47,062 nt of DNA from a virus, in IMG/VR virus record IMGVR_UViG_3300033153_006082, positions 1-47,062 of that record; one strand, written 5' to 3'. Positions 1 to 47,062 of the stretch are shown piece by piece. The translations under genes were made by a program, and so were the position numbers. The notes beneath the pieces are model-generated. The model was given only the letters and a program-made list of their open reading frames with translations. It was not told the DNA's origin and ran no database searches. Positions within the stretch are counted from its first letter, which is position 1; every line of letters begins with the position of its first letter.

Positions 1-311
1 AAAAAGTTGACACCCTTTTTACCTTTCTTCATTACCAGAGTTTCCGGTAGCGAATCTAAAATCAATTGTTCAATTTCTGGATCAGGCGTATCGATATCTA
101 TACAGATAACACCTGACGGTTCACCACAAAGAAGTCCCATATTACACGGGGCCATCTTTATTAGTTTATTATTTTTGGTTTCGTAAACCGCTTCAGTGTA
201 CGGTTTGTCAGCGGCAGTATCCTGCCAGCCTTCAATGATTGGACGTTTTCCAAAGAGAGGGGTGACTGCATAACCTCGCGCTTTATAGGGCGCTATATGT
301 TTTAGATACAT
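1..311 (-). CDS. Primase-polymerase/helicase, N-terminal part (continues at 47062)
   Basis: First 103 residues of a bifunctional DNA primase-polymerase, running off the left edge. The sequence has the prim-pol signature: a GKRPIIEGW segment near residues 21-29, an NMGLLCGEPSG loop near 57-67 and the metal-binding ICIDIDT motif with D72 and D74. The ATG is preceded by GGAGA about 8 bases upstream. The codon split over positions 2, 1 and 47062 reads TTC (Phe). After it the frame stays open into the right-edge gene, so this and 44938-47062 are two halves of one 811-residue gene. Expected role: synthesis of primers (and possibly short DNA) at the phage replication fork. Confidence 0.9.
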   Translation of the reverse strand, partial: MYLKHIAPYKARGYAVTPLFGKRPIIEGWQDTAADKPYTEAVYETKNNKLIKMAPCNMGLLCGEPSGVICIDIDTPDPEIEQLILDSLPETLVMKKGKKGVNF

Positions 312-344
312 TAAAATTTCTCCAACTAATTGTGCGGTTCGTGT

Positions 345-372
345 AGTTTAAGTTTGTCAGCTAGAAAGTCAA
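345..372 (-). promoter_or_regulatory. Candidate promoter for the prim-pol/helicase gene
   Basis: On the minus strand TTGACT (372-367) and TAAACT (350-345) are separated by 16 bases. Transcription would start near 338, giving a leader of about 27 bases that includes the ribosome site of the gene starting at 311. It overlaps the plus-strand promoter, so the two could compete. Confidence 0.45.
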
Positions 373-382
373 CAGGTATAAT
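354..382 (+). promoter_or_regulatory. Sigma70-like early promoter
   Basis: TTGTCA at 354-359, a 17-base spacer and a consensus TATAAT at 377-382. Start expected near 389. It faces the long plus-strand replication block and is the best host-type promoter in front of it. Confidence 0.7.
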
Positions 383-451
383 TCACATGCTCACTGCGCT
401 ATTAGTAAGTTCCAGTACTTAGATTTCTCCTTGCGGTGGATTTATTTTCTT

Positions 452-546
452 ACGGTAGTTCAGTGGGCACCCTCTTGACAAACCCCGCGCCATTCAATTA
501 CGGTAGTTTCTGCAAGGAGATATTAATGAGTTTTGACGGTAGTTCA
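452..546 (+). repeat. Three direct copies of ACGGTAGTT in the early leader
   Basis: ACGGTAGTT lies at 452-460, 500-508 and 536-544; the first and third share the longer ACGGTAGTTCA. The copies bracket the CCCC box at 475-492 and run into the first codons of the GroES-like gene. They may be a protein or RNA binding site; no function is shown. Confidence 0.5.
475..492 (+). repeat. CCCCGCRCCA box, leader copy
   Basis: TTGACAAACCCCGCGCCA lies between the early promoter and the first early gene. It differs by one base in 18 from the intergenic copy at 39813-39830. The TTGACA part resembles a -35 element, but no convincing -10 follows at 16-18 bases. Confidence 0.7.
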
Positions 547-843
547 TACACCGACGATCATCGTCCGGTAAATCACCCCCACAATAAATTTGTACCTCTT
601 GGGAAACGTATCCTTATAGAGAAAGTTTTAGAAGCTGCTAGCGGTAAGATTATTTTACCTGACGGTTTTAATAATACTACTGACTCTTGGTATGGTGTTG
701 TTAAAAGAGTTGGGAACCGTGCAAATTGGGAACTCATCGGAAAGAAAGTTGTAGTGTCGAAACATTACTGTCGTCAGTTATCTTTTACTGACGGTGAATT
801 TTACTTAATGGAACAAGACCATATATTAGCGGAGATAGGATGA
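526..843 (+). CDS. GroES-like co-chaperonin
   Basis: A 105-residue protein with a GroES-type fold: an N-terminal segment with VPLGKRILIEKV, then SGKIILPDG, a GVVKRVGNR strand, and an ending QDHILAEIG that parallels the ESDILA ending of bacterial GroES. It would cap the host GroEL ring, probably to help fold phage proteins such as the capsid, as T4 gp31 does. The ATG at 526 is preceded by AAGGAGATATTA. An in-frame TTG at 436 would add 30 residues encoded by the repeat-rich leader and is less likely. It is the first gene of the early block and overlaps the next by 4 bases. Confidence 0.82.
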   Translation: MSFDGSSYTDDHRPVNHPHNKFVPLGKRILIEKVLEAASGKIILPDGFNNTTDSWYGVVKRVGNRANWELIGKKVVVSKHYCRQLSFTDGEFYLMEQDHILAEIG

Positions 844-1517
844 ATATTATTGGAGACGTGGCAGGACGGTTTAAAGAATTACAATTACTGATGGCTAAAA
901 TGCCTAAAGATGATTATATATTCGTTGGAGACCTTAACGATAGAGGCACTGAAACACCTGAAGTCATTCAGTGGGTAATGGACAATGCTAAATGCGTTCA
1001 GTCTAACCACGGAGATATGTTCGTTGACTATGTTGAAAAAACTAATCTTTACCAGCAGGGTATATTCACTTGGAACGGTGGGACTAAAACACTTAATTCA
1101 TACCTTGGTGTAAGTACTTTACCTGTTCATATTGAATGGTTAAAAAATCTTCCTTATTACTACGAGGAAGAGGGACTTCTGGTTACTCATGCCGCTCTTG
1201 ATCCTGACCAAACCTTAGAATCAGCTAGTAAAAGAGGGGCCGGAATGAGGGCGCCTGCTTCTTTACTATGGAACAGGGGCTTACCTGAAGAGATAAAAGG
1301 GAAGATTCAGATTTTTGGTCACAATAGTCATTGGGGATTGAGATATTTCGGCGGCATAATAAAACCATGGGCCATATGTATTGACCAATCAGGCGACGGG
1401 ATTTTAACAGGCATCCATTACCCTAGCTTAGAAGTTTTCACCCAAGAATATTTACCCGAATACACTCAACCAATACACGCTCCTATTGAAGGAGTTAAAA
1501 ATGATACAAACTTGTGA
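840..1517 (+). CDS. Calcineurin-like metallophosphatase
   Basis: A 225-residue metallophosphoesterase related to lambda-type Ser/Thr phosphatases. Metal-site motifs appear in order: GDV at 5-7, GDLNDRG at 30-36 (GDxxDRG type), SNHGD at 55-59 in place of GNHE, THAALD near 117 and GHNSHWG near 161. It may dephosphorylate proteins or small phosphorylated compounds; the substrate cannot be read from sequence. ATGA overlap with the GroES-like gene suggests translational coupling. Its last codons overlap the leader of the next gene. Confidence 0.85.
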   Translation: MNIIGDVAGRFKELQLLMAKMPKDDYIFVGDLNDRGTETPEVIQWVMDNAKCVQSNHGDMFVDYVEKTNLYQQGIFTWNGGTKTLNSYLGVSTLPVHIEWLKNLPYYYEEEGLLVTHAALDPDQTLESASKRGAGMRAPASLLWNRGLPEEIKGKIQIFGHNSHWGLRYFGGIIKPWAICIDQSGDGILTGIHYPSLEVFTQEYLPEYTQPIHAPIEGVKNDTNL

Positions 1518-1899
1518 ATGTGGTACAGAATTTATAACGGAGGCTGATCCTTATGTAATATTACCTACTATGGGTGGGCCTGTTACGAATTGTGGGTGTC
1601 ACTTTACTACCCCCGCACCAGATAGAATCAAACCCCTGAAGAAATTCGACGACGAAACTGCAATGAACGAAATTGCAAATCAAGGTCAGGATCTCACCCC
1701 GATCCACGTGATCTCCATGATGATAGCTCGAATGCATGAGTATTATAATGAGGAACATAAGAAGTTTGTAAGACAGATCCACGGGTTTCGTAATGATCCG
1801 GTCTGGTTAAATAAAATTATTCAAAATCAATTGAAATCAAAATTCAACCCCGAGACGAATAGTTTTGAGGTCGTTGAAAAGCATCCTTTGGAGATATGA
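1501..1899 (+). CDS. Hypothetical protein with N-terminal CxC pairs
   Basis: A 132-residue protein I do not recognise. Cysteines near the N-terminus (CEC and, about 25 residues later, CGC) could bind a metal ion; the rest looks helical and charged. The start at 1501 is chosen because GAAGGAG lies about 7 bases upstream; an in-frame ATG 15 bases earlier sits inside that ribosome site. It overlaps the metallophosphatase end by 17 bases. A CCCCGCACCA box falls in its coding region at 1611-1620. Confidence 0.7.
   Translation: MIQTCECGTEFITEADPYVILPTMGGPVTNCGCHFTTPAPDRIKPLKKFDDETAMNEIANQGQDLTPIHVISMMIARMHEYYNEEHKKFVRQIHGFRNDPVWLNKIIQNQLKSKFNPETNSFEVVEKHPLEI
1611..1620 (+). repeat. CCCCGCRCCA box, coding copy 1
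   Basis: CCCCGCACCA inside the hypothetical gene at 1501-1899, encoding part of TPAPD. It is the only one of the eight copies not preceded by A, so it may be coincidental. Confidence 0.4.
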
Positions 1900-1900
1900 G

Positions 1901-2152
1901 ATGGGAATTTTACGTGCAAAAATAGAAAAAACAATGGCAAAAATGTTTGAGGGTGAGGATAAAAAAACAGGGATTTACCCTACTACGGTAGCGTATAATG
2001 AGTTATTAGAAATCTGTCATTGCGCAAAAATAGAAGGAGTGGGTTGGATGTACGCGGAAGCCTGTATTGTAAACGATAGGGGTGACGACATTAGGAAAAC
2101 CACTGTCCCTGATTTACTAGATAGGGCCAATGACCAGTTAAAGGAAAACTAA
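1901..2152 (+). CDS. Small hypothetical protein
   Basis: An 83-residue charged protein of unknown function. The basic amphipathic N-terminus (RAKIEKTMAKMF) is followed by a segment with H and C residues (EICHCAKIEG). The ATG at 1901 follows GGAG at about 8 bases; an upstream in-frame ATG at 1865 lies inside the previous gene and lacks a ribosome site. Its stop overlaps the next start by one base (TAATG), consistent with one operon. Confidence 0.65.
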   Translation: MGILRAKIEKTMAKMFEGEDKKTGIYPTTVAYNELLEICHCAKIEGVGWMYAEACIVNDRGDDIRKTTVPDLLDRANDQLKEN

Positions 2153-2772
2153 TGGAAACCAAAATCATAATGCTCTCTGGAAAACAGGGATCAGGAAAAG
2201 ACACAATCGCCGATACCATTGCTGAATTTGTTCAGTGTAATAAGAGTATCTACGTTGTGAAGTTAAAATTTGCTTCTACTATCTACGAGATGCATGACGC
2301 TTGTCTTAAGATTTTGGAGAGTCGTAATATTTTTCGCCCCGAAGTAAAAAAAGACGGACCTCTTCTTCAGCTTCTTGGAACTGAATGGGGAAGACTAACC
2401 ATCGACAAAAATATTTGGGTGGAATGTTTACAAGGGGAAATCAATAATGAAATTAAGAAAATGGGGAATACCCAATGTAAAACACTTTACATATTCATTA
2501 CTGACTGTCGTTTTCCTAACGAGTTTGATGGTGTTACGGATGCATACAGGGTCCGCCTTGAGTGCGACCGAGAAATTCGAAAAAGTAGAGCAGACGGTTG
2601 GAGAGAATCCGATACCCATCTGTCAGAAACAGCACTTGACGAATATTCAGCAGCAGGAAAATTTGACCTTACTCTGGATACCTATGCTCTGGGAAAAGCC
2701 TCATGTGCAAAAATTATCCTTAATAAAATTCGGGACGACTGGAAAGGCGCAAGGAGTAGATGTGGAAGCTAG
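2152..2772 (+). CDS. Deoxynucleoside monophosphate kinase
   Basis: A 206-residue P-loop kinase resembling T4 gp1-type dNMP kinases. Visible parts are the P-loop GKQGSGKDT near residues 10-18, a DCRFPNE motif in the middle (the family's D-x-RFxNE strand) and a lid-like RKSRADGWRESDTHLSE segment. It would phosphorylate dNMPs to dNDPs and so feed phage DNA synthesis. It sits among replication genes, and its last 11 bases overlap the following peptidase gene. Confidence 0.82.
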   Translation: METKIIMLSGKQGSGKDTIADTIAEFVQCNKSIYVVKLKFASTIYEMHDACLKILESRNIFRPEVKKDGPLLQLLGTEWGRLTIDKNIWVECLQGEINNEIKKMGNTQCKTLYIFITDCRFPNEFDGVTDAYRVRLECDREIRKSRADGWRESDTHLSETALDEYSAAGKFDLTLDTYALGKASCAKIILNKIRDDWKGARSRCGS

Positions 2773-3160
2773 AACTGAAGTTTATATTTTTGATAAAGAA
2801 CAAGAGGGGAACCTAGGGTTTCGACTCTCCCATGACGAATTTAAGTGTAAGTGCGATAACAAGCGCTGCAATTTTACGTTAATTAACCGGAAGCTTTTAA
2901 CCCGCTGGTACGCACTAAGAAAAGCGGTAGACAGTACGTTAAATGTTAATTCGGGATACCGCTGCCAATCTCATAATGACGAAGTAGGTGGGACGGATAA
3001 GAGCTATCACCAAACTGGTTCTGCGGTCGATATTTCTTATAAACACCATGGGGAAGAGTTCCGAAAAACTATAATCGCAGAAGCAAAGAACTATTTCGAT
3101 TACGTTAAAGATTACCCCGATCAAGAATTTGTTCACTGTCACGTTTTACCTACGGAGTAA
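2762..3160 (+). CDS. M15-family peptidase, probable endolysin
   Basis: A 132-residue zinc peptidase of the M15 (peptidase_M15_3) type. Zinc ligands read as H83 and D90 in SYHQTGSAVD, with H125 or H127 in FVHCHV; SGYRCQSHN at 64-72 is the usual upstream loop. Enzymes of this family cleave peptidoglycan peptides, so it is the best lysin candidate in the genome. The GTG start is chosen because AAGGAG lies 5 bases upstream. The open frame extends back to 2447, but that part overlaps the dNMP kinase and shows no family similarity. A membrane gene follows at once, as in lysis cassettes. Confidence 0.8.
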   Translation: MEARTEVYIFDKEQEGNLGFRLSHDEFKCKCDNKRCNFTLINRKLLTRWYALRKAVDSTLNVNSGYRCQSHNDEVGGTDKSYHQTGSAVDISYKHHGEEFRKTIIAEAKNYFDYVKDYPDQEFVHCHVLPTE

Positions 3161-3162
3161 TT

Positions 3163-3357
3163 ATGCACTTTTTTACATTACTTGGATTTGGTATATCTGC
3201 ATGTTTTGCCTTAGTATTACTGTGGTTAATCTTTGCGGTATTAGCAGGGTACTCATTACAACTAGGTGTAAAACGTAGGTTGCGTTATTTATCTGAGGAT
3301 GAATTGAGAAAACTACGCCACCTTATTGAAAGAGAAGAAATGGTACGTCAAGAATGA
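3163..3357 (+). CDS. Small membrane protein, possible holin
   Basis: A 64-residue protein with one strongly hydrophobic segment (about residues 3-30) followed by a charged, lysine/arginine/glutamate-rich helix. It lies two bases after the M15 peptidase, which suggests a lysis role such as holin or spanin component, but no specific family is recognised. It overlaps the helicase start by 4 bases (ATGA). Confidence 0.6.
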   Translation: MHFFTLLGFGISACFALVLLWLIFAVLAGYSLQLGVKRRLRYLSEDELRKLRHLIEREEMVRQE

Positions 3358-4796
3358 GTAAATTTCCAAACGACCTTACTACTTTATGGAACCACCAAGA
3401 GATGGGTTTCCAAAGAGCAAAGGATCTTAGCGAATTTGGTTTCTTGTTCGACGTTGGTACAGGGAAAACTTTAACCTGCATCACTACGATCCGTTATCGT
3501 TATGCAATGGCACAAGGGATGGTATCTACTCTGATCCTAGGTCCGGTAATCACACTGGCCAACTGGAAACGAGAGTTTGGGATCTTTTCAAAAACACCAG
3601 AAGAGAAAGTCATAATTCTTATAGGCCCTGTGGTTAAGAGAATGAAGACCGCTGAGAAAGCTATAAAAAAATACGGTCCCTGTGTTTTCATTACAAACTA
3701 CGATGCCATAGGTAGAAGTAAAGAGTTTGCAATGTTTATTCAGAAGATAATCAAGCCAGTGATTTTGGTCCTTGATGAATCTCACCGCTGCAAGACTCAC
3801 AACACCAACACTACAAAACGAATCAACACCATAGCTGACCTTACAGATTTTCGTTATATAATGACGGGTACGTTTATCACCAACAGCCCTTTTGATGCCT
3901 ATTCGCAATTCAGAATTTTGGACAAGGGTAAATCCTTTGGGAGGAATTTCTCAAGGTTCCAGAATAAATATTTCTTTGATGCGAATTACGGTATGCCAAA
4001 GGATAAGTACTTTCCTGATTGGAAAATTAGGAAGGGTGCTTACGAAGAAATGAGTACCATCATTGAGCAGAAAACAATGAAGGCCCTGAAGGAAGAGTGT
4101 ATCGATTTACCTGAGCTGGTAAAAAAGAACATCATGATCGATATGACCCCTGAGCAAAAGAAAGCTTATAAGGAAATGAAGAAGAACCTTATAACTTATG
4201 TTGGGGAAGAAGCGGTTACAGCAGATATGGCGCTGGTAAAAATGCTGAGACTAGCGCAAATTTCTTCAGGGTTTGTTAAGACAGAAGATGGCAACATCAG
4301 GAGATTAAAGAATGAAAAAGAGAAAGTCCTCAAGGAATTACTTTTCGACCTCTGCGTTGAAGGAAAGGGAAAAGTTATCGTCTGGGCAGTCTTCCACGAA
4401 AACTACAAACAGATTCGGGAAGTTTGCGACAAACTCAAACTCAAATACGTGGAAGGACATGGGCTTATCGGTACTCAACAGAAGTACGATAATATTGATG
4501 CTTTTAATGAGGATGATAGTATCTCCGTTTGTATTGGCCATCCTAAGTCTTTGGGGATTGGTGTTAATATTATTGCGGCTGGAACTTGTATATATTTCTC
4601 TAGGGATTTCTCTCTTGAGGCCCGCTTACAAAGCGAGGCTAGGAATTACCGTGGGGGAAGTATCAAGCTACACTCAAAGATTACTCAAATTGACCTTACG
4701 AGTCGAGACTCTATTGACGAAACGATTGACGAAGCACTGGCAAATAAACTAACTACGGCAGAAGAGATATTAAAGCTTGTCAAAACTTCTTTCTAG
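3354..4796 (+). CDS. SNF2-type superfamily 2 helicase
   Basis: A 480-residue DNA-dependent ATPase with both helicase lobes. Walker A GTGKT is at about 35-39, Walker B DESH at 141-144, motif III as TGTFITNS, and lobe 2 has GIGVNIIAAG followed by QSEARNYRGG, the family's motif VI. Phage proteins of this kind are thought to act in recombination, replication restart or remodelling of protein-DNA complexes. It starts in an ATGA overlap with the preceding membrane gene. Confidence 0.85.
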   Translation: MSKFPNDLTTLWNHQEMGFQRAKDLSEFGFLFDVGTGKTLTCITTIRYRYAMAQGMVSTLILGPVITLANWKREFGIFSKTPEEKVIILIGPVVKRMKTAEKAIKKYGPCVFITNYDAIGRSKEFAMFIQKIIKPVILVLDESHRCKTHNTNTTKRINTIADLTDFRYIMTGTFITNSPFDAYSQFRILDKGKSFGRNFSRFQNKYFFDANYGMPKDKYFPDWKIRKGAYEEMSTIIEQKTMKALKEECIDLPELVKKNIMIDMTPEQKKAYKEMKKNLITYVGEEAVTADMALVKMLRLAQISSGFVKTEDGNIRRLKNEKEKVLKELLFDLCVEGKGKVIVWAVFHENYKQIREVCDKLKLKYVEGHGLIGTQQKYDNIDAFNEDDSISVCIGHPKSLGIGVNIIAAGTCIYFSRDFSLEARLQSEARNYRGGSIKLHSKITQIDLTSRDSIDETIDEALANKLTTAEEILKLVKTSF

Positions 4797-4832
4797 TGAG
4801 AAAGTGCCGTACCGCAAACTTAGGAGAAATCT

Positions 4833-5321
4833 ATGTCAGAAATGCAAATCGAGGGTAACTTTAACGACTACATTGAAAGTCTTAAAGCACTCGATAAAGA
4901 CAAAATCACTGTAGCTGTTCTAGATCAAGCCGTTGTAAACTGCTTTATTCGTAGAGCGGAACACGTAGCGCAGAAGAAATACACTACCGAAATCTGGAAC
5001 GAGGTTGAAGAAATCCAGACCGCTGTAGGTGTCATGTATGAAAAGCTAGATATTAAAAAACACAGTTCCAAACTTGGAACACTTTCCATGTCACTGGTCG
5101 AAGGTTACGCCCTTCCTAAAGACGATGAATCGAGAGAACAGTTCTTTGCTTATATGAAAGAGCGTGGTGTTTTTAACACAATGATTACCGTTAACGCTGC
5201 TACCCTTAATACGTTTGTTAAGGATGAAGTTGAGATGAAAGAAACTGAAGGGGAGTTTGATTTTGTTCCTGATGGGATAATGAGAAAAGACCCCCAATTA
5301 AAATATTCCATGAGGAAATAA
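4833..5321 (+). CDS. Conserved-looking phage protein, unknown function
   Basis: A 162-residue soluble protein without a motif I can name. It is rich in acidic and lysine residues and predicted mostly helical. The position between a helicase and a possible ssDNA-binding gene suggests a role in DNA metabolism (inference). TTAGGAGAAATCT gives a good ribosome site. Its stop overlaps the next start by one base (TAATG). Confidence 0.7.
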   Translation: MSEMQIEGNFNDYIESLKALDKDKITVAVLDQAVVNCFIRRAEHVAQKKYTTEIWNEVEEIQTAVGVMYEKLDIKKHSSKLGTLSMSLVEGYALPKDDESREQFFAYMKERGVFNTMITVNAATLNTFVKDEVEMKETEGEFDFVPDGIMRKDPQLKYSMRK

Positions 5322-5539
5322 TGGACTTTCTAGTTAAGGGTAAGAACACCTACGAATTTAAAGAAGAGTTAAAGTCTTGGGGTTGTTTCTGGAACGCTGA
5401 GAAAAAAATGTGGGAAGTTCAAGGAACAGATAAAGATGACGTAGTTTATAAAGCTATAAAACGGTTAGGGTTTCAACTTATACCAAGAGAACTAACCCCT
5501 GAAGCACAACAAATTCAAGATATTTTAAAAGATTTCTGA
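5321..5539 (+). CDS. Small protein with a KxxLKxxGxxWNxxxKxW module
   Basis: A 72-residue protein whose N-terminal half is a compact module: a strand, then FKEELKSWG, CFWNAEKKMWEV and a helix with AIKRLGF. This resembles the DUF5710-type fold (G-x-x-W-[ND]-x-x-x-K-x-W). A similar module ends the exonuclease at 6435-7205 (GFKWNPDTKTWTL), so the same fold occurs twice within 2 kb. The function is unknown; a nucleic-acid or protein docking role is a guess. Confidence 0.65.
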   Translation: MDFLVKGKNTYEFKEELKSWGCFWNAEKKMWEVQGTDKDDVVYKAIKRLGFQLIPRELTPEAQQIQDILKDF

Positions 5540-5548
5540 GGAGAAATT

Positions 5549-6316
5549 ATGAATGCAAAAACAGACGTAGCAAAAACAAAAGGAACCGAAGTATCGACTG
5601 ATGTTATTGGGGGAATCGCTGATGACTTCTCTAATGATGATGTTCAACAGGGTAGACTTACCCTTATGCAATCTAACTCAACTTTCGTTGAAGAAGATCG
5701 CTGTAAGAAGGGTACGGTTGTAAACCTGTTAGACCCCGAGACAGAACTCGCTTGGAAGGGTGATAAGGAAAGAGAGGAGAAACCTCTTGAATTTATGATC
5801 GTAGGAATCATGAAGTACTGGGTTGTTAAAGACGCTGATACTGAAGACTTCGTTACGAAATTCGCAGGTGCTAACGCCAACGAATTGAAATGGGAAGAGA
5901 ATGTAGACGGTAGAAACTTGGAAAGAACTTTCCATTTTTCTTATGTTGTTCTTCTTGTTGACGAGATTAAAGAAGGGATCGAAATGCCTTACGAACTGGC
6001 CTTCCGTTCTACTGCTGTAAAGGAAACTCGTAAGCTTAATTCTTTGATTCAAAGAATGGCAGCTAAGAATATTTCTTCACATCAGAAAACTTTCCTCGCT
6101 AAAGTTGGGGATCGTAAAAACGCTAAAGGAAAAACTTGGTTTGGTTTTGATCTTACAGTAGGGCGAGATTCGTCTGAAACAGAACAGTCTTGCGTAGCTG
6201 AATACTACAAGCAGTTCAACGAGACAAAAGCAAATTACATGGCAACACAGGAAGGCGCGGCAGCTCCTACCGAAGATGAGGCCACAGACGAGCAAGTAAA
6301 CGCATCTCAATATTAG
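5549..6316 (+). CDS. Putative single-stranded DNA-binding protein
   Basis: A 255-residue protein with a beta-rich middle (about 75-170) and an acidic C-terminal tail (EGAAAPTEDEATDEQ), the usual layout of phage ssDNA-binding proteins whose tail contacts replication partners. It sits directly before an exonuclease and DNA polymerase. GAGGAGAAATT gives a strong ribosome site. No diagnostic motif is visible, so the call rests on layout and context. Confidence 0.5.
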   Translation: MNAKTDVAKTKGTEVSTDVIGGIADDFSNDDVQQGRLTLMQSNSTFVEEDRCKKGTVVNLLDPETELAWKGDKEREEKPLEFMIVGIMKYWVVKDADTEDFVTKFAGANANELKWEENVDGRNLERTFHFSYVVLLVDEIKEGIEMPYELAFRSTAVKETRKLNSLIQRMAAKNISSHQKTFLAKVGDRKNAKGKTWFGFDLTVGRDSSETEQSCVAEYYKQFNETKANYMATQEGAAAPTEDEATDEQVNASQY

Positions 6317-6434
6317 GGATACGAGAGCTGGTTCTCTGAAGGTGCCGCTTTCTTAAATGTACTTCAGACATACTACCGTGCCTATTGGATGGGTATTTCC
6401 ACCAGAGGCACGGTCCCTAATTAGTGAGGCTAGA
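6317..6434 (+). promoter_or_regulatory. Structured leader before the exonuclease gene
   Basis: This 118-base gap holds a perfect 9-bp hairpin, ACCGTGCCT (6375-6383) with AGGCACGGT (6406-6414), and a smaller AGAG/CTCT hairpin at 6324-6337. An open frame from 6357 crosses it, but the hairpin and the better ribosome site before 6435 argue that it is untranslated. It might control the exonuclease and downstream polymerase. Confidence 0.5.
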
Positions 6435-7205
6435 ATGGGAACTTTAATACTAGGTTACGACCTTGAAACCGGAGCGTCTTTCGACACTCCAAAAGATCAG
6501 AACTTTATTACAGAAATTGGCGCTGTCCTTTGGGACGTTGATGCTGGGATGCCTGTTAAGATTTACAACACACTTATTAACAACCCCAATAAAACCATTA
6601 GTGATGACTGTATTCAGTACACAGGTATTACTGACCATCAGTGTGATAAATTCGGGGTTCCTTTAGGTGTGGCTATTAAGGAGTTCGAATGCATGATGGA
6701 TCTGGCCGATTATTCTATGGCCCACAACGGCCGTAATTTTGATGAAGAAGTTTTAAAAGGTGTTTACCACCGAGAAGAAGCTTTCCCATCGTTCACCCCG
6801 AAGCCGTTGATCGACACTATGACAGATCTTCCTTTTCCAGCTAACTGTAAAAGTAGGAACCTAACTTACCTAGCAGGATTTCACCTGATCTTAAACTCCT
6901 TCCCCCACAGAGCGGTGACCGACGTTCTGACAATGCTGGCAGTATTTAATAAATACGACTGGATGGAAGTTGAAGAGATTGTTAATTCCCCTATTGTAAC
7001 GTATGTTGCTCAATTCAATTATCCAAACGAGAGGAGATTGGGAGCAGGTTTCAAAAAAGCAATGGTTGAGTTTAATGAAATAAAAGACGGGGTTAAAAAT
7101 CTTGGTTTCAAATGGAACCCTGATACAAAAACTTGGACCCTGCAAACGAGAGAAGCATTAATAAAGGGCGTTGAATTTCCATGCCCTGTTAAAATATTAA
7201 ATTAA
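6435..7205 (+). CDS. DnaQ-like 3'-5' exonuclease with C-terminal WxxxKxW module
   Basis: A 256-residue DEDDh exonuclease. Exo I is LGYDLETG near residue 5 (Asp and Glu), exo II is AHNGRNFDEE, and exo III is HRAVTDVLTM (His and Asp). After the nuclease domain, the last 60 residues carry KNLGFKWNPDTKTWTL, the same module as the 72-residue gene at 5321-5539. It may proofread or trim ends for the family A polymerase two genes downstream. The ATG at 6435 has GTGAGG 5 bases upstream; an in-frame ATG at 6357 would translate through the leader hairpin. Confidence 0.82.
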   Translation: MGTLILGYDLETGASFDTPKDQNFITEIGAVLWDVDAGMPVKIYNTLINNPNKTISDDCIQYTGITDHQCDKFGVPLGVAIKEFECMMDLADYSMAHNGRNFDEEVLKGVYHREEAFPSFTPKPLIDTMTDLPFPANCKSRNLTYLAGFHLILNSFPHRAVTDVLTMLAVFNKYDWMEVEEIVNSPIVTYVAQFNYPNERRLGAGFKKAMVEFNEIKDGVKNLGFKWNPDTKTWTLQTREALIKGVEFPCPVKILN

Positions 7206-7215
7206 GGAGACAGTA

Positions 7216-7452
7216 ATGCAAAGGATCACAAAAAAGACAGTAGCTAAAACACGACGAGTAAAGACGACTGAAAGAAAGTCATCTCGTATCTACGGTTACA
7301 CCACGATTAAGAATGAGAAGTTCATTTTAAAAACTGCTAAAAAAGCTAAGGTTACTAAAGCGAACCTGATTCACTTACTGCTTGAAAAAGCTCGTATGGA
7401 GAATTGGCAAGTAGAGGGTATTAAAGCTGTAGCGGCAAAAAAGAAGAAGTAA
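7216..7452 (+). CDS. Small lysine-rich protein
   Basis: A 78-residue, very basic protein (K/R-rich at both ends, ending AAKKKK). The middle, FILKTAKKAKVTKANLIHLLLEKA, resembles the two helices of a ribbon-helix-helix or similar DNA-binding fold, but without a clear family match. AAGGAG lies 7 bases before the ATG. It sits between exonuclease and polymerase; non-specific DNA binding is plausible. Confidence 0.6.
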   Translation: MQRITKKTVAKTRRVKTTERKSSRIYGYTTIKNEKFILKTAKKAKVTKANLIHLLLEKARMENWQVEGIKAVAAKKKK

Positions 7453-7457
7453 TTGAT

Positions 7458-9401
7458 ATGGCGTTGATCGTAACTGAACTCAATTTTGATAATGTAATAG
7501 AAGCGATTAACGCCGCTCAATTCATTGGTCTGGACTCGGAAACCACCGGACTGTACAAACATCATGGGGATAAGATTTTTTCTTGTTCCGTTTCCACACT
7601 TGAAGAAGATTATTATTTTAATTTCAATAAAAACCCTGACCACCTTGGGGTACTTCCTCCCACTGTTTTACCCATATCCCTTATTTGTAAACTCATTTAC
7701 CCGAGCTACAGTGGGAGGATTTTTCTCATGAACCCTGTATTTGACTTGGGGATGTTTTTCCAAGAAGGGTTCGACGTATCAGAACTAAATATATATGCAG
7801 TTGAAGACTTAGCACGAATAGCTTTCAATGATCGCTTCCAAGTTGGAATGGCGGCGCTAGCAAAAGACATTGGCCTCAAGAAAATGGATGAGGTTAAGGC
7901 CTACTGTAAGGAGCATAAGCTTTATGAAAAAGTTAAAATTCAGGGAATTAAGACCGAGAAGAAACTCTTCCGATTTGATCTTGTCCCTTTTCCTCTTATC
8001 TCTGAGTATGCTTGCGTTGATACTAACGTCACGGTCAGACTAGGGATGCATTACCTGCGTAAAATTATGGCGCAGGATCAGGGGAAAACTGGGATTGGAA
8101 GTTTGGGTCATATTGTTCAAACTGGAAAGAAGCTCATTCCTATTCTTTGGAAAATGAAAGAGCGAGGGATAAAGATCGATGTTGAATACTGTACCACCGC
8201 CGCGAAGTATTACGCTGAAAGAGCGGAAGAAATTTCTAGAGAGTATACTGACCTCACCGGAATACAGTTTGTTGATTCAGGAAAAAATCACAAAGCTGCG
8301 TTTGAAAAGCTTGGTCACAAACACGGCTACACTCCGAAAGGTAATCCCTCTTTCACAGATGAAATGTTGGAGTCTATGGACTACCCCCTTGCCGATGTTA
8401 TTCGCAGGTGGCGTAAGTTCAATAAGAAGTCATCCTTCTTCTACTCGTACTTATTTCATCGTAGTCCCGATGATATCATTCACGCTAACCTCAATCAATC
8501 AGCTACAGTCACGGGACGGTTCAGTTCTAGTGATCCCAACTTACAGCAAGTTCCGAAACGTGGTGAAGATAAATATAAGTATCCCGTTCGCAGGGCGTTT
8601 ATCCCTAGAGATGGATACACTCTCTTTACTCTAGACTTCGATCAGTTCGAGTACCGTATGATGCTTAACAAAGCTGCGGAGATGGGTATCATCAAGCAGG
8701 TATTAGATGGCCTCGATGTTCACACAGCCACTAAGAATCAAATGGAGATTGACGATAGAGACAGTGCCAAGACGATTAACTTCCTGCTCCTTTATGGTGG
8801 CGGGATCGCTGTGCTTGCAAGAAAACTTTATAAGACTCACATCCCTGAACACGTTCTAAAGTTGGTTCAGAAATATTCGATGTACGAAGATTTCATGTGG
8901 GACAATATCAGGATCGCTAAAGAGTTGAACCTAGAGCTATGGGAAGTTGAGCATGGTGTGAAGATTTTGACTGACGCTAAAGAGCTTCGGGATCTTTACT
9001 TTACTAAGCTTCCTAATGTTAAAAAATATATTAAGAGAACAAGCAAAGAAGCTGAACGCGGAAAGTTATATAATTACTTTGGCCGTTGTTATACTTTTAG
9101 AAATAAAGACTTCGCATATAAAGCACCTAACTATGAGATCCAAGGCGAGACCGCTGATTGGATCAAACTGGCCATGGTTCAAATTGCCACCTATCTATCA
9201 GATAAAGAGGGATACCTACTTCTTCAGGTTCATGATGAATTGATACTAGAAGTAAAGAACGGGCACGAATATGTTGTTGATGAAGTCCGTAAAATTATGG
9301 AGAATGTAGCACCTACAAAATACCTACCTTATACGGTGGGAATGGATATAGCTGAGAAATCTTGGTACGACAAAAAGGAGTATAGGCCATGGGATTTGTA
9401 A
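7458..9401 (+). CDS. Family A DNA polymerase
   Basis: A 647-residue Pol I-type replicative polymerase with an N-terminal 3'-5' exonuclease domain (DSET with D26 and E28; YACVDTNVT as exo III) and a full polymerase domain. Motif A is DFDQFEYR with D393, motif B/O-helix is KTINFLLLYGG, and motif C is QVHDELILE with D593. ATVTGRFSSSDPNLQQVP is the conserved thumb/palm signature. No 5'-3' exonuclease domain is present, as usual for phage enzymes. It should be the genome replicase, working with the prim-pol/helicase. Confidence 0.96.
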   Translation: MALIVTELNFDNVIEAINAAQFIGLDSETTGLYKHHGDKIFSCSVSTLEEDYYFNFNKNPDHLGVLPPTVLPISLICKLIYPSYSGRIFLMNPVFDLGMFFQEGFDVSELNIYAVEDLARIAFNDRFQVGMAALAKDIGLKKMDEVKAYCKEHKLYEKVKIQGIKTEKKLFRFDLVPFPLISEYACVDTNVTVRLGMHYLRKIMAQDQGKTGIGSLGHIVQTGKKLIPILWKMKERGIKIDVEYCTTAAKYYAERAEEISREYTDLTGIQFVDSGKNHKAAFEKLGHKHGYTPKGNPSFTDEMLESMDYPLADVIRRWRKFNKKSSFFYSYLFHRSPDDIIHANLNQSATVTGRFSSSDPNLQQVPKRGEDKYKYPVRRAFIPRDGYTLFTLDFDQFEYRMMLNKAAEMGIIKQVLDGLDVHTATKNQMEIDDRDSAKTINFLLLYGGGIAVLARKLYKTHIPEHVLKLVQKYSMYEDFMWDNIRIAKELNLELWEVEHGVKILTDAKELRDLYFTKLPNVKKYIKRTSKEAERGKLYNYFGRCYTFRNKDFAYKAPNYEIQGETADWIKLAMVQIATYLSDKEGYLLLQVHDELILEVKNGHEYVVDEVRKIMENVAPTKYLPYTVGMDIAEKSWYDKKEYRPWDL

Positions 9402-9604
9402 CACCTATTTTAAATAACCACGGGATTGAAGAAGTCTCAAAATTTAAGGCAAGGCTTAAAGACATTCAACAAATAGTTGATAGTAAAATCGACGACCCTA
9501 GAATTAAAGCAATCGCTACGACTATGTTGGAGGATTTTGCTCTTAGGGTAACCGATGGAATTGCAAAGAGCAAAGCTTGCCACGAAGAAATCCATAAGCA
9601 TTAG
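9389..9604 (+). CDS. Small hypothetical protein
   Basis: A 71-residue helical protein with no recognised family. It overlaps the polymerase end by 13 bases and has AAGGAG about 9 bases before its ATG, so coupled expression with the polymerase is likely. Confidence 0.65.
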   Translation: MGFVTPILNNHGIEEVSKFKARLKDIQQIVDSKIDDPRIKAIATTMLEDFALRVTDGIAKSKACHEEIHKH

Positions 9605-9613
9605 GAGGGAAAA

Positions 9614-10030
9614 ATGCAAAACGAAGAACCAGAAATTAATGAAGAACAAAACGAGATGGATCTAGGTGAGAAAACCACAGATGCAACTAATGAAACTGAA
9701 GCGGAACAAGAAGAAGCTGCTATTGAGACTGCTTGGGAAAATGATTCAGCGAATCCTTTTTGTAAGATGTTCTGCTGGGGTGAAGAGAACGTAATGCTTC
9801 TCGAAAAGCACAAAAATAATTTCGAGCAGTTGATGTACGACTTCTATCAGAAGTTCCTAGGCTACCCTTTGTGGTCAGTCCACGCTACAGTCACAGATAT
9901 TAACGAACTGGAAACTACCTCTATTCGTATCTACAATGATTACGTTAAGGCCTGTAGAGAGCAGCAGGATACAACTACTGAAACTCTTTACGCGGTCAAG
10001 CTAGTTTTTAAATTAGATACTAGTGGCTAA
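9614..10030 (+). CDS. Hypothetical protein with acidic N-terminus
   Basis: A 138-residue protein. The first 45 residues are highly acidic (repeated E, with N/T/D), followed by a folded-looking part with CKMFCWGEEN and several aromatic residues. The family is unknown. The ATG follows AGGAGGGAAAA, a strong ribosome site. Its last bases overlap the VRR-NUC gene. Confidence 0.65.
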   Translation: MQNEEPEINEEQNEMDLGEKTTDATNETEAEQEEAAIETAWENDSANPFCKMFCWGEENVMLLEKHKNNFEQLMYDFYQKFLGYPLWSVHATVTDINELETTSIRIYNDYVKACREQQDTTTETLYAVKLVFKLDTSG

Positions 10031-10328
10031 ACAGAAAGAGACCCGATTCTGGATGAGGATCAAGCCCAAGTTGAAAGAGCTTGGGTGGTTTTTTAAGGTA
10101 CAACTTATTGCTAAGTGGGGAGTGCCTGATGTGATAGGGGTGATAAACGGAAGGTTCGTTGCCCTTGAGCTTAAGAAAGATGCAAAAGGTCATGGGGGAG
10201 ACGGTGAGAAATTACAACTACACGTCCTCTCCTTGATTGCAAAAAATGGTGGTTACGCTAAAGTTGTATTCCCTGAAAATTGGGGAGAGACTTACGAAGA
10301 ACTTAAGAGTCTCCAAGCATTGCGATAA
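10023..10328 (+). CDS. VRR-NUC domain nuclease
   Basis: A 101-residue single-domain nuclease of the VRR-NUC (PD-(D/E)XK) fold. Catalytic residues read as D36 in GVPDVIG, E49 and K51 in FVALELK, in the canonical spacing. Phage proteins of this type are proposed structure-specific or Holliday-junction nucleases. The start is GTG at 10023, inside the end of the previous gene, without an obvious ribosome site; coupling may drive translation. Its 3' end overlaps an antisense nuclease gene. Confidence 0.85.
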   Translation: MAKQKETRFWMRIKPKLKELGWFFKVQLIAKWGVPDVIGVINGRFVALELKKDAKGHGGDGEKLQLHVLSLIAKNGGYAKVVFPENWGETYEELKSLQALR

Positions 10329-10693
10329 ATCTCGTACTTGGAGTTTTTGGAAAATGGAAATAGGGATAAATATTTAATGTCAGCTACAGCGTCGAAAGGG
10401 ATTATGTACCACACATCGAATTTATCTAAGTACACCCCGAAGAAGTCAACCTCGTTTTTGGTGTACTTCTTGGTCTTGTTTCCACCTAACAGAGCGACTT
10501 CAAAAGCTGTAACACCTCCTTTTTCTTTTTGCATATTAGTTGACTTTATCTGGACACGGTACATATCATTACCGTTGTCTAGGATAAGATCGTACCTTGA
10601 TTGGGGATATGTGGGATCGGCAGTAAACAACTTCCGACTTATAGCTTCCTGCTTAAATTTTAATTCAGCTAGGATTCCTTTCCTATTTGACAT
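10292..10693 (-). CDS. PD-(D/E)XK endonuclease of the group I intron homing type, antisense in the early block
   Basis: A 133-residue protein with the order E10 in GILAELKF, D35 in RYDLILD and Q48-x-K50 in YRVQIKST, the E...D...QxK core of the PDDEXK_5 family (I-Ssp6803I-like). It is the only minus-strand gene inside the 10.7-kb early block and overlaps the 3' end of the VRR-NUC gene by 37 bases. It may be a mobile or formerly mobile endonuclease, or a resolvase. An opposing open frame over the same DNA (10338-10736) has no recognisable domain. Confidence 0.72.
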   Translation of the reverse strand: MSNRKGILAELKFKQEAISRKLFTADPTYPQSRYDLILDNGNDMYRVQIKSTNMQKEKGGVTAFEVALLGGNKTKKYTKNEVDFFGVYLDKFDVWYIIPFDAVADIKYLSLFPFSKNSKYEIYRNAWRLLSSS

Positions 10694-10738
10694 AACTAAC
10701 TATACCGGAAAATATTGCCGGATAACAACGGAGTAAAA

Positions 10739-11251
10739 ATGTCGTTTAAATTGACACTAGAACAAATGAATAACCCGCATCTTTTCAACAGTTTACAGCA
10801 TTTGCTTCAGCAGCAAATGGGAGCGAAAGCTGCTTGGAATATCTCTCGCCTTAATAAGCAATTAGATAAGGCCATGAAGGAAGGGCGTGAAAGCTATATC
10901 AAAGGACTCAAGCAATTTGTAGAGCTTGATGATGACGGTGAAATTAAGTGTGCCGTTGTTAAGTCTGATGAAGAAGGTAAGAACATGGGCCTTAAAAAAG
11001 GTGACCCTATTAACGGTTCTTACACCATTATCGAAGAGAAGAAGAAAATCTTCGATGCTTGGGTAGCTGAGTATATGCAGATTGAAATCACTATAGAGTC
11101 TTACAAGATTCACATGGACGATCTAGCTGACATTCAGGTTTCACCGCAGATTCTTTTAAACCTTGATGATATTGTTATGAGTAAGGAAGATGCTCTTGAA
11201 CATATCAAGAAAGAGAACGCTGAAAATGTTGAAGAAATTAGACCACACTAA
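10739..11251 (+). CDS. Phage protein of unknown function, last gene of the early block
   Basis: A 170-residue, mostly helical, charged protein. The pattern (LLQQQMGAKAAWNISRLNKQLDKAMKE, then a DDDGE turn and a C-terminal helical region) is reminiscent of DUF1617-type phage proteins, but this is a weak match. The ATG at 10739 has GGAG about 6 bases upstream; an in-frame ATG at 10715 adds 8 residues without a good site. A two-way terminator follows. Confidence 0.65.
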   Translation: MSFKLTLEQMNNPHLFNSLQHLLQQQMGAKAAWNISRLNKQLDKAMKEGRESYIKGLKQFVELDDDGEIKCAVVKSDEEGKNMGLKKGDPINGSYTIIEEKKKIFDAWVAEYMQIEITIESYKIHMDDLADIQVSPQILLNLDDIVMSKEDALEHIKKENAENVEEIRPH

Positions 11252-11254
11252 AAT

Positions 11255-11281
11255 AAGGGGGAGTTAATACTCCCCTTTTTT
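11255..11281. terminator. Bidirectional intrinsic terminator between converging blocks
   Basis: GGGGAGT (11258-11264), loop TAAT, ACTCCCC (11269-11275), then six T on the plus strand. Flanking A/T pairs extend the stem. It sits between converging early and late blocks and overlaps the stop of the last late gene. Confidence 0.88.
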
Positions 11282-13156
11282 CTTATCGCCTGAACGGTTT
11301 TGCATGGTTCCCCAAATAGATTGAGCGGCCATTTGCTTATTGAAATAATCTTTAATGTTTCTTGGAACTCTCGTTCCTGCTTGACGAAATCTTTCAGCTA
11401 AGTATTTTTCACCGCGCTTACCTTGAGTTAAGTAGAACCTCCAAGCTTTAGGCCCTAGTCCTAACATCCCTGCAGCAGCACCAATAACTTGTCCAGCTCC
11501 TCCACCTAAACCGCCCGCTCCTGTTGCTGCACCTGTCGCCGCTCCTAGAGTTCCCATCGCAATTGTTCTAGTGGTTGAAGTAGATGTACCTGAGACAGGC
11601 ATAAAATCGGCCTGACTAACTTTAGCGTAAGCTTCAACAATATCTGCTTGCTTGATAATATCAGGATTAATTTTTTCAACAGATCGCTTTAACATCATTT
11701 TAGAAGGATTATCTAAAGTTCTTAAAGCATCAAAGGTTTTATTGTAATCAACCTTACCTGAGACAGGATCAACGGTTGTGAACTTTTTTAGGAGTTGTTT
11801 GGAACTTAACGCATCTCTATAACGCTCTCTCGTCGCTTTAAATGCTTTACCGTATGCCTTGCCCTTAGATCTTCCGTAAGCATCTAGCGAGTCATCGGTT
11901 AGTTTCGCAATTGTTTGGTGGGCATCCCTACCAAATTTGGCCATGTTCTGTGCAGTCTGACTTCCAGTTAGGTTCTTACTTGAGAACTTACTTTCATCTA
12001 AAAGCATCTTACCCATGCGCCGAGCTTCATCAAAAGTTACGAAGTTTCTAAACTCTTCCTTAACTTTACCACCACCTTTAGGTGCGGTTTTCTTAATAAA
12101 AATATCAGCAAAAGACTCCGCCATCTTATCACCTAGTTCAACTTCCCTAGGAAATTCACTAGCTCTTAACGTATCTATCTGTCGACTAAACCCGTCAACC
12201 GCTGTAGTTAGATCAACACGGAAATCATCCCCTGTGGATCTGAGGATAGTCCCCATCTCACTACCAGCTTTTTTAATATTATTTTTGATGGCCATCTCGA
12301 AATCCATACCGGACTTCTCAACAGCGTTGAAAAATGTTTCAGGGTTTGCTTTCCATTTATCCATTAAGTCTAAATTAGAAACATAGTCTTTGAAGTTTTT
12401 CGATTTCACACCTGAAGTAACTTGCGCAACTTTAGGCAGGAAGCCTCTTGTTATTGATTTATACCCTGTGCCTATAACACCTTTTTGTAGGTTCTCACTT
12501 AGTTTTTTAGTCAGTACACCTTCAGCAGCTTCTTTAGCACCAACAGCAGACAAACCTTTTTTAGTCATTTCACGGATGGCCTTGCTTCCACCACCAACTC
12601 CGAGGAGCGGGGTTAGCAGCGCACTACCTATACCACGCTTTGCAACGTCACCTAAATCAACACCTTCATTAACTCCGGCGAATTGACCTAGTTTTTGACG
12701 TAAAGCTTCTAGAGCTGAAGCACTCATACCAGCACCGGCCATCGCTCCCATGGGTCCAGCAGTTAGACCACCTGCTACAGCAGAACCACCCTCGACCATA
12801 CCCGAAGCAACATCGTAAGCAATATCTGTAACGTCAGCTAATTCTAATGAGGAAGGATCAAGCTTACGCCAATCCTTTTCGTTCTTACCTTTAAATATAA
12901 GGGAACCGTCATTCTCTTCTTCTACTTGAAGGTTAGGGTACTTCTCTTGCATATAAGAAAGACCGCTTCCCTGTGCTAGGTTTTTTACAACCGCCCTGTC
13001 CTTCCAAGATACTGCGGGGTGAGCTTCGTCTACCACGTTTTTCTCAGAATCTAGTCCAGCTATTTGCCTCAACTCGGCATCACTCTTTTGAGACAACTCA
13101 CCTACACCAGCTATTTGCATCAGCTGTTCGTCAGTCATTTTCGACAGATCACGCAT
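11264..13156 (-). CDS. Large internal virion (ejection) protein, putative
   Basis: A 630-residue protein at the end of the virion operon. The N-terminus has two short repeats (DEQLMQIAGV and DAELRQIAGL). Two Gly/Ala-rich hydrophobic stretches (about 120-150 and 535-570) could insert in membranes. The rest is long, helical and basic. Size, position and these segments fit podovirus proteins injected with the DNA to form a conduit through the envelope, but no family is recognised. Its first codons overlap the previous gene by 8 bases, with GAGG upstream. Confidence 0.6.
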   Translation of the reverse strand: MRDLSKMTDEQLMQIAGVGELSQKSDAELRQIAGLDSEKNVVDEAHPAVSWKDRAVVKNLAQGSGLSYMQEKYPNLQVEEENDGSLIFKGKNEKDWRKLDPSSLELADVTDIAYDVASGMVEGGSAVAGGLTAGPMGAMAGAGMSASALEALRQKLGQFAGVNEGVDLGDVAKRGIGSALLTPLLGVGGGSKAIREMTKKGLSAVGAKEAAEGVLTKKLSENLQKGVIGTGYKSITRGFLPKVAQVTSGVKSKNFKDYVSNLDLMDKWKANPETFFNAVEKSGMDFEMAIKNNIKKAGSEMGTILRSTGDDFRVDLTTAVDGFSRQIDTLRASEFPREVELGDKMAESFADIFIKKTAPKGGGKVKEEFRNFVTFDEARRMGKMLLDESKFSSKNLTGSQTAQNMAKFGRDAHQTIAKLTDDSLDAYGRSKGKAYGKAFKATRERYRDALSSKQLLKKFTTVDPVSGKVDYNKTFDALRTLDNPSKMMLKRSVEKINPDIIKQADIVEAYAKVSQADFMPVSGTSTSTTRTIAMGTLGAATGAATGAGGLGGGAGQVIGAAAGMLGLGPKAWRFYLTQGKRGEKYLAERFRQAGTRVPRNIKDYFNKQMAAQSIWGTMQNRSGDKKKGEY

Positions 13157-14438
13157 CTAATTTTCCTCGCTGTCGTAGAATTTCTCTAGCAGCTTTCTGT
13201 TCTTCAGTTAACCCAGTCTTCTTTTTTTCTTTCTGGGTATCCTCGTAAGTTTTAAAGAGTGTACCCTTTACGTCTTTAATTGCATCAGGATAAGTGGCGT
13301 TAATATTCATCTTCAACTTATCATAATCAGTGTCCATTGTTTCCATGGTCTGATCTAGCTGATTAAGTGCCGCTGCTTGAGCGCCACCCATGTGAGCAAT
13401 GTTAGACATTGAACCTTTGAAACCAGTAGTAGGCATAAACCCACTCTCGATAATATCCATATCGGGACCAGTAATGGCACCTAGTTTTGCAGCTTCTTTG
13501 TATTGAATATAAATTTGAGACCGGAGGTTATCCATTAGGGATTTAGTTCCGCCCGCAAATTCAGTACCGTGTTTTTTCAACATCGGCCTGTACTGATTAA
13601 TTAAAGAACGGAGATTAGAAAGGGCCTTAACTTTCTTCCCATCTTCTGATTTATGTAAATCAGTTCCCATCTTAAATTGTTCTTTTTTAGAGTAGCCGCC
13701 TACTCCCAATAGTTTATTTTTCAAGGCAGTATCGTTACGCCATTTCTGTGCCATCATTTCTTGGTACTTCATTTGGTTACCAAGAGTGGCCTGAGACCCT
13801 AATCCAGCAGAGGCCTGCTGTTCTAAACGACCGGCCAATGATTCTCGGTCACCGGCACTCATAGGTCTTCGATATCCCTTAGATAAATTAGATCCAGTTT
13901 CAGAGTCTACGAGAGCGATTAAGGGACTTAAGTCCATTCCCGACTCTGACTCGCGTAAAATCTTTGCGCGATCCTGCTGGTTCTGAATGAGCTTCTCTCT
14001 TTGCTTCATGTAGTCCGAGATGGTTTTATCGTACTGACCCTGAAGTTTCGTAACTGACTTTTGAGGAAGCGATGCGTCAGAAGGGAAGGAAGCTAGATCG
14101 TCCCCAGATTTTAACGCCATTTGTTGTTTAATATATTCGGGAGGCAGTTTAGTCCCACGTTCAATCGCAGGGGGCAGCCCCCCGTTTCTTATTTGATCGA
14201 GTATTGCGTCACTAGGCTTGGGCATATCCATAGATCCCACACTGGCCTGCAAGTTTTGTGGTGGTTGAAGTTCACTAACATATTGACTAGCAAATCGTTC
14301 CGGATTTTGTTGGGCCATAAAACGCAGCTCAACTGGATCAGTTTTAGATAGAGGTTTTGGTTGTGATAATTGCGCCCAAAAATTACTAAGTGTTTGGCCT
14401 ATTCTTTCTTTCGAAAGTGCGCCTGATTGTGGTGCCAT
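13149..14438 (-). CDS. Internal virion protein, putative
   Basis: A 429-residue, helical, glutamine- and lysine-rich protein. Long stretches look coiled-coil (about 130-165). A conserved-looking segment, YKEAAKLGAITGPDMDIIE, near residue 310 resembles a motif seen in other podovirus internal proteins. It is probably packed in the capsid and ejected with the DNA together with the 630-residue neighbour. Strong AAGGAG ribosome site. Confidence 0.6.
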   Translation of the reverse strand: MAPQSGALSKERIGQTLSNFWAQLSQPKPLSKTDPVELRFMAQQNPERFASQYVSELQPPQNLQASVGSMDMPKPSDAILDQIRNGGLPPAIERGTKLPPEYIKQQMALKSGDDLASFPSDASLPQKSVTKLQGQYDKTISDYMKQREKLIQNQQDRAKILRESESGMDLSPLIALVDSETGSNLSKGYRRPMSAGDRESLAGRLEQQASAGLGSQATLGNQMKYQEMMAQKWRNDTALKNKLLGVGGYSKKEQFKMGTDLHKSEDGKKVKALSNLRSLINQYRPMLKKHGTEFAGGTKSLMDNLRSQIYIQYKEAAKLGAITGPDMDIIESGFMPTTGFKGSMSNIAHMGGAQAAALNQLDQTMETMDTDYDKLKMNINATYPDAIKDVKGTLFKTYEDTQKEKKKTGLTEEQKAAREILRQRGKLDA

Positions 14439-14447
14439 TGTTTCTCC

Positions 14448-14870
14448 TTAGTACATCATCCGTGGGTTTTGCCCACCCATTTTTGACCAGTAAAGTCCAC
14501 CCTGTCTAGGCTGTTGTACTGTTGCATTAGCTGCTTGTGAATTTCCCATCGGAGTCATCGAACCAGTATTAGGTTGTCCTCCCCCCATTCCGTTAAAAGC
14601 ACCTGCTTGATTCATCATAGCGCCTGTCATTCCCCATTTTAATCCTGCATCTACAGCACTAGGTTCCTGAACATTCTTACCCTGCATTCCGGTCCACGGT
14701 GACCACCTAGTTTTTTCAGCTTCCGCTCGGGCCTGTCTTTTTGCGCGCGGCTTATCAATCAATTCATTTTTCGCGATACCTGCGCCCATCATAGCAAGCA
14801 TTGGCCAGAAGCCGTCTTGTGATTTAAGGATTAATCCTAGGAAGGTAACGAAGTTATTTAGTAGTTTCAT
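14448..14870 (-). CDS. Small virion-operon protein with WSPWTGM motif
   Basis: A 140-residue protein with a hydrophobic N-terminus (LLNNFVTFLGLIL and FWPMLAMMGAGI), a basic linker (PRAKRQARAEAEK), the motif TRWSPWTGM, and a Gly/Asn/Gln/Met-rich low-complexity tail. It is probably a structural or ejection-associated protein judging by its neighbours. AAGGAA upstream. It overlaps the GNAT gene end by 17 bases. Confidence 0.6.
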   Translation of the reverse strand: MKLLNNFVTFLGLILKSQDGFWPMLAMMGAGIAKNELIDKPRAKRQARAEAEKTRWSPWTGMQGKNVQEPSAVDAGLKWGMTGAMMNQAGAFNGMGGGQPNTGSMTPMGNSQAANATVQQPRQGGLYWSKMGGQNPRMMY

Positions 14871-15219
14871 ATTTTAATTCCTTAAGCATAGAGATAAAAC
14901 CGTTGCCGGTACTGACTATATTAAAACCGAAATCGTTAAAAATCCGGACTTTTCGTGTGGTAACCACAGGGTTTTTTACCCAAATATTGCAAGTCATGTG
15001 CTTGCAGTTCAATTCTTTAGCAGTTATTTCCGCTAATCTTCCAAGCTCTTGCCCGCCACCAGATTGTCTTTGATCCTTATCAACAAACATATCGGACACA
15101 AAAAACTCGCTACTGTTGAGAACTTGGTAAGCAATGAAGCCTTTGCTGGTTTCGATAACGTGCTTATCTTCTTCTTCAATCCAGTATTCCTTAAATCTAT
15201 TTTGCACTTTCTTCCTCAT
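14854..15219 (-). CDS. GNAT-family acetyltransferase
   Basis: A 121-residue protein with the GNAT acetyl-CoA motif A, FVDKDQRQSGGGQELGRLAE (R/Q-x-x-G-x-G type), and a final beta strand NDFGFNIVSTGNGFISMLKEL. Its target is unknown; lying among virion genes it may modify a virion or host protein. It overlaps the Hint-domain gene by 23 bases. An alternative GTG start at 15207 has GAGG 6 bases upstream and may be the real one, giving 117 residues. Confidence 0.75.
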   Translation of the reverse strand: MRKKVQNRFKEYWIEEEDKHVIETSKGFIAYQVLNSSEFFVSDMFVDKDQRQSGGGQELGRLAEITAKELNCKHMTCNIWVKNPVVTTRKVRIFNDFGFNIVSTGNGFISMLKELKYETTK

Positions 15220-16381
15220 TAAGCATTACCAGAAGTTCGTCCTGTGAATGCTTCTCACAATCATCATGTTCATGGAGGTCAGCAAAAACCATATCTTTAA
15301 TTTTCAACCTGTGGTTCTTAGTAGCAGGACTGTAAACAGTCGCCCCTCGTTTTACTTCCACGGCCAACTCGGAATCTTGAACTCTGATCCACTTACCGTT
15401 TTCAAGGACAGCGTGACTACCTACTACATTCACTCCACAGTAGCTATAGAAGCTAGGGACAATTGCCTTAACTAAAGCGTAAACCGCTCCACCTAACTCA
15501 GTCTCCATCCCTAGGTCTAGATGTTCTACTTTAATTATTCTTTCCCCTGTCAACTCGATAGGAGTTCCAGCGAGGAAACACGAAGAAGATTGTTGAGCAT
15601 TACCTGTAGCGATAGCGCCTCGGGCCTGCATATCTTCACCGTAGTTAACAGTTCTCTGTGTGTTGATGCCTTGGTAATCTTCTGCAAGTCTGTTGACATT
15701 TCTTCCGCCAATTGTTTGTTCTACTTGACCGGTCTGACCTAGAAGCTGATTTTTCATCGCTTCATCTTGCATTGAAATATTTAGATTAGCGTTAGCGTCT
15801 TGCGCTCCAATATCTTGACCAACTCTCATTAGTCCTTGAGCGCCTTGTCCTTCCAATCTTTCAGCAGCACCTGAACGTAAACCACCCCTCATAGCTAAAT
15901 TAGAACGAGCAGAGTTTAGGCCTGATTGGTTTTGCTGTTGGGCCATATCCCTAGCTCTTTGGGTCATTAACCCCTGCTGATCTCTGGCCAAAGCTGCTGC
16001 TTCGGTATCACCCTCGGTCATACCTTTATTTCGTAAGGCCTCATACGAAGGCCCCATTGTTTCAGTGAACTGTTCCCCTAACTGACCTTGTTCGGTCTGC
16101 ATAGTGAGATAGTCTGGGCGCTTAACACCGTACTGGTTCTTACCTCCCCCAACGCGCATAAGCCCTGATTCATCTTTAGTTAGATAATCCCCAGAATCTA
16201 TCGCATTTCTTAGTTGGTTTTCTATATTCCCTGATAACTGACTACCGTATTGCTGTGCCCATTGTGGCAACGGATCGGCTTGTTGGGGATCTACAACATT
16301 ACCTTGGTCATCATAGTACTGCTGAATAGGATTACCCTGCTCATCATAATATTGTTGTTCAGTCGGTTGTGGTTGACCCAT
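15197..16381 (-). CDS. Virion protein with C-terminal Hint (intein-like) domain
   Basis: A 394-residue protein. Residues 1-265 are Gln/Gly/Ala-rich with repeated YYD.QGN units at the start and many short helices, typical of an internal virion or adaptor protein. At about residue 268 a Hint domain starts abruptly with CFLAGTPIEL (nucleophile Cys after SSS). It continues through a GVNVVGSHAVLENGKW block (the block-B-like His region) and ends at FADLHEHDDC. There is no terminal His-Asn and no C-extein, so splicing is unlikely; N-terminal cleavage is more plausible. The ATG at 16381 follows AGGAGAAAGTG. Confidence 0.78.
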   Translation of the reverse strand: MGQPQPTEQQYYDEQGNPIQQYYDDQGNVVDPQQADPLPQWAQQYGSQLSGNIENQLRNAIDSGDYLTKDESGLMRVGGGKNQYGVKRPDYLTMQTEQGQLGEQFTETMGPSYEALRNKGMTEGDTEAAALARDQQGLMTQRARDMAQQQNQSGLNSARSNLAMRGGLRSGAAERLEGQGAQGLMRVGQDIGAQDANANLNISMQDEAMKNQLLGQTGQVEQTIGGRNVNRLAEDYQGINTQRTVNYGEDMQARGAIATGNAQQSSSCFLAGTPIELTGERIIKVEHLDLGMETELGGAVYALVKAIVPSFYSYCGVNVVGSHAVLENGKWIRVQDSELAVEVKRGATVYSPATKNHRLKIKDMVFADLHEHDDCEKHSQDELLVMLNEEESAK

Positions 16382-16391
16382 CACTTTCTCC

Positions 16392-17111
16392 TTAAGGGTT
16401 TTCTTCTATGCCCATTTCCCAGTAGTACGACATATCTTTCTCAATTTCGTTGTCTCCGTCAGGAGTCATATTGGTTAAAGTATTAACCATTTGTTCACTA
16501 AAATATTTCAACATACCAAGGGCAGCGGTAAGTCTTGGGTCGCCTTCTTTTTCGTAGCAGCGAACCTTAGCAAACTGAATAACGAAACTAACAAATTCTG
16601 GAATATCACAGTAAGAAGAATCATCTTCCATTCTGTTAGCGTTTCTTAAATAAAATAATTGTAGAACGTCGGTTATTGATTTATACGGTTTAGGGATCAT
16701 GTGGATATAAGGGAACTTTAGAACACCGTTAGCAGCAGAGTCGTTGAAAAGAGCATACTGGTAAACGTCATCCTCTACTAATTCCTCATAAGCTAGTTTT
16801 TCAAAAAGAGCTTCAGAGTTCTTAAACCTTTTAATCGTATAAACATCAGTACCGTCATTATAGATTAGGCCACGTATTTTAAGGCCGTAGATATTTGTTG
16901 GGAGAGTTACTTCTGTATCATCCTTAACAACACTTAGTTTTTGTCGGGTGAGAAAGTAATCTTCATATAAGGTGTGGATTTGTGCTTCAGCGTCGTCGAT
17001 AGCCTCGTTGACATAACCTATAAGTTCATCAGGAGTAATAAAAGTTTCTTGTTCGATTCCTAGGTCTCGACGAACTTTTTCTCTGATCTCTTTATATGTC
17101 CAATATTTCAC
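16392..17111 (-). CDS. Head-tail connector / tail adaptor protein
   Basis: A 239-residue protein with the look of podovirus adaptor proteins: an N-terminal helix KYWTYKEIREKVRRDLGI, a middle with LTRQKLSVVKDDTEVTLP and a FPYIHMIPKP strand, and a C-terminal helical part ending in a flexible acidic tail. It would bind below the portal and join head to tail. The GTG start at 17111 overlaps the TGA of the upstream gene (GTGA), with GGAGAG 7 bases before. An ATG at 17135 would add 8 residues but lacks a site. Confidence 0.65.
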   Translation of the reverse strand: MKYWTYKEIREKVRRDLGIEQETFITPDELIGYVNEAIDDAEAQIHTLYEDYFLTRQKLSVVKDDTEVTLPTNIYGLKIRGLIYNDGTDVYTIKRFKNSEALFEKLAYEELVEDDVYQYALFNDSAANGVLKFPYIHMIPKPYKSITDVLQLFYLRNANRMEDDSSYCDIPEFVSFVIQFAKVRCYEKEGDPRLTAALGMLKYFSEQMVNTLTNMTPDGDNEIEKDMSYYWEMGIEENP

Positions 17112-17605
17112 GGTAAACTCTCCGTTAGTTCCCAAGTCATGAGAAGGTCGTAATTATCTGGGTCACCAACTGCTGTGTTTAAAAATGTCTTAAAAAATAG
17201 AAGTGCTACTTCATTACAGGTCAATGCTTTATAGTTTTTTCCTAGTCTATTGTACGACATAAACCCGAGAAGTTTAAGCGCCAATCCAATTATCTGACCT
17301 TTATCGTAGTGCAATCCTTCTATATCTTCCACCCATTCTAGGAACTCCTTACGGGAAGTGTCAACTTCAAAGGTTTTTAAATTAACTAGCCGATAGTCTT
17401 GGAAAAAGCTGTAGGTTGTACGGTCTCGAACCCCTTTTGACGTACTATCTAGGCATTTTTCTCTACCAGTTTCGCTCTTAAAAATGAGGCAAAAATGGGA
17501 ATAGGAGGACCGCCTCCAAGGAGGCATTTTCTGAAAAAGCATTATGACCCAAGCAAAAATTGGGAAACGCATTTTAGGACGTACAGTGCAAACCACTATC
17601 TTCAT
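17108..17605 (-). CDS. Papain-like (permuted NlpC/P60-type) protein
   Basis: A 165-residue protein with the arrangement of circularly permuted NlpC/P60 papain-like enzymes: an early His in SSYSHFCLIF, a strand/turn region with KGVRDRTTYSF and YRLV, a helix DKGQIIGLALKLLG, and a late Cys in KALTCNEVALLFF. Such enzymes are amidases, peptidases or acyl hydrolases; in a virion operon this one could cut cell-wall or lipid substrates during entry, or process a virion protein. The fold call is from pattern only. Confidence 0.55.
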   Translation of the reverse strand: MKIVVCTVRPKMRFPIFAWVIMLFQKMPPWRRSSYSHFCLIFKSETGREKCLDSTSKGVRDRTTYSFFQDYRLVNLKTFEVDTSRKEFLEWVEDIEGLHYDKGQIIGLALKLLGFMSYNRLGKNYKALTCNEVALLFFKTFLNTAVGDPDNYDLLMTWELTESLP

Positions 17606-17621
17606 ATTTTTATAGTTCCGT

Positions 17622-17885
17622 TTATGTGTTGTCTTTATGGTTTTGAATAGTTGTAGTTAGTGTAGTTTGTTCCCCCGCAGTTAGTTCTTCTAGGAAGCAA
17701 ACCAATAATGAGTCACCGTTACAAATAACTTTAAATTTTCTGTTAGGTAAATTCTCTTCTATATCTTTAGCTAAGAATTTCTGATCCCCTTCCTGCCTTA
17801 TTTCTGCTAATACCAAGGCATCGTCGGACACGTACACTCTAGCTGGATTATTAACATTCCCTCTTTCAAAATTATAATTAAACAT
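17622..17885 (-). CDS. Small hypothetical protein of the tail-fibre region
   Basis: An 87-residue protein, beta-rich by eye (ARVYVSDDALVLAEI, FKVICNGDSLLVCFLEEL), with no recognised family. It follows a fibre gene with TAATG overlap and a GAGG ribosome site, so it could be a fibre chaperone or small tail component. Confidence 0.6.
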   Translation of the reverse strand: MFNYNFERGNVNNPARVYVSDDALVLAEIRQEGDQKFLAKDIEENLPNRKFKVICNGDSLLVCFLEELTAGEQTTLTTTIQNHKDNT

Positions 17886-18790
17886 TACGAATACCTCATA
17901 TCAATACCTAAGTATTTCTGGGTTGTCCCTATACCGTTATGGTCAACGTGGATACCCACAAAATCCCCAGCAACTAAACTACTTAATACCCCTGCTAAAT
18001 CTATTGCTGTTAATAAATTCACTGTGGCAGAATAGGTCGATGTTGTATCACTTTCTTGGTGAGTAGTTCTATCCTCACCTATTGAACCGTAACTAGAGTT
18101 TAAGTCTATATCTTGGACAGAAAAAGATCCCGAACTAAACCCAATCAATTCGATAGAAGTTAGTGAGGTAAAATCATGAGGAACTTTGAACGTAAAATAA
18201 GATTGGGCAGTAGAACCAGCGGATCTTACAGAATAACCGTCCGAGTTAGCTGTATCAGCACCAGCACTGAAAAATTTATGTTTTGTAGGGGTTCCTCCTG
18301 CGGGTGCTGCCCAAGAACCATCGGCCCTTAAGAAATTTATCGTCCCACCACCAAGTTTTTTTAGTAGTCCGTGCCTTCCTGTAGTAGCGTCAAGATCAGT
18401 ATTATCATCAGGGGTGTCAAGATCATCTAACTTAATAGCGTCAGCACCACCACTGTTATGTGACGATTGGTGAGAGGTAGGTGTACGAGTACCGCTAACA
18501 TCATCTAGAGTAGCGTCAGAAACTTTTGTATTAAGATTTGCAAGAGTGTCAGCAATATGTTCTCCACCACCTAAAGAGTGGGAAGTAACCGCTAAACTAA
18601 TTCCCTTCCAAGTAGGAGCAACACTGGTTAAAATATACCAATCAAGAGTATCGGTTTGTTTCGCTAGTTTACCAATGTCTCCAACAACAAAACCGGAAGC
18701 CCCTGTTCTAGCAGCGGCATTAGCATATTCGTAAGCGTGAGCAATATGGATGCCCTCGTCTACTGTCTGTTTAGAGTGTTGACCGCTCAT
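17885..18790 (-). CDS. Tail fibre or spike protein
   Basis: A 301-residue protein rich in Ser, Thr, Gly and Asp, with fibre-type features. The N-terminal helical region has HIAHAYEYANAAARTG. The middle has LDATTGRHGLLKKLGGGTINFLRADGSW, a pattern common in trimeric phage fibres, followed by a beta-rich C-terminal domain. It probably contributes to host recognition. AAGGAT precedes the ATG. Confidence 0.7.
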   Translation of the reverse strand: MSGQHSKQTVDEGIHIAHAYEYANAAARTGASGFVVGDIGKLAKQTDTLDWYILTSVAPTWKGISLAVTSHSLGGGEHIADTLANLNTKVSDATLDDVSGTRTPTSHQSSHNSGGADAIKLDDLDTPDDNTDLDATTGRHGLLKKLGGGTINFLRADGSWAAPAGGTPTKHKFFSAGADTANSDGYSVRSAGSTAQSYFTFKVPHDFTSLTSIELIGFSSGSFSVQDIDLNSSYGSIGEDRTTHQESDTTSTYSATVNLLTAIDLAGVLSSLVAGDFVGIHVDHNGIGTTQKYLGIDMRYS

Positions 18791-18792
18791 TA

Positions 18793-18990
18793 CTATCCTT
18801 CAGTGATAAATTCAAAATTATCGTTTAGTAAAATTTCAAAATTATTATTTACCATAACATCATGAGTAGTTGATTCTGCTGTCGTGGTAGTTTCTGATGC
18901 AGTTTCAAGTGCATCGATATGTTGTTTTATTCTTTTAAAGTTCTCAAGGATATATCTATCCTTCATCTCTTTCAACATTAATTTAATCAC
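18793..18990 (-). CDS. Small tail-region protein
   Basis: A 65-residue protein. The basic helical N-terminus (MLKEMKDRYILENFKRIKQHIDALE) is followed by a Thr/Ser linker and a repeat-like end (NNNFEILLNDNFEFI). The GTG start overlaps the TGA of the large tail protein (GTGA) with GGAGG 6 bases upstream. Function unknown. Confidence 0.6.
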   Translation of the reverse strand: MIKLMLKEMKDRYILENFKRIKQHIDALETASETTTTAESTTHDVMVNNNFEILLNDNFEFITEG

Positions 18991-21248
18991 GCATTACCTC
19001 CCAAGCTTCCCCCAATATAATCTTGTTGCTGTTGGCCTAGTAGTGCGTATAGGATGGTGAGATTCAGAAGTTTTAAAACCTCGTCTTTTGGAAACCCTTG
19101 AATAACCCATTTTTTACCTGCGCCATCAGTGAGGTTTCCAGCGTCATCTTTAACGGTAATTGTATCCACACCTTCTAAGAGAATCTCATACTCTTTAGTG
19201 TACCCGTCCTCTTCAAACGCTATAAAGTAACCACCCATTGACTCAGGCCAATCGTTAGCTACGGTATCATCTAATGTTACGGTTTTTGCTGTGGCATCGA
19301 CTGTTGCAGTATCAAATTCATCACTCTCCGTGATGATTGCATAGTCATTTTTAAGTTGGATTTGGCGGTAGGTACACCTTTGATCGTCACCTGCGAACCT
19401 ACGCATTTCCTCGATATAGCCTGCTGTTCCCCAGACAAATTCATCACCCCCCCATTTAAACAGTGGGTCTCCCCAGATAAAGTTACCTCTCCAACGTATA
19501 GCGGTTATTTCCCGCTCCCGTGTTCCTATATCGGTGATAGATACAGGTTGAAGAGAAAGGTTCGATATATTATCGCATTGAATGATTATTTTAGGGTTAA
19601 ATTTTCTATATTTTATTTCATTAAATGAAGTCGCCACTGTAATAAAATCATACAGAATCGCTTCTCTAAACCAATCGGCAGGAACTTTGGTTAAATCGAT
19701 TTTAGGGTGTGACAAAAGATCAGCACTGTGAGTGAAAATAAACCCACGCTTATCACCCCTTAACATAACACCATCTTTAAAAACCATACAAGATGGAGCA
19801 TAAGAATCTTGGTTTCCACCTGTTGTAAAACTAGAATCTGGGCGCATCCCGTAGCGGGTGTCCAGAATATAACTAAAGTCAACATCATCAGAAGGAGATT
19901 CGGAGGACTGTACCGACCACCAAACTTTACCTTCTATACTGTCGTATGTTCCAAAAATTCTTTGTTTTTGTAAATCAGTTTTAACGAACGCCTTATAGGT
20001 TTTATTGAAGCCATCACTTATTTTAAAAGTGTCGAAACCATCAGTGAAAGTAAAACCTTCCTGACTAGCGAAAACAACACCGTTCTGAGTTTGAGTAATT
20101 GATCCTTGGGAGATGCACCCATAAGTATCAGAAATTTTCTGATAGGTGGGAAGTCCTCCACCAAGTTCGTCAAAAAGTCCATCGACTCTGTAGATAGACC
20201 GCTTACATAAAACAATGACTCTATCTAGGTATGAACTAACACCTAGAATTTCATCATCTAGGTCAAGGAAGTTTAAGCTTGGGACAGAATCGGGGTCATC
20301 GACTTTAGATTGGTAAAGCCTGTTTTTTATAATTTCGGTTCCGATTTTTACGTTACCGTACCAACCTACACCATTGGCCACATGAACTGATTTAGATAGT
20401 GGTGGTTCGTTATTTTCTAAGACCCCGCCATCCGTATAAATAAGGGAATTGCCAATAAGAGTACCATCACCCAACGAATCATTATATACTGTCGTTCCAT
20501 TTGTGACTTCACCAACGTAGTATAGCGTTTGCGCATTGGCTTCAGTTCTGTAGATTCGTACTTTAACATTAGTAATATCCCTGTTGAAACCACCCGTGTT
20601 GTCTAGGATCGGGATGGCAGTTATCGAGACGCTGTTAGCATCAGGAGAATCAATATCAGTAATATTTACTAGAGTAGTTGGTCCGTGATCTTCGAAAGTT
20701 ACTGTCCCTACTTTATAAGAGTAGAAGTAGTAAAAAGCGTAGATATAACTATTTCCCCCGCCTGATGTTCCCGCTAAAATGGGATCACTAGCTAGGTCAG
20801 GAAGTCCACCTGATCTGAGTTGGAGTGTTCCAACATCATCTTTATATATTTTAATAGCTGGGGAGTATTCATCATTTGTAAGAAAAAGATGATCGTTCCA
20901 GCGTGATTTCGAAACGACAGAGTTTGCATCCCCTGCGCTAAAAGCAGAACCACCTGTAGGCCCTAGGATCGGGGTCCAGAAGGTACCGTTCTCTCGATAG
21001 ACAGTTGTATTGGCTTGAACTAAAAGGTCGTCATTAAGATAAATTAAGTCCCCTATACGGTTATTTCCAAGGGGTATTTGAGGCTTATCAGAGTCGTAAA
21101 AATCAGATCCCTCTATAGGGGTCAGTTTTCTGTTCTCCGTGATAGTGAAATTATTTGCGATGTTATACTTATTTAAAGGAGCATCTACGAAATTGTCTGT
21201 GATGCCGCCAGAGAAATCATCAAATAGTAGTGGGTTCGTTTGAAGCAT
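18987..21248 (-). CDS. Large tail tube/nozzle (stabilisation) protein
   Basis: A 753-residue beta-rich protein. It begins FDDFSGGITDNFVDAPLNKYNIANNF, a start typical of podovirus tail nozzle proteins (T7 gp12- or P22 gp10-like). Repeated blade-like segments follow (SRWNDHLFLTND, RVIVLCKRSIYRVDG, GVVFASQEGFTFTDG) that suggest a beta-propeller. It probably forms the lower tail tube to which fibres attach. AGGGAC ribosome site. Confidence 0.7.
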   Translation of the reverse strand: MLQTNPLLFDDFSGGITDNFVDAPLNKYNIANNFTITENRKLTPIEGSDFYDSDKPQIPLGNNRIGDLIYLNDDLLVQANTTVYRENGTFWTPILGPTGGSAFSAGDANSVVSKSRWNDHLFLTNDEYSPAIKIYKDDVGTLQLRSGGLPDLASDPILAGTSGGGNSYIYAFYYFYSYKVGTVTFEDHGPTTLVNITDIDSPDANSVSITAIPILDNTGGFNRDITNVKVRIYRTEANAQTLYYVGEVTNGTTVYNDSLGDGTLIGNSLIYTDGGVLENNEPPLSKSVHVANGVGWYGNVKIGTEIIKNRLYQSKVDDPDSVPSLNFLDLDDEILGVSSYLDRVIVLCKRSIYRVDGLFDELGGGLPTYQKISDTYGCISQGSITQTQNGVVFASQEGFTFTDGFDTFKISDGFNKTYKAFVKTDLQKQRIFGTYDSIEGKVWWSVQSSESPSDDVDFSYILDTRYGMRPDSSFTTGGNQDSYAPSCMVFKDGVMLRGDKRGFIFTHSADLLSHPKIDLTKVPADWFREAILYDFITVATSFNEIKYRKFNPKIIIQCDNISNLSLQPVSITDIGTREREITAIRWRGNFIWGDPLFKWGGDEFVWGTAGYIEEMRRFAGDDQRCTYRQIQLKNDYAIITESDEFDTATVDATAKTVTLDDTVANDWPESMGGYFIAFEEDGYTKEYEILLEGVDTITVKDDAGNLTDGAGKKWVIQGFPKDEVLKLLNLTILYALLGQQQQDYIGGSLGGNA

Positions 21249-21256
21249 TTAAGTCC

Positions 21257-21634
21257 CTACACATAAAGTACATTTAGATCGACTGTATTATCGTTACAGT
21301 AAACGTAAAACTGAGACACACCAATTTTCTCGGTGTCGAGGTAAAGTCTATCACCATTTGCTGAGTTTCTAAATACCACTTCATAGCTCTCGTAAGCTAG
21401 GCCCCCAACAACTGAAACTGCTTGCCTATAGATTCCATTGCCAACAGAGGCCCATCCAGCACTTGAAACTGCTTGATTGGAGTGTAAAAGAGCGGCAGAA
21501 CCAAGTTTAGTCGAGTCTACGCCTTCGTGACTATGGTCATTGATTTGTTGCCAGTTTGCTTCCATGGCATCGAAGTGTTGTTGACCTTTGTCGCCATCTT
21601 GAGGCTTTATGATTCCATAAGATAAAGTTATCAT
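21257..21634 (-). CDS. Tail-associated protein with HSHEG motif
   Basis: A 125-residue protein starting YGIIKPQDGDKGQQHFDAMEANWQQINDHSHEGVDSTKLG. This resembles the N-terminal attachment part of many phage tail and baseplate proteins (P.DGD.G...F..LE.N...I..H.HDG). The rest is beta-rich. It may link fibres to the tail tube. Its ATG overlaps the stop of the lipoprotein gene (ATGA). Confidence 0.65.
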   Translation of the reverse strand: MITLSYGIIKPQDGDKGQQHFDAMEANWQQINDHSHEGVDSTKLGSAALLHSNQAVSSAGWASVGNGIYRQAVSVVGGLAYESYEVVFRNSANGDRLYLDTEKIGVSQFYVYCNDNTVDLNVLYV

Positions 21635-21930
21635 CGTCGTCTCTCACACCTTTTAAGTTTCCGCTTCATTGTCTCATACTCTTCCATTATTTTCAGAACA
21701 GCAATTTCCATTTTTTCACGGTCACTAGGGTTAGTACACATATAGCCCCGAGATTCTTCTAATTCCATTTCCACTTCGCGGTCAGGATCGTCCTCGTCGA
21801 GAGCGGTATTAATACAGAACATTGAATCAGTTAACTGAATACAATCTTGTATTTTGGGAAGCTCTAAATGCTTACAGCTACTTGCCGCCCAAATTATGAA
21901 AACGACGCAAAAGATTTTTGAGGTTTTCAT
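21631..21930 (-). CDS. Lipoprotein, possible outer-membrane spanin
   Basis: A 99-residue protein with a signal peptide and a lipobox: hydrophobic residues 5-17, then AASSC, so it should be cleaved and lipidated at that Cys. The mature part is charged and helical with two further Cys and a basic end (KRKLKRCERRR). It overlaps the preceding gene by 53 bases in another frame, the arrangement typical of Rz/Rz1 spanins. It is larger and less proline-rich than usual Rz1, so the spanin call is tentative. Confidence 0.6.
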   Translation of the reverse strand: MKTSKIFCVVFIIWAASSCKHLELPKIQDCIQLTDSMFCINTALDEDDPDREVEMELEESRGYMCTNPSDREKMEIAVLKIMEEYETMKRKLKRCERRR

Positions 21931-22123
21931 CGTTTTGTTCTTCCTTTGGTTTCTGCCGTTCTACATTTATTTGTTGAGTGACTTTCTCTTTAACTTTTTG
22001 TTTCTTCTCGTAGTGCTTATGGATACGAGATTCTTGGAATTGCTCCCAAGCAACGTCTACAAATTTAAAAATGGAAGCGACCACTTTGATCGCCTCCAAG
22101 ATTGATTTTAAATAAGCTAACAC
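21878..22123 (-). CDS. Small protein with amphipathic N-terminus and charged helix
   Basis: An 81-residue protein. Residues 3-25 (AYLKSILEAIKVVASIFKFVDVA) are hydrophobic or amphipathic. The remainder is a very basic, Gln/Lys/Glu-rich helix. It starts with GTG overlapping the previous stop (TAGTG), and its end overlaps the lipoprotein gene. It could be the inner-membrane partner of that lipoprotein, but the N-terminal segment is weak as a membrane span. Confidence 0.55.
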   Translation of the reverse strand: MLAYLKSILEAIKVVASIFKFVDVAWEQFQESRIHKHYEKKQKVKEKVTQQINVERQKPKEEQNDENLKNLLRRFHNLGGK

Positions 22124-22602
22124 TAAAGAACCTTAACGAAAGCTAGAAGGGCAAGCGCAGCGGCCAATCCTTTTTCAACTTTCTCCATTAGTTCCTCTGA
22201 ATCTACAGCGTCACCTAAATGAGCGGCAGATACAGTAAGAAGTCGTTTAACTTCCTCAGTATCCAAATCTTTCAACTCAGCAGGCACCTCACCAACTTCG
22301 TCAAACGCTGGACCGAAATGAGGGAAAAGTTGAGTTAGAAGCACTAGATCAGCCGACGAGAATTTCCCATCATTTTTCTTAGCTTGCTTCAGAACTTTTC
22401 CTAGGCCAAAGACAAGGGCCAACACTTCTTCAGTATTTTTGGTTCCTTTCTTTACCTCGTTTTTCGCTTCAGCGTTTTCAACTTTTTCTTCAAACGAAGG
22501 TTCTGATTGCGCATCAGAGCTATCTTCACTTGCAGCAGAATCTTCTGGAACCACAGGGGCACCTTGTTCTTCAACTTCTTCATTTGCGTTTTCTTCACTC
22601 AC
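22123..22602 (-). CDS. Hypothetical protein, acidic N-terminus, helical C-terminus
   Basis: A 159-residue protein. The first 55 residues are acidic, low-complexity (E, S, D, A, P); the rest is helical with leucine-rich stretches, ending in a hydrophobic AALALLAFVKVL helix. The GTG start has AAGGAG 7 bases upstream. The hydrophobic end beside membrane genes allows a membrane role, but nothing is recognised. Confidence 0.6.
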   Translation of the reverse strand: MSEENANEEVEEQGAPVVPEDSAASEDSSDAQSEPSFEEKVENAEAKNEVKKGTKNTEEVLALVFGLGKVLKQAKKNDGKFSSADLVLLTQLFPHFGPAFDEVGEVPAELKDLDTEEVKRLLTVSAAHLGDAVDSEELMEKVEKGLAAALALLAFVKVL

Positions 22603-22605
22603 AGT

Positions 22606-22851
22606 TTACTCCTTATTAGTTTTACGTGGTGGCACTATCACGTTATTTTTCTTAATCAACAACCAATGTATGTCGTAGATTTTTTTATCATACTCTTTAT
22701 CAACTTCGTCGATCTTCTTCGCATTCCTTTTGGACCTTGAAATTGTATCATTCATTTCTGAACCAAAACTCCATGTAAACCCTAGCACAGCTAGAACTAT
22801 AGGCACCAAAAGGCACGAAGCAATAAATTTTCTCGGCTTAGTTGATAGCAT
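22606..22851 (-). CDS. Small single-pass membrane protein, possible inner spanin
   Basis: An 81-residue protein with a basic N-terminus, one membrane segment (FIASCLLVPIVLAVLGFTW, about 9-27) and a charged coiled-coil-like region (NDTISRSKRNAKKIDEVDKEYDKKIYDI), the layout of Rz-type inner spanins. The lipoprotein encoded three genes later would be the partner. The ATG at 22851 is favoured over a GTG at 22857; both overlap the upstream gene. Confidence 0.55.
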   Translation of the reverse strand: MLSTKPRKFIASCLLVPIVLAVLGFTWSFGSEMNDTISRSKRNAKKIDEVDKEYDKKIYDIHWLLIKKNNVIVPPRKTNKE

Positions 22852-23548
22852 TAGCACTCAAATAGGTTAATAGTTCATCTTTCATAGCTTGGGTAACAAC
22901 CACTCCATCAGGAGTAGACGCTGCTAATTTAACTTTAAATTTAGCTGGTCTGTAGTCGTTAAGGTCACCGAACAAATCAGCGTGACTAGCTTTTTGCTGG
23001 TCTTTTTGAGAAGTACTGAGACCATTCTTTAGGTTGTGTTTAATAACAATCTTCACACACATGTTGACAATATCTACAACCTTACTAGCGTATTCATCAA
23101 ACTTCTGATCTTCAATAACATCCTGAAAATCAACGTCAGCAGATTCAAGAGCATCCAACATATCGTTGTTATCTTCTAAAATAATTCGTTCTAGTTCTTT
23201 AGCTGGGTTTCTTACGTTAAATCCTGCTTGTAGGAACGCCCCATGAACATCATTAAGAGCTTCGAAACGATCTTTAATAGCTTCTACTCTAGCTAGTTCA
23301 TCTAAACGGGCTTGCTCGTATTCCGTTAGCTCTTGCTTATAGGCCACAAGTTCCGCATCCATTAACTCTTTAGATGGTTTAACTAAAGAAGGATGGCACA
23401 AAATCCTATCGTAAAAAGAAAGTGTTTCATTTTCATGTAGTCCGTAATTTACTTCACCGCGAGGAACCACAGAGGTATCTAAGATTCTATCTAGTAGAAC
23501 CGTGTAAGTACTCTCAAAAGTCAGAGCGTTGATTTCTTCAAAATTCAT
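22838..23548 (-). CDS. Hypothetical protein downstream of tail fibre, possible fibre assembly factor
   Basis: A 236-residue acidic, helical protein. Residues 65-110 form a long charged helix (AYKQELTEYEQARLDELARVEAIKDRF), probably coiled coil. It follows two large fibre genes with only 2 bases between, so a fibre chaperone or tail component is possible. No family is recognised. GAGG ribosome site. Confidence 0.6.
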   Translation of the reverse strand: MNFEEINALTFESTYTVLLDRILDTSVVPRGEVNYGLHENETLSFYDRILCHPSLVKPSKELMDAELVAYKQELTEYEQARLDELARVEAIKDRFEALNDVHGAFLQAGFNVRNPAKELERIILEDNNDMLDALESADVDFQDVIEDQKFDEYASKVVDIVNMCVKIVIKHNLKNGLSTSQKDQQKASHADLFGDLNDYRPAKFKVKLAASTPDGVVVTQAMKDELLTYLSANAIN

Positions 23549-23550
23549 AT

Positions 23551-25725
23551 TTACCTCAGTTTAGTAAACTTTCCTTGTGTGTAAACTTCATTATCTACTG
23601 TAAAACCAACAGCGAAACCAAAACCTACTGAAGCCACAGTGGCATCACAACGATGTTGAATCTCGAAAGTGGTTTGTTTTGTTATTGTAAACTTGCCTCT
23701 ACCCACCGATAAAGTGGTAGAACCCGGACTTGCGTTACTATAAATTGCCGATGCTTCGCCTACTGTTACCCCGTCTGTAATATTTCTTAGTCGTGCCGAG
23801 TGATATGTAACACGACAAGCTGGGGCGTGAAAATCGTAACTATATTCCCCTGCTTCTAAAGTGAATTGGTTGGCGCTCAGAGTACCAATTTCAGAGTCCC
23901 CTTCTACATCATTTAAAACTCTGGTTCTCCAATCTCCCGTCGTGAATGTTCCACCGTGGGTGTTGTTTGCTTTCTTATCTGTAAAAATAATAGTTTTTGG
24001 AATAGGTACCTGAGCTTCAAGCAATGCACTCTTTACATCAGTACCTTGGCGGTCAATAGTGACACCGAAAGGCCTGTCCTCAGAGGAACTACCCGCTATT
24101 TCTGTGTTAGCAACAAACCCTGAAGTAGTGATTGATGTAGGGGTTCCTAGTCGTCCAGAAGCCTCACAGTCTATAATTACTTTCGGAGCAACAGTAAAAA
24201 ATCCTGCTGTGAAAGTAACTGTTACAACACCAGCACTATCTCTGTTAACACTCGCTATAGCATCTTCCCCAGCAGCGTTCTTTCTTCCTTGGGAAGTAAT
24301 AGTAGCTGAACCGCTGTTAGCAATTCTGGCAGAAAAACTGTTTGCAGTATCACTAGCTGGACTAGTTACGTGCGACGCTTTAGATAGTAGGGAACAAGTA
24401 AGAGAAGGCCTAGTACCTGATGCGCCTGCTACGTTTGTTTGAACACGAATTATATCCCCAACTACAACAGGGAATGTTGCACTTAAATCTGCAACCCCTG
24501 ATAACCCGTGCTGGGCATATACCTCTAGTTGAGCAGGAAGTCCTATTGTGGGGGTGGTGGCGTTTTTTGTAATAGTCGCGGTACCGCCAATTTGTCCCTG
24601 ACAGTTGATACTAAAAAGACCGTCTTTAAGTATTGTGATTAATGAACCATTTGTGTTGTTAACAGATAGTCCGTTTCCTGTTACTTCTAAAACATCATCA
24701 TACTGTACAGTAGCGGCCTCGTTTCCCGATCCCCTTACGTCAGTGGTCAGGTCTTGAAGGCGTATTGTAGAAAACTCTACTAAATCTTTATAAACGAATG
24801 GGTTAGTACTTACTTCAAGTTCATCAAGAACTAAAATCTTCCCACTATTACCAACCTTAACAAACGCACCTAAGCGAATGTCAGTAGCGGCAGAAGGAAT
24901 GAAAACAGAAGTACTGTACCTAGTGTTACCCCCCTCTGTTTCGAAAGTGTCTAAATCACTCGTAAGGATTGAACTGTCCTGAACATTATAAAGAACAAGC
25001 TGAATATCTCCAGCGTCACCATCATAGGTGTAGTAACCAGTGATACCAACGTACTGTCCTTTTTGTTTCGATTCAAGAGTATGGGCAGGCATTGCAAAAT
25101 AGTCATTTGTACTAGCAGCGCCCATTGTATATTTTAATGACCGAGTACCCGCAATAGGTGCCCCTGTTTCATCAGCGAGAGTACCGTTTAGAACTCCACC
25201 ACCCAAGAAGGCAGCGTTGTTACCAGTGGAGGCATCAGCCGCGTTGTTTGTCTGAAAATCTTCGATTAGGAAAACGTCTAGTCCTCCACCACCTGAACCA
25301 ATTTGTTGTTCGTTACCTTCTTCATCGAGTAGGTAGGCTTTACGATCTGCTTTTACATAGAGTAAGGCGTTTCCTGCTGCGGGGTTTGAAGGAGTGGTTT
25401 GGTGAGGGAATAAAATAGTTGGAAGCGCCTTATTAGTTAGTGTTTGCGCCTCTGCTAAAAGAGCAACAGTATCCGTTGCTGCTGGAAAAGTAATTGTCTC
25501 AACACCATCGGGTGAGAGGTTACCCATTATGTTTCCAGTTAAAGTTTTATTAGTAAGTGTTTGGGTGTCGTTCTGAGAAACAATAACTCGGACAGCCCCG
25601 TTGTAAAATCTCAAATTATTAGCGACAGTATCATACCAGAAGCGACCATTTATGAGGCCTGTGCCTGTAGGATCAGCGGCTAAAAGCTCTGCTTGCGCTC
25701 GTTCTAATTGACCGTATACTTTCAA
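23551..25725 (-). CDS. Large tail fibre protein
   Basis: A 724-residue fibre with the repeated module seen in many phage fibres: INGRFWYDTVANNLRFYNGAVR, NDTQTLTNKTLTG, AEAQTLTNKALP and YVKADRKAYLLDEEG. Long Ser/Thr/Gly/Asn-rich beta domains and a C-terminal receptor-binding-like part follow. The start codon is TTG, with AAGGAG 7 bases upstream. It shares the SNPAAGN.LYVKAD segment with the neighbouring fibre, suggesting duplication of a module. Confidence 0.8.
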   Translation of the reverse strand: MKVYGQLERAQAELLAADPTGTGLINGRFWYDTVANNLRFYNGAVRVIVSQNDTQTLTNKTLTGNIMGNLSPDGVETITFPAATDTVALLAEAQTLTNKALPTILFPHQTTPSNPAAGNALLYVKADRKAYLLDEEGNEQQIGSGGGGLDVFLIEDFQTNNAADASTGNNAAFLGGGVLNGTLADETGAPIAGTRSLKYTMGAASTNDYFAMPAHTLESKQKGQYVGITGYYTYDGDAGDIQLVLYNVQDSSILTSDLDTFETEGGNTRYSTSVFIPSAATDIRLGAFVKVGNSGKILVLDELEVSTNPFVYKDLVEFSTIRLQDLTTDVRGSGNEAATVQYDDVLEVTGNGLSVNNTNGSLITILKDGLFSINCQGQIGGTATITKNATTPTIGLPAQLEVYAQHGLSGVADLSATFPVVVGDIIRVQTNVAGASGTRPSLTCSLLSKASHVTSPASDTANSFSARIANSGSATITSQGRKNAAGEDAIASVNRDSAGVVTVTFTAGFFTVAPKVIIDCEASGRLGTPTSITTSGFVANTEIAGSSSEDRPFGVTIDRQGTDVKSALLEAQVPIPKTIIFTDKKANNTHGGTFTTGDWRTRVLNDVEGDSEIGTLSANQFTLEAGEYSYDFHAPACRVTYHSARLRNITDGVTVGEASAIYSNASPGSTTLSVGRGKFTITKQTTFEIQHRCDATVASVGFGFAVGFTVDNEVYTQGKFTKLR

Positions 25726-25735
25726 AACTGACTCC

Positions 25736-27940
25736 TTACTCTATTACAATCAGACGATAAGATCCTGATGGTAACGGTATGTTTGTTGTTATCCGAATAT
25801 CTGTAGCGTTGAGTGCTTCTAGTTTACAGTATATTCTCTCAAAATTGTTCGCGTTGTCTAGTAATTGTACCTGCGCATTACGAGCATCCTGAATATTTGC
25901 CGAAACGTCTACAGTTTTAGTTAGATCGACACCATTAAATGCCTGATCCGCTAAAAACTTTCCAATTCCCGCGATGATAAATTGACTACCATTGTCAACA
26001 TATATCTTGTTATTATCAGTGGCGAAAAGTATTCGCCCAACATTCTGTGCGCTAGAAGAAGGTAGGGTGCCCGAAGTAAAATTTTCTAAACGCATCCCTT
26101 TAAATTCACCCTTCGTATAAACATCACGAAAAAAGTGAGTAGCATCTCCCAAGTCCGTACCAGACCAACCACCAGAATAGCTGGCCGTTGTGAACGGGAT
26201 TAAATTATCTTTCGTCTGAACGGAACCTTTCGTTACGTCAGAGGTTGATTGTAAAATGAGGCCATCAGAAGCATCCGTGCCGCCAATGACCTCTTGGCCA
26301 CCACTCCTACCAAGTAGGAGAGTATACTGAGTATGGTCATCATCCCCGAGACCAGAGATAGATCCGTGATCTACTTCTATGTCCGGTGCTGAAGAGTTCC
26401 ATTTGGAACCATCATAGAATAATGCGTGACCAGAGGCAGCTCCAACAAGAGCATCTCTAAACGATAATAGCGTGGCCATCGCGATAGAATTAGTTCCATC
26501 ACTGATGCCTGTTTGTAAAAACAAATCTCCGAATCTCTGAGTAGCGTTACCTAAATCGGCAACACCATCAGTTAGAGACCTTAGCGTTTTATCTACAACT
26601 ACATTACCTGTTCCATCAGGTGAAAATTGGATGTTTCCATTTGTATTTGTACTAGCGACTGAATTTCCATCAAGCCGTAAGTTATCAACCTCAAAGAGTG
26701 TTACTCCCGTTAAAGCATCAAGCGCACTTAGAGTGACTCCTGATGACGAGAACAAACCGCCTGACCGCGGTACGATCAGACGGTCGTCTGTGAGGCCAGA
26801 ATGGGTAAGCTTCGGCAGAAGTACTGTACCCGTCCCATTTGGTGTAAGTGATATGTTTCCGTTCACATCGGTGGAAACAATAGCATTCCCAGATAGCGCA
26901 AGATTCCCTACGTCTACTCTGGTTAGTCCAGTTAATTGATCTAGGTCGTCGAGAGTTACTCCCGACTCTTGGATGGCATCTCCACCAACTCCATTCGATC
27001 TAATTAAGCGGTTATCATTCGTGCTGGTAAACTCTAGGCCAACTAATTTCTCAGTTCCAGCAGAGGTTAATCTGTAGAGCTTGTCATCGGCTTTAAAATA
27101 AAGAGAGTTGTAACCAGCTGCAGGATTTGCCGGTGTTGTTATTTCTGCTAACACTAACCGACTATTTAAAGTCCCTACTACGCCCGTAATATTTCCTGTA
27201 GTAGTAAGGTGTTCATCATCAAAATCAATCGTTCCAGTGGAACTTAGAATTTGATTAGTAGAAAGAGTAAGATTAGCGACAAGAAGAGACGTGGCAAAAT
27301 AGCCCGTTCTAAATTTCTCGGTCGCAGTACCAAGATCAAACACAGAATCAGCGTAAGGTCTAACATGATCGTCGAACTGAATAAATCCAGAATGTACTCC
27401 AACAGCATCTCCCGAGTTCGCTCGGAGAGTCATGTGCTGGTTAGCTAGGTCACCACCGTAAAAAGTCTGACCGCCGTCAACCCCAGTTAACGGAGTTCCC
27501 CCTGAATCTATGTCAGAGTTTCCTTGTTTATAAACGTAAGTGTCTTGGGTTTGTATTAGAAAATTAGAGAGGATAGAATCTTCCCCCCAATCCATATCAT
27601 AAATTTTATACCACTTAGGGGCAGCGTCGCCCTCTCTCTGTTCCCATCTATAGGAAGCTGCCTTACCGTCCCCATCGTCAGATACAACTCTATAGTCATA
27701 AAGAGTAGGAACAACGTCACCTGCATTAGGTGTGTCCACGCCTGTTGGTAAATCAGCAGGTGTAGCAACGGAAGGTTGAGTATTGGGATATAAAACTGCA
27801 ACAAGCCAATCTAGTGCTTGTTGTAAAGTAGTTACTGTAGGGAGAGCAGGGCTATTAAAAGCGAAGTCACCGATAGAGTGCTTTAACGGGTGCTGGCCTT
27901 GGTGCCATACTTTATGTCGAAACACATGAGATTCGATCAT
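25736..27940 (-). CDS. Large tail fibre protein
   Basis: A 734-residue fibre. The N-terminal part (HKVWHQGQHPLKHSIGDFAFNSPALPTVTTLQQALDWLVAVLYPN) probably attaches to the tail. Repeats of the type VDVGNLALSGNAIVSTDVNGNISLTPNGTGTV occur twice (about 345-375 and 415-445), with further SVFDLGTATEKFRTGYF and VADLGNATQRFGDLFL units. The result is a beta-helical, host-facing fibre. GGAGA lies before the ATG. Confidence 0.8.
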   Translation of the reverse strand: MIESHVFRHKVWHQGQHPLKHSIGDFAFNSPALPTVTTLQQALDWLVAVLYPNTQPSVATPADLPTGVDTPNAGDVVPTLYDYRVVSDDGDGKAASYRWEQREGDAAPKWYKIYDMDWGEDSILSNFLIQTQDTYVYKQGNSDIDSGGTPLTGVDGGQTFYGGDLANQHMTLRANSGDAVGVHSGFIQFDDHVRPYADSVFDLGTATEKFRTGYFATSLLVANLTLSTNQILSSTGTIDFDDEHLTTTGNITGVVGTLNSRLVLAEITTPANPAAGYNSLYFKADDKLYRLTSAGTEKLVGLEFTSTNDNRLIRSNGVGGDAIQESGVTLDDLDQLTGLTRVDVGNLALSGNAIVSTDVNGNISLTPNGTGTVLLPKLTHSGLTDDRLIVPRSGGLFSSSGVTLSALDALTGVTLFEVDNLRLDGNSVASTNTNGNIQFSPDGTGNVVVDKTLRSLTDGVADLGNATQRFGDLFLQTGISDGTNSIAMATLLSFRDALVGAASGHALFYDGSKWNSSAPDIEVDHGSISGLGDDDHTQYTLLLGRSGGQEVIGGTDASDGLILQSTSDVTKGSVQTKDNLIPFTTASYSGGWSGTDLGDATHFFRDVYTKGEFKGMRLENFTSGTLPSSSAQNVGRILFATDNNKIYVDNGSQFIIAGIGKFLADQAFNGVDLTKTVDVSANIQDARNAQVQLLDNANNFERIYCKLEALNATDIRITTNIPLPSGSYRLIVIE

Positions 27941-27941
27941 C

Positions 27942-28187
27942 TTAAATCTCCATAGTGGCTGCTACCCAAACACCAATCGATTCTTTACTCTTAATTACGA
28001 TAGTGCTGGATGCATCTTTGTAGACGAGTTCTGTTTTTAGACAGTGATCTCCGTCTTCTGCGTGAAGGGGGGCTTGGTATATTTCAACCGCTCGGTCTGC
28101 CGTATCTAAAAGAATAAACTCTTTCTTTATCTCGTTTGACAGGGATGTAAGCATTGAGCTTACTTGGTCTTTGTTGGGTGCTTCCAT
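27942..28187 (-). CDS. Small hypothetical protein after the capsid gene
   Basis: An 81-residue protein, helical at the N-terminus and beta-rich at the end (STIVIKSKESIGVWVAATMEI). It lies just beyond the capsid-gene terminator, one base before the fibre gene, with GGAG at 7 bases. It may be a head decoration or fibre-related protein; no family is recognised. Confidence 0.6.
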   Translation of the reverse strand: MEAPNKDQVSSMLTSLSNEIKKEFILLDTADRAVEIYQAPLHAEDGDHCLKTELVYKDASSTIVIKSKESIGVWVAATMEI

Positions 28188-28208
28188 CTATAGCTCCGAA
28201 AGAAGAAA

Positions 28209-28227
28209 GGGGGAGACAAGCTCCCCC
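28209..28227 (-). terminator. Terminator directly after the major capsid gene
   Basis: Read on the minus strand: GGGGGAG, loop CTTGT, CTCCCCC, then a pyrimidine-rich TTTCTTCTTTC run. It sits 10 bases beyond the capsid stop and would give partial termination, so capsid RNA exceeds tail RNA. Confidence 0.75.
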
Positions 28228-28236
28228 GATTCAATT

Positions 28237-29544
28237 TTAGTAAGAGATAGTGTGGATAATCGCATTACAAGCTGGCTTCGCAACCTCAAGTTCTCCGAAA
28301 AGAAACATATCGAGGATATAAGCATAACCGGCAGTCGTACGTGTCTCGTAGTACTGCTTCCCATCAGGAGCGGTACGTTTACGGAACATTCCATTTGAAC
28401 GGAAAGTACAAGACTTCCAATCCATGAAAACGATAATATCGTCGTCCCACTCTTGGATACCAACAAACTTAAGATATTTGCGGGTACCAACCTGCATAAT
28501 AACAATCTCATCCCAACCGTAGATGGAAGCTTTTTCCGAATCAGGACGGACTTTGAAATCCCCTTTTCCGAGTTCAACTTTCTTCATACAGTTAGCAAGG
28601 TTCTTGAATGACATAAGAACGTCAGTCGCAGTTCCTCGGGCCTTAATTCTTACGTCTACATACGCATCAAAGATCTTCTCGATGATGTTGGTAGCACTAA
28701 TGGCAGAACCATCAATGTTAATCGCCTGTAGGAACGGGTAAGAAAGCTTAGTCTTTCCGTGTAGGGTAGCAGAACCACCGTTAGCAGCAGAAAGAAGCGC
28801 AGACCGCAGCGAAGTAAAAATATCCGAAGCTGTCGCAACACCGTCATGATAAAATTTCGCATTCTGGGCTACTGAATAAGCAGCAAGGTTAGCAGCAGCA
28901 CCACCACGTGTGGCAGAAAATTCAACCGCACCTAGTGAAACATCAATGCCGATAACATAAACGTCTAGAGCAGCAGAGTCGTCGTCGTCAATAGAACATT
29001 TCTGATCTAGGCAAAAACGGTCAACTCTATCAACTACAAAGATACCAGTGGCAGCGTTTGTGTCGGCTGTTGCTGTTGCAAAATGTGGACCTGTTCCTAA
29101 CTGGACAGAAACAACTTGCTTCATATACTCCATGAAGTCGTCGATTGTGTCAGGAAGAACACGTAGGAAAGTAGACTCTTTGATTTTACCATCATGCTGA
29201 AGTAAATCAGTATGGTTGAAAATCATCGATCCCCAGATCTCTTTATATGCGTCGATTGAACCACGGATATATTTCGATTGAGCAATGTCAGCGGAATCTG
29301 TTAGGCCGCCTACTTTAATAGAAGATGCACCTTGCGCTTTGAAAGGTACGATAATTTTTCCACCCTTCCACTTCTGATCTTTTTGAGCATGTGAAAGAAT
29401 GTAATCTCGTTTTGTTAACTCTTCTTTAAGAAGAGAGTTCGGCAAATATTCGTTAAGCATATCTTGAAATGATCGGTCTGTTGCGTACATCGTTAGGTTT
29501 GCACCTAGAATGTAGCAAAAAAACCGTAAAATTGGTGTTAACAT
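28237..29544 (-). CDS. Major capsid protein
   Basis: A 435-residue protein placed after portal and scaffold genes and before a terminator, as capsid genes are. It has features of HK97-fold capsid proteins: an N-terminal region rich in charged helices (RSFQDMLNEYLPNSLLKEELTKRDYIL), an extended-loop-like GGKIIVPFKAQGASS, a spine helix near 140-160 (DTIDDFMEYMKQVVSVQLG) and C-terminal beta strands. A strong AAGGAG precedes the first ATG, which adds a hydrophobic 18-residue segment; an internal ATG at codon 19 lacks a site. Confidence 0.85.
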   Translation of the reverse strand: MLTPILRFFCYILGANLTMYATDRSFQDMLNEYLPNSLLKEELTKRDYILSHAQKDQKWKGGKIIVPFKAQGASSIKVGGLTDSADIAQSKYIRGSIDAYKEIWGSMIFNHTDLLQHDGKIKESTFLRVLPDTIDDFMEYMKQVVSVQLGTGPHFATATADTNAATGIFVVDRVDRFCLDQKCSIDDDDSAALDVYVIGIDVSLGAVEFSATRGGAAANLAAYSVAQNAKFYHDGVATASDIFTSLRSALLSAANGGSATLHGKTKLSYPFLQAINIDGSAISATNIIEKIFDAYVDVRIKARGTATDVLMSFKNLANCMKKVELGKGDFKVRPDSEKASIYGWDEIVIMQVGTRKYLKFVGIQEWDDDIIVFMDWKSCTFRSNGMFRKRTAPDGKQYYETRTTAGYAYILDMFLFGELEVAKPACNAIIHTISY

Positions 29545-29554
29545 TTATGACTCC

Positions 29555-30715
29555 TTAATCGTCATCGTCCAGTTCTTGGGCGTGGGCCCGTAGTTCATCT
29601 ACGGATTTAAACACTCGTTTTGCGGGAGATTGAGACGCTCCACCTTTCACGGTAGGAATGACTTTTTTATCTCTCGGATCAGGTGTTGCTTTAGGGGGTT
29701 CCGTGGCTTCCGGTTCCGAAGGCATTACCTCGTCAGGGATTTTTTCAGTAGGGAAGAAAGGCTTAACCTTTGTATCTATGAAACCCTGAATCGCTTCTTC
29801 TTGGGTAAGAATGGTCTTTCCACCCGTCTGTCTTTCAACATCAGTTGCGTAGTTAATAACTTCTCGACGAAAACTGGCTGGCTTGCCTATCTTGCTATCA
29901 TAGAAATCTGCGTAAGTTTTTACATCAGCTTGGTCTAGCTTCTGGTCTAGGAGTTGTTCTTGGCTTCGAACATATTCATTTTGTTGGTCTGAGCGTAGAT
30001 TGGTATTATCCTGCTCGGTAAAATATTGAGAATTTCGGCTCTCGACAGTATTATTGTAAACTTGTTGTTGTTCTGGAGTCAACTCTCTTTTTTCAAGAAT
30101 CTTTGCAGCATGTTGAAGAACATCATCGTCAGACAGTCGGGCAATCTTCTGAATATTATCAATATCCTTATTTTGAACCAAATGATCCAAATAACTTAAA
30201 GTACTTTGGCCCTCTTTTGATGAAGATTGTAAAGTTTCGAACTCGCTTTTCAAATGCTGATTTTTAGACTTCATGTGATCTAATCCAGCCGCTTTTTGAT
30301 AAACTTCAACTAATTCTTCGTTTTGTTCCTTAGAAGTGATTGATTTACTAACCCACTCAGGCATTTCGTGCTTCTGGTCTAGTGCCTTATAATTTCTATC
30401 CGGTACAAAACTAACTGGTTCTGCTGGAACTACTTCTGGGGCAGGTTCGCCTTCAACTTGTTCTGGAACTACTTCAGGTTCTGGAACAACTTCTGGTTCT
30501 GGAACAACTTCTGGTTCTGGAACAACTTCTGGTTCTGGTTCTGGTTCTGGTTCAGGTGCGGGATCTTCTTCTCTTTTATCGAGTTCTACAATCGCATCAT
30601 CGGGGCCATTGTCTATTTCATCGGCCTTAGCTCTAAGGGCATCAAAATCAAATCCTCCGCCTTCTACTGCTTCGGGTTCTACTTCAGGTGCAAATAACAT
30701 TCTGCCAAAATTCAC
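29555..30715 (-). CDS. Scaffolding protein with PEPEVV repeats
   Basis: A 386-residue acidic protein between portal and capsid genes, the usual scaffold position. Residues about 50-95 are a Pro/Glu/Val repeat (PEPEVV units). The rest is helical with long coiled-coil-like stretches, Gln/Asp/Glu-rich, and a basic patch near the end (PSPAKRVFKSVDEL) that may contact the capsid shell. It starts at GTG 30715 with AAGGAG 8 bases upstream. Confidence 0.78.
   Translation of the reverse strand: MNFGRMLFAPEVEPEAVEGGGFDFDALRAKADEIDNGPDDAIVELDKREEDPAPEPEPEPEPEVVPEPEVVPEPEVVPEPEVVPEQVEGEPAPEVVPAEPVSFVPDRNYKALDQKHEMPEWVSKSITSKEQNEELVEVYQKAAGLDHMKSKNQHLKSEFETLQSSSKEGQSTLSYLDHLVQNKDIDNIQKIARLSDDDVLQHAAKILEKRELTPEQQQVYNNTVESRNSQYFTEQDNTNLRSDQQNEYVRSQEQLLDQKLDQADVKTYADFYDSKIGKPASFRREVINYATDVERQTGGKTILTQEEAIQGFIDTKVKPFFPTEKIPDEVMPSEPEATEPPKATPDPRDKKVIPTVKGGASQSPAKRVFKSVDELRAHAQELDDDD
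30474..30550 (-). repeat. Tandem repeat encoding PEPEVV units in the scaffold gene
   Basis: An 18-base unit (GGTTCTGGAACAACTTCT on the plus strand) repeats at least three times in near-perfect form from about 30478, followed by a run of six-base GGTTCT units. Repeat number could vary by slippage without changing the frame. Confidence 0.8.
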
Positions 30716-30729
30716 TTCTATCTCCTTGG

Positions 30730-30745
30730 TTTGGTTTTAACCAAA
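30730..30745. other. Hairpin between portal and scaffold genes
   Basis: TTTGGTT and AACCAAA are separated by two bases, in the 56-base gap just upstream of the scaffold ribosome site. It has no T run, so it is more likely an RNA processing or translation-control element than a terminator. Confidence 0.45.
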
Positions 30746-30771
30746 GTTATAGTTCCTCACATATATGGAAC

Positions 30772-32838
30772 TCAACTCTGCCTTTGATTCATAAGGTCGC
30801 CCATCTCGGCTTTAACCCCATCATTTAATTGTTCAAGTTTTTCTTGCCCCGTTCCTTGGGCCTCTAACTGTTTTGTTAACCATTCTATCGCACGTTGCGG
30901 TAGCCTAGCTCTAACTGTTTCTCCTTCAGAATCGTTAATATACATATCAACTTTCACCAAAGGCCCATCCGTGGGAATATATCCAGATTGCGCACGTTGA
31001 ATTTTCAACTGCACATCTACCTCTTTTTGTTCATGTTCTTGAACATACCGGTGGTAGATTTGTTGAATTTGTTGATCTAAAGAACGAAAATCTGGTTTCT
31101 TCATTCTATTAGTCGCTCTACTTACTAAGTAAGTGTGGTTATCATAAGGGCCATAAATAGGTTGTTCCCCTCGTTCCATCGCGAGCATATCATTCTTGCT
31201 CATATCGTAGTCTAGCGTCAAGTCTCCGTAAGCCTCTTCGTAATTCATAAAAGGCATGGCCCTAACCATCTTCCCGATATCGTTTTTCTCTAAGTTGTTA
31301 CCAACATATTGAAGAGTGTGATTAATCGCCAACTGTTTTCCTAACATGGTGTCAGCGTCATCAGAGATCGCTTTAATATCAAAACGGAAGCGGTTCTTCT
31401 CAGAGTGCTTAAACTCTTCGACGTTAACCATTTCAGATTTACCTATCATTGGTATGATGTGGTACTCCTCAAGATATTCTTTAAGAAGGTCTAAACTTAT
31501 TTCTGCAATCCGTTTAACGAAATCTTCAAACTCTTCACAATACTTCTTAAACTTTTTCTTGTTCCGCATGGAACTATAAAGAAGCGCGTAAGAATCCATT
31601 TTACCATCACGGGATTTTTCAGATTCATAAACATTCATTACTTCGTACAGTTCTCTAATTTGTGATTGCATGTACGGTAAGTATTGGTCACCGGAACGTC
31701 CCGCTAAAATTTTAGGATCAGCACCACCGGCAACAGAAATTCCTCTAACCCCCGGAAGTTTACCAGCGTCAGAAATTCTTGAACCGTTTGGTAAGATTAA
31801 TTTATCATCTCCTAACGTAACTTGTGCAGTAGCAATTGCAGAAGCCGATCTGTTTATTTCAATTTGGTAAGGACGCATTTGTTTAATAGGTGAACGACAA
31901 CGTGCAGACGTTGGAATTTTATTAAAGCCGCATGAGGCGAATGGCCAGATGCCATAAGGTAATGGGCCTTCTGCTAAAACTACATCACGTGTTGCTAGAA
32001 AATAGTATCCTTCAGGGTACAGCATACAAGGACGGTAGTAATGCTCACGAACCAAAATACGATCAGTTTGTTTTTCATAACTCGCAGACTCCCCATCGAA
32101 AACTAAGTAAGTGTTCTCTTCATTATCTAAAATGGTTGAATACATTCCTCTTGCTTTATCGTTCCCTTTAAGGAGTTCTTTGACGACAGACTTCTCAACC
32201 ATCTTTCTAACAATATAATAAGGAGACTCGTCCATTGTTTGAGAGGTAGGGCACCTTAATAGGTTAAAACCATACACTTCTTCCACACATAATTGGCCTG
32301 AATACACCGGTTTATTCTTATCAGGGGTAGGGGAGCTATCGTCACTGTACATTCCCTCACCAAGTTCATCAGTTTGTTGATCGTAACCGATGATATCTCC
32401 TTTATAGGTGTCCCAGAACATCTTCGCGTGAACTTCACCAAATTGAACGAAGTTTTCGCCAAATTGCCTTACTCTACCTCGGAAATTTAACAGTTTTTTG
32501 TGATGATCCCACACGGCCTTATTCAACTCAGCAGTTTTCTGATCCTGAATTTCATCTTCGTTATTAGGGATACAGGTTACATTAGGGGCATTCGATAGGA
32601 TGTTACCGGTGATAATTCCACAAATGGTCGCTACGTGGTTCTTAGTTAAGCGCAGTCGTTGACTGTCGGTTAGTTCTTTGGTCGATCTAATCCGGTTCCA
32701 AAAACGCGATCCTCGTTTGTTATAGTGATCTCCACTAACAAGAAGAAGATTTGAACGCATCTCTGCGAACATTTTATCATCGTTACTATTGGCTTTCGTG
32801 TATAAAACATCAAGCTCTGCTGCGCTCAAGTTCGGCAT
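30772..32838 (-). CDS. Portal protein
   Basis: A 688-residue podovirus-type portal that would form the dodecameric DNA channel at one capsid vertex. The N-terminal region has SGDHYNKRGSRFWNR and LTKNHVATICGIITGNILSNAP, the usual start of P22-like portals. The middle has PFASCGFNKIPTSARCRSPIKQMRPYQIEINRSASAIATAQ, the conserved clip/stem approach. The Gln-rich C-terminus (EKLEQLNDGVKAEMGDLMNQRQS) may form the barrel. It follows terminase and precedes scaffold. AGGAGACGATT before the ATG. Confidence 0.85.
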   Translation of the reverse strand: MPNLSAAELDVLYTKANSNDDKMFAEMRSNLLLVSGDHYNKRGSRFWNRIRSTKELTDSQRLRLTKNHVATICGIITGNILSNAPNVTCIPNNEDEIQDQKTAELNKAVWDHHKKLLNFRGRVRQFGENFVQFGEVHAKMFWDTYKGDIIGYDQQTDELGEGMYSDDSSPTPDKNKPVYSGQLCVEEVYGFNLLRCPTSQTMDESPYYIVRKMVEKSVVKELLKGNDKARGMYSTILDNEENTYLVFDGESASYEKQTDRILVREHYYRPCMLYPEGYYFLATRDVVLAEGPLPYGIWPFASCGFNKIPTSARCRSPIKQMRPYQIEINRSASAIATAQVTLGDDKLILPNGSRISDAGKLPGVRGISVAGGADPKILAGRSGDQYLPYMQSQIRELYEVMNVYESEKSRDGKMDSYALLYSSMRNKKKFKKYCEEFEDFVKRIAEISLDLLKEYLEEYHIIPMIGKSEMVNVEEFKHSEKNRFRFDIKAISDDADTMLGKQLAINHTLQYVGNNLEKNDIGKMVRAMPFMNYEEAYGDLTLDYDMSKNDMLAMERGEQPIYGPYDNHTYLVSRATNRMKKPDFRSLDQQIQQIYHRYVQEHEQKEVDVQLKIQRAQSGYIPTDGPLVKVDMYINDSEGETVRARLPQRAIEWLTKQLEAQGTGQEKLEQLNDGVKAEMGDLMNQRQS

Positions 32839-33196
32839 AATCGTCTCCTAAACTTTTTTCCATTTCTTCTATAGTGCCGTTTGCTACAAGTCTTTCGTAC
32901 TCCGCAGGATCTTCTATATGCATCGTAGATAAGTCATTCTCTTTTTGAATGAGTTCGGCTTCCTTCATTGCGAAGCCTGCTTGTCTATCTTGTTCATCTA
33001 AAAGTTCTTGAGGTACTTCTGCTTCTGGCCCTATACTGATCTGTAGAGGTTTGGGTGTTTCAATGATGGTCTCCGCTTTGGTCTCAAACGAAAATTTGAG
33101 TTCCCCTAATTCAAACGAGGTAACTCCATGTGAATCACATTTTTCAATTATAGTACAGACCTCTTTACAAGTTAAAGCTTTTTTTTCAGTTGTCAT
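32810..33196 (-). CDS. Small protein between terminase and portal
   Basis: A 128-residue acidic, helical protein with CKEVCTIIEKC near the N-terminus. No family is recognised; its position suggests a packaging or head-assembly helper. The ATG at 33196 overlaps the terminase stop (11 bases) and its end overlaps the portal start by 29 bases. An earlier in-frame start (33253) would add 19 basic residues from the terminase region and is less likely. Confidence 0.65.
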   Translation of the reverse strand: MTTEKKALTCKEVCTIIEKCDSHGVTSFELGELKFSFETKAETIIETPKPLQISIGPEAEVPQELLDEQDRQAGFAMKEAELIQKENDLSTMHIEDPAEYERLVANGTIEEMEKSLGDDYAELERSRA

Positions 33197-34676
33197 ACAT
33201 TTCGTTCCATTCGGCCAGTTCCGCTTCGATCTCATCTTCATTTTTCTCTTCAAACATCATCCCGCGCCGAACATCAACCTCATTCATTTCAGGGGTCTTT
33301 TTATCAATCTTTGCTTCTTTATAGCGGTCAACTGCAGCTTCCCAGTTCCAATTAATACCCGCAGCGATATACCTGACAGTATCAATATAATCATCTTTAG
33401 CATTTTGCTTTTTAACATCTTTCGTCAGCCCTTCTATCTCGATGGGTAAACCTTCAAGTTCTTCGGTGTCGAAAATGTCGAGCATCTTATTTTTAAACAA
33501 TGTATTTAAAATCTCAAACCCACGCTCATGATTTTTATCCGCAGGGGTAAACGTCTCACCTAGTCTGCTTGCAAAAGTATGGAAATCCTTAGCGGCCCAA
33601 TCGTACCACTGGGTTACCATGCGCTGACTTCCTCGCAACATACGGTACTTTTCTAAGATATCAGTGGAGGTTGTGATCTCCATCTTGTTACCCTTCCAAC
33701 CCTTATAAACAATTCCCTTCTTATAATCAGGCGACACCGCGACGAATGTCATCGCAGCAGGATGCCCTCCCTTCCCACCTGAACCAATATCCACAGCGGA
33801 GTAGATATGCCAATCCTTATCAATCTCGTGTTCCTCAACGACGTTCCTAGCTCTGCTAAAAGATGGTATCCGCAGCCCCTCGTCCATAACAAAACGGCCA
33901 AAGACTCTTTTCTTCACAGCGTTCTCGGTAGCACAATTGTCTATTACGCCCTGAATCTTCTCTTTAGTCCACGGAGTGTTGGTATCGCCGTCTTCATATT
34001 TTAAGCAATCGTACATGGTAGCGTGAATCTTCATGGCGTTTTTAAACGTCTCATCCCGCTTCCCAATTCTTTCCATCGCCTTATAAAATATGGCCTGTCC
34101 TCTCGTTGCGGTAAAACATAAATTAAAGTAACCACTTTGAGCGACTAGTCGTAACATGACTTCATCTAACATATCTTCAGGAATTTCTTCGTCGACAAAA
34201 CAGGCCCATAAAGTGGCCGCTTGTATTTTGTGAACGTCTTGAGAGTAAGTCTTAAAATAAGTAGGGGGTCCATTCTTCCAAACGATCTTTTCGACTTCTC
34301 CCGCTTTGTATTTAGCGGTCCACCCATACTTAGGATGGTTTTCCATTTTACCCCGAGGCATAAATTCTGGAACCCATTTTGTTTCAAATTCTTGAGTGGC
34401 CAATTGTTTTGAAGGGTACATATACCAAAAGAGGCGGGGTACCGTCCTCCAAAGATGGGGCCATAATTTGTCTTCGGTAGACCAATGTACCAATTTTCTA
34501 ATATTTGTGGATGATTTGGAAATCTGGTTGGCCGCACAAAGCATTGTTACGGGGTTTGTCGACTCGAAATATTTTCGCGCCCACGCATAAAACTTAAAAC
34601 TGTATAAATGAGGTAAATCGTTCTGTAGCTGTTCCCTAGCTTGAAGAACTCTCATTTTCTCTTCGAGATTCTCCAT
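33186..34676 (-). CDS. Terminase large subunit
   Basis: A 496-residue packaging motor. The ATPase site is AANQISKSS near residue 50, where the usual Gly of NQxGKS is Ser. The Walker B strand is LWACFVDEEIP and the coupling motif lies around NLCFTATRG. The RNase H-like nuclease begins at HIYSAVDIGSGG, with later acidic residues near NAKDDYIDTVRY. It should cut and pump phage DNA through the portal. It overlaps the upstream small-subunit candidate by 41 bases. Confidence 0.87.
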   Translation of the reverse strand: MENLEEKMRVLQAREQLQNDLPHLYSFKFYAWARKYFESTNPVTMLCAANQISKSSTNIRKLVHWSTEDKLWPHLWRTVPRLFWYMYPSKQLATQEFETKWVPEFMPRGKMENHPKYGWTAKYKAGEVEKIVWKNGPPTYFKTYSQDVHKIQAATLWACFVDEEIPEDMLDEVMLRLVAQSGYFNLCFTATRGQAIFYKAMERIGKRDETFKNAMKIHATMYDCLKYEDGDTNTPWTKEKIQGVIDNCATENAVKKRVFGRFVMDEGLRIPSFSRARNVVEEHEIDKDWHIYSAVDIGSGGKGGHPAAMTFVAVSPDYKKGIVYKGWKGNKMEITTSTDILEKYRMLRGSQRMVTQWYDWAAKDFHTFASRLGETFTPADKNHERGFEILNTLFKNKMLDIFDTEELEGLPIEIEGLTKDVKKQNAKDDYIDTVRYIAAGINWNWEAAVDRYKEAKIDKKTPEMNEVDVRRGMMFEEKNEDEIEAELAEWNEMYDN

Positions 34677-35403
34677 CAATTACTTCTGCCTCAATTATTG
34701 TGGGGGTATTAGGGATTATGCTTCCTTCTAATCGTCTTATTTCCTCTGCCAATACATCAGCTGCCTGATCTTTTATTTCAGCAGGTACATCAGCATGAAC
34801 GTGTAAATTAGTTCCAGTTGTTTTGGTTTCGATTTTTTTAACTACCGCACCTTTAGCTCTGTCGCTCAACATATTGACCGTTTTTAGCATAAGATCCGCT
34901 ACCTTCACGTCAGGCACTTTTCTTGTCTCGTATTTGTCTTTTCCTGCCTTTGAAACTTCTATTTTGTAAAGAGGAAATTCAAAAATTTCTCGTATCTTTC
35001 CGAGGCCGTAAGTTAATGCTTCATTTATCGCTAAATCGTAATCTACAACAGGGTAAAGCATCCAAGCCTTGCTTTTTGGCTTCATTGTGATCTTAAAAAA
35101 TTGATCTTCTGAACAAACCCCGCGCCAAATGTTCTCCTGAACCATTTTATCGTTATCTTCCTGCGCCCTATCGTATTCATCCCAAAAAGACATTCTCAAT
35201 CTATTCAGGGTCGGGGTCGGCTGAACAACTTTACAAAGGTTGTACTCATCTTTGGATAAAAGAAGTTTGATGCTGGAAGTGTTTAATGCCATTGCAAATT
35301 CATCAGTGGTTATGTTGACCATTGAACGTGGATTTGACGGATCATTGAAGTCCGAAACTCGCACTAATTGCTGAGAAGGTATGTCTTTTTCTGGTTCACT
35401 CAC
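34636..35403 (-). CDS. Probable terminase small subunit
   Basis: A 255-residue protein directly upstream of the large terminase. It is mostly helical and charged, with the segment TPTLNRLRMSFWDEYDRAQEDN followed by WMLYPVVDYDLAINEALTYGLGKIREI, and an acidic C-terminal tail. This fits small terminase subunits that recognise packaging DNA, but no diagnostic motif is visible. The GTG at 35403 is preferred; a TTG at 35439 would translate through a repeated CCCCGCACCA box in the promoter hub, and an ATG at 35319 is also possible. Confidence 0.6.
   Translation of the reverse strand: MSEPEKDIPSQQLVRVSDFNDPSNPRSMVNITTDEFAMALNTSSIKLLLSKDEYNLCKVVQPTPTLNRLRMSFWDEYDRAQEDNDKMVQENIWRGVCSEDQFFKITMKPKSKAWMLYPVVDYDLAINEALTYGLGKIREIFEFPLYKIEVSKAGKDKYETRKVPDVKVADLMLKTVNMLSDRAKGAVVKKIETKTTGTNLHVHADVPAEIKDQAADVLAEEIRRLEGSIIPNTPTIIEAEVIDGESRRENESSSS
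35113..35127 (+). repeat. CCCCGCRCCA box, coding copy 2
   Basis: ACAAACCCCGCGCCA on the plus strand inside the small-terminase candidate; 15 of 15 bases match the leader copy at 478-492. It lies about 290 bases from the hub copy at 35410, opposite in orientation. Confidence 0.5.
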
Positions 35404-35409
35404 GTAGTT

Positions 35410-35424
35410 ATGGTGCGGGGTGTG
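35410..35424 (-). repeat. CCCCGCRCCA box, hub copy 1
   Basis: Minus-strand CACACCCCGCACCAT, exact 15-base match to 35723-35737. It lies at the very start of the leftward late transcription unit, just downstream of TTGACT (35439-35434). Confidence 0.75.
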
Positions 35425-35526
35425 TGAGGGGTAAGTCAACTAAATAATCGTAATTATTCCCCCCCCGTTTTTTCTGGAGACGCGGATATCATACACACAC
35501 CTCAGCATTTCGACCCACCCCCCTAT

Positions 35527-35596
35527 TAATATCAGCTACTTAGGACACTTAGATCTAAGGTGTTGTTATCATTGACCTCTATAATATCAGCTACTT
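35527..35596 (+). repeat. Direct repeat TAATATCAGCTACTT with central palindrome
   Basis: Copies at 35527-35541 and 35582-35596 are 55 bases apart and flank the 12-bp palindrome CTTAGATCTAAG (35548-35559). An inverted 11-base part, AAGTAGCTGAT, recurs at 39144-39154. Confidence 0.75.
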
Positions 35597-35722
35597 GCAT
35601 AAGTCTATGATATTAAAGGTCGATCCCGAATCTGCGTAGTAGAACATTGCGACACCTTGAGTCACTTACCCCACATAACTATGGTTATCGGGGGTACAGT
35701 GGAGTGTTAAGTCACTGATATC

Positions 35723-35737
35723 ATGGTGCGGGGTGTG
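35723..35737 (-). repeat. CCCCGCRCCA box, hub copy 2
   Basis: Minus-strand CACACCCCGCACCAT, identical to hub copy 1. It is 313 bases from it in the same orientation. Confidence 0.75.
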
Positions 35738-35757
35738 GAATCTCCGCATCTAGTTTG

Positions 35758-35781
35758 AATTGTTAAGAAATCTTAACAATT
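35758..35781. promoter_or_regulatory. 24-bp inverted repeat, operator-like
   Basis: AATTGTTAAGA, spacer AA, TCTTAACAATT: perfect 11-bp arms. It sits about 150 bases upstream of the amidoligase promoter and could bind a dimeric regulator; there is no T run for a terminator. Confidence 0.65.
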
Positions 35782-35908
35782 GAGGGGCGGGGTGAAAATG
35801 AAGAAAGGTGAGAGAGTCTGGCGCTACCTATTAGTTAGCCGTATTGCTATGCATTGACTTCATTAGTATTTATACTTGATTAACAGTGCATATACTTGAC
35901 TCTTTTAC

Positions 35909-35937
35909 TTGTATTACTTGACTTTTTTGCTTATACT
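35909..35937 (+). promoter_or_regulatory. Promoter of the amidoligase cassette
   Basis: TTGTAT (35909-35914), 17 bases, TATACT (35932-35937); start expected near 35944. TACTTGACT lies in the spacer and two related units lie upstream, so a regulator could act directly on polymerase binding. Confidence 0.6.
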
Positions 35938-35987
35938 GATAACAGAATGCATCAAATAACTTGGTGCATAGAAAAAGGGATATGTTT

Positions 35988-37838
35988 ATGTGCGAAAAAT
36001 GTAATGATTCAAAGCCAATAGATTCGGCTGAATCGGATGAAGATCAAATCTTTTACTGCGATGTAACAGGGGACGAAACACCTAAAGGCGATTTACAGGC
36101 CGTCACTAGTAGTGGTGGTGTTGCCATGAAAGTTTGTCCTAGTGAGTTAAGAGAAAACTTCTTTAAGTGTAGTGACTGCGGCGGCTATCATCACGACGAT
36201 AATCAACGCTATATAGAAAACCGTGATGATGTTTGCGATGATTGTTATTGTGAATCTTATTTTCACTGCGATGACTGCGGCTGTAACCACCACCAAAATG
36301 ATTATAATAGTACATGCGACGGTGGTGTGTGTGATAATTGCATCGACAACTATGAAAGGTGTGAAGAGTGTGGTGAGCGTAGTGCCCTTAATTTATCCGA
36401 AGGTGAGGAGTGTCCTAATTGTGGTCACTGTAGTTATAGTGACAGTGAAGAAGATTATGGGATCATATACCACTACGATTATCGCCCTGATTTTGTCACG
36501 TTCGGTACAGCTACAAAGAAAAGCCCATTTTTAGGCTTTGAAATTGAAATAGAATCAAGAAATGATCGGGAAGAACTAGCGCAACACTGTAATGACTCTT
36601 TTATAGACTGTTATTTAAAAAATGATGGTTCACTAAACGATGGTTTTGAAGTTGTATCAATGCCTAAAACTTTAGAAGAGCATCGAGAAAGCGGCTATGA
36701 ATCCGCTATGAAAAGAGCTATTGAATTAGGGGGCAGGTCGCACAACACCGAAACGTGCGGTATCCATGTTCACATTGATAAAAGCGCGATGAGTGAAGCG
36801 CATAAAGTCAGATTCGGGATGTTCTTTGCTCTATGCAAACCTCAACTAGAGGTTTTGGCTAGGCGTGACAGTCAACGGTGGTGTGAGTACAAGGAAATAA
36901 CTCGAAACTTTAGAGACTATAAAGAAAATGAGGGTGATAGGTATGAGGCTATCAATTGGCTTAATCGTCCGACCGTGGAAGTAAGGATTTTCAAAGGGAC
37001 GTTAAAATATTCTACTTTCATGGCCTCTATGGAATTGTGTCACGCTGTTTATAATTTCACCATGGACAAGCATTCTTTTTCGACTCACTTAAACGATAAG
37101 AAAGTGTTCAATCGTTTCTATAAGTTTGTTTTAAAGAATCGTCACGAGTACATGGTTCTAATTAACTATATAGATACTAAAGAATATTTTACCGACGAAA
37201 TTTTGAATAGCGCACCTAATCCAGCAAAGGGTATTTATAAAACTGATACTCCTAAAGAGTCGCTTTATAAGTCACTTGCTATGGATAATTTCAGTGAGCT
37301 ATCTTGCCAAACATTAGCAGATTTTTCTAGTGTACTTCAAGAGACTAATGAATCTATTCAATTTTCTAATCTTTGCACGCTCCTAGTAAATCTAAATTTT
37401 AGTCATTCTAGAATACTATCAGTCTTACAATGTTTCAGAGAGTCGGATATTTTAAGTGAAAGGTTTAATTCTGATAATAGAATGTACAGCTTAAAGGAAT
37501 ATTTAGACAGTATTAGGAGTGATACTCTTGATAGCTTGACTGATACTAGTCGCCTTCGCGCCCACTTAGGTTTAAGTTTATTATTCGGTACTAGTGCTGT
37601 TAATTCTATTACTCAAATTGCAGTCGATATTCTCCCCGTAGGTATTTACGATAGGTATGAAGCTCTAATTGATGCGTTGACTACTCTTAATTATACGCTT
37701 GAAGCTATCCGTGACATTTTAGACTGTATAGTTGCGTCTAATTTCTACGGTACTCACTTTAATAATAACGTACGTGCCACCGATTTAGTTAGCTACCTAG
37801 CTCAATTAGCTAGTCGCCGGTATGCTGTCTCTTTTTAA
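35988..37838 (+). CDS. Zinc-ribbon amidoligase
   Basis: A 616-residue protein. The first 150 residues hold many CxxC pairs with His (CSDCGGYHHDD, CDDCGCNHHQND, CDNC, CEEC, CPNCGHC), probably several zinc ribbons. The middle is an Amidoligase_2 domain (ATP-grasp/glutamine-synthetase-like class): GFEIEIES near 183, KNDGSLNDGFEVVSMP, CGIHVHID at 257-264 and VEVRIFKGTL near 330. The last 230 residues are helical and unassigned. Amidoligases join an amine or ammonia to a carboxylate using ATP. The ATG at 35988 is chosen for AGGG 8 bases upstream. The next gene is a glutamine amidotransferase. Confidence 0.85.
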   Translation: MCEKCNDSKPIDSAESDEDQIFYCDVTGDETPKGDLQAVTSSGGVAMKVCPSELRENFFKCSDCGGYHHDDNQRYIENRDDVCDDCYCESYFHCDDCGCNHHQNDYNSTCDGGVCDNCIDNYERCEECGERSALNLSEGEECPNCGHCSYSDSEEDYGIIYHYDYRPDFVTFGTATKKSPFLGFEIEIESRNDREELAQHCNDSFIDCYLKNDGSLNDGFEVVSMPKTLEEHRESGYESAMKRAIELGGRSHNTETCGIHVHIDKSAMSEAHKVRFGMFFALCKPQLEVLARRDSQRWCEYKEITRNFRDYKENEGDRYEAINWLNRPTVEVRIFKGTLKYSTFMASMELCHAVYNFTMDKHSFSTHLNDKKVFNRFYKFVLKNRHEYMVLINYIDTKEYFTDEILNSAPNPAKGIYKTDTPKESLYKSLAMDNFSELSCQTLADFSSVLQETNESIQFSNLCTLLVNLNFSHSRILSVLQCFRESDILSERFNSDNRMYSLKEYLDSIRSDTLDSLTDTSRLRAHLGLSLLFGTSAVNSITQIAVDILPVGIYDRYEALIDALTTLNYTLEAIRDILDCIVASNFYGTHFNNNVRATDLVSYLAQLASRRYAVSF

Positions 37839-37882
37839 TATTACTTTTATTAACTGTACTACTTCCAACAAAGGAAAATTTT

Positions 37883-38764
37883 ATGTGTTTAGCTGTATAT
37901 AGTCCTAAGATGACTAGTTTTATGAATGATGAAGATATTTTTGAGGCATGGCACGCGAATCCAGACGGCGCGGGTATCTCAATTTCAGACGGTAAAATAG
38001 TTTCGATAATGAAAGGCTTTATGGAATTGAAAGATTTAATGAGTTATATAGACGCGAATAGGGACCGTTTAAATACTTGCGCGGCCTTGTTGCATTTTCG
38101 GTGGTCTACTAGTGGTGGTACTTGCCCCGAATTAACTCACCCATTTCCAGTATCCAATAGCAATGAAGCTGTAAAAAAGTTATGCCTAGTGACTGAAAAG
38201 GCCATTATTCATAACGGCGTAATCTATCAACCAAATATTAAAAACTATTCGGATACCGCGGTATTTAGTCGATGGTTAGATTATGCAAAACCTACTAGGA
38301 AGAAAATTGAGACCATGCTAGGAGGGGATAGACTTGCGATAATGACGGCGGATAGTGTTGAACTAATTGGTGACTGGAATGAAGAAGAAGGAATCTTTTA
38401 TTCTAATACTCACTGGCGCTATCAAGGTAACCCAGTAGGTAATAGTTTAGAGTTAGACCAATGCCCGTGCTGTGATTCCTACGATGTAGAATTTATAGGT
38501 CGATACACTGAAACTTTTGAATGCATGGAATGCGGCGCTGTTTTCAATGATGCGGACATGCTTAAACCACAATTTGATTTTGAAACTTTCCAGAAAGAAA
38601 TTTTTGAGGCTGAAAGCACGCCTACACTTGGTGGTGAGTTTAAAGACTTAAACGATTTTAAAGACTCTATTGATCCTGATGACTATTTAGACCTTGACGG
38701 TCTTATTGATCGTTTTCAATTTAGTCAAGCAACGCTAGGGGATAGAAACAAAAAAGGAGCTTAA
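37883..38764 (+). CDS. Class II glutamine amidotransferase with C-terminal zinc ribbon
   Basis: A 293-residue Ntn-type GATase II (YafJ-like). Met1 removal would expose the catalytic Cys2 (MCLAVY). HFRWSTSGG near residue 72 and KAIIHNGVIY near 112 are the glutamine-binding and oxyanion motifs. The C-terminal part has a zinc ribbon, CPCCD then 20 residues then CMEC. It would free ammonia from glutamine and probably supplies the amidoligase encoded 44 bases upstream. AAAGGA ribosome site. Confidence 0.87.
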   Translation: MCLAVYSPKMTSFMNDEDIFEAWHANPDGAGISISDGKIVSIMKGFMELKDLMSYIDANRDRLNTCAALLHFRWSTSGGTCPELTHPFPVSNSNEAVKKLCLVTEKAIIHNGVIYQPNIKNYSDTAVFSRWLDYAKPTRKKIETMLGGDRLAIMTADSVELIGDWNEEEGIFYSNTHWRYQGNPVGNSLELDQCPCCDSYDVEFIGRYTETFECMECGAVFNDADMLKPQFDFETFQKEIFEAESTPTLGGEFKDLNDFKDSIDPDDYLDLDGLIDRFQFSQATLGDRNKKGA

Positions 38765-38765
38765 G

Positions 38766-38861
38766 ATGTTTCGTAAACTTGAAAGAATAGTTTACGGTAA
38801 TGCTGGAACAAGTTTAGTCATGATTGTCACTTGCTTATACTTGTTACTTAAATGCTGTTAG
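38766..38861 (+). CDS. 31-residue membrane peptide ending the amidoligase cassette
   Basis: A small gene starting ATG at 38766 with AGGAG 6 bases upstream. The peptide begins MFRKLERIVYGNAG and has one hydrophobic segment (SLVMIVTCLYLLL) ending in KCC. The basic N-terminus suggests an in-to-out single pass. It follows the amidotransferase stop within 2 bases and is closed by a terminator, so it belongs to the cassette. It could be the modified substrate or a membrane anchor or effector (inference). Confidence 0.65.
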   Translation: MFRKLERIVYGNAGTSLVMIVTCLYLLLKCC

Positions 38862-38868
38862 ACTATGG

Positions 38869-38896
38869 GCCTCTCCTTCTAGGAGGGGCTTTTTTT
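38869..38896 (+). terminator. Intrinsic terminator of the amidoligase cassette
   Basis: GCCTCTCCT (38869-38877), loop TCT, AGGAGGGGC (38881-38889), nine pairs with one G-U, followed by seven T. Confidence 0.9.
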
Positions 38897-39234
38897 GGCC
38901 TTCTATTTTAGCTCCTAAACGCTCCTATTAAAATTCGCTACCCTTTACCTTCCTAAAAGTACCGTGCTTTTAAGCGCCTCTCATCCTTCCTAGGTACAGC
39001 TTCAAACCATAGCGAATGCGCCCCATATTCTACTTCTAAGGGCTTTTTAGGCTAAATAGGTGCCTACAGTGGCATTGGAGCGCCCTTGCTTTAAACGCGG
39101 CTGTAAATACACTTAAGTTACTGAAACTAGATCAAATACCTGTAAGTAGCTGATTCCTGGTTAAGTGCTTGTAATCAGGTAAACCTAACAAAATCAAGGA
39201 CTTAGCTAAGTAGTTGAAATCTAGTGACCCATAA
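38897..39234. other. Non-coding stretch after the cassette terminator
   Basis: About 340 bases with no supported gene on either strand. It contains an imperfect AAAAGTAC/GTGCTTTT inverted repeat near 38956 and, at 39144-39154, an inverted copy of the hub repeat (AAGTAGCTGAT). No promoter or RNA gene is recognised. Confidence 0.6.
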
Positions 39235-39256
39235 ATAGGGCGAAAAAACGCCCTAT
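39235..39256. terminator. Strong hairpin downstream of the 39276-39566 gene
   Basis: ATAGGGCG, loop of six A, CGCCCTAT: 8 perfect pairs. It lies 20 bases past the stop of the minus-strand gene and probably ends its transcript, although no T run follows. Confidence 0.5.
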
Positions 39257-39275
39257 AGGTCGACTTGGGGGAATC

Positions 39276-39566
39276 TCAGAGAGGGGGTGGGTTATTTTCC
39301 GAGGCCTCTATTTCTTTGTACACCTTCAGTGCTGATAGTTTCGAAACGATTAAACCCACAAGCATTTCATTATCCAATCTATCTGGGTCTAGTCCGTCTT
39401 CTCTCAACAGGTCAAAAAGCTCATCTGTTGCGGGCAGCCATCTAAAATCCATGACTGATCGCAGGGCAGCTGTAAAATTTCTGGTCTCAGTTTCCCTGAT
39501 TAATTTCATCACCTGATATTCACTCACTCTTACGCTGGTCGGTCTTTCTTCTGTTGAATAGCCCAT
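39276..39566 (-). CDS. Small hypothetical protein, isolated minus-strand gene
   Basis: A 96-residue charged helical protein (RVSEYQVMKLIRETETRNFTAALRSVMDF, then DELFDLLREDGLDPDRLDNEMLVGLIVSKL). No family is recognised; a small DNA-binding or regulatory role is possible from size and place. AGGAG lies 7 bases before the ATG. It is alone between two non-coding stretches and reads toward the amidoligase cassette. Confidence 0.68.
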   Translation of the reverse strand: MGYSTEERPTSVRVSEYQVMKLIRETETRNFTAALRSVMDFRWLPATDELFDLLREDGLDPDRLDNEMLVGLIVSKLSALKVYKEIEASENNPPPL

Positions 39567-39634
39567 TTTTATTCTCCTAGGGTAAAAGGGACATTAGGGG
39601 GGTACCTCAAACTCACTACATACTCTGTACTCTT

Positions 39635-39800
39635 ATATTTTTGTAGTGTAAATAAGTATATAAATATATTCATACAGATAATAGCTTATAATTTATATAT
39701 AAATAACCCTAAATACCCTAAATACAAATTTATAAAACAATTACGGCTACTTAATGCGGGGAGGTACGGTACATTTAAATTCACTTTAGGGTATTCCAAT
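39635..39800. other. AT-rich region with CCCTAAATA iterons, candidate origin
   Basis: About 110 bases (39635-39745) are almost entirely A and T. Two tandem 9-base units CCCTAAATA lie at 39707-39715 and 39716-39724. AATACCCTAAA (39712-39722) recurs inverted as TTTAGGGTATT at 39785-39795. This is the layout of a DNA-unwinding element with initiator repeats, but no initiator is proven. Confidence 0.5.
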
Positions 39801-39812
39801 CTCCCTAAAAAG

Positions 39813-39830
39813 TTGACACACCCCGCGCCA
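39813..39830 (+). repeat. CCCCGCRCCA box, intergenic copy
   Basis: TTGACACACCCCGCGCCA, one mismatch in 18 from the early-leader copy at 475-492. It lies between the AT-rich region and the promoter at 39857. Confidence 0.75.
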
Positions 39831-39856
39831 ACAATTCTCATTGACTCACTTTTTTC

Positions 39857-39885
39857 TTGTCCCCTCCAAATTTCAGTGCTAGAAT
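39857..39885 (+). promoter_or_regulatory. Promoter with extended -10, no obvious gene downstream
   Basis: TTGTCC (39857-39862), 17 bases, TAGAAT (39880-39885) preceded by TGC (extended -10). The start would fall near 39892, inside the palindrome at 39885-39904. No coding sequence follows for about 390 bases. Confidence 0.55.
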
Positions 39886-39904
39886 GAACTTAAACGTAAG
39901 TTCA
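39885..39904. promoter_or_regulatory. Operator-like palindrome over the transcription start
   Basis: TGAACTTA, AACG, TAAGTTCA: perfect 8-bp arms overlapping the -10 end and predicted start of the promoter at 39857-39885, where a bound dimer would block initiation. Confidence 0.65.
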
Positions 39905-40080
39905 GAATGACCTTCCAAAATCAGAACCGCCACCACAAAACAACCACTTAACCGCTACCCCTCAGAATATACGAACCTAAAAAGCAGCCCACAGACACAA
40001 AAAAAGCACCAACTATTGTGTATATCCAATAAAAAATAGGGCAAAAATGTGTACAGAAACGATGAAAAATTGATTGTTTC

Positions 40081-40131
40081 TGGTCCAAATATGGACCAAC
40101 CCGCACCAAAAATGTCCAAATATGGACCAAT
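40081..40131. repeat. Paired dyads GTCCAAATATGGACCAA
   Basis: Two copies, ending at 40099 and 40131, each with GTCCA and TGGAC half-sites around a 4-base AT centre. They are spaced 32 bases (about three helical turns), as expected for cooperative repressor sites. A degenerate CCCC box lies between them. Confidence 0.72.
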
Positions 40132-40135
40132 AATT

Positions 40136-40177
40136 TTGGTTCTCTAACCAATATTACAAATCATGATATGTAATATT
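40136..40177. repeat. Hairpin plus 28-bp palindrome
   Basis: TTGGTT/AACCAA with a CTCT loop (40136-40151) adjoins a 28-bp palindrome at 40150-40177. AATATTACA and TGTAATATT flank the centre ATCATGAT, with one A/A mismatch pair. It could be an operator or a cruciform-forming site. Confidence 0.72.
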
Positions 40178-40273
40178 TCACCGGTATTACGACCCATAAA
40201 GCTCCCCAAACTCCAGGATCCCTTGCAATATAACCGACTTGCCCGCACCGTTTTTTAACTATATGCCTTGGGG

Positions 40274-40279
40274 TATAAT
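40274..40279 (+). promoter_or_regulatory. -10 element giving a probably leaderless SprT-like mRNA
   Basis: TATAAT ends 6 bases before the ATG at 40286, so transcription should start at or next to the start codon. There is no clear -35 at 16-18 bases and no Shine-Dalgarno site. Confidence 0.5.
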
Positions 40280-40285
40280 CCCTCC

Positions 40286-40735
40286 ATGCCCATTGAACTC
40301 ACGACGAATTTGAAAGCTTTAGGTGATTTCCAAGAGATAATCGAAAGTTGGGTGCCTAAAGGGAAGAGAATCACCAAGATATATGAGGTCCATCCTCATC
40401 CTCTCAAAAGAGACCAGTTTTACGCCCATATCACTACCCACACTCACCGCTGCTATCAAATTGGCATGTATGTGACCCATTATCGTCTCGAGCGCCTGAA
40501 GCCATTAGAAAGACGGCTGAAGGCCTACACAACTATTGATCTTCTTATGCATTTGGCCCACGAATTGAGTCATTTATGGTTATGGGATCACACCCCGCAG
40601 CGCCAGATCATTGAGTGCGAGATAACCAAAGATTTTATGAACCGTTTAACCGAGTTGGGTTATGACTCTGAAGAGACGGAATACTCCCAAAGAAAGTCCA
40701 ATAGGCCTAAAAACTACTCAATAATCCGCTCCTAA
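40286..40735 (+). CDS. SprT-like zinc metalloprotease
   Basis: A 149-residue protein with a zinc-protease HExxH, H92-E93-x-x-H96 in LMHLAHELSHLWLWDH, preceded by an SprT-type beta region and followed by a helix with ECEITKDF that may supply the third ligand. Host SprT/Spartan proteins digest DNA-protein crosslinks; many phages encode small relatives of unknown role. The ATG at 40286 is preferred; a TTG at 40268 would place the start inside the -10 element. It has no ribosome site, consistent with leaderless translation. Confidence 0.72.
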   Translation: MPIELTTNLKALGDFQEIIESWVPKGKRITKIYEVHPHPLKRDQFYAHITTHTHRCYQIGMYVTHYRLERLKPLERRLKAYTTIDLLMHLAHELSHLWLWDHTPQRQIIECEITKDFMNRLTELGYDSEETEYSQRKSNRPKNYSIIRS

Positions 40736-40761
40736 AGTACCGTTATCATGACTATTTATAA

Positions 40762-40802
40762 TACTTGACTTTTACCGTATAGTACCGTACTATAGTCAAG
40801 TA
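40762..40802 (+). promoter_or_regulatory. Promoter built from two nested palindromes
   Basis: TTGACT (40765-40770), 17 bases, TACTAT (40788-40793). The same DNA contains TATAGTAC-C-GTACTATA (40778-40794, perfect 8-bp arms) and an outer inverted repeat TACTTGACT (40762-40770) with AGTCAAGTA (40794-40802). The start falls within a few bases of the ATG at 40803. Confidence 0.8.
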
Positions 40803-40943
40803 ATGAAAATCAAAACTATAGCAGAACATTTTGAGGACTACTTTAAGAAGATCCACGCTCCTATTAATGAAGCTATAAAGCAGAAGAATATCGAAAAGAT
40901 GCGAATTAAAAAGAAGCACCAACTAAAAAAGGACCGTAAATGA
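40803..40943 (+). CDS. 46-residue basic protein, first gene of the regulator-like block
   Basis: A small gene starting at the ATG directly after the nested-palindrome promoter: MKIKTIAEHFEDYFKKI, then a very basic helix ending KKKHQLKKDRK. Its stop overlaps the next start (ATGA). There is no ribosome site and almost no leader, so it may be translated leaderless. The basic helix and position allow DNA binding or self-regulation, but nothing is recognised. Confidence 0.55.
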   Translation: MKIKTIAEHFEDYFKKIHAPINEAIKQKNIEKMRIKKKHQLKKDRK

Positions 40944-41146
40944 GTAAATGTCTAAAGATGTTGGTTCAGCCTTACGGTAAGAAAGTTAAGCACCAATATG
41001 TTGAGAGAACTAGTGATGGTAGACCAGTGTACATTGTCCTTCTAGGGATCAATACTACGGCCTCATTCGCTGATGACAGTAAGCATATAACTACTAACAC
41101 AATTCAAGAAATGAAGTGCGCTTTAAAATTTATACACAAGGCGTAA
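40940..41146 (+). CDS. Small hypothetical protein
   Basis: A 68-residue protein of unknown function, with a basic N-terminal half and a short helix at the end (IQEMKCALKFIHKA). It is coupled to the 46-residue gene by an ATGA overlap. Its stop is followed at once by a one-mismatch copy of the CCCC box on the minus strand (41147-41157). Confidence 0.6.
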   Translation: MSKCLKMLVQPYGKKVKHQYVERTSDGRPVYIVLLGINTTASFADDSKHITTNTIQEMKCALKFIHKA

Positions 41147-41219
41147 TGGTACGGGGTATCAGTTGAGAACAATTCAAACAGAACTAGCGAAAATTAATTT
41201 CGTTTTAAGAGGAAATAAC

Positions 41220-41663
41220 ATGACCAAAATAAAACAAGGCGGAAAAGTTGACCCGTCCAAATTAGTCGGCAAAAAACGGTATCCAAAAGAGGTCCGAGAA
41301 GCTGTACGAGCACGCATTTGTGCCCTTCAGTATCGGGGTGAGCGAATCAAGGACATTACTCAAATCATGCAAAACGAGGGGTACAAGTGTCCTCAAGGAA
41401 ACGTAATTCAGGAATACCATGTGAACAACCAATTATTTGCAGTTAGGAAGATTGCTGAGAACGCTGCGAAGAAGAGACGAGAAAATAAGGCCGCTGCGAA
41501 AGTTACGAGTTTGAGTAACAGTGACCAACGAATTAAGAATGTTTTAGAGGTACAGGACAAGATCAGAAGTGCCGTACTCCCTGCGATAGTAGAACAAATT
41601 TTAGTTGGCAAGGGGAGCGCTGAGAGAAAGGTGGCCATGGTTAGGGCCTACTACGAAATATAG
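41220..41663 (+). CDS. Putative helix-turn-helix DNA-binding protein
   Basis: A 147-residue basic protein. The segment RYPKEVREAVRARICALQYRGERIKDITQIMQNEGYKCPQGNVIQ looks like the HTH of recombinase- or resolvase-type proteins (I..I...GY..P.G). A Lys/Arg/Ala-rich helix and a C-terminal helical domain follow. It may regulate the neighbouring promoters. The ATG at 41220 has AGAGGA 7 bases upstream; an in-frame start at 41163 is less supported. Confidence 0.6.
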   Translation: MTKIKQGGKVDPSKLVGKKRYPKEVREAVRARICALQYRGERIKDITQIMQNEGYKCPQGNVIQEYHVNNQLFAVRKIAENAAKKRRENKAAAKVTSLSNSDQRIKNVLEVQDKIRSAVLPAIVEQILVGKGSAERKVAMVRAYYEI

Positions 41664-41674
41664 AGGAGGACAGA

Positions 41675-41920
41675 ATGAAAATTGAGAATATGAAGACTGA
41701 GGAGTTACTTACTAAAATTTTCACTACGGACGAACTTAAAGAAGCAGATAAAATCATCAAGGTTTGCCGTAAAGACAATGTTCAACCGAACGCTACTTTG
41801 AAGCGTGAGTTTGTAACGCCAGAAATGATGAAGAAGGTTGAGAAAAAAGCAGGGCAGAAAATGGATGCGAGTTACGTAGGGTATCTCGTGGAATATTACT
41901 TCACACTAAGGGAAGCGTAA
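41675..41920 (+). CDS. Small hypothetical protein
   Basis: An 81-residue charged, helical protein (TEELLTKIFTTDELKEADKIIKVCRKDN, then VTPEMMKKVEKKAGQKMDASYVGYLVEYYF). Family unknown. GAGGAGGACAGA provides a strong ribosome site. It shares one base with the next start (TAATG). Confidence 0.65.
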   Translation: MKIENMKTEELLTKIFTTDELKEADKIIKVCRKDNVQPNATLKREFVTPEMMKKVEKKAGQKMDASYVGYLVEYYFTLREA

Positions 41921-42108
41921 TGGAAGAAGAAACTGTAGATATGGTCATAGCACTAGGGCCATTTATGTTTACCGTAAAGAAAGGTGCGCATGGATTTAAC
42001 ATTTGGATGGGTGAAACTTTCTACGACTCGGCAGGTGTAGCTTTCGCAACACCGGAAAAAGCAAAAGAGGCGCTACTCTATCATTTTAGAGAGGAAGCGA
42101 CACAGTGA
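41920..42108 (+). CDS. Small hypothetical protein
   Basis: A 62-residue beta-alpha protein (DMVIALGPFMFTVKKGAHGFNIWMGETFYDS, then a helix with PEKAKEALLYHF). Not recognised. It is translationally linked on both sides: TAATG at the start, GTGA at the end. Confidence 0.6.
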   Translation: MEEETVDMVIALGPFMFTVKKGAHGFNIWMGETFYDSAGVAFATPEKAKEALLYHFREEATQ

Positions 42109-42374
42109 AAATAGTACGAGAAGCTAAAATATTAAACTACCTATCCGACGAGGAAATTCACAAGTCCTCGTTGGGCAGGAAGAAGCCCAAGCCGAATTAC
42201 CCTCACCCAGTAGGTGCAGCTAACCACATGAGTAAGTTAAACCCTGACAAGGTCCGTAGTATTAGGACTTACCGAGGGAAATTATCAGATCGTAAAACTG
42301 CCAAGCTGTTTGACGTTACCAAGACCACGGTACGAAACATTTGGTTTGGGATAACATGGAGACACGTAGAATGA
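42105..42374 (+). CDS. Helix-turn-helix protein, upstream partner of the AP2/HNH gene
   Basis: An 89-residue basic protein. Its C-terminal half, LNPDKVRSIRTYRGKLSDRKTAKLFDVTKTTVRNIWFGITWRHV, is a resolvase-type HTH of the sort often attached to phage HNH endonucleases. The start is GTG, overlapping the previous stop (GTGA), and its stop overlaps the next start (ATGA). The two proteins may be split parts of what is a single HTH-HNH protein elsewhere. Confidence 0.68.
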   Translation: MKIVREAKILNYLSDEEIHKSSLGRKKPKPNYPHPVGAANHMSKLNPDKVRSIRTYRGKLSDRKTAKLFDVTKTTVRNIWFGITWRHVE

Positions 42375-42874
42375 ACCTAATAGCTTGCAGACACGGTGAC
42401 GTTAAAGTTGATTCCGAAGATATGAAACGAATTAAGGACTCGGGGTGGAATGTAAGCACCCAGTTAGTAAACGGTGAGTACCTAAATGTCAGGATGATGA
42501 AAAAAATAGAGGGTAAACAGAAACAGAGGTCACTCTCTCGGTTTATTATAGATGCACCTAAGGGTAAGATCGTCACCTTTAAAAATAAAGACACCTTAGA
42601 CCTTAGGAAAGATAACCTTATTATCACCACCCACTCAGGCAAAAGAGAGAACTCTCACCCTAAAAAATTTGGTGTTTGTAAGTATAAGGGAGTTCACAGG
42701 CAAGGTACAAAAACTTGGATAGCGCAGATAAGGTATAAAGGAATATCTCGACACCTAGGGGTATTTAACAGCGAAGAAGATGCAGCAAAAGCTTATGATA
42801 AAGAGGCCCTTAAACGATTCAAACACCCTAGACTTAATTTTCCTAAAAACCCCGCACCAGTAATGCGGGGGTAG
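42371..42874 (+). CDS. AP2-domain protein with degenerate HNH motif
   Basis: A 167-residue protein of the HNH-AP2 homing endonuclease layout. An HNH-like region (LSRFIIDAPKGKIVTFKNKDTLDLRKDNL) precedes an AP2 DNA-binding domain (YKGVHRQGTKTWIAQIRYKGISRHLGVFNSEEDAAKAYD). In active relatives the first part reads VDHINGD; here the catalytic His region is VTFKNKD, so nuclease activity is probably lost. It may now act as a DNA-binding regulator. The ATG at 42371 overlaps the previous stop. A CCCC box hairpin lies at its 3' end. Confidence 0.75.
   Translation: MNLIACRHGDVKVDSEDMKRIKDSGWNVSTQLVNGEYLNVRMMKKIEGKQKQRSLSRFIIDAPKGKIVTFKNKDTLDLRKDNLIITTHSGKRENSHPKKFGVCKYKGVHRQGTKTWIAQIRYKGISRHLGVFNSEEDAAKAYDKEALKRFKHPRLNFPKNPAPVMRG
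42850..42870 (+). repeat. CCCCGCRCCA box forming a hairpin at the AP2/HNH gene end
   Basis: CCCCGCA (42850-42856) pairs with TGCGGGG (42864-42870) around a 7-base loop; the left arm is a full CCCCGCACCA box. It lies in the last codons of the gene. No T run follows, so it is a weak terminator at best. Confidence 0.6.
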
Positions 42875-42896
42875 AAACATTTTCAAAGGACGTAGA

Positions 42897-43097
42897 ATGA
42901 AATTAGCAAACTACATAGAAAAACTGAACAAGCTACTAAAAGAAAAAGGGGATCTACCTATTATTTATTCCATGGACGAGGAAGGAAATGGATTTGATCT
43001 GGTAATTCATGAACCCACAGCAGGTGTTTTTGAAGAGAATGACTTTACTATTGAAAGTGAATCTTTAGGGAAGCCTAATGTTATCTGTATAAATTGA
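42897..43097 (+). CDS. Small acidic hypothetical protein
   Basis: A 66-residue protein starting MKLANYIEKLNKLLKEKGDLPIIYSMDEEGN, a pattern (helix, GDxP, strand, D-E-G-N) found in many small phage proteins without known function. CAAAGGACGTAGA contains a good ribosome site. Confidence 0.65.
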   Translation: MKLANYIEKLNKLLKEKGDLPIIYSMDEEGNGFDLVIHEPTAGVFEENDFTIESESLGKPNVICIN

Positions 43098-43111
43098 AGC
43101 CACCGCCTGTG

Positions 43112-43120
43112 TGCTACAAT
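43112..43120 (+). promoter_or_regulatory. Extended -10 giving a probably leaderless mRNA
   Basis: TGCTACAAT at 43112-43120; the ATG at 43126 falls where transcription should start. It has the same geometry as 40274-40286. No Shine-Dalgarno site is present. Confidence 0.5.
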
Positions 43121-43125
43121 AGTAC

Positions 43126-43353
43126 ATGGGCAAATTTTTCCTCATTCTCACACTAATTTACTTTTCTTATGAATTACCAGACCCCGCGCCAGATTACGAG
43201 GCGGACTTTGATTCGGAAATTTTTGCCGTATATAACGGTGATGGAATTACTGAGGCCTATATGCAGGATGCGGTGTTCGAAAAAGCCTTGACTGTTGTTG
43301 AAGAAGTTCGAGAGAGGTGGGAACTTTCACAGGATATTGTTGGCGGTGATTAA
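43126..43353 (+). CDS. Small protein with hydrophobic N-terminus
   Basis: A 75-residue protein with a hydrophobic start (GKFFLILTLIYFSY) that could be a membrane anchor or signal, then an acidic region (DPAPDYEADFDSE) and a helix. Unknown function. Its last 107 bases overlap the end of an opposing gene, so one of the two may be spurious; the promoter-like element just upstream supports this one. A CCCC box lies in its coding region at 43182. Confidence 0.5.
   Translation: MGKFFLILTLIYFSYELPDPAPDYEADFDSEIFAVYNGDGITEAYMQDAVFEKALTVVEEVRERWELSQDIVGGD
43182..43191 (+). repeat. CCCCGCRCCA box, coding copy 3
   Basis: CCCCGCGCCA preceded by GA, inside the small gene at 43126-43353 about 60 bases after its probable transcription start. 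It encodes PAP. Confidence 0.45.
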
Positions 43354-43507
43354 CGAATTTTATTTCAGCGTCAAAGGATAATATTTCTTCAGTAGATATT
43401 TCAACAAAACGACAGTACTTTCTCTCTTCAATAACCTTAATCTCTCGCTTCACTAATTTGCGAACACCTAGGCCATCGTCGTCTGTTATAAGTACGTGTT
43501 CAATCAT
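43247..43507 (-). CDS. Small hypothetical protein, last gene of the primase-helicase operon
   Basis: An 86-residue protein (LITDDDGLGVRKLVKREIKVIEERKYCRFVEI, then a Gln/Arg/Pro-rich tail). Its ATG overlaps the stop of the upstream gene (ATGA), which supports it as real. The last third is antisense to the plus-strand gene at 43126-43353. No family recognised. Confidence 0.55.
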   Translation of the reverse strand: MIEHVLITDDDGLGVRKLVKREIKVIEERKYCRFVEISTEEILSFDAEIKFVNHRQQYPVKVPTSLELLQQQSRLFRTPHPAYRPQ

Positions 43508-43809
43508 TTCTTAAGCTTCTTGACTCGTTCTAACCATTTCGTAACTGAACAAAGTATACAATCAATAAGAGGCAGATCAGGGTCTATAGGAAGCCTACAT
43601 AAACAACCCCAATTAGCAGCATTGGACCTCCTGTTTTCCATAACAGGTTTAGCTATGTTTACTAACTCTATTAATTTTAGTTTTTGCAACTCTCTGCAAT
43701 TTTTAGATATAAATGCATCAGGGATAGATATTTCATCCAAGTTTTCAATACATGAACTGTTATTATCTATAAAACAATTGTTACATAATTTAAAGTCAGG
43801 GTCTTTCAT
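43504..43809 (-). CDS. Cysteine-rich hypothetical protein
   Basis: A 101-residue protein with cysteines in CNNC near residue 9, a further C at about 20, and CLC plus CILC in the C-terminal half (NWGCLCRLPIDPDLPLIDCILC). Together these could hold zinc or an iron-sulphur cluster. It overlaps its neighbours by ATGA on both sides. Function unknown. Confidence 0.6.
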   Translation of the reverse strand: MKDPDFKLCNNCFIDNNSSCIENLDEISIPDAFISKNCRELQKLKLIELVNIAKPVMENRRSNAANWGCLCRLPIDPDLPLIDCILCSVTKWLERVKKLKK

Positions 43810-44057
43810 CCTTTATACCTTTGGTAACCTTTAGTTTTAACCTTACCTCTTTCCATCCAATCTGAAATTTCATCGCTTTGGTCATTTAAAAGCTCTATCT
43901 CATAGATACCTTCATCAACAAATTCTGCCCAATCATAAAGTCCTTGAACAACGTCAGTGTATTTACCCCAAGCGCTATCCACGTGCCGTTGCATTGAGAA
44001 CCTGCCCGCCATAAACCATATAGCTGAAAGTATAAAAAGGAGAATAAAATCAACCAT
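43806..44057 (-). CDS. Small single-pass membrane protein
   Basis: An 83-residue protein with an N-terminal membrane segment (VDFILLFILSAIWFMAGRF) followed by an acidic helical domain with several Trp and Asp/Glu and a basic end (KVKTKGYQRYKG). AAAGG lies 8 bases before the ATG at 44057; an in-frame GTG at 44066 is an alternative. It might be a membrane-anchored regulator or lysis protein; nothing specific is recognised. Confidence 0.6.
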   Translation of the reverse strand: MVDFILLFILSAIWFMAGRFSMQRHVDSAWGKYTDVVQGLYDWAEFVDEGIYEIELLNDQSDEISDWMERGKVKTKGYQRYKG

Positions 44058-44229
44058 TTTTTTCACCTTTCTTTATAGCTTCATTTACTTTTTCGATATA
44101 CAACTTAACTTCAGGAAATAAACTCCTAAGCTCTAAAACCAAGGTAGTCGCTGCGTCCAGTTGTTCCGTTAAGTCTTTATTTTTCGTTTTAAGCTGGTCC
44201 ATAACCGCTATCATTTGTTTCGGGTTCAT
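44050..44229 (-). CDS. 59-residue coiled-coil-like protein
   Basis: A small gene that fills the gap between two longer genes. Its ATG (44229) overlaps the upstream stop (ATGA), and its own stop lies inside the first codons of the membrane gene. The protein is helical and charged (MDQLKTKNKDLTEQLDAATTLVLELRSL), with heptad-like leucines that suggest a coiled coil. Function unknown. Confidence 0.65.
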   Translation of the reverse strand: MNPKQMIAVMDQLKTKNKDLTEQLDAATTLVLELRSLFPEVKLYIEKVNEAIKKGEKNG

Positions 44230-44459
44230 TCTGACTCCTGATGTTCTCTAATTTTAGCTTGATGCTCTTTAAGTTTAATTAATATGTCTGCCCAAGTTTC
44301 AAAAGATAGAAACCTCCATGCAGGAATTTCATATTTGAAATCTTTAATCTGAAGAACTACGTTATCCTCTTGAGTCACCATCATATCTTGAGCTATAACA
44401 GCTACCCTAACCATGACTTCATTAAGCAGCATCGCCTTCGTTAATTTTTCTGAGAACAT
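44226..44459 (-). CDS. Small hypothetical protein
   Basis: A 77-residue helical protein (KLTKAMLLNEVMVRVAVIAQDMM, then FETWADILIKLKEHQAKIREHQ). No family recognised. Its start overlaps the zinc-ribbon gene by one base (TAATG) and its stop overlaps the 59-residue gene. Confidence 0.62.
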   Translation of the reverse strand: MFSEKLTKAMLLNEVMVRVAVIAQDMMVTQEDNVVLQIKDFKYEIPAWRFLSFETWADILIKLKEHQAKIREHQESE

Positions 44460-44929
44460 TACAACCTTCTCCCAAGCATTTCTTCAGCTTCTTCCTTACT
44501 CACCGTATGCCAACAACCCTTAGAACGACGGATAGGGGAATCACTAGGGTGCATTAACTTAGCTTCAAATATAGTTTGAATCAGATACTTAGGTTCGGGT
44601 TCTTCATACTCGATTGTCAGTTTATAGGGAGTAGCGTCTGTTTTTTCAAGGGTATTACGGTGACCGCAAGCCTCTTCGCCTTTATTTAAACGGTTGATAA
44701 ATCCTTCTGATACCCATCTCGTTACTTTCTTTTCCATTGTTTTCTCCTTTGCGATGTATTCTTGGTAGTATTTCAAGCCTTCCAGCGAATCTTGTAAAGC
44801 TTGAATAGGGTTCTCTTGAATTTCAGTAAGTACACGCCATGGTTTTTCACACTTAGAGCATTCAATATTCTCTTTCAACGTGGGGTAACCACAATGATTA
44901 CAATAAACAATGTCTGGACGATAACCCAT
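44459..44929 (-). CDS. Zinc-ribbon protein
   Basis: A 156-residue protein with an N-terminal zinc ribbon (CNHCGYPTLKENIECSKC) followed by a charged helical region and a beta-rich part with LTIEYEEPEPKYLIQTIFEAK. It directly follows the prim-pol/helicase gene (8 bases between), so a replication accessory role is plausible. AGGAG lies 7 bases before the ATG. Confidence 0.68.
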   Translation of the reverse strand: MGYRPDIVYCNHCGYPTLKENIECSKCEKPWRVLTEIQENPIQALQDSLEGLKYYQEYIAKEKTMEKKVTRWVSEGFINRLNKGEEACGHRNTLEKTDATPYKLTIEYEEPEPKYLIQTIFEAKLMHPSDSPIRRSKGCWHTVSKEEAEEMLGRRL

Positions 44930-44937
44930 AAGAACTC

Positions 44938-47062
44938 CTAATAGTGTGAACTGATACCGTTATCTACCGTACTTTCATTAGTAACGCAAGTACTAGGATC
45001 AAATTCCCCTATTCCTTTGAAACAAGCTACACCTGTAGATTTTACCGTGTCGAATCGACCCCGCATCATCTTATAAAAGGCCTGTTTTGTTATTTTCTGC
45101 CGACCCCGATTCGTGTCTGCTAGCCACTTGCGGAATATTTCCCACACGTCCAGACACTTCATTTTATCTTCAGGATTTAGAACTGGAACCTGCGAACCAA
45201 CGCCTTGTACTTCCTGCGCTTCAAGGTCAAATACAAACTGGTCAATTACGTTATACTCGGACTGCCAATCATCTAATGTTTTAAATCCAGACTCGGGTTG
45301 GGTGTATTGTCCGTTGTGTTCGCACAACCTTTTGATGCCTTTAAGAGCGAAGTTAAGAACGCCTTGGGGATTGTTATTAAAAACTTTGTTTCCGAAATTC
45401 CGATCATGAGTGTATCGTCCCTTAGAATCTTGAGTTGACATTGTATTGGAAAATCCAATGAACACGACTCGTCTGCTAAAAGCCTTGGCGTTAGAATCGA
45501 AATTTTTAGGCAGGTCGTTAGCCCCAAATCCATGTACAGCAGGTAGGGGTGCGCGAATGTTTTGTTTACCTTTACGCTGAATAGTGAAAGGCATTCTGTC
45601 CTCAATTTGTTTAAGAACGCTTGCCTCGATTGCGGTGTTAGATCTAATATCGGTAACGATGTTGACCATCTTTCCAATGAGCGGTTCAATGAGGAAACCT
45701 CTAAAATCACTGGGGTCAACTGCCCCAACATTATCGGGGGACAATAGATTGTTAAGAGTGATGAACACCGTTGACTTGCCACACCCCGCCGCACCGTGGA
45801 GGAAAAATATTTTTGGAAATATTGGCATAACGGCGGCACCGTACAATTCGCAAAGAGCGATTTTCTTTTCTTCCGCGTCGGCATCACCTTTAAAAATATC
45901 TTCAAGCATTTGGTCAAACGACTCATTGCTGTCTCCGTCCTCTTGGTATTCTAAATCAATTCCATTAGTAGCGTAGTCCAGCCTTGAGTGTTCGTGCTTT
46001 TCTAGCTTATACCCCGCAGCTGTTTGGTTCACATGCAGAGTACAGTCTCTTAATACTAGTCTATCACCCTTGGGGATTTTCATATCAATTGCTGCTGGTG
46101 GGGAGGGGATATAGTGGGTAAACATTTTGTAGGTAGATTCTATTTTCGTATTAGGAGCATCTCCGAAATACATTCTGGATATAACTCTTTTGATTGACTT
46201 CACATCATGATCGGAGAGTAGATACCATTTCCCATCCTCAGTGTACTTATAAAGATCGCCGTCCTGCTGAACCATATCTGACTTTGCTGCATTTAAGAGC
46301 GTCGTCGCCTTGTCATAAGAAATTCCGAATTTTTGAATGAGCATTTCGACGATGGCCATTTCTTTTGGTAGGTCTGGCCCCTTGCCAGTTTTTGGCATTG
46401 GGACTTTTTCTCCGTGTTCAATCTTCTTTTTTGCCACGGTAGCAAAGAGGTCAGTGTAATGAAGGGCAGCTCTGTTGGGGGCATCCCCCTTTTGATATTT
46501 ACAAGTTCGGCAATTATAATATGTTGAAGCGTAACCCGTATTATATTGGTCATCATATTTGAGAATTTCACGAACGGCCTTAGTTATATGGAATTGTTTG
46601 TTGATGTAACCCATCATCTTTTCCGCCATGGCGGAATGGGCACCACTTCTAGATCTATCCTTATAGCCTTCAGGTATTTCTTCAGCAGACTTAGGAGCGT
46701 ATCCTGCCATCTGTGTGTGGTCTTGAGTTGTTAGATCAGCGGGGGAGAATTGATCCGCTATGCCGCCTACAGAATTTGTATTGGCCTGCTGTGACCTACT
46801 TCCTAGGAGTGCTACGATTTGTTGACTTAATTTTTCTAACCAATCAGAAGGAAGGAAGGGAAGGGTGTCTTTCTCTATCGTTAGCAGAGATGTGTCTGTA
46901 GGAGTACCGTCCTTTATACACCACTCATACTTCTTCTTAGTATCAGGATGAATAGAGGGCGGAAGTACGGTCTGCCGACCTGTTGAAATTAACTCGAATA
47001 AATTATCACGCTTAGTTAGAGGGTTTTTGTAATTTACTGTGAGTTCTCCATTATAACGATAG
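44938..47062 (-). CDS. Primase-polymerase/helicase, C-terminal part (continues from position 1)
   Basis: The open frame enters from the right edge and runs 707 residues to the stop; with the left-edge part the protein has 811. Residues from 47061 downward complete the prim-pol domain: STGRQTVLPPSIHPDTKKKYEW is its conserved Q-V-x-P-P-S-x-H-P motif. A Cys pair follows in YYNCRTCKY. The second half is an SF3/D5-like helicase with Walker A HGAAGCGKST (Lys at about 533) and an arginine-finger-like KAFSRRVVFIGF segment. It should unwind and prime the phage genome. The in-frame ATG at 46710 is internal, not the start. Confidence 0.92.
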   Translation of the reverse strand, partial: YRYNGELTVNYKNPLTKRDNLFELISTGRQTVLPPSIHPDTKKKYEWCIKDGTPTDTSLLTIEKDTLPFLPSDWLEKLSQQIVALLGSRSQQANTNSVGGIADQFSPADLTTQDHTQMAGYAPKSAEEIPEGYKDRSRSGAHSAMAEKMMGYINKQFHITKAVREILKYDDQYNTGYASTYYNCRTCKYQKGDAPNRAALHYTDLFATVAKKKIEHGEKVPMPKTGKGPDLPKEMAIVEMLIQKFGISYDKATTLLNAAKSDMVQQDGDLYKYTEDGKWYLLSDHDVKSIKRVISRMYFGDAPNTKIESTYKMFTHYIPSPPAAIDMKIPKGDRLVLRDCTLHVNQTAAGYKLEKHEHSRLDYATNGIDLEYQEDGDSNESFDQMLEDIFKGDADAEEKKIALCELYGAAVMPIFPKIFFLHGAAGCGKSTVFITLNNLLSPDNVGAVDPSDFRGFLIEPLIGKMVNIVTDIRSNTAIEASVLKQIEDRMPFTIQRKGKQNIRAPLPAVHGFGANDLPKNFDSNAKAFSRRVVFIGFSNTMSTQDSKGRYTHDRNFGNKVFNNNPQGVLNFALKGIKRLCEHNGQYTQPESGFKTLDDWQSEYNVIDQFVFDLEAQEVQGVGSQVPVLNPEDKMKCLDVWEIFRKWLADTNRGRQKITKQAFYKMMRGRFDTVKSTGVACFKGIGEFDPSTCVTNESTVDNGISSHY

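Follow-up and report, generated by a model that had tools for sequence, protein, structure and literature searches.

Hint-type autoprocessing is already known from signalling proteins, from inteins and from bacterial intein-like (BIL) domains, the type A and type B classes of the latter being defined by a Cys at position 1 together with a His-Asn pair at the C-terminal end. In Hedgehog autoprocessing the general base is Asp303 (Hint position 46), which both holds Cys1 back and activates the attacking alcohol (PMC9163320). BIL domains without a +1 nucleophile mainly perform cleavage, and class 1 inteins ending in Asp exist but are rare (PMC7664689). In the open-access full-text literature we found no description of a Hint domain that regularly forms the C-terminal end of phage structural proteins. 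New in this analysis are a family of such Hint domains, an invariant Asp within it, its link to GNAT-fold genes and an exchange of Hint for another domain at the junction with the carrier protein.

The window, meaning the whole stretch of DNA analysed, comprises 47,062 bases and derives from an uncultivated virus record. It encodes tailed-phage proteins (terminase large subunit, tail fibre, DNA polymerase and primase), with further matches to a podovirus-type capsid protein (distant) and to an internal virion protein. The capsid protein has 0 matches among GenBank phages, and no cultured relative of this phage family was found. A predicted amidoligase-type enzyme is encoded at 35961-37838 (phrog_16683, 5.5e-37; phrog_2443 amidoligase, 6e-9), on the strand opposite to the structural genes. 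The Hint-tailed gene lies between an SU10-type head-tail adaptor gene and a small GNAT-fold gene, and the features of this locus are:

16392..17135, minus strand: SU10-type head-tail adaptor gene (SU10_adaptor PF24175, E 1.2e-10), upstream of the Hint gene
15197..16381, minus strand: complete gene, stop included, encoding the 394-aa Hint-tailed protein; ATG at 16381
15581..16381, minus strand: N-terminal part, residues 1-267, Gln/Ala/Gly-rich; presumed virion (head-tail or ejection) protein, from synteny and homology
15200..15580, minus strand: Hint domain, residues 268-394 (HMM 122 bits, AF2 pLDDT 95.7, PDB matches)
15578..15580, minus strand: Cys268, Hint position 1, expected nucleophile of an N-S acyl shift
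15413..15415, minus strand: His323, block-B His of the TxxH motif (V-G-S-H in the window, T-G-x-H in the family consensus)
15278..15280, minus strand: Asp368, equivalent to the C-terminal Asn of inteins (conservation and structural alignments); proposed general base
15200..15277, minus strand: conserved 26-residue tail after Asp368 (E371, N388; predicted helix), from conservation and the AF2 model
14854..15219, minus strand: small GNAT-fold gene, 121 aa, likelier start GTG at 15207, sharing about 20 bases with the 3' end of the Hint gene
14448..14870, minus strand: 140-aa protein, hydrophobic at its start and bearing an SPWTGM motif, downstream of the GNAT gene; kept in the related contigs L025 and L101

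The original prediction placed a 394-residue gene here, ending in an intein-like domain that starts at a Cys near residue 268 and runs to the stop. The reading frame is real, with an AAGGAG-type ribosome site before the ATG at 16381 (an in-frame GTG at 16384 is also present) and a stop at 15197-15199, and the Cys does stand at residue 268. The N-terminal part is 55-57% identical to its counterpart in L101 as far as the junction and is also homologous to that of L025. Given this homology and the position of the gene after the SU10-type adaptor, the N-terminal part is probably a virion protein.

Searches of Pfam, PHROGs and NCBIfam with the single window protein gave nothing significant. An HMM made from 15 other viral proteins, with the window excluded, matches the Hint segment of the window at 122.7 bits (E 5.5e-40), far beyond chance, as 500 shuffled versions of that segment reach 6.4 bits at most. 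Among 16 relatives, Pfam matches are to Vint (12 of 16), Hom_end_hint (10 of 16, best 3e-6), Hedgehog Hint (8 of 16) and Hint_2 (4 of 16). Sequence matches of family members in the PDB are PI-SceI and the N. equitans intein, the best being block A of PI-SceI (6e-5). The AlphaFold2 model of the window domain has a mean pLDDT of 95.7 and a pTM of 0.89, and its best structural matches in the PDB are all Hint domains (VIA Z up to 13.9), comprising Tetrahymena BIL2 (6y75), the C. thermocellum BIL (2lwy), Tetrahymena Vint (8r2c), inteins and Hedgehog (1at0); a family that did not appear among the VIA-align matches was not taken as absent. By profile and predicted structure, residues 268-394 are a Hint domain, with the Hint fold and within the Hint superfamily, as had been proposed for the segment from Cys268 to the stop. 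The nearest predicted viral structures are two uncharacterised proteins in BFVD (A0A5J6VLR4 and A0A5J6VNZ4, 21-25% identity), filed under Megaviridae environmental samples. Either the domain has a wider host range, or these neighbours come from phage contigs that were mis-binned.

Searching with a degenerate DNA pattern that encodes the motif HAVxE[ND]GKW retrieved 18 viral contigs, all of which have a Hint domain at the end of an open reading frame, and another pattern brought the total to 35 non-redundant Hint copies. This sampling is biased, as copies with an altered block B are missed; most contigs are fragments, and statements of absence apply to the records examined. All 35 copies lie at or near the C-terminus of their reading frame and share a family-specific conserved motif, E-[DN]-G-x-W-x-R. 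Short fragments aside, the parts in front of them sort into about ten groups that show no similarity to one another in BLAST at 1e-4. VrlC, a tail protein of T4-like Kyanoviridae relatives, makes up one of these groups. Hint tails on many unrelated phage proteins are a previously undescribed family. On the Hint tree the N-terminal families change 10 times for 10 families, about once each, so recent jumping of Hint between carriers has been slight. No match to the window protein or four relatives was found by tblastn in 50,697 GenBank phage records, and a scan of 84,980 bacterial and archaeal species genomes with the Hint pattern gave 28 matches, none of them Hint, so that no bacterial or prophage copy was seen.

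In the carriers, linker or glycine-zipper segments directly precede the Hint domain. About nine copies have a glycine-zipper-like hydrophobic stretch right before the Cys (a Gly-zipper_Omp match in L034 has E 0.011), and the window protein has none. Such segments stand immediately before the Hint Cys in L004, L006, L008, L009, L016, L050, L054 and L058, and their placement looks as if scission by Hint would expose a membrane-active C-terminus. Two loci have unusual reading frames. In L025 the Hint protein is spread over two overlapping frames (9190-9840 and 9722-10327), with the N-terminal part split near an A-rich stretch; an indel from sequencing or assembly may be the cause. At L030:10401-10877, on the same contig as L019, the next open frame holds a further Hint copy, which is degenerate and has neither Cys1 nor the block-B His.

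Cys1 is kept in all 35 copies, and the search pattern did not impose it; the block-B His is also present in 35 of 35, but is imposed by the pattern and hence is not independent. The first residue of the TxxH motif is Thr in 19 and Ser in 6 of the 35 copies and Val in the window protein, and the block-F His is found in 29 of 35. Where inteins have a penultimate His, the complete members have Ala (25), Ser (6) or Thr (3) and never His (0 of 34). The next position, that of the intein C-terminal Asn, is Asp in 34 of 34, and a +1 Cys, Ser or Thr is found in 0 of 34. These two positions are Ala367-Asp368 in the window protein, which bears out the reading that the His-Asn end is lacking. In structural alignments, model residue 104 (Asp368) is where the shared core ends, paired with the final Asn of gp41-1 (125), MchDnaB-1 (145) and Mtu RecA (440). 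The absence of a C-extein, also part of the original prediction, holds as well: the 26 residues after Asp368 are part of the Hint domain and not a C-extein, because they are conserved family-wide (E371 and N388 in 34 of 34) and are predicted to form an ordered helix. No split C-extein was seen in the genes after Hint.

Because Cys1 and the block-B His are kept and the His-Asn end and +1 nucleophile are lost, the first half of the splicing chemistry appears to be retained and the second half lost. From this residue pattern, an N-S acyl shift would be expected in the Hint tail, and splicing is very unlikely. Self-cleavage and activation of the virion part for attachment to another molecule had been offered as alternative outcomes, and the residues allow both. 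The invariance of Cys1 and Asp368 suggests retained chemistry; an Asp that is invariant rather than random points to a kept function.

The phage domains resemble BIL domains in fold (VIA Z of 13.9 for Tetrahymena BUBL BIL2 6y75 and 12.9 for C. thermocellum BIL 2lwy) and in having Cys1 without a +1 nucleophile, so that cleavage would be expected over splicing. Unlike BIL domains, they are always C-terminal, on virion-type proteins and with a GNAT neighbour; the BIL2 structure carries a C-terminal Asn (6y75 is the C1A-N143A construct), whereas the phage domains have Ala-Asp and lack the pair of Cys1 and His-Asn end that marks BIL types A and B. Similarly to Hedgehog Hog (1at0), in which a C-terminal Hint uses only the N-S acyl shift, an external nucleophile and an acidic general base, the phage domains are C-terminal and have a compatible residue pattern. 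In contrast to Hog, they have no sterol-recognition region and only 26 residues after Asp368, and their acidic residue is at the intein-Asn position rather than at Hint position 46, with about 15% identity overall. Vint (PF14623, 8r2c), known from eukaryotic VWA-Hint proteins, is the top Pfam model by number of members and among the best structural matches. The window protein nevertheless scores 14.8 bits against its cut-off of 27 and has no VWA match, and the viral carriers are of structural type. Inteins (PI-SceI, gp41-1, MchDnaB-1 and Mtu RecA) share the fold and blocks A and B, but the phage domains are without endonuclease and lie C-terminally on their carriers; of the features of class 1 splicing inteins, the C-terminal Asn, for which Gln or Asp rarely stands in, and the His that normally comes before it are replaced by Asp and Ala, and the +1 nucleophile and C-extein are absent (0 of 34).

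In the nearest relative of the window phage, L101, another domain stands in place of Hint, and the exchange falls precisely at the Cys. Its adaptor is 59% and its 753-aa structural protein 60% identical to those of the window, and its protein tracks the window protein until just ahead of the Cys. From there it reads GG-CIITTV... and enters an unrelated domain, which likewise begins with Cys:

L101:6601-6966: Cys-first C-terminal domain replacing Hint (SGG-CIITTV...)

This tail is similar to the C-terminal end of gp49 from Roseobacter phage CRP-1 (E 5e-5). Like CFI-box-CTERM (NF041770), which is not a Hint, it begins with Cys after a flexible C-terminal linker; the match to that family is weak (E 0.1, far below the family cut-off) and membership is not claimed, and CRP-1 gp49 itself gave no CFI-box match. 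L101 is also missing the GNAT gene. Replacement of Hint in the L101 line is the simpler history, because the more distant L025 (adaptor 41% identical) has both Hint and GNAT. As a different Cys-first domain stands at the same junction, the comparison suggests, as a lead, that the carrier may need a Cys-led tail rather than Hint as such. The L101 domain is possibly an unrecognised self-processing tail.

The GNAT-fold protein of the window matches Acetyltransf_7 (2.6e-5) and Acetyltransf_1 (21.6 bits, cut-off 20.7), and has RQSGGG at the acetyl-CoA motif R/QxxGxG/A. Two GNAT subfamilies occur beside Hint genes: A3, the window type, whose profile matches acetyltransferases in the PDB (best 1.6e-6), and A4/A5 (AF2 pLDDT 93.4; Foldseek matches are GNATs). 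When each locus was tested with profiles from which it and its close relatives had been left out, 29 of 35 Hint loci had a GNAT-fold gene, directly adjacent or overlapping at 25 and at 1.3-2.05 kb in the four of the VrlC group, and there were 0 further matches elsewhere in 1,994 ORFs (470 kb). The remaining six loci have no recognised GNAT. Hint and GNAT are jointly absent in three comparisons of the same N-terminal parts (L101 with the window, L106 with the L041 group, and VrlC of the Kyanoviridae phages Mosig, OC and Melnitz with L055), for which whole records were searched and positive controls included. Mapped onto the Hint tree, the GNAT type switches 3 times, and its labels are far more clustered than in shuffles, a clustering that inheritance within phage lineages also predicts. 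We dropped the idea that this GNAT is exclusive to Hint, as L092, L093 and L094 carry it without Hint in similar gene surroundings. A tandem of both subfamilies follows one Hint gene in L021/L022 (10368-11178). A small protein like the one that follows GNAT in the window, hydrophobic at its start and with an SPWTG-like motif, is also encoded in L025, L052, L039 and L101.

We favour, with a probability of roughly 55%, a reading in which this C-terminal Hint on a phage structural protein would work in a Hedgehog-like and not an intein-like manner, forming a thioester at Cys268 that is resolved by a nucleophile activated by Asp368. After folding of the Hint domain, Cys268 would attack the Ser267-Cys268 peptide bond with the help of His323 (N-S acyl shift), which would leave the virion part as a thioester on the Hint domain. 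Asp368 would then act as general base for an external nucleophile, which could be water or a partner's amine or alcohol group, and the virion part would be released with a new C-terminus, plain or conjugated. With neither the penultimate His nor the Asn nor a +1 nucleophile present, the C-terminal splicing reactions would not take place. Conservation of Cys1 (35 of 35) and of the Asp (34 of 34) across about ten unrelated N-terminal parts supports this reading, and Hedgehog Asp303 offers a precedent for an acidic residue in a Hint active site, in an analogy that would be functional only, Asp303 being at a different sequence position. The constant C-terminal placement behind linker or glycine-zipper segments, the tendency of BIL domains without a +1 nucleophile to cleave, and the exchange of tail domains at the junction in L101 also favour it. 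Against it are the Val in place of Thr in the window TxxH motif, the existence of Asp-ending class 1 inteins, which leaves C-terminal cleavage a small probability, and the fact that conservation of the block-B His is not independent.

The GNAT linkage raises the possibility, which we regard as tentative, that Hint and GNAT form a two-component conjugation system: GNAT would pass the acyl group from the Hint thioester to an amine, or acetylate the freed Cys1 amine and so lock the thioester, and the virion protein would end covalently attached to another molecule. The presence of GNAT beside 29 of 35 Hint loci and nowhere else in the 470 kb, its absence from all three Hint-less comparisons, the linkage of both subfamilies to Hint, the few GNAT-type changes on the tree and the loss of the acetyl-CoA-binding RxxGxG in some partners (L014, L024) favour such a system. 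However, GNAT relatives occur without Hint in three contigs, six Hint loci are without a recognised GNAT, the gene is distant in the T4-like group, the window GNAT retains R-x-x-G-x-G, and gene order inherited within lineages could explain part of the linkage. On similarly speculative grounds, the two genes may constitute a phage cassette in which the Hint thioester would be moved by the GNAT-fold partner to an amine, carried either by another component of the virion or by a molecule of the host cell envelope. In unrelated phages the cassette would be attached to different structural or ejection proteins, and some of these phages would swap it for another Cys-first tail.

If Hint were instead catalytically silent, it would be a folded tail for docking or assembly of the virion protein. 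Its constant C-terminal position, the conserved E-[DN]-G-x-W-x-R motif and tail, and the still-open frame of the L030 copy fit this view, which we consider unlikely in light of the invariant Cys1 and Asp368 on unrelated carriers, the sole copy without Cys1 being adjacent to an intact one. Asp368 could also drive C-terminal cleavage in an atypical BIL- or intein-type process that frees the 26-residue tail. Its alignment with the intein C-terminal Asn speaks for this, as do the known Asp-ending class 1 inteins (PMC7664689), but no member has the penultimate His or a +1 nucleophile, and the conserved, predictedly structured tail is unlike a disposable extein, which makes it highly improbable. Just as hard to credit is an intein-derived module acting as a parasite, which would move from one virion gene to another and do nothing for the phage. 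Such a module would account for the many unrelated N-terminal parts and the absence of Hint from a close relative, but there is no homing endonuclease and no splicing, so that a C-terminal insertion would not be silent, and the little recent jumping on the Hint tree and the strong conservation also argue against it.

Together with the many unrelated carriers and the GNAT pairing, the invariant Asp points to a step of self-processing or conjugation while particles mature or DNA is delivered. If active, the Hint tail would be a natural thioester-generating tag that works without splicing. These observations suggest that phages with Hint and GNAT cut or chemically tag their own particle proteins.
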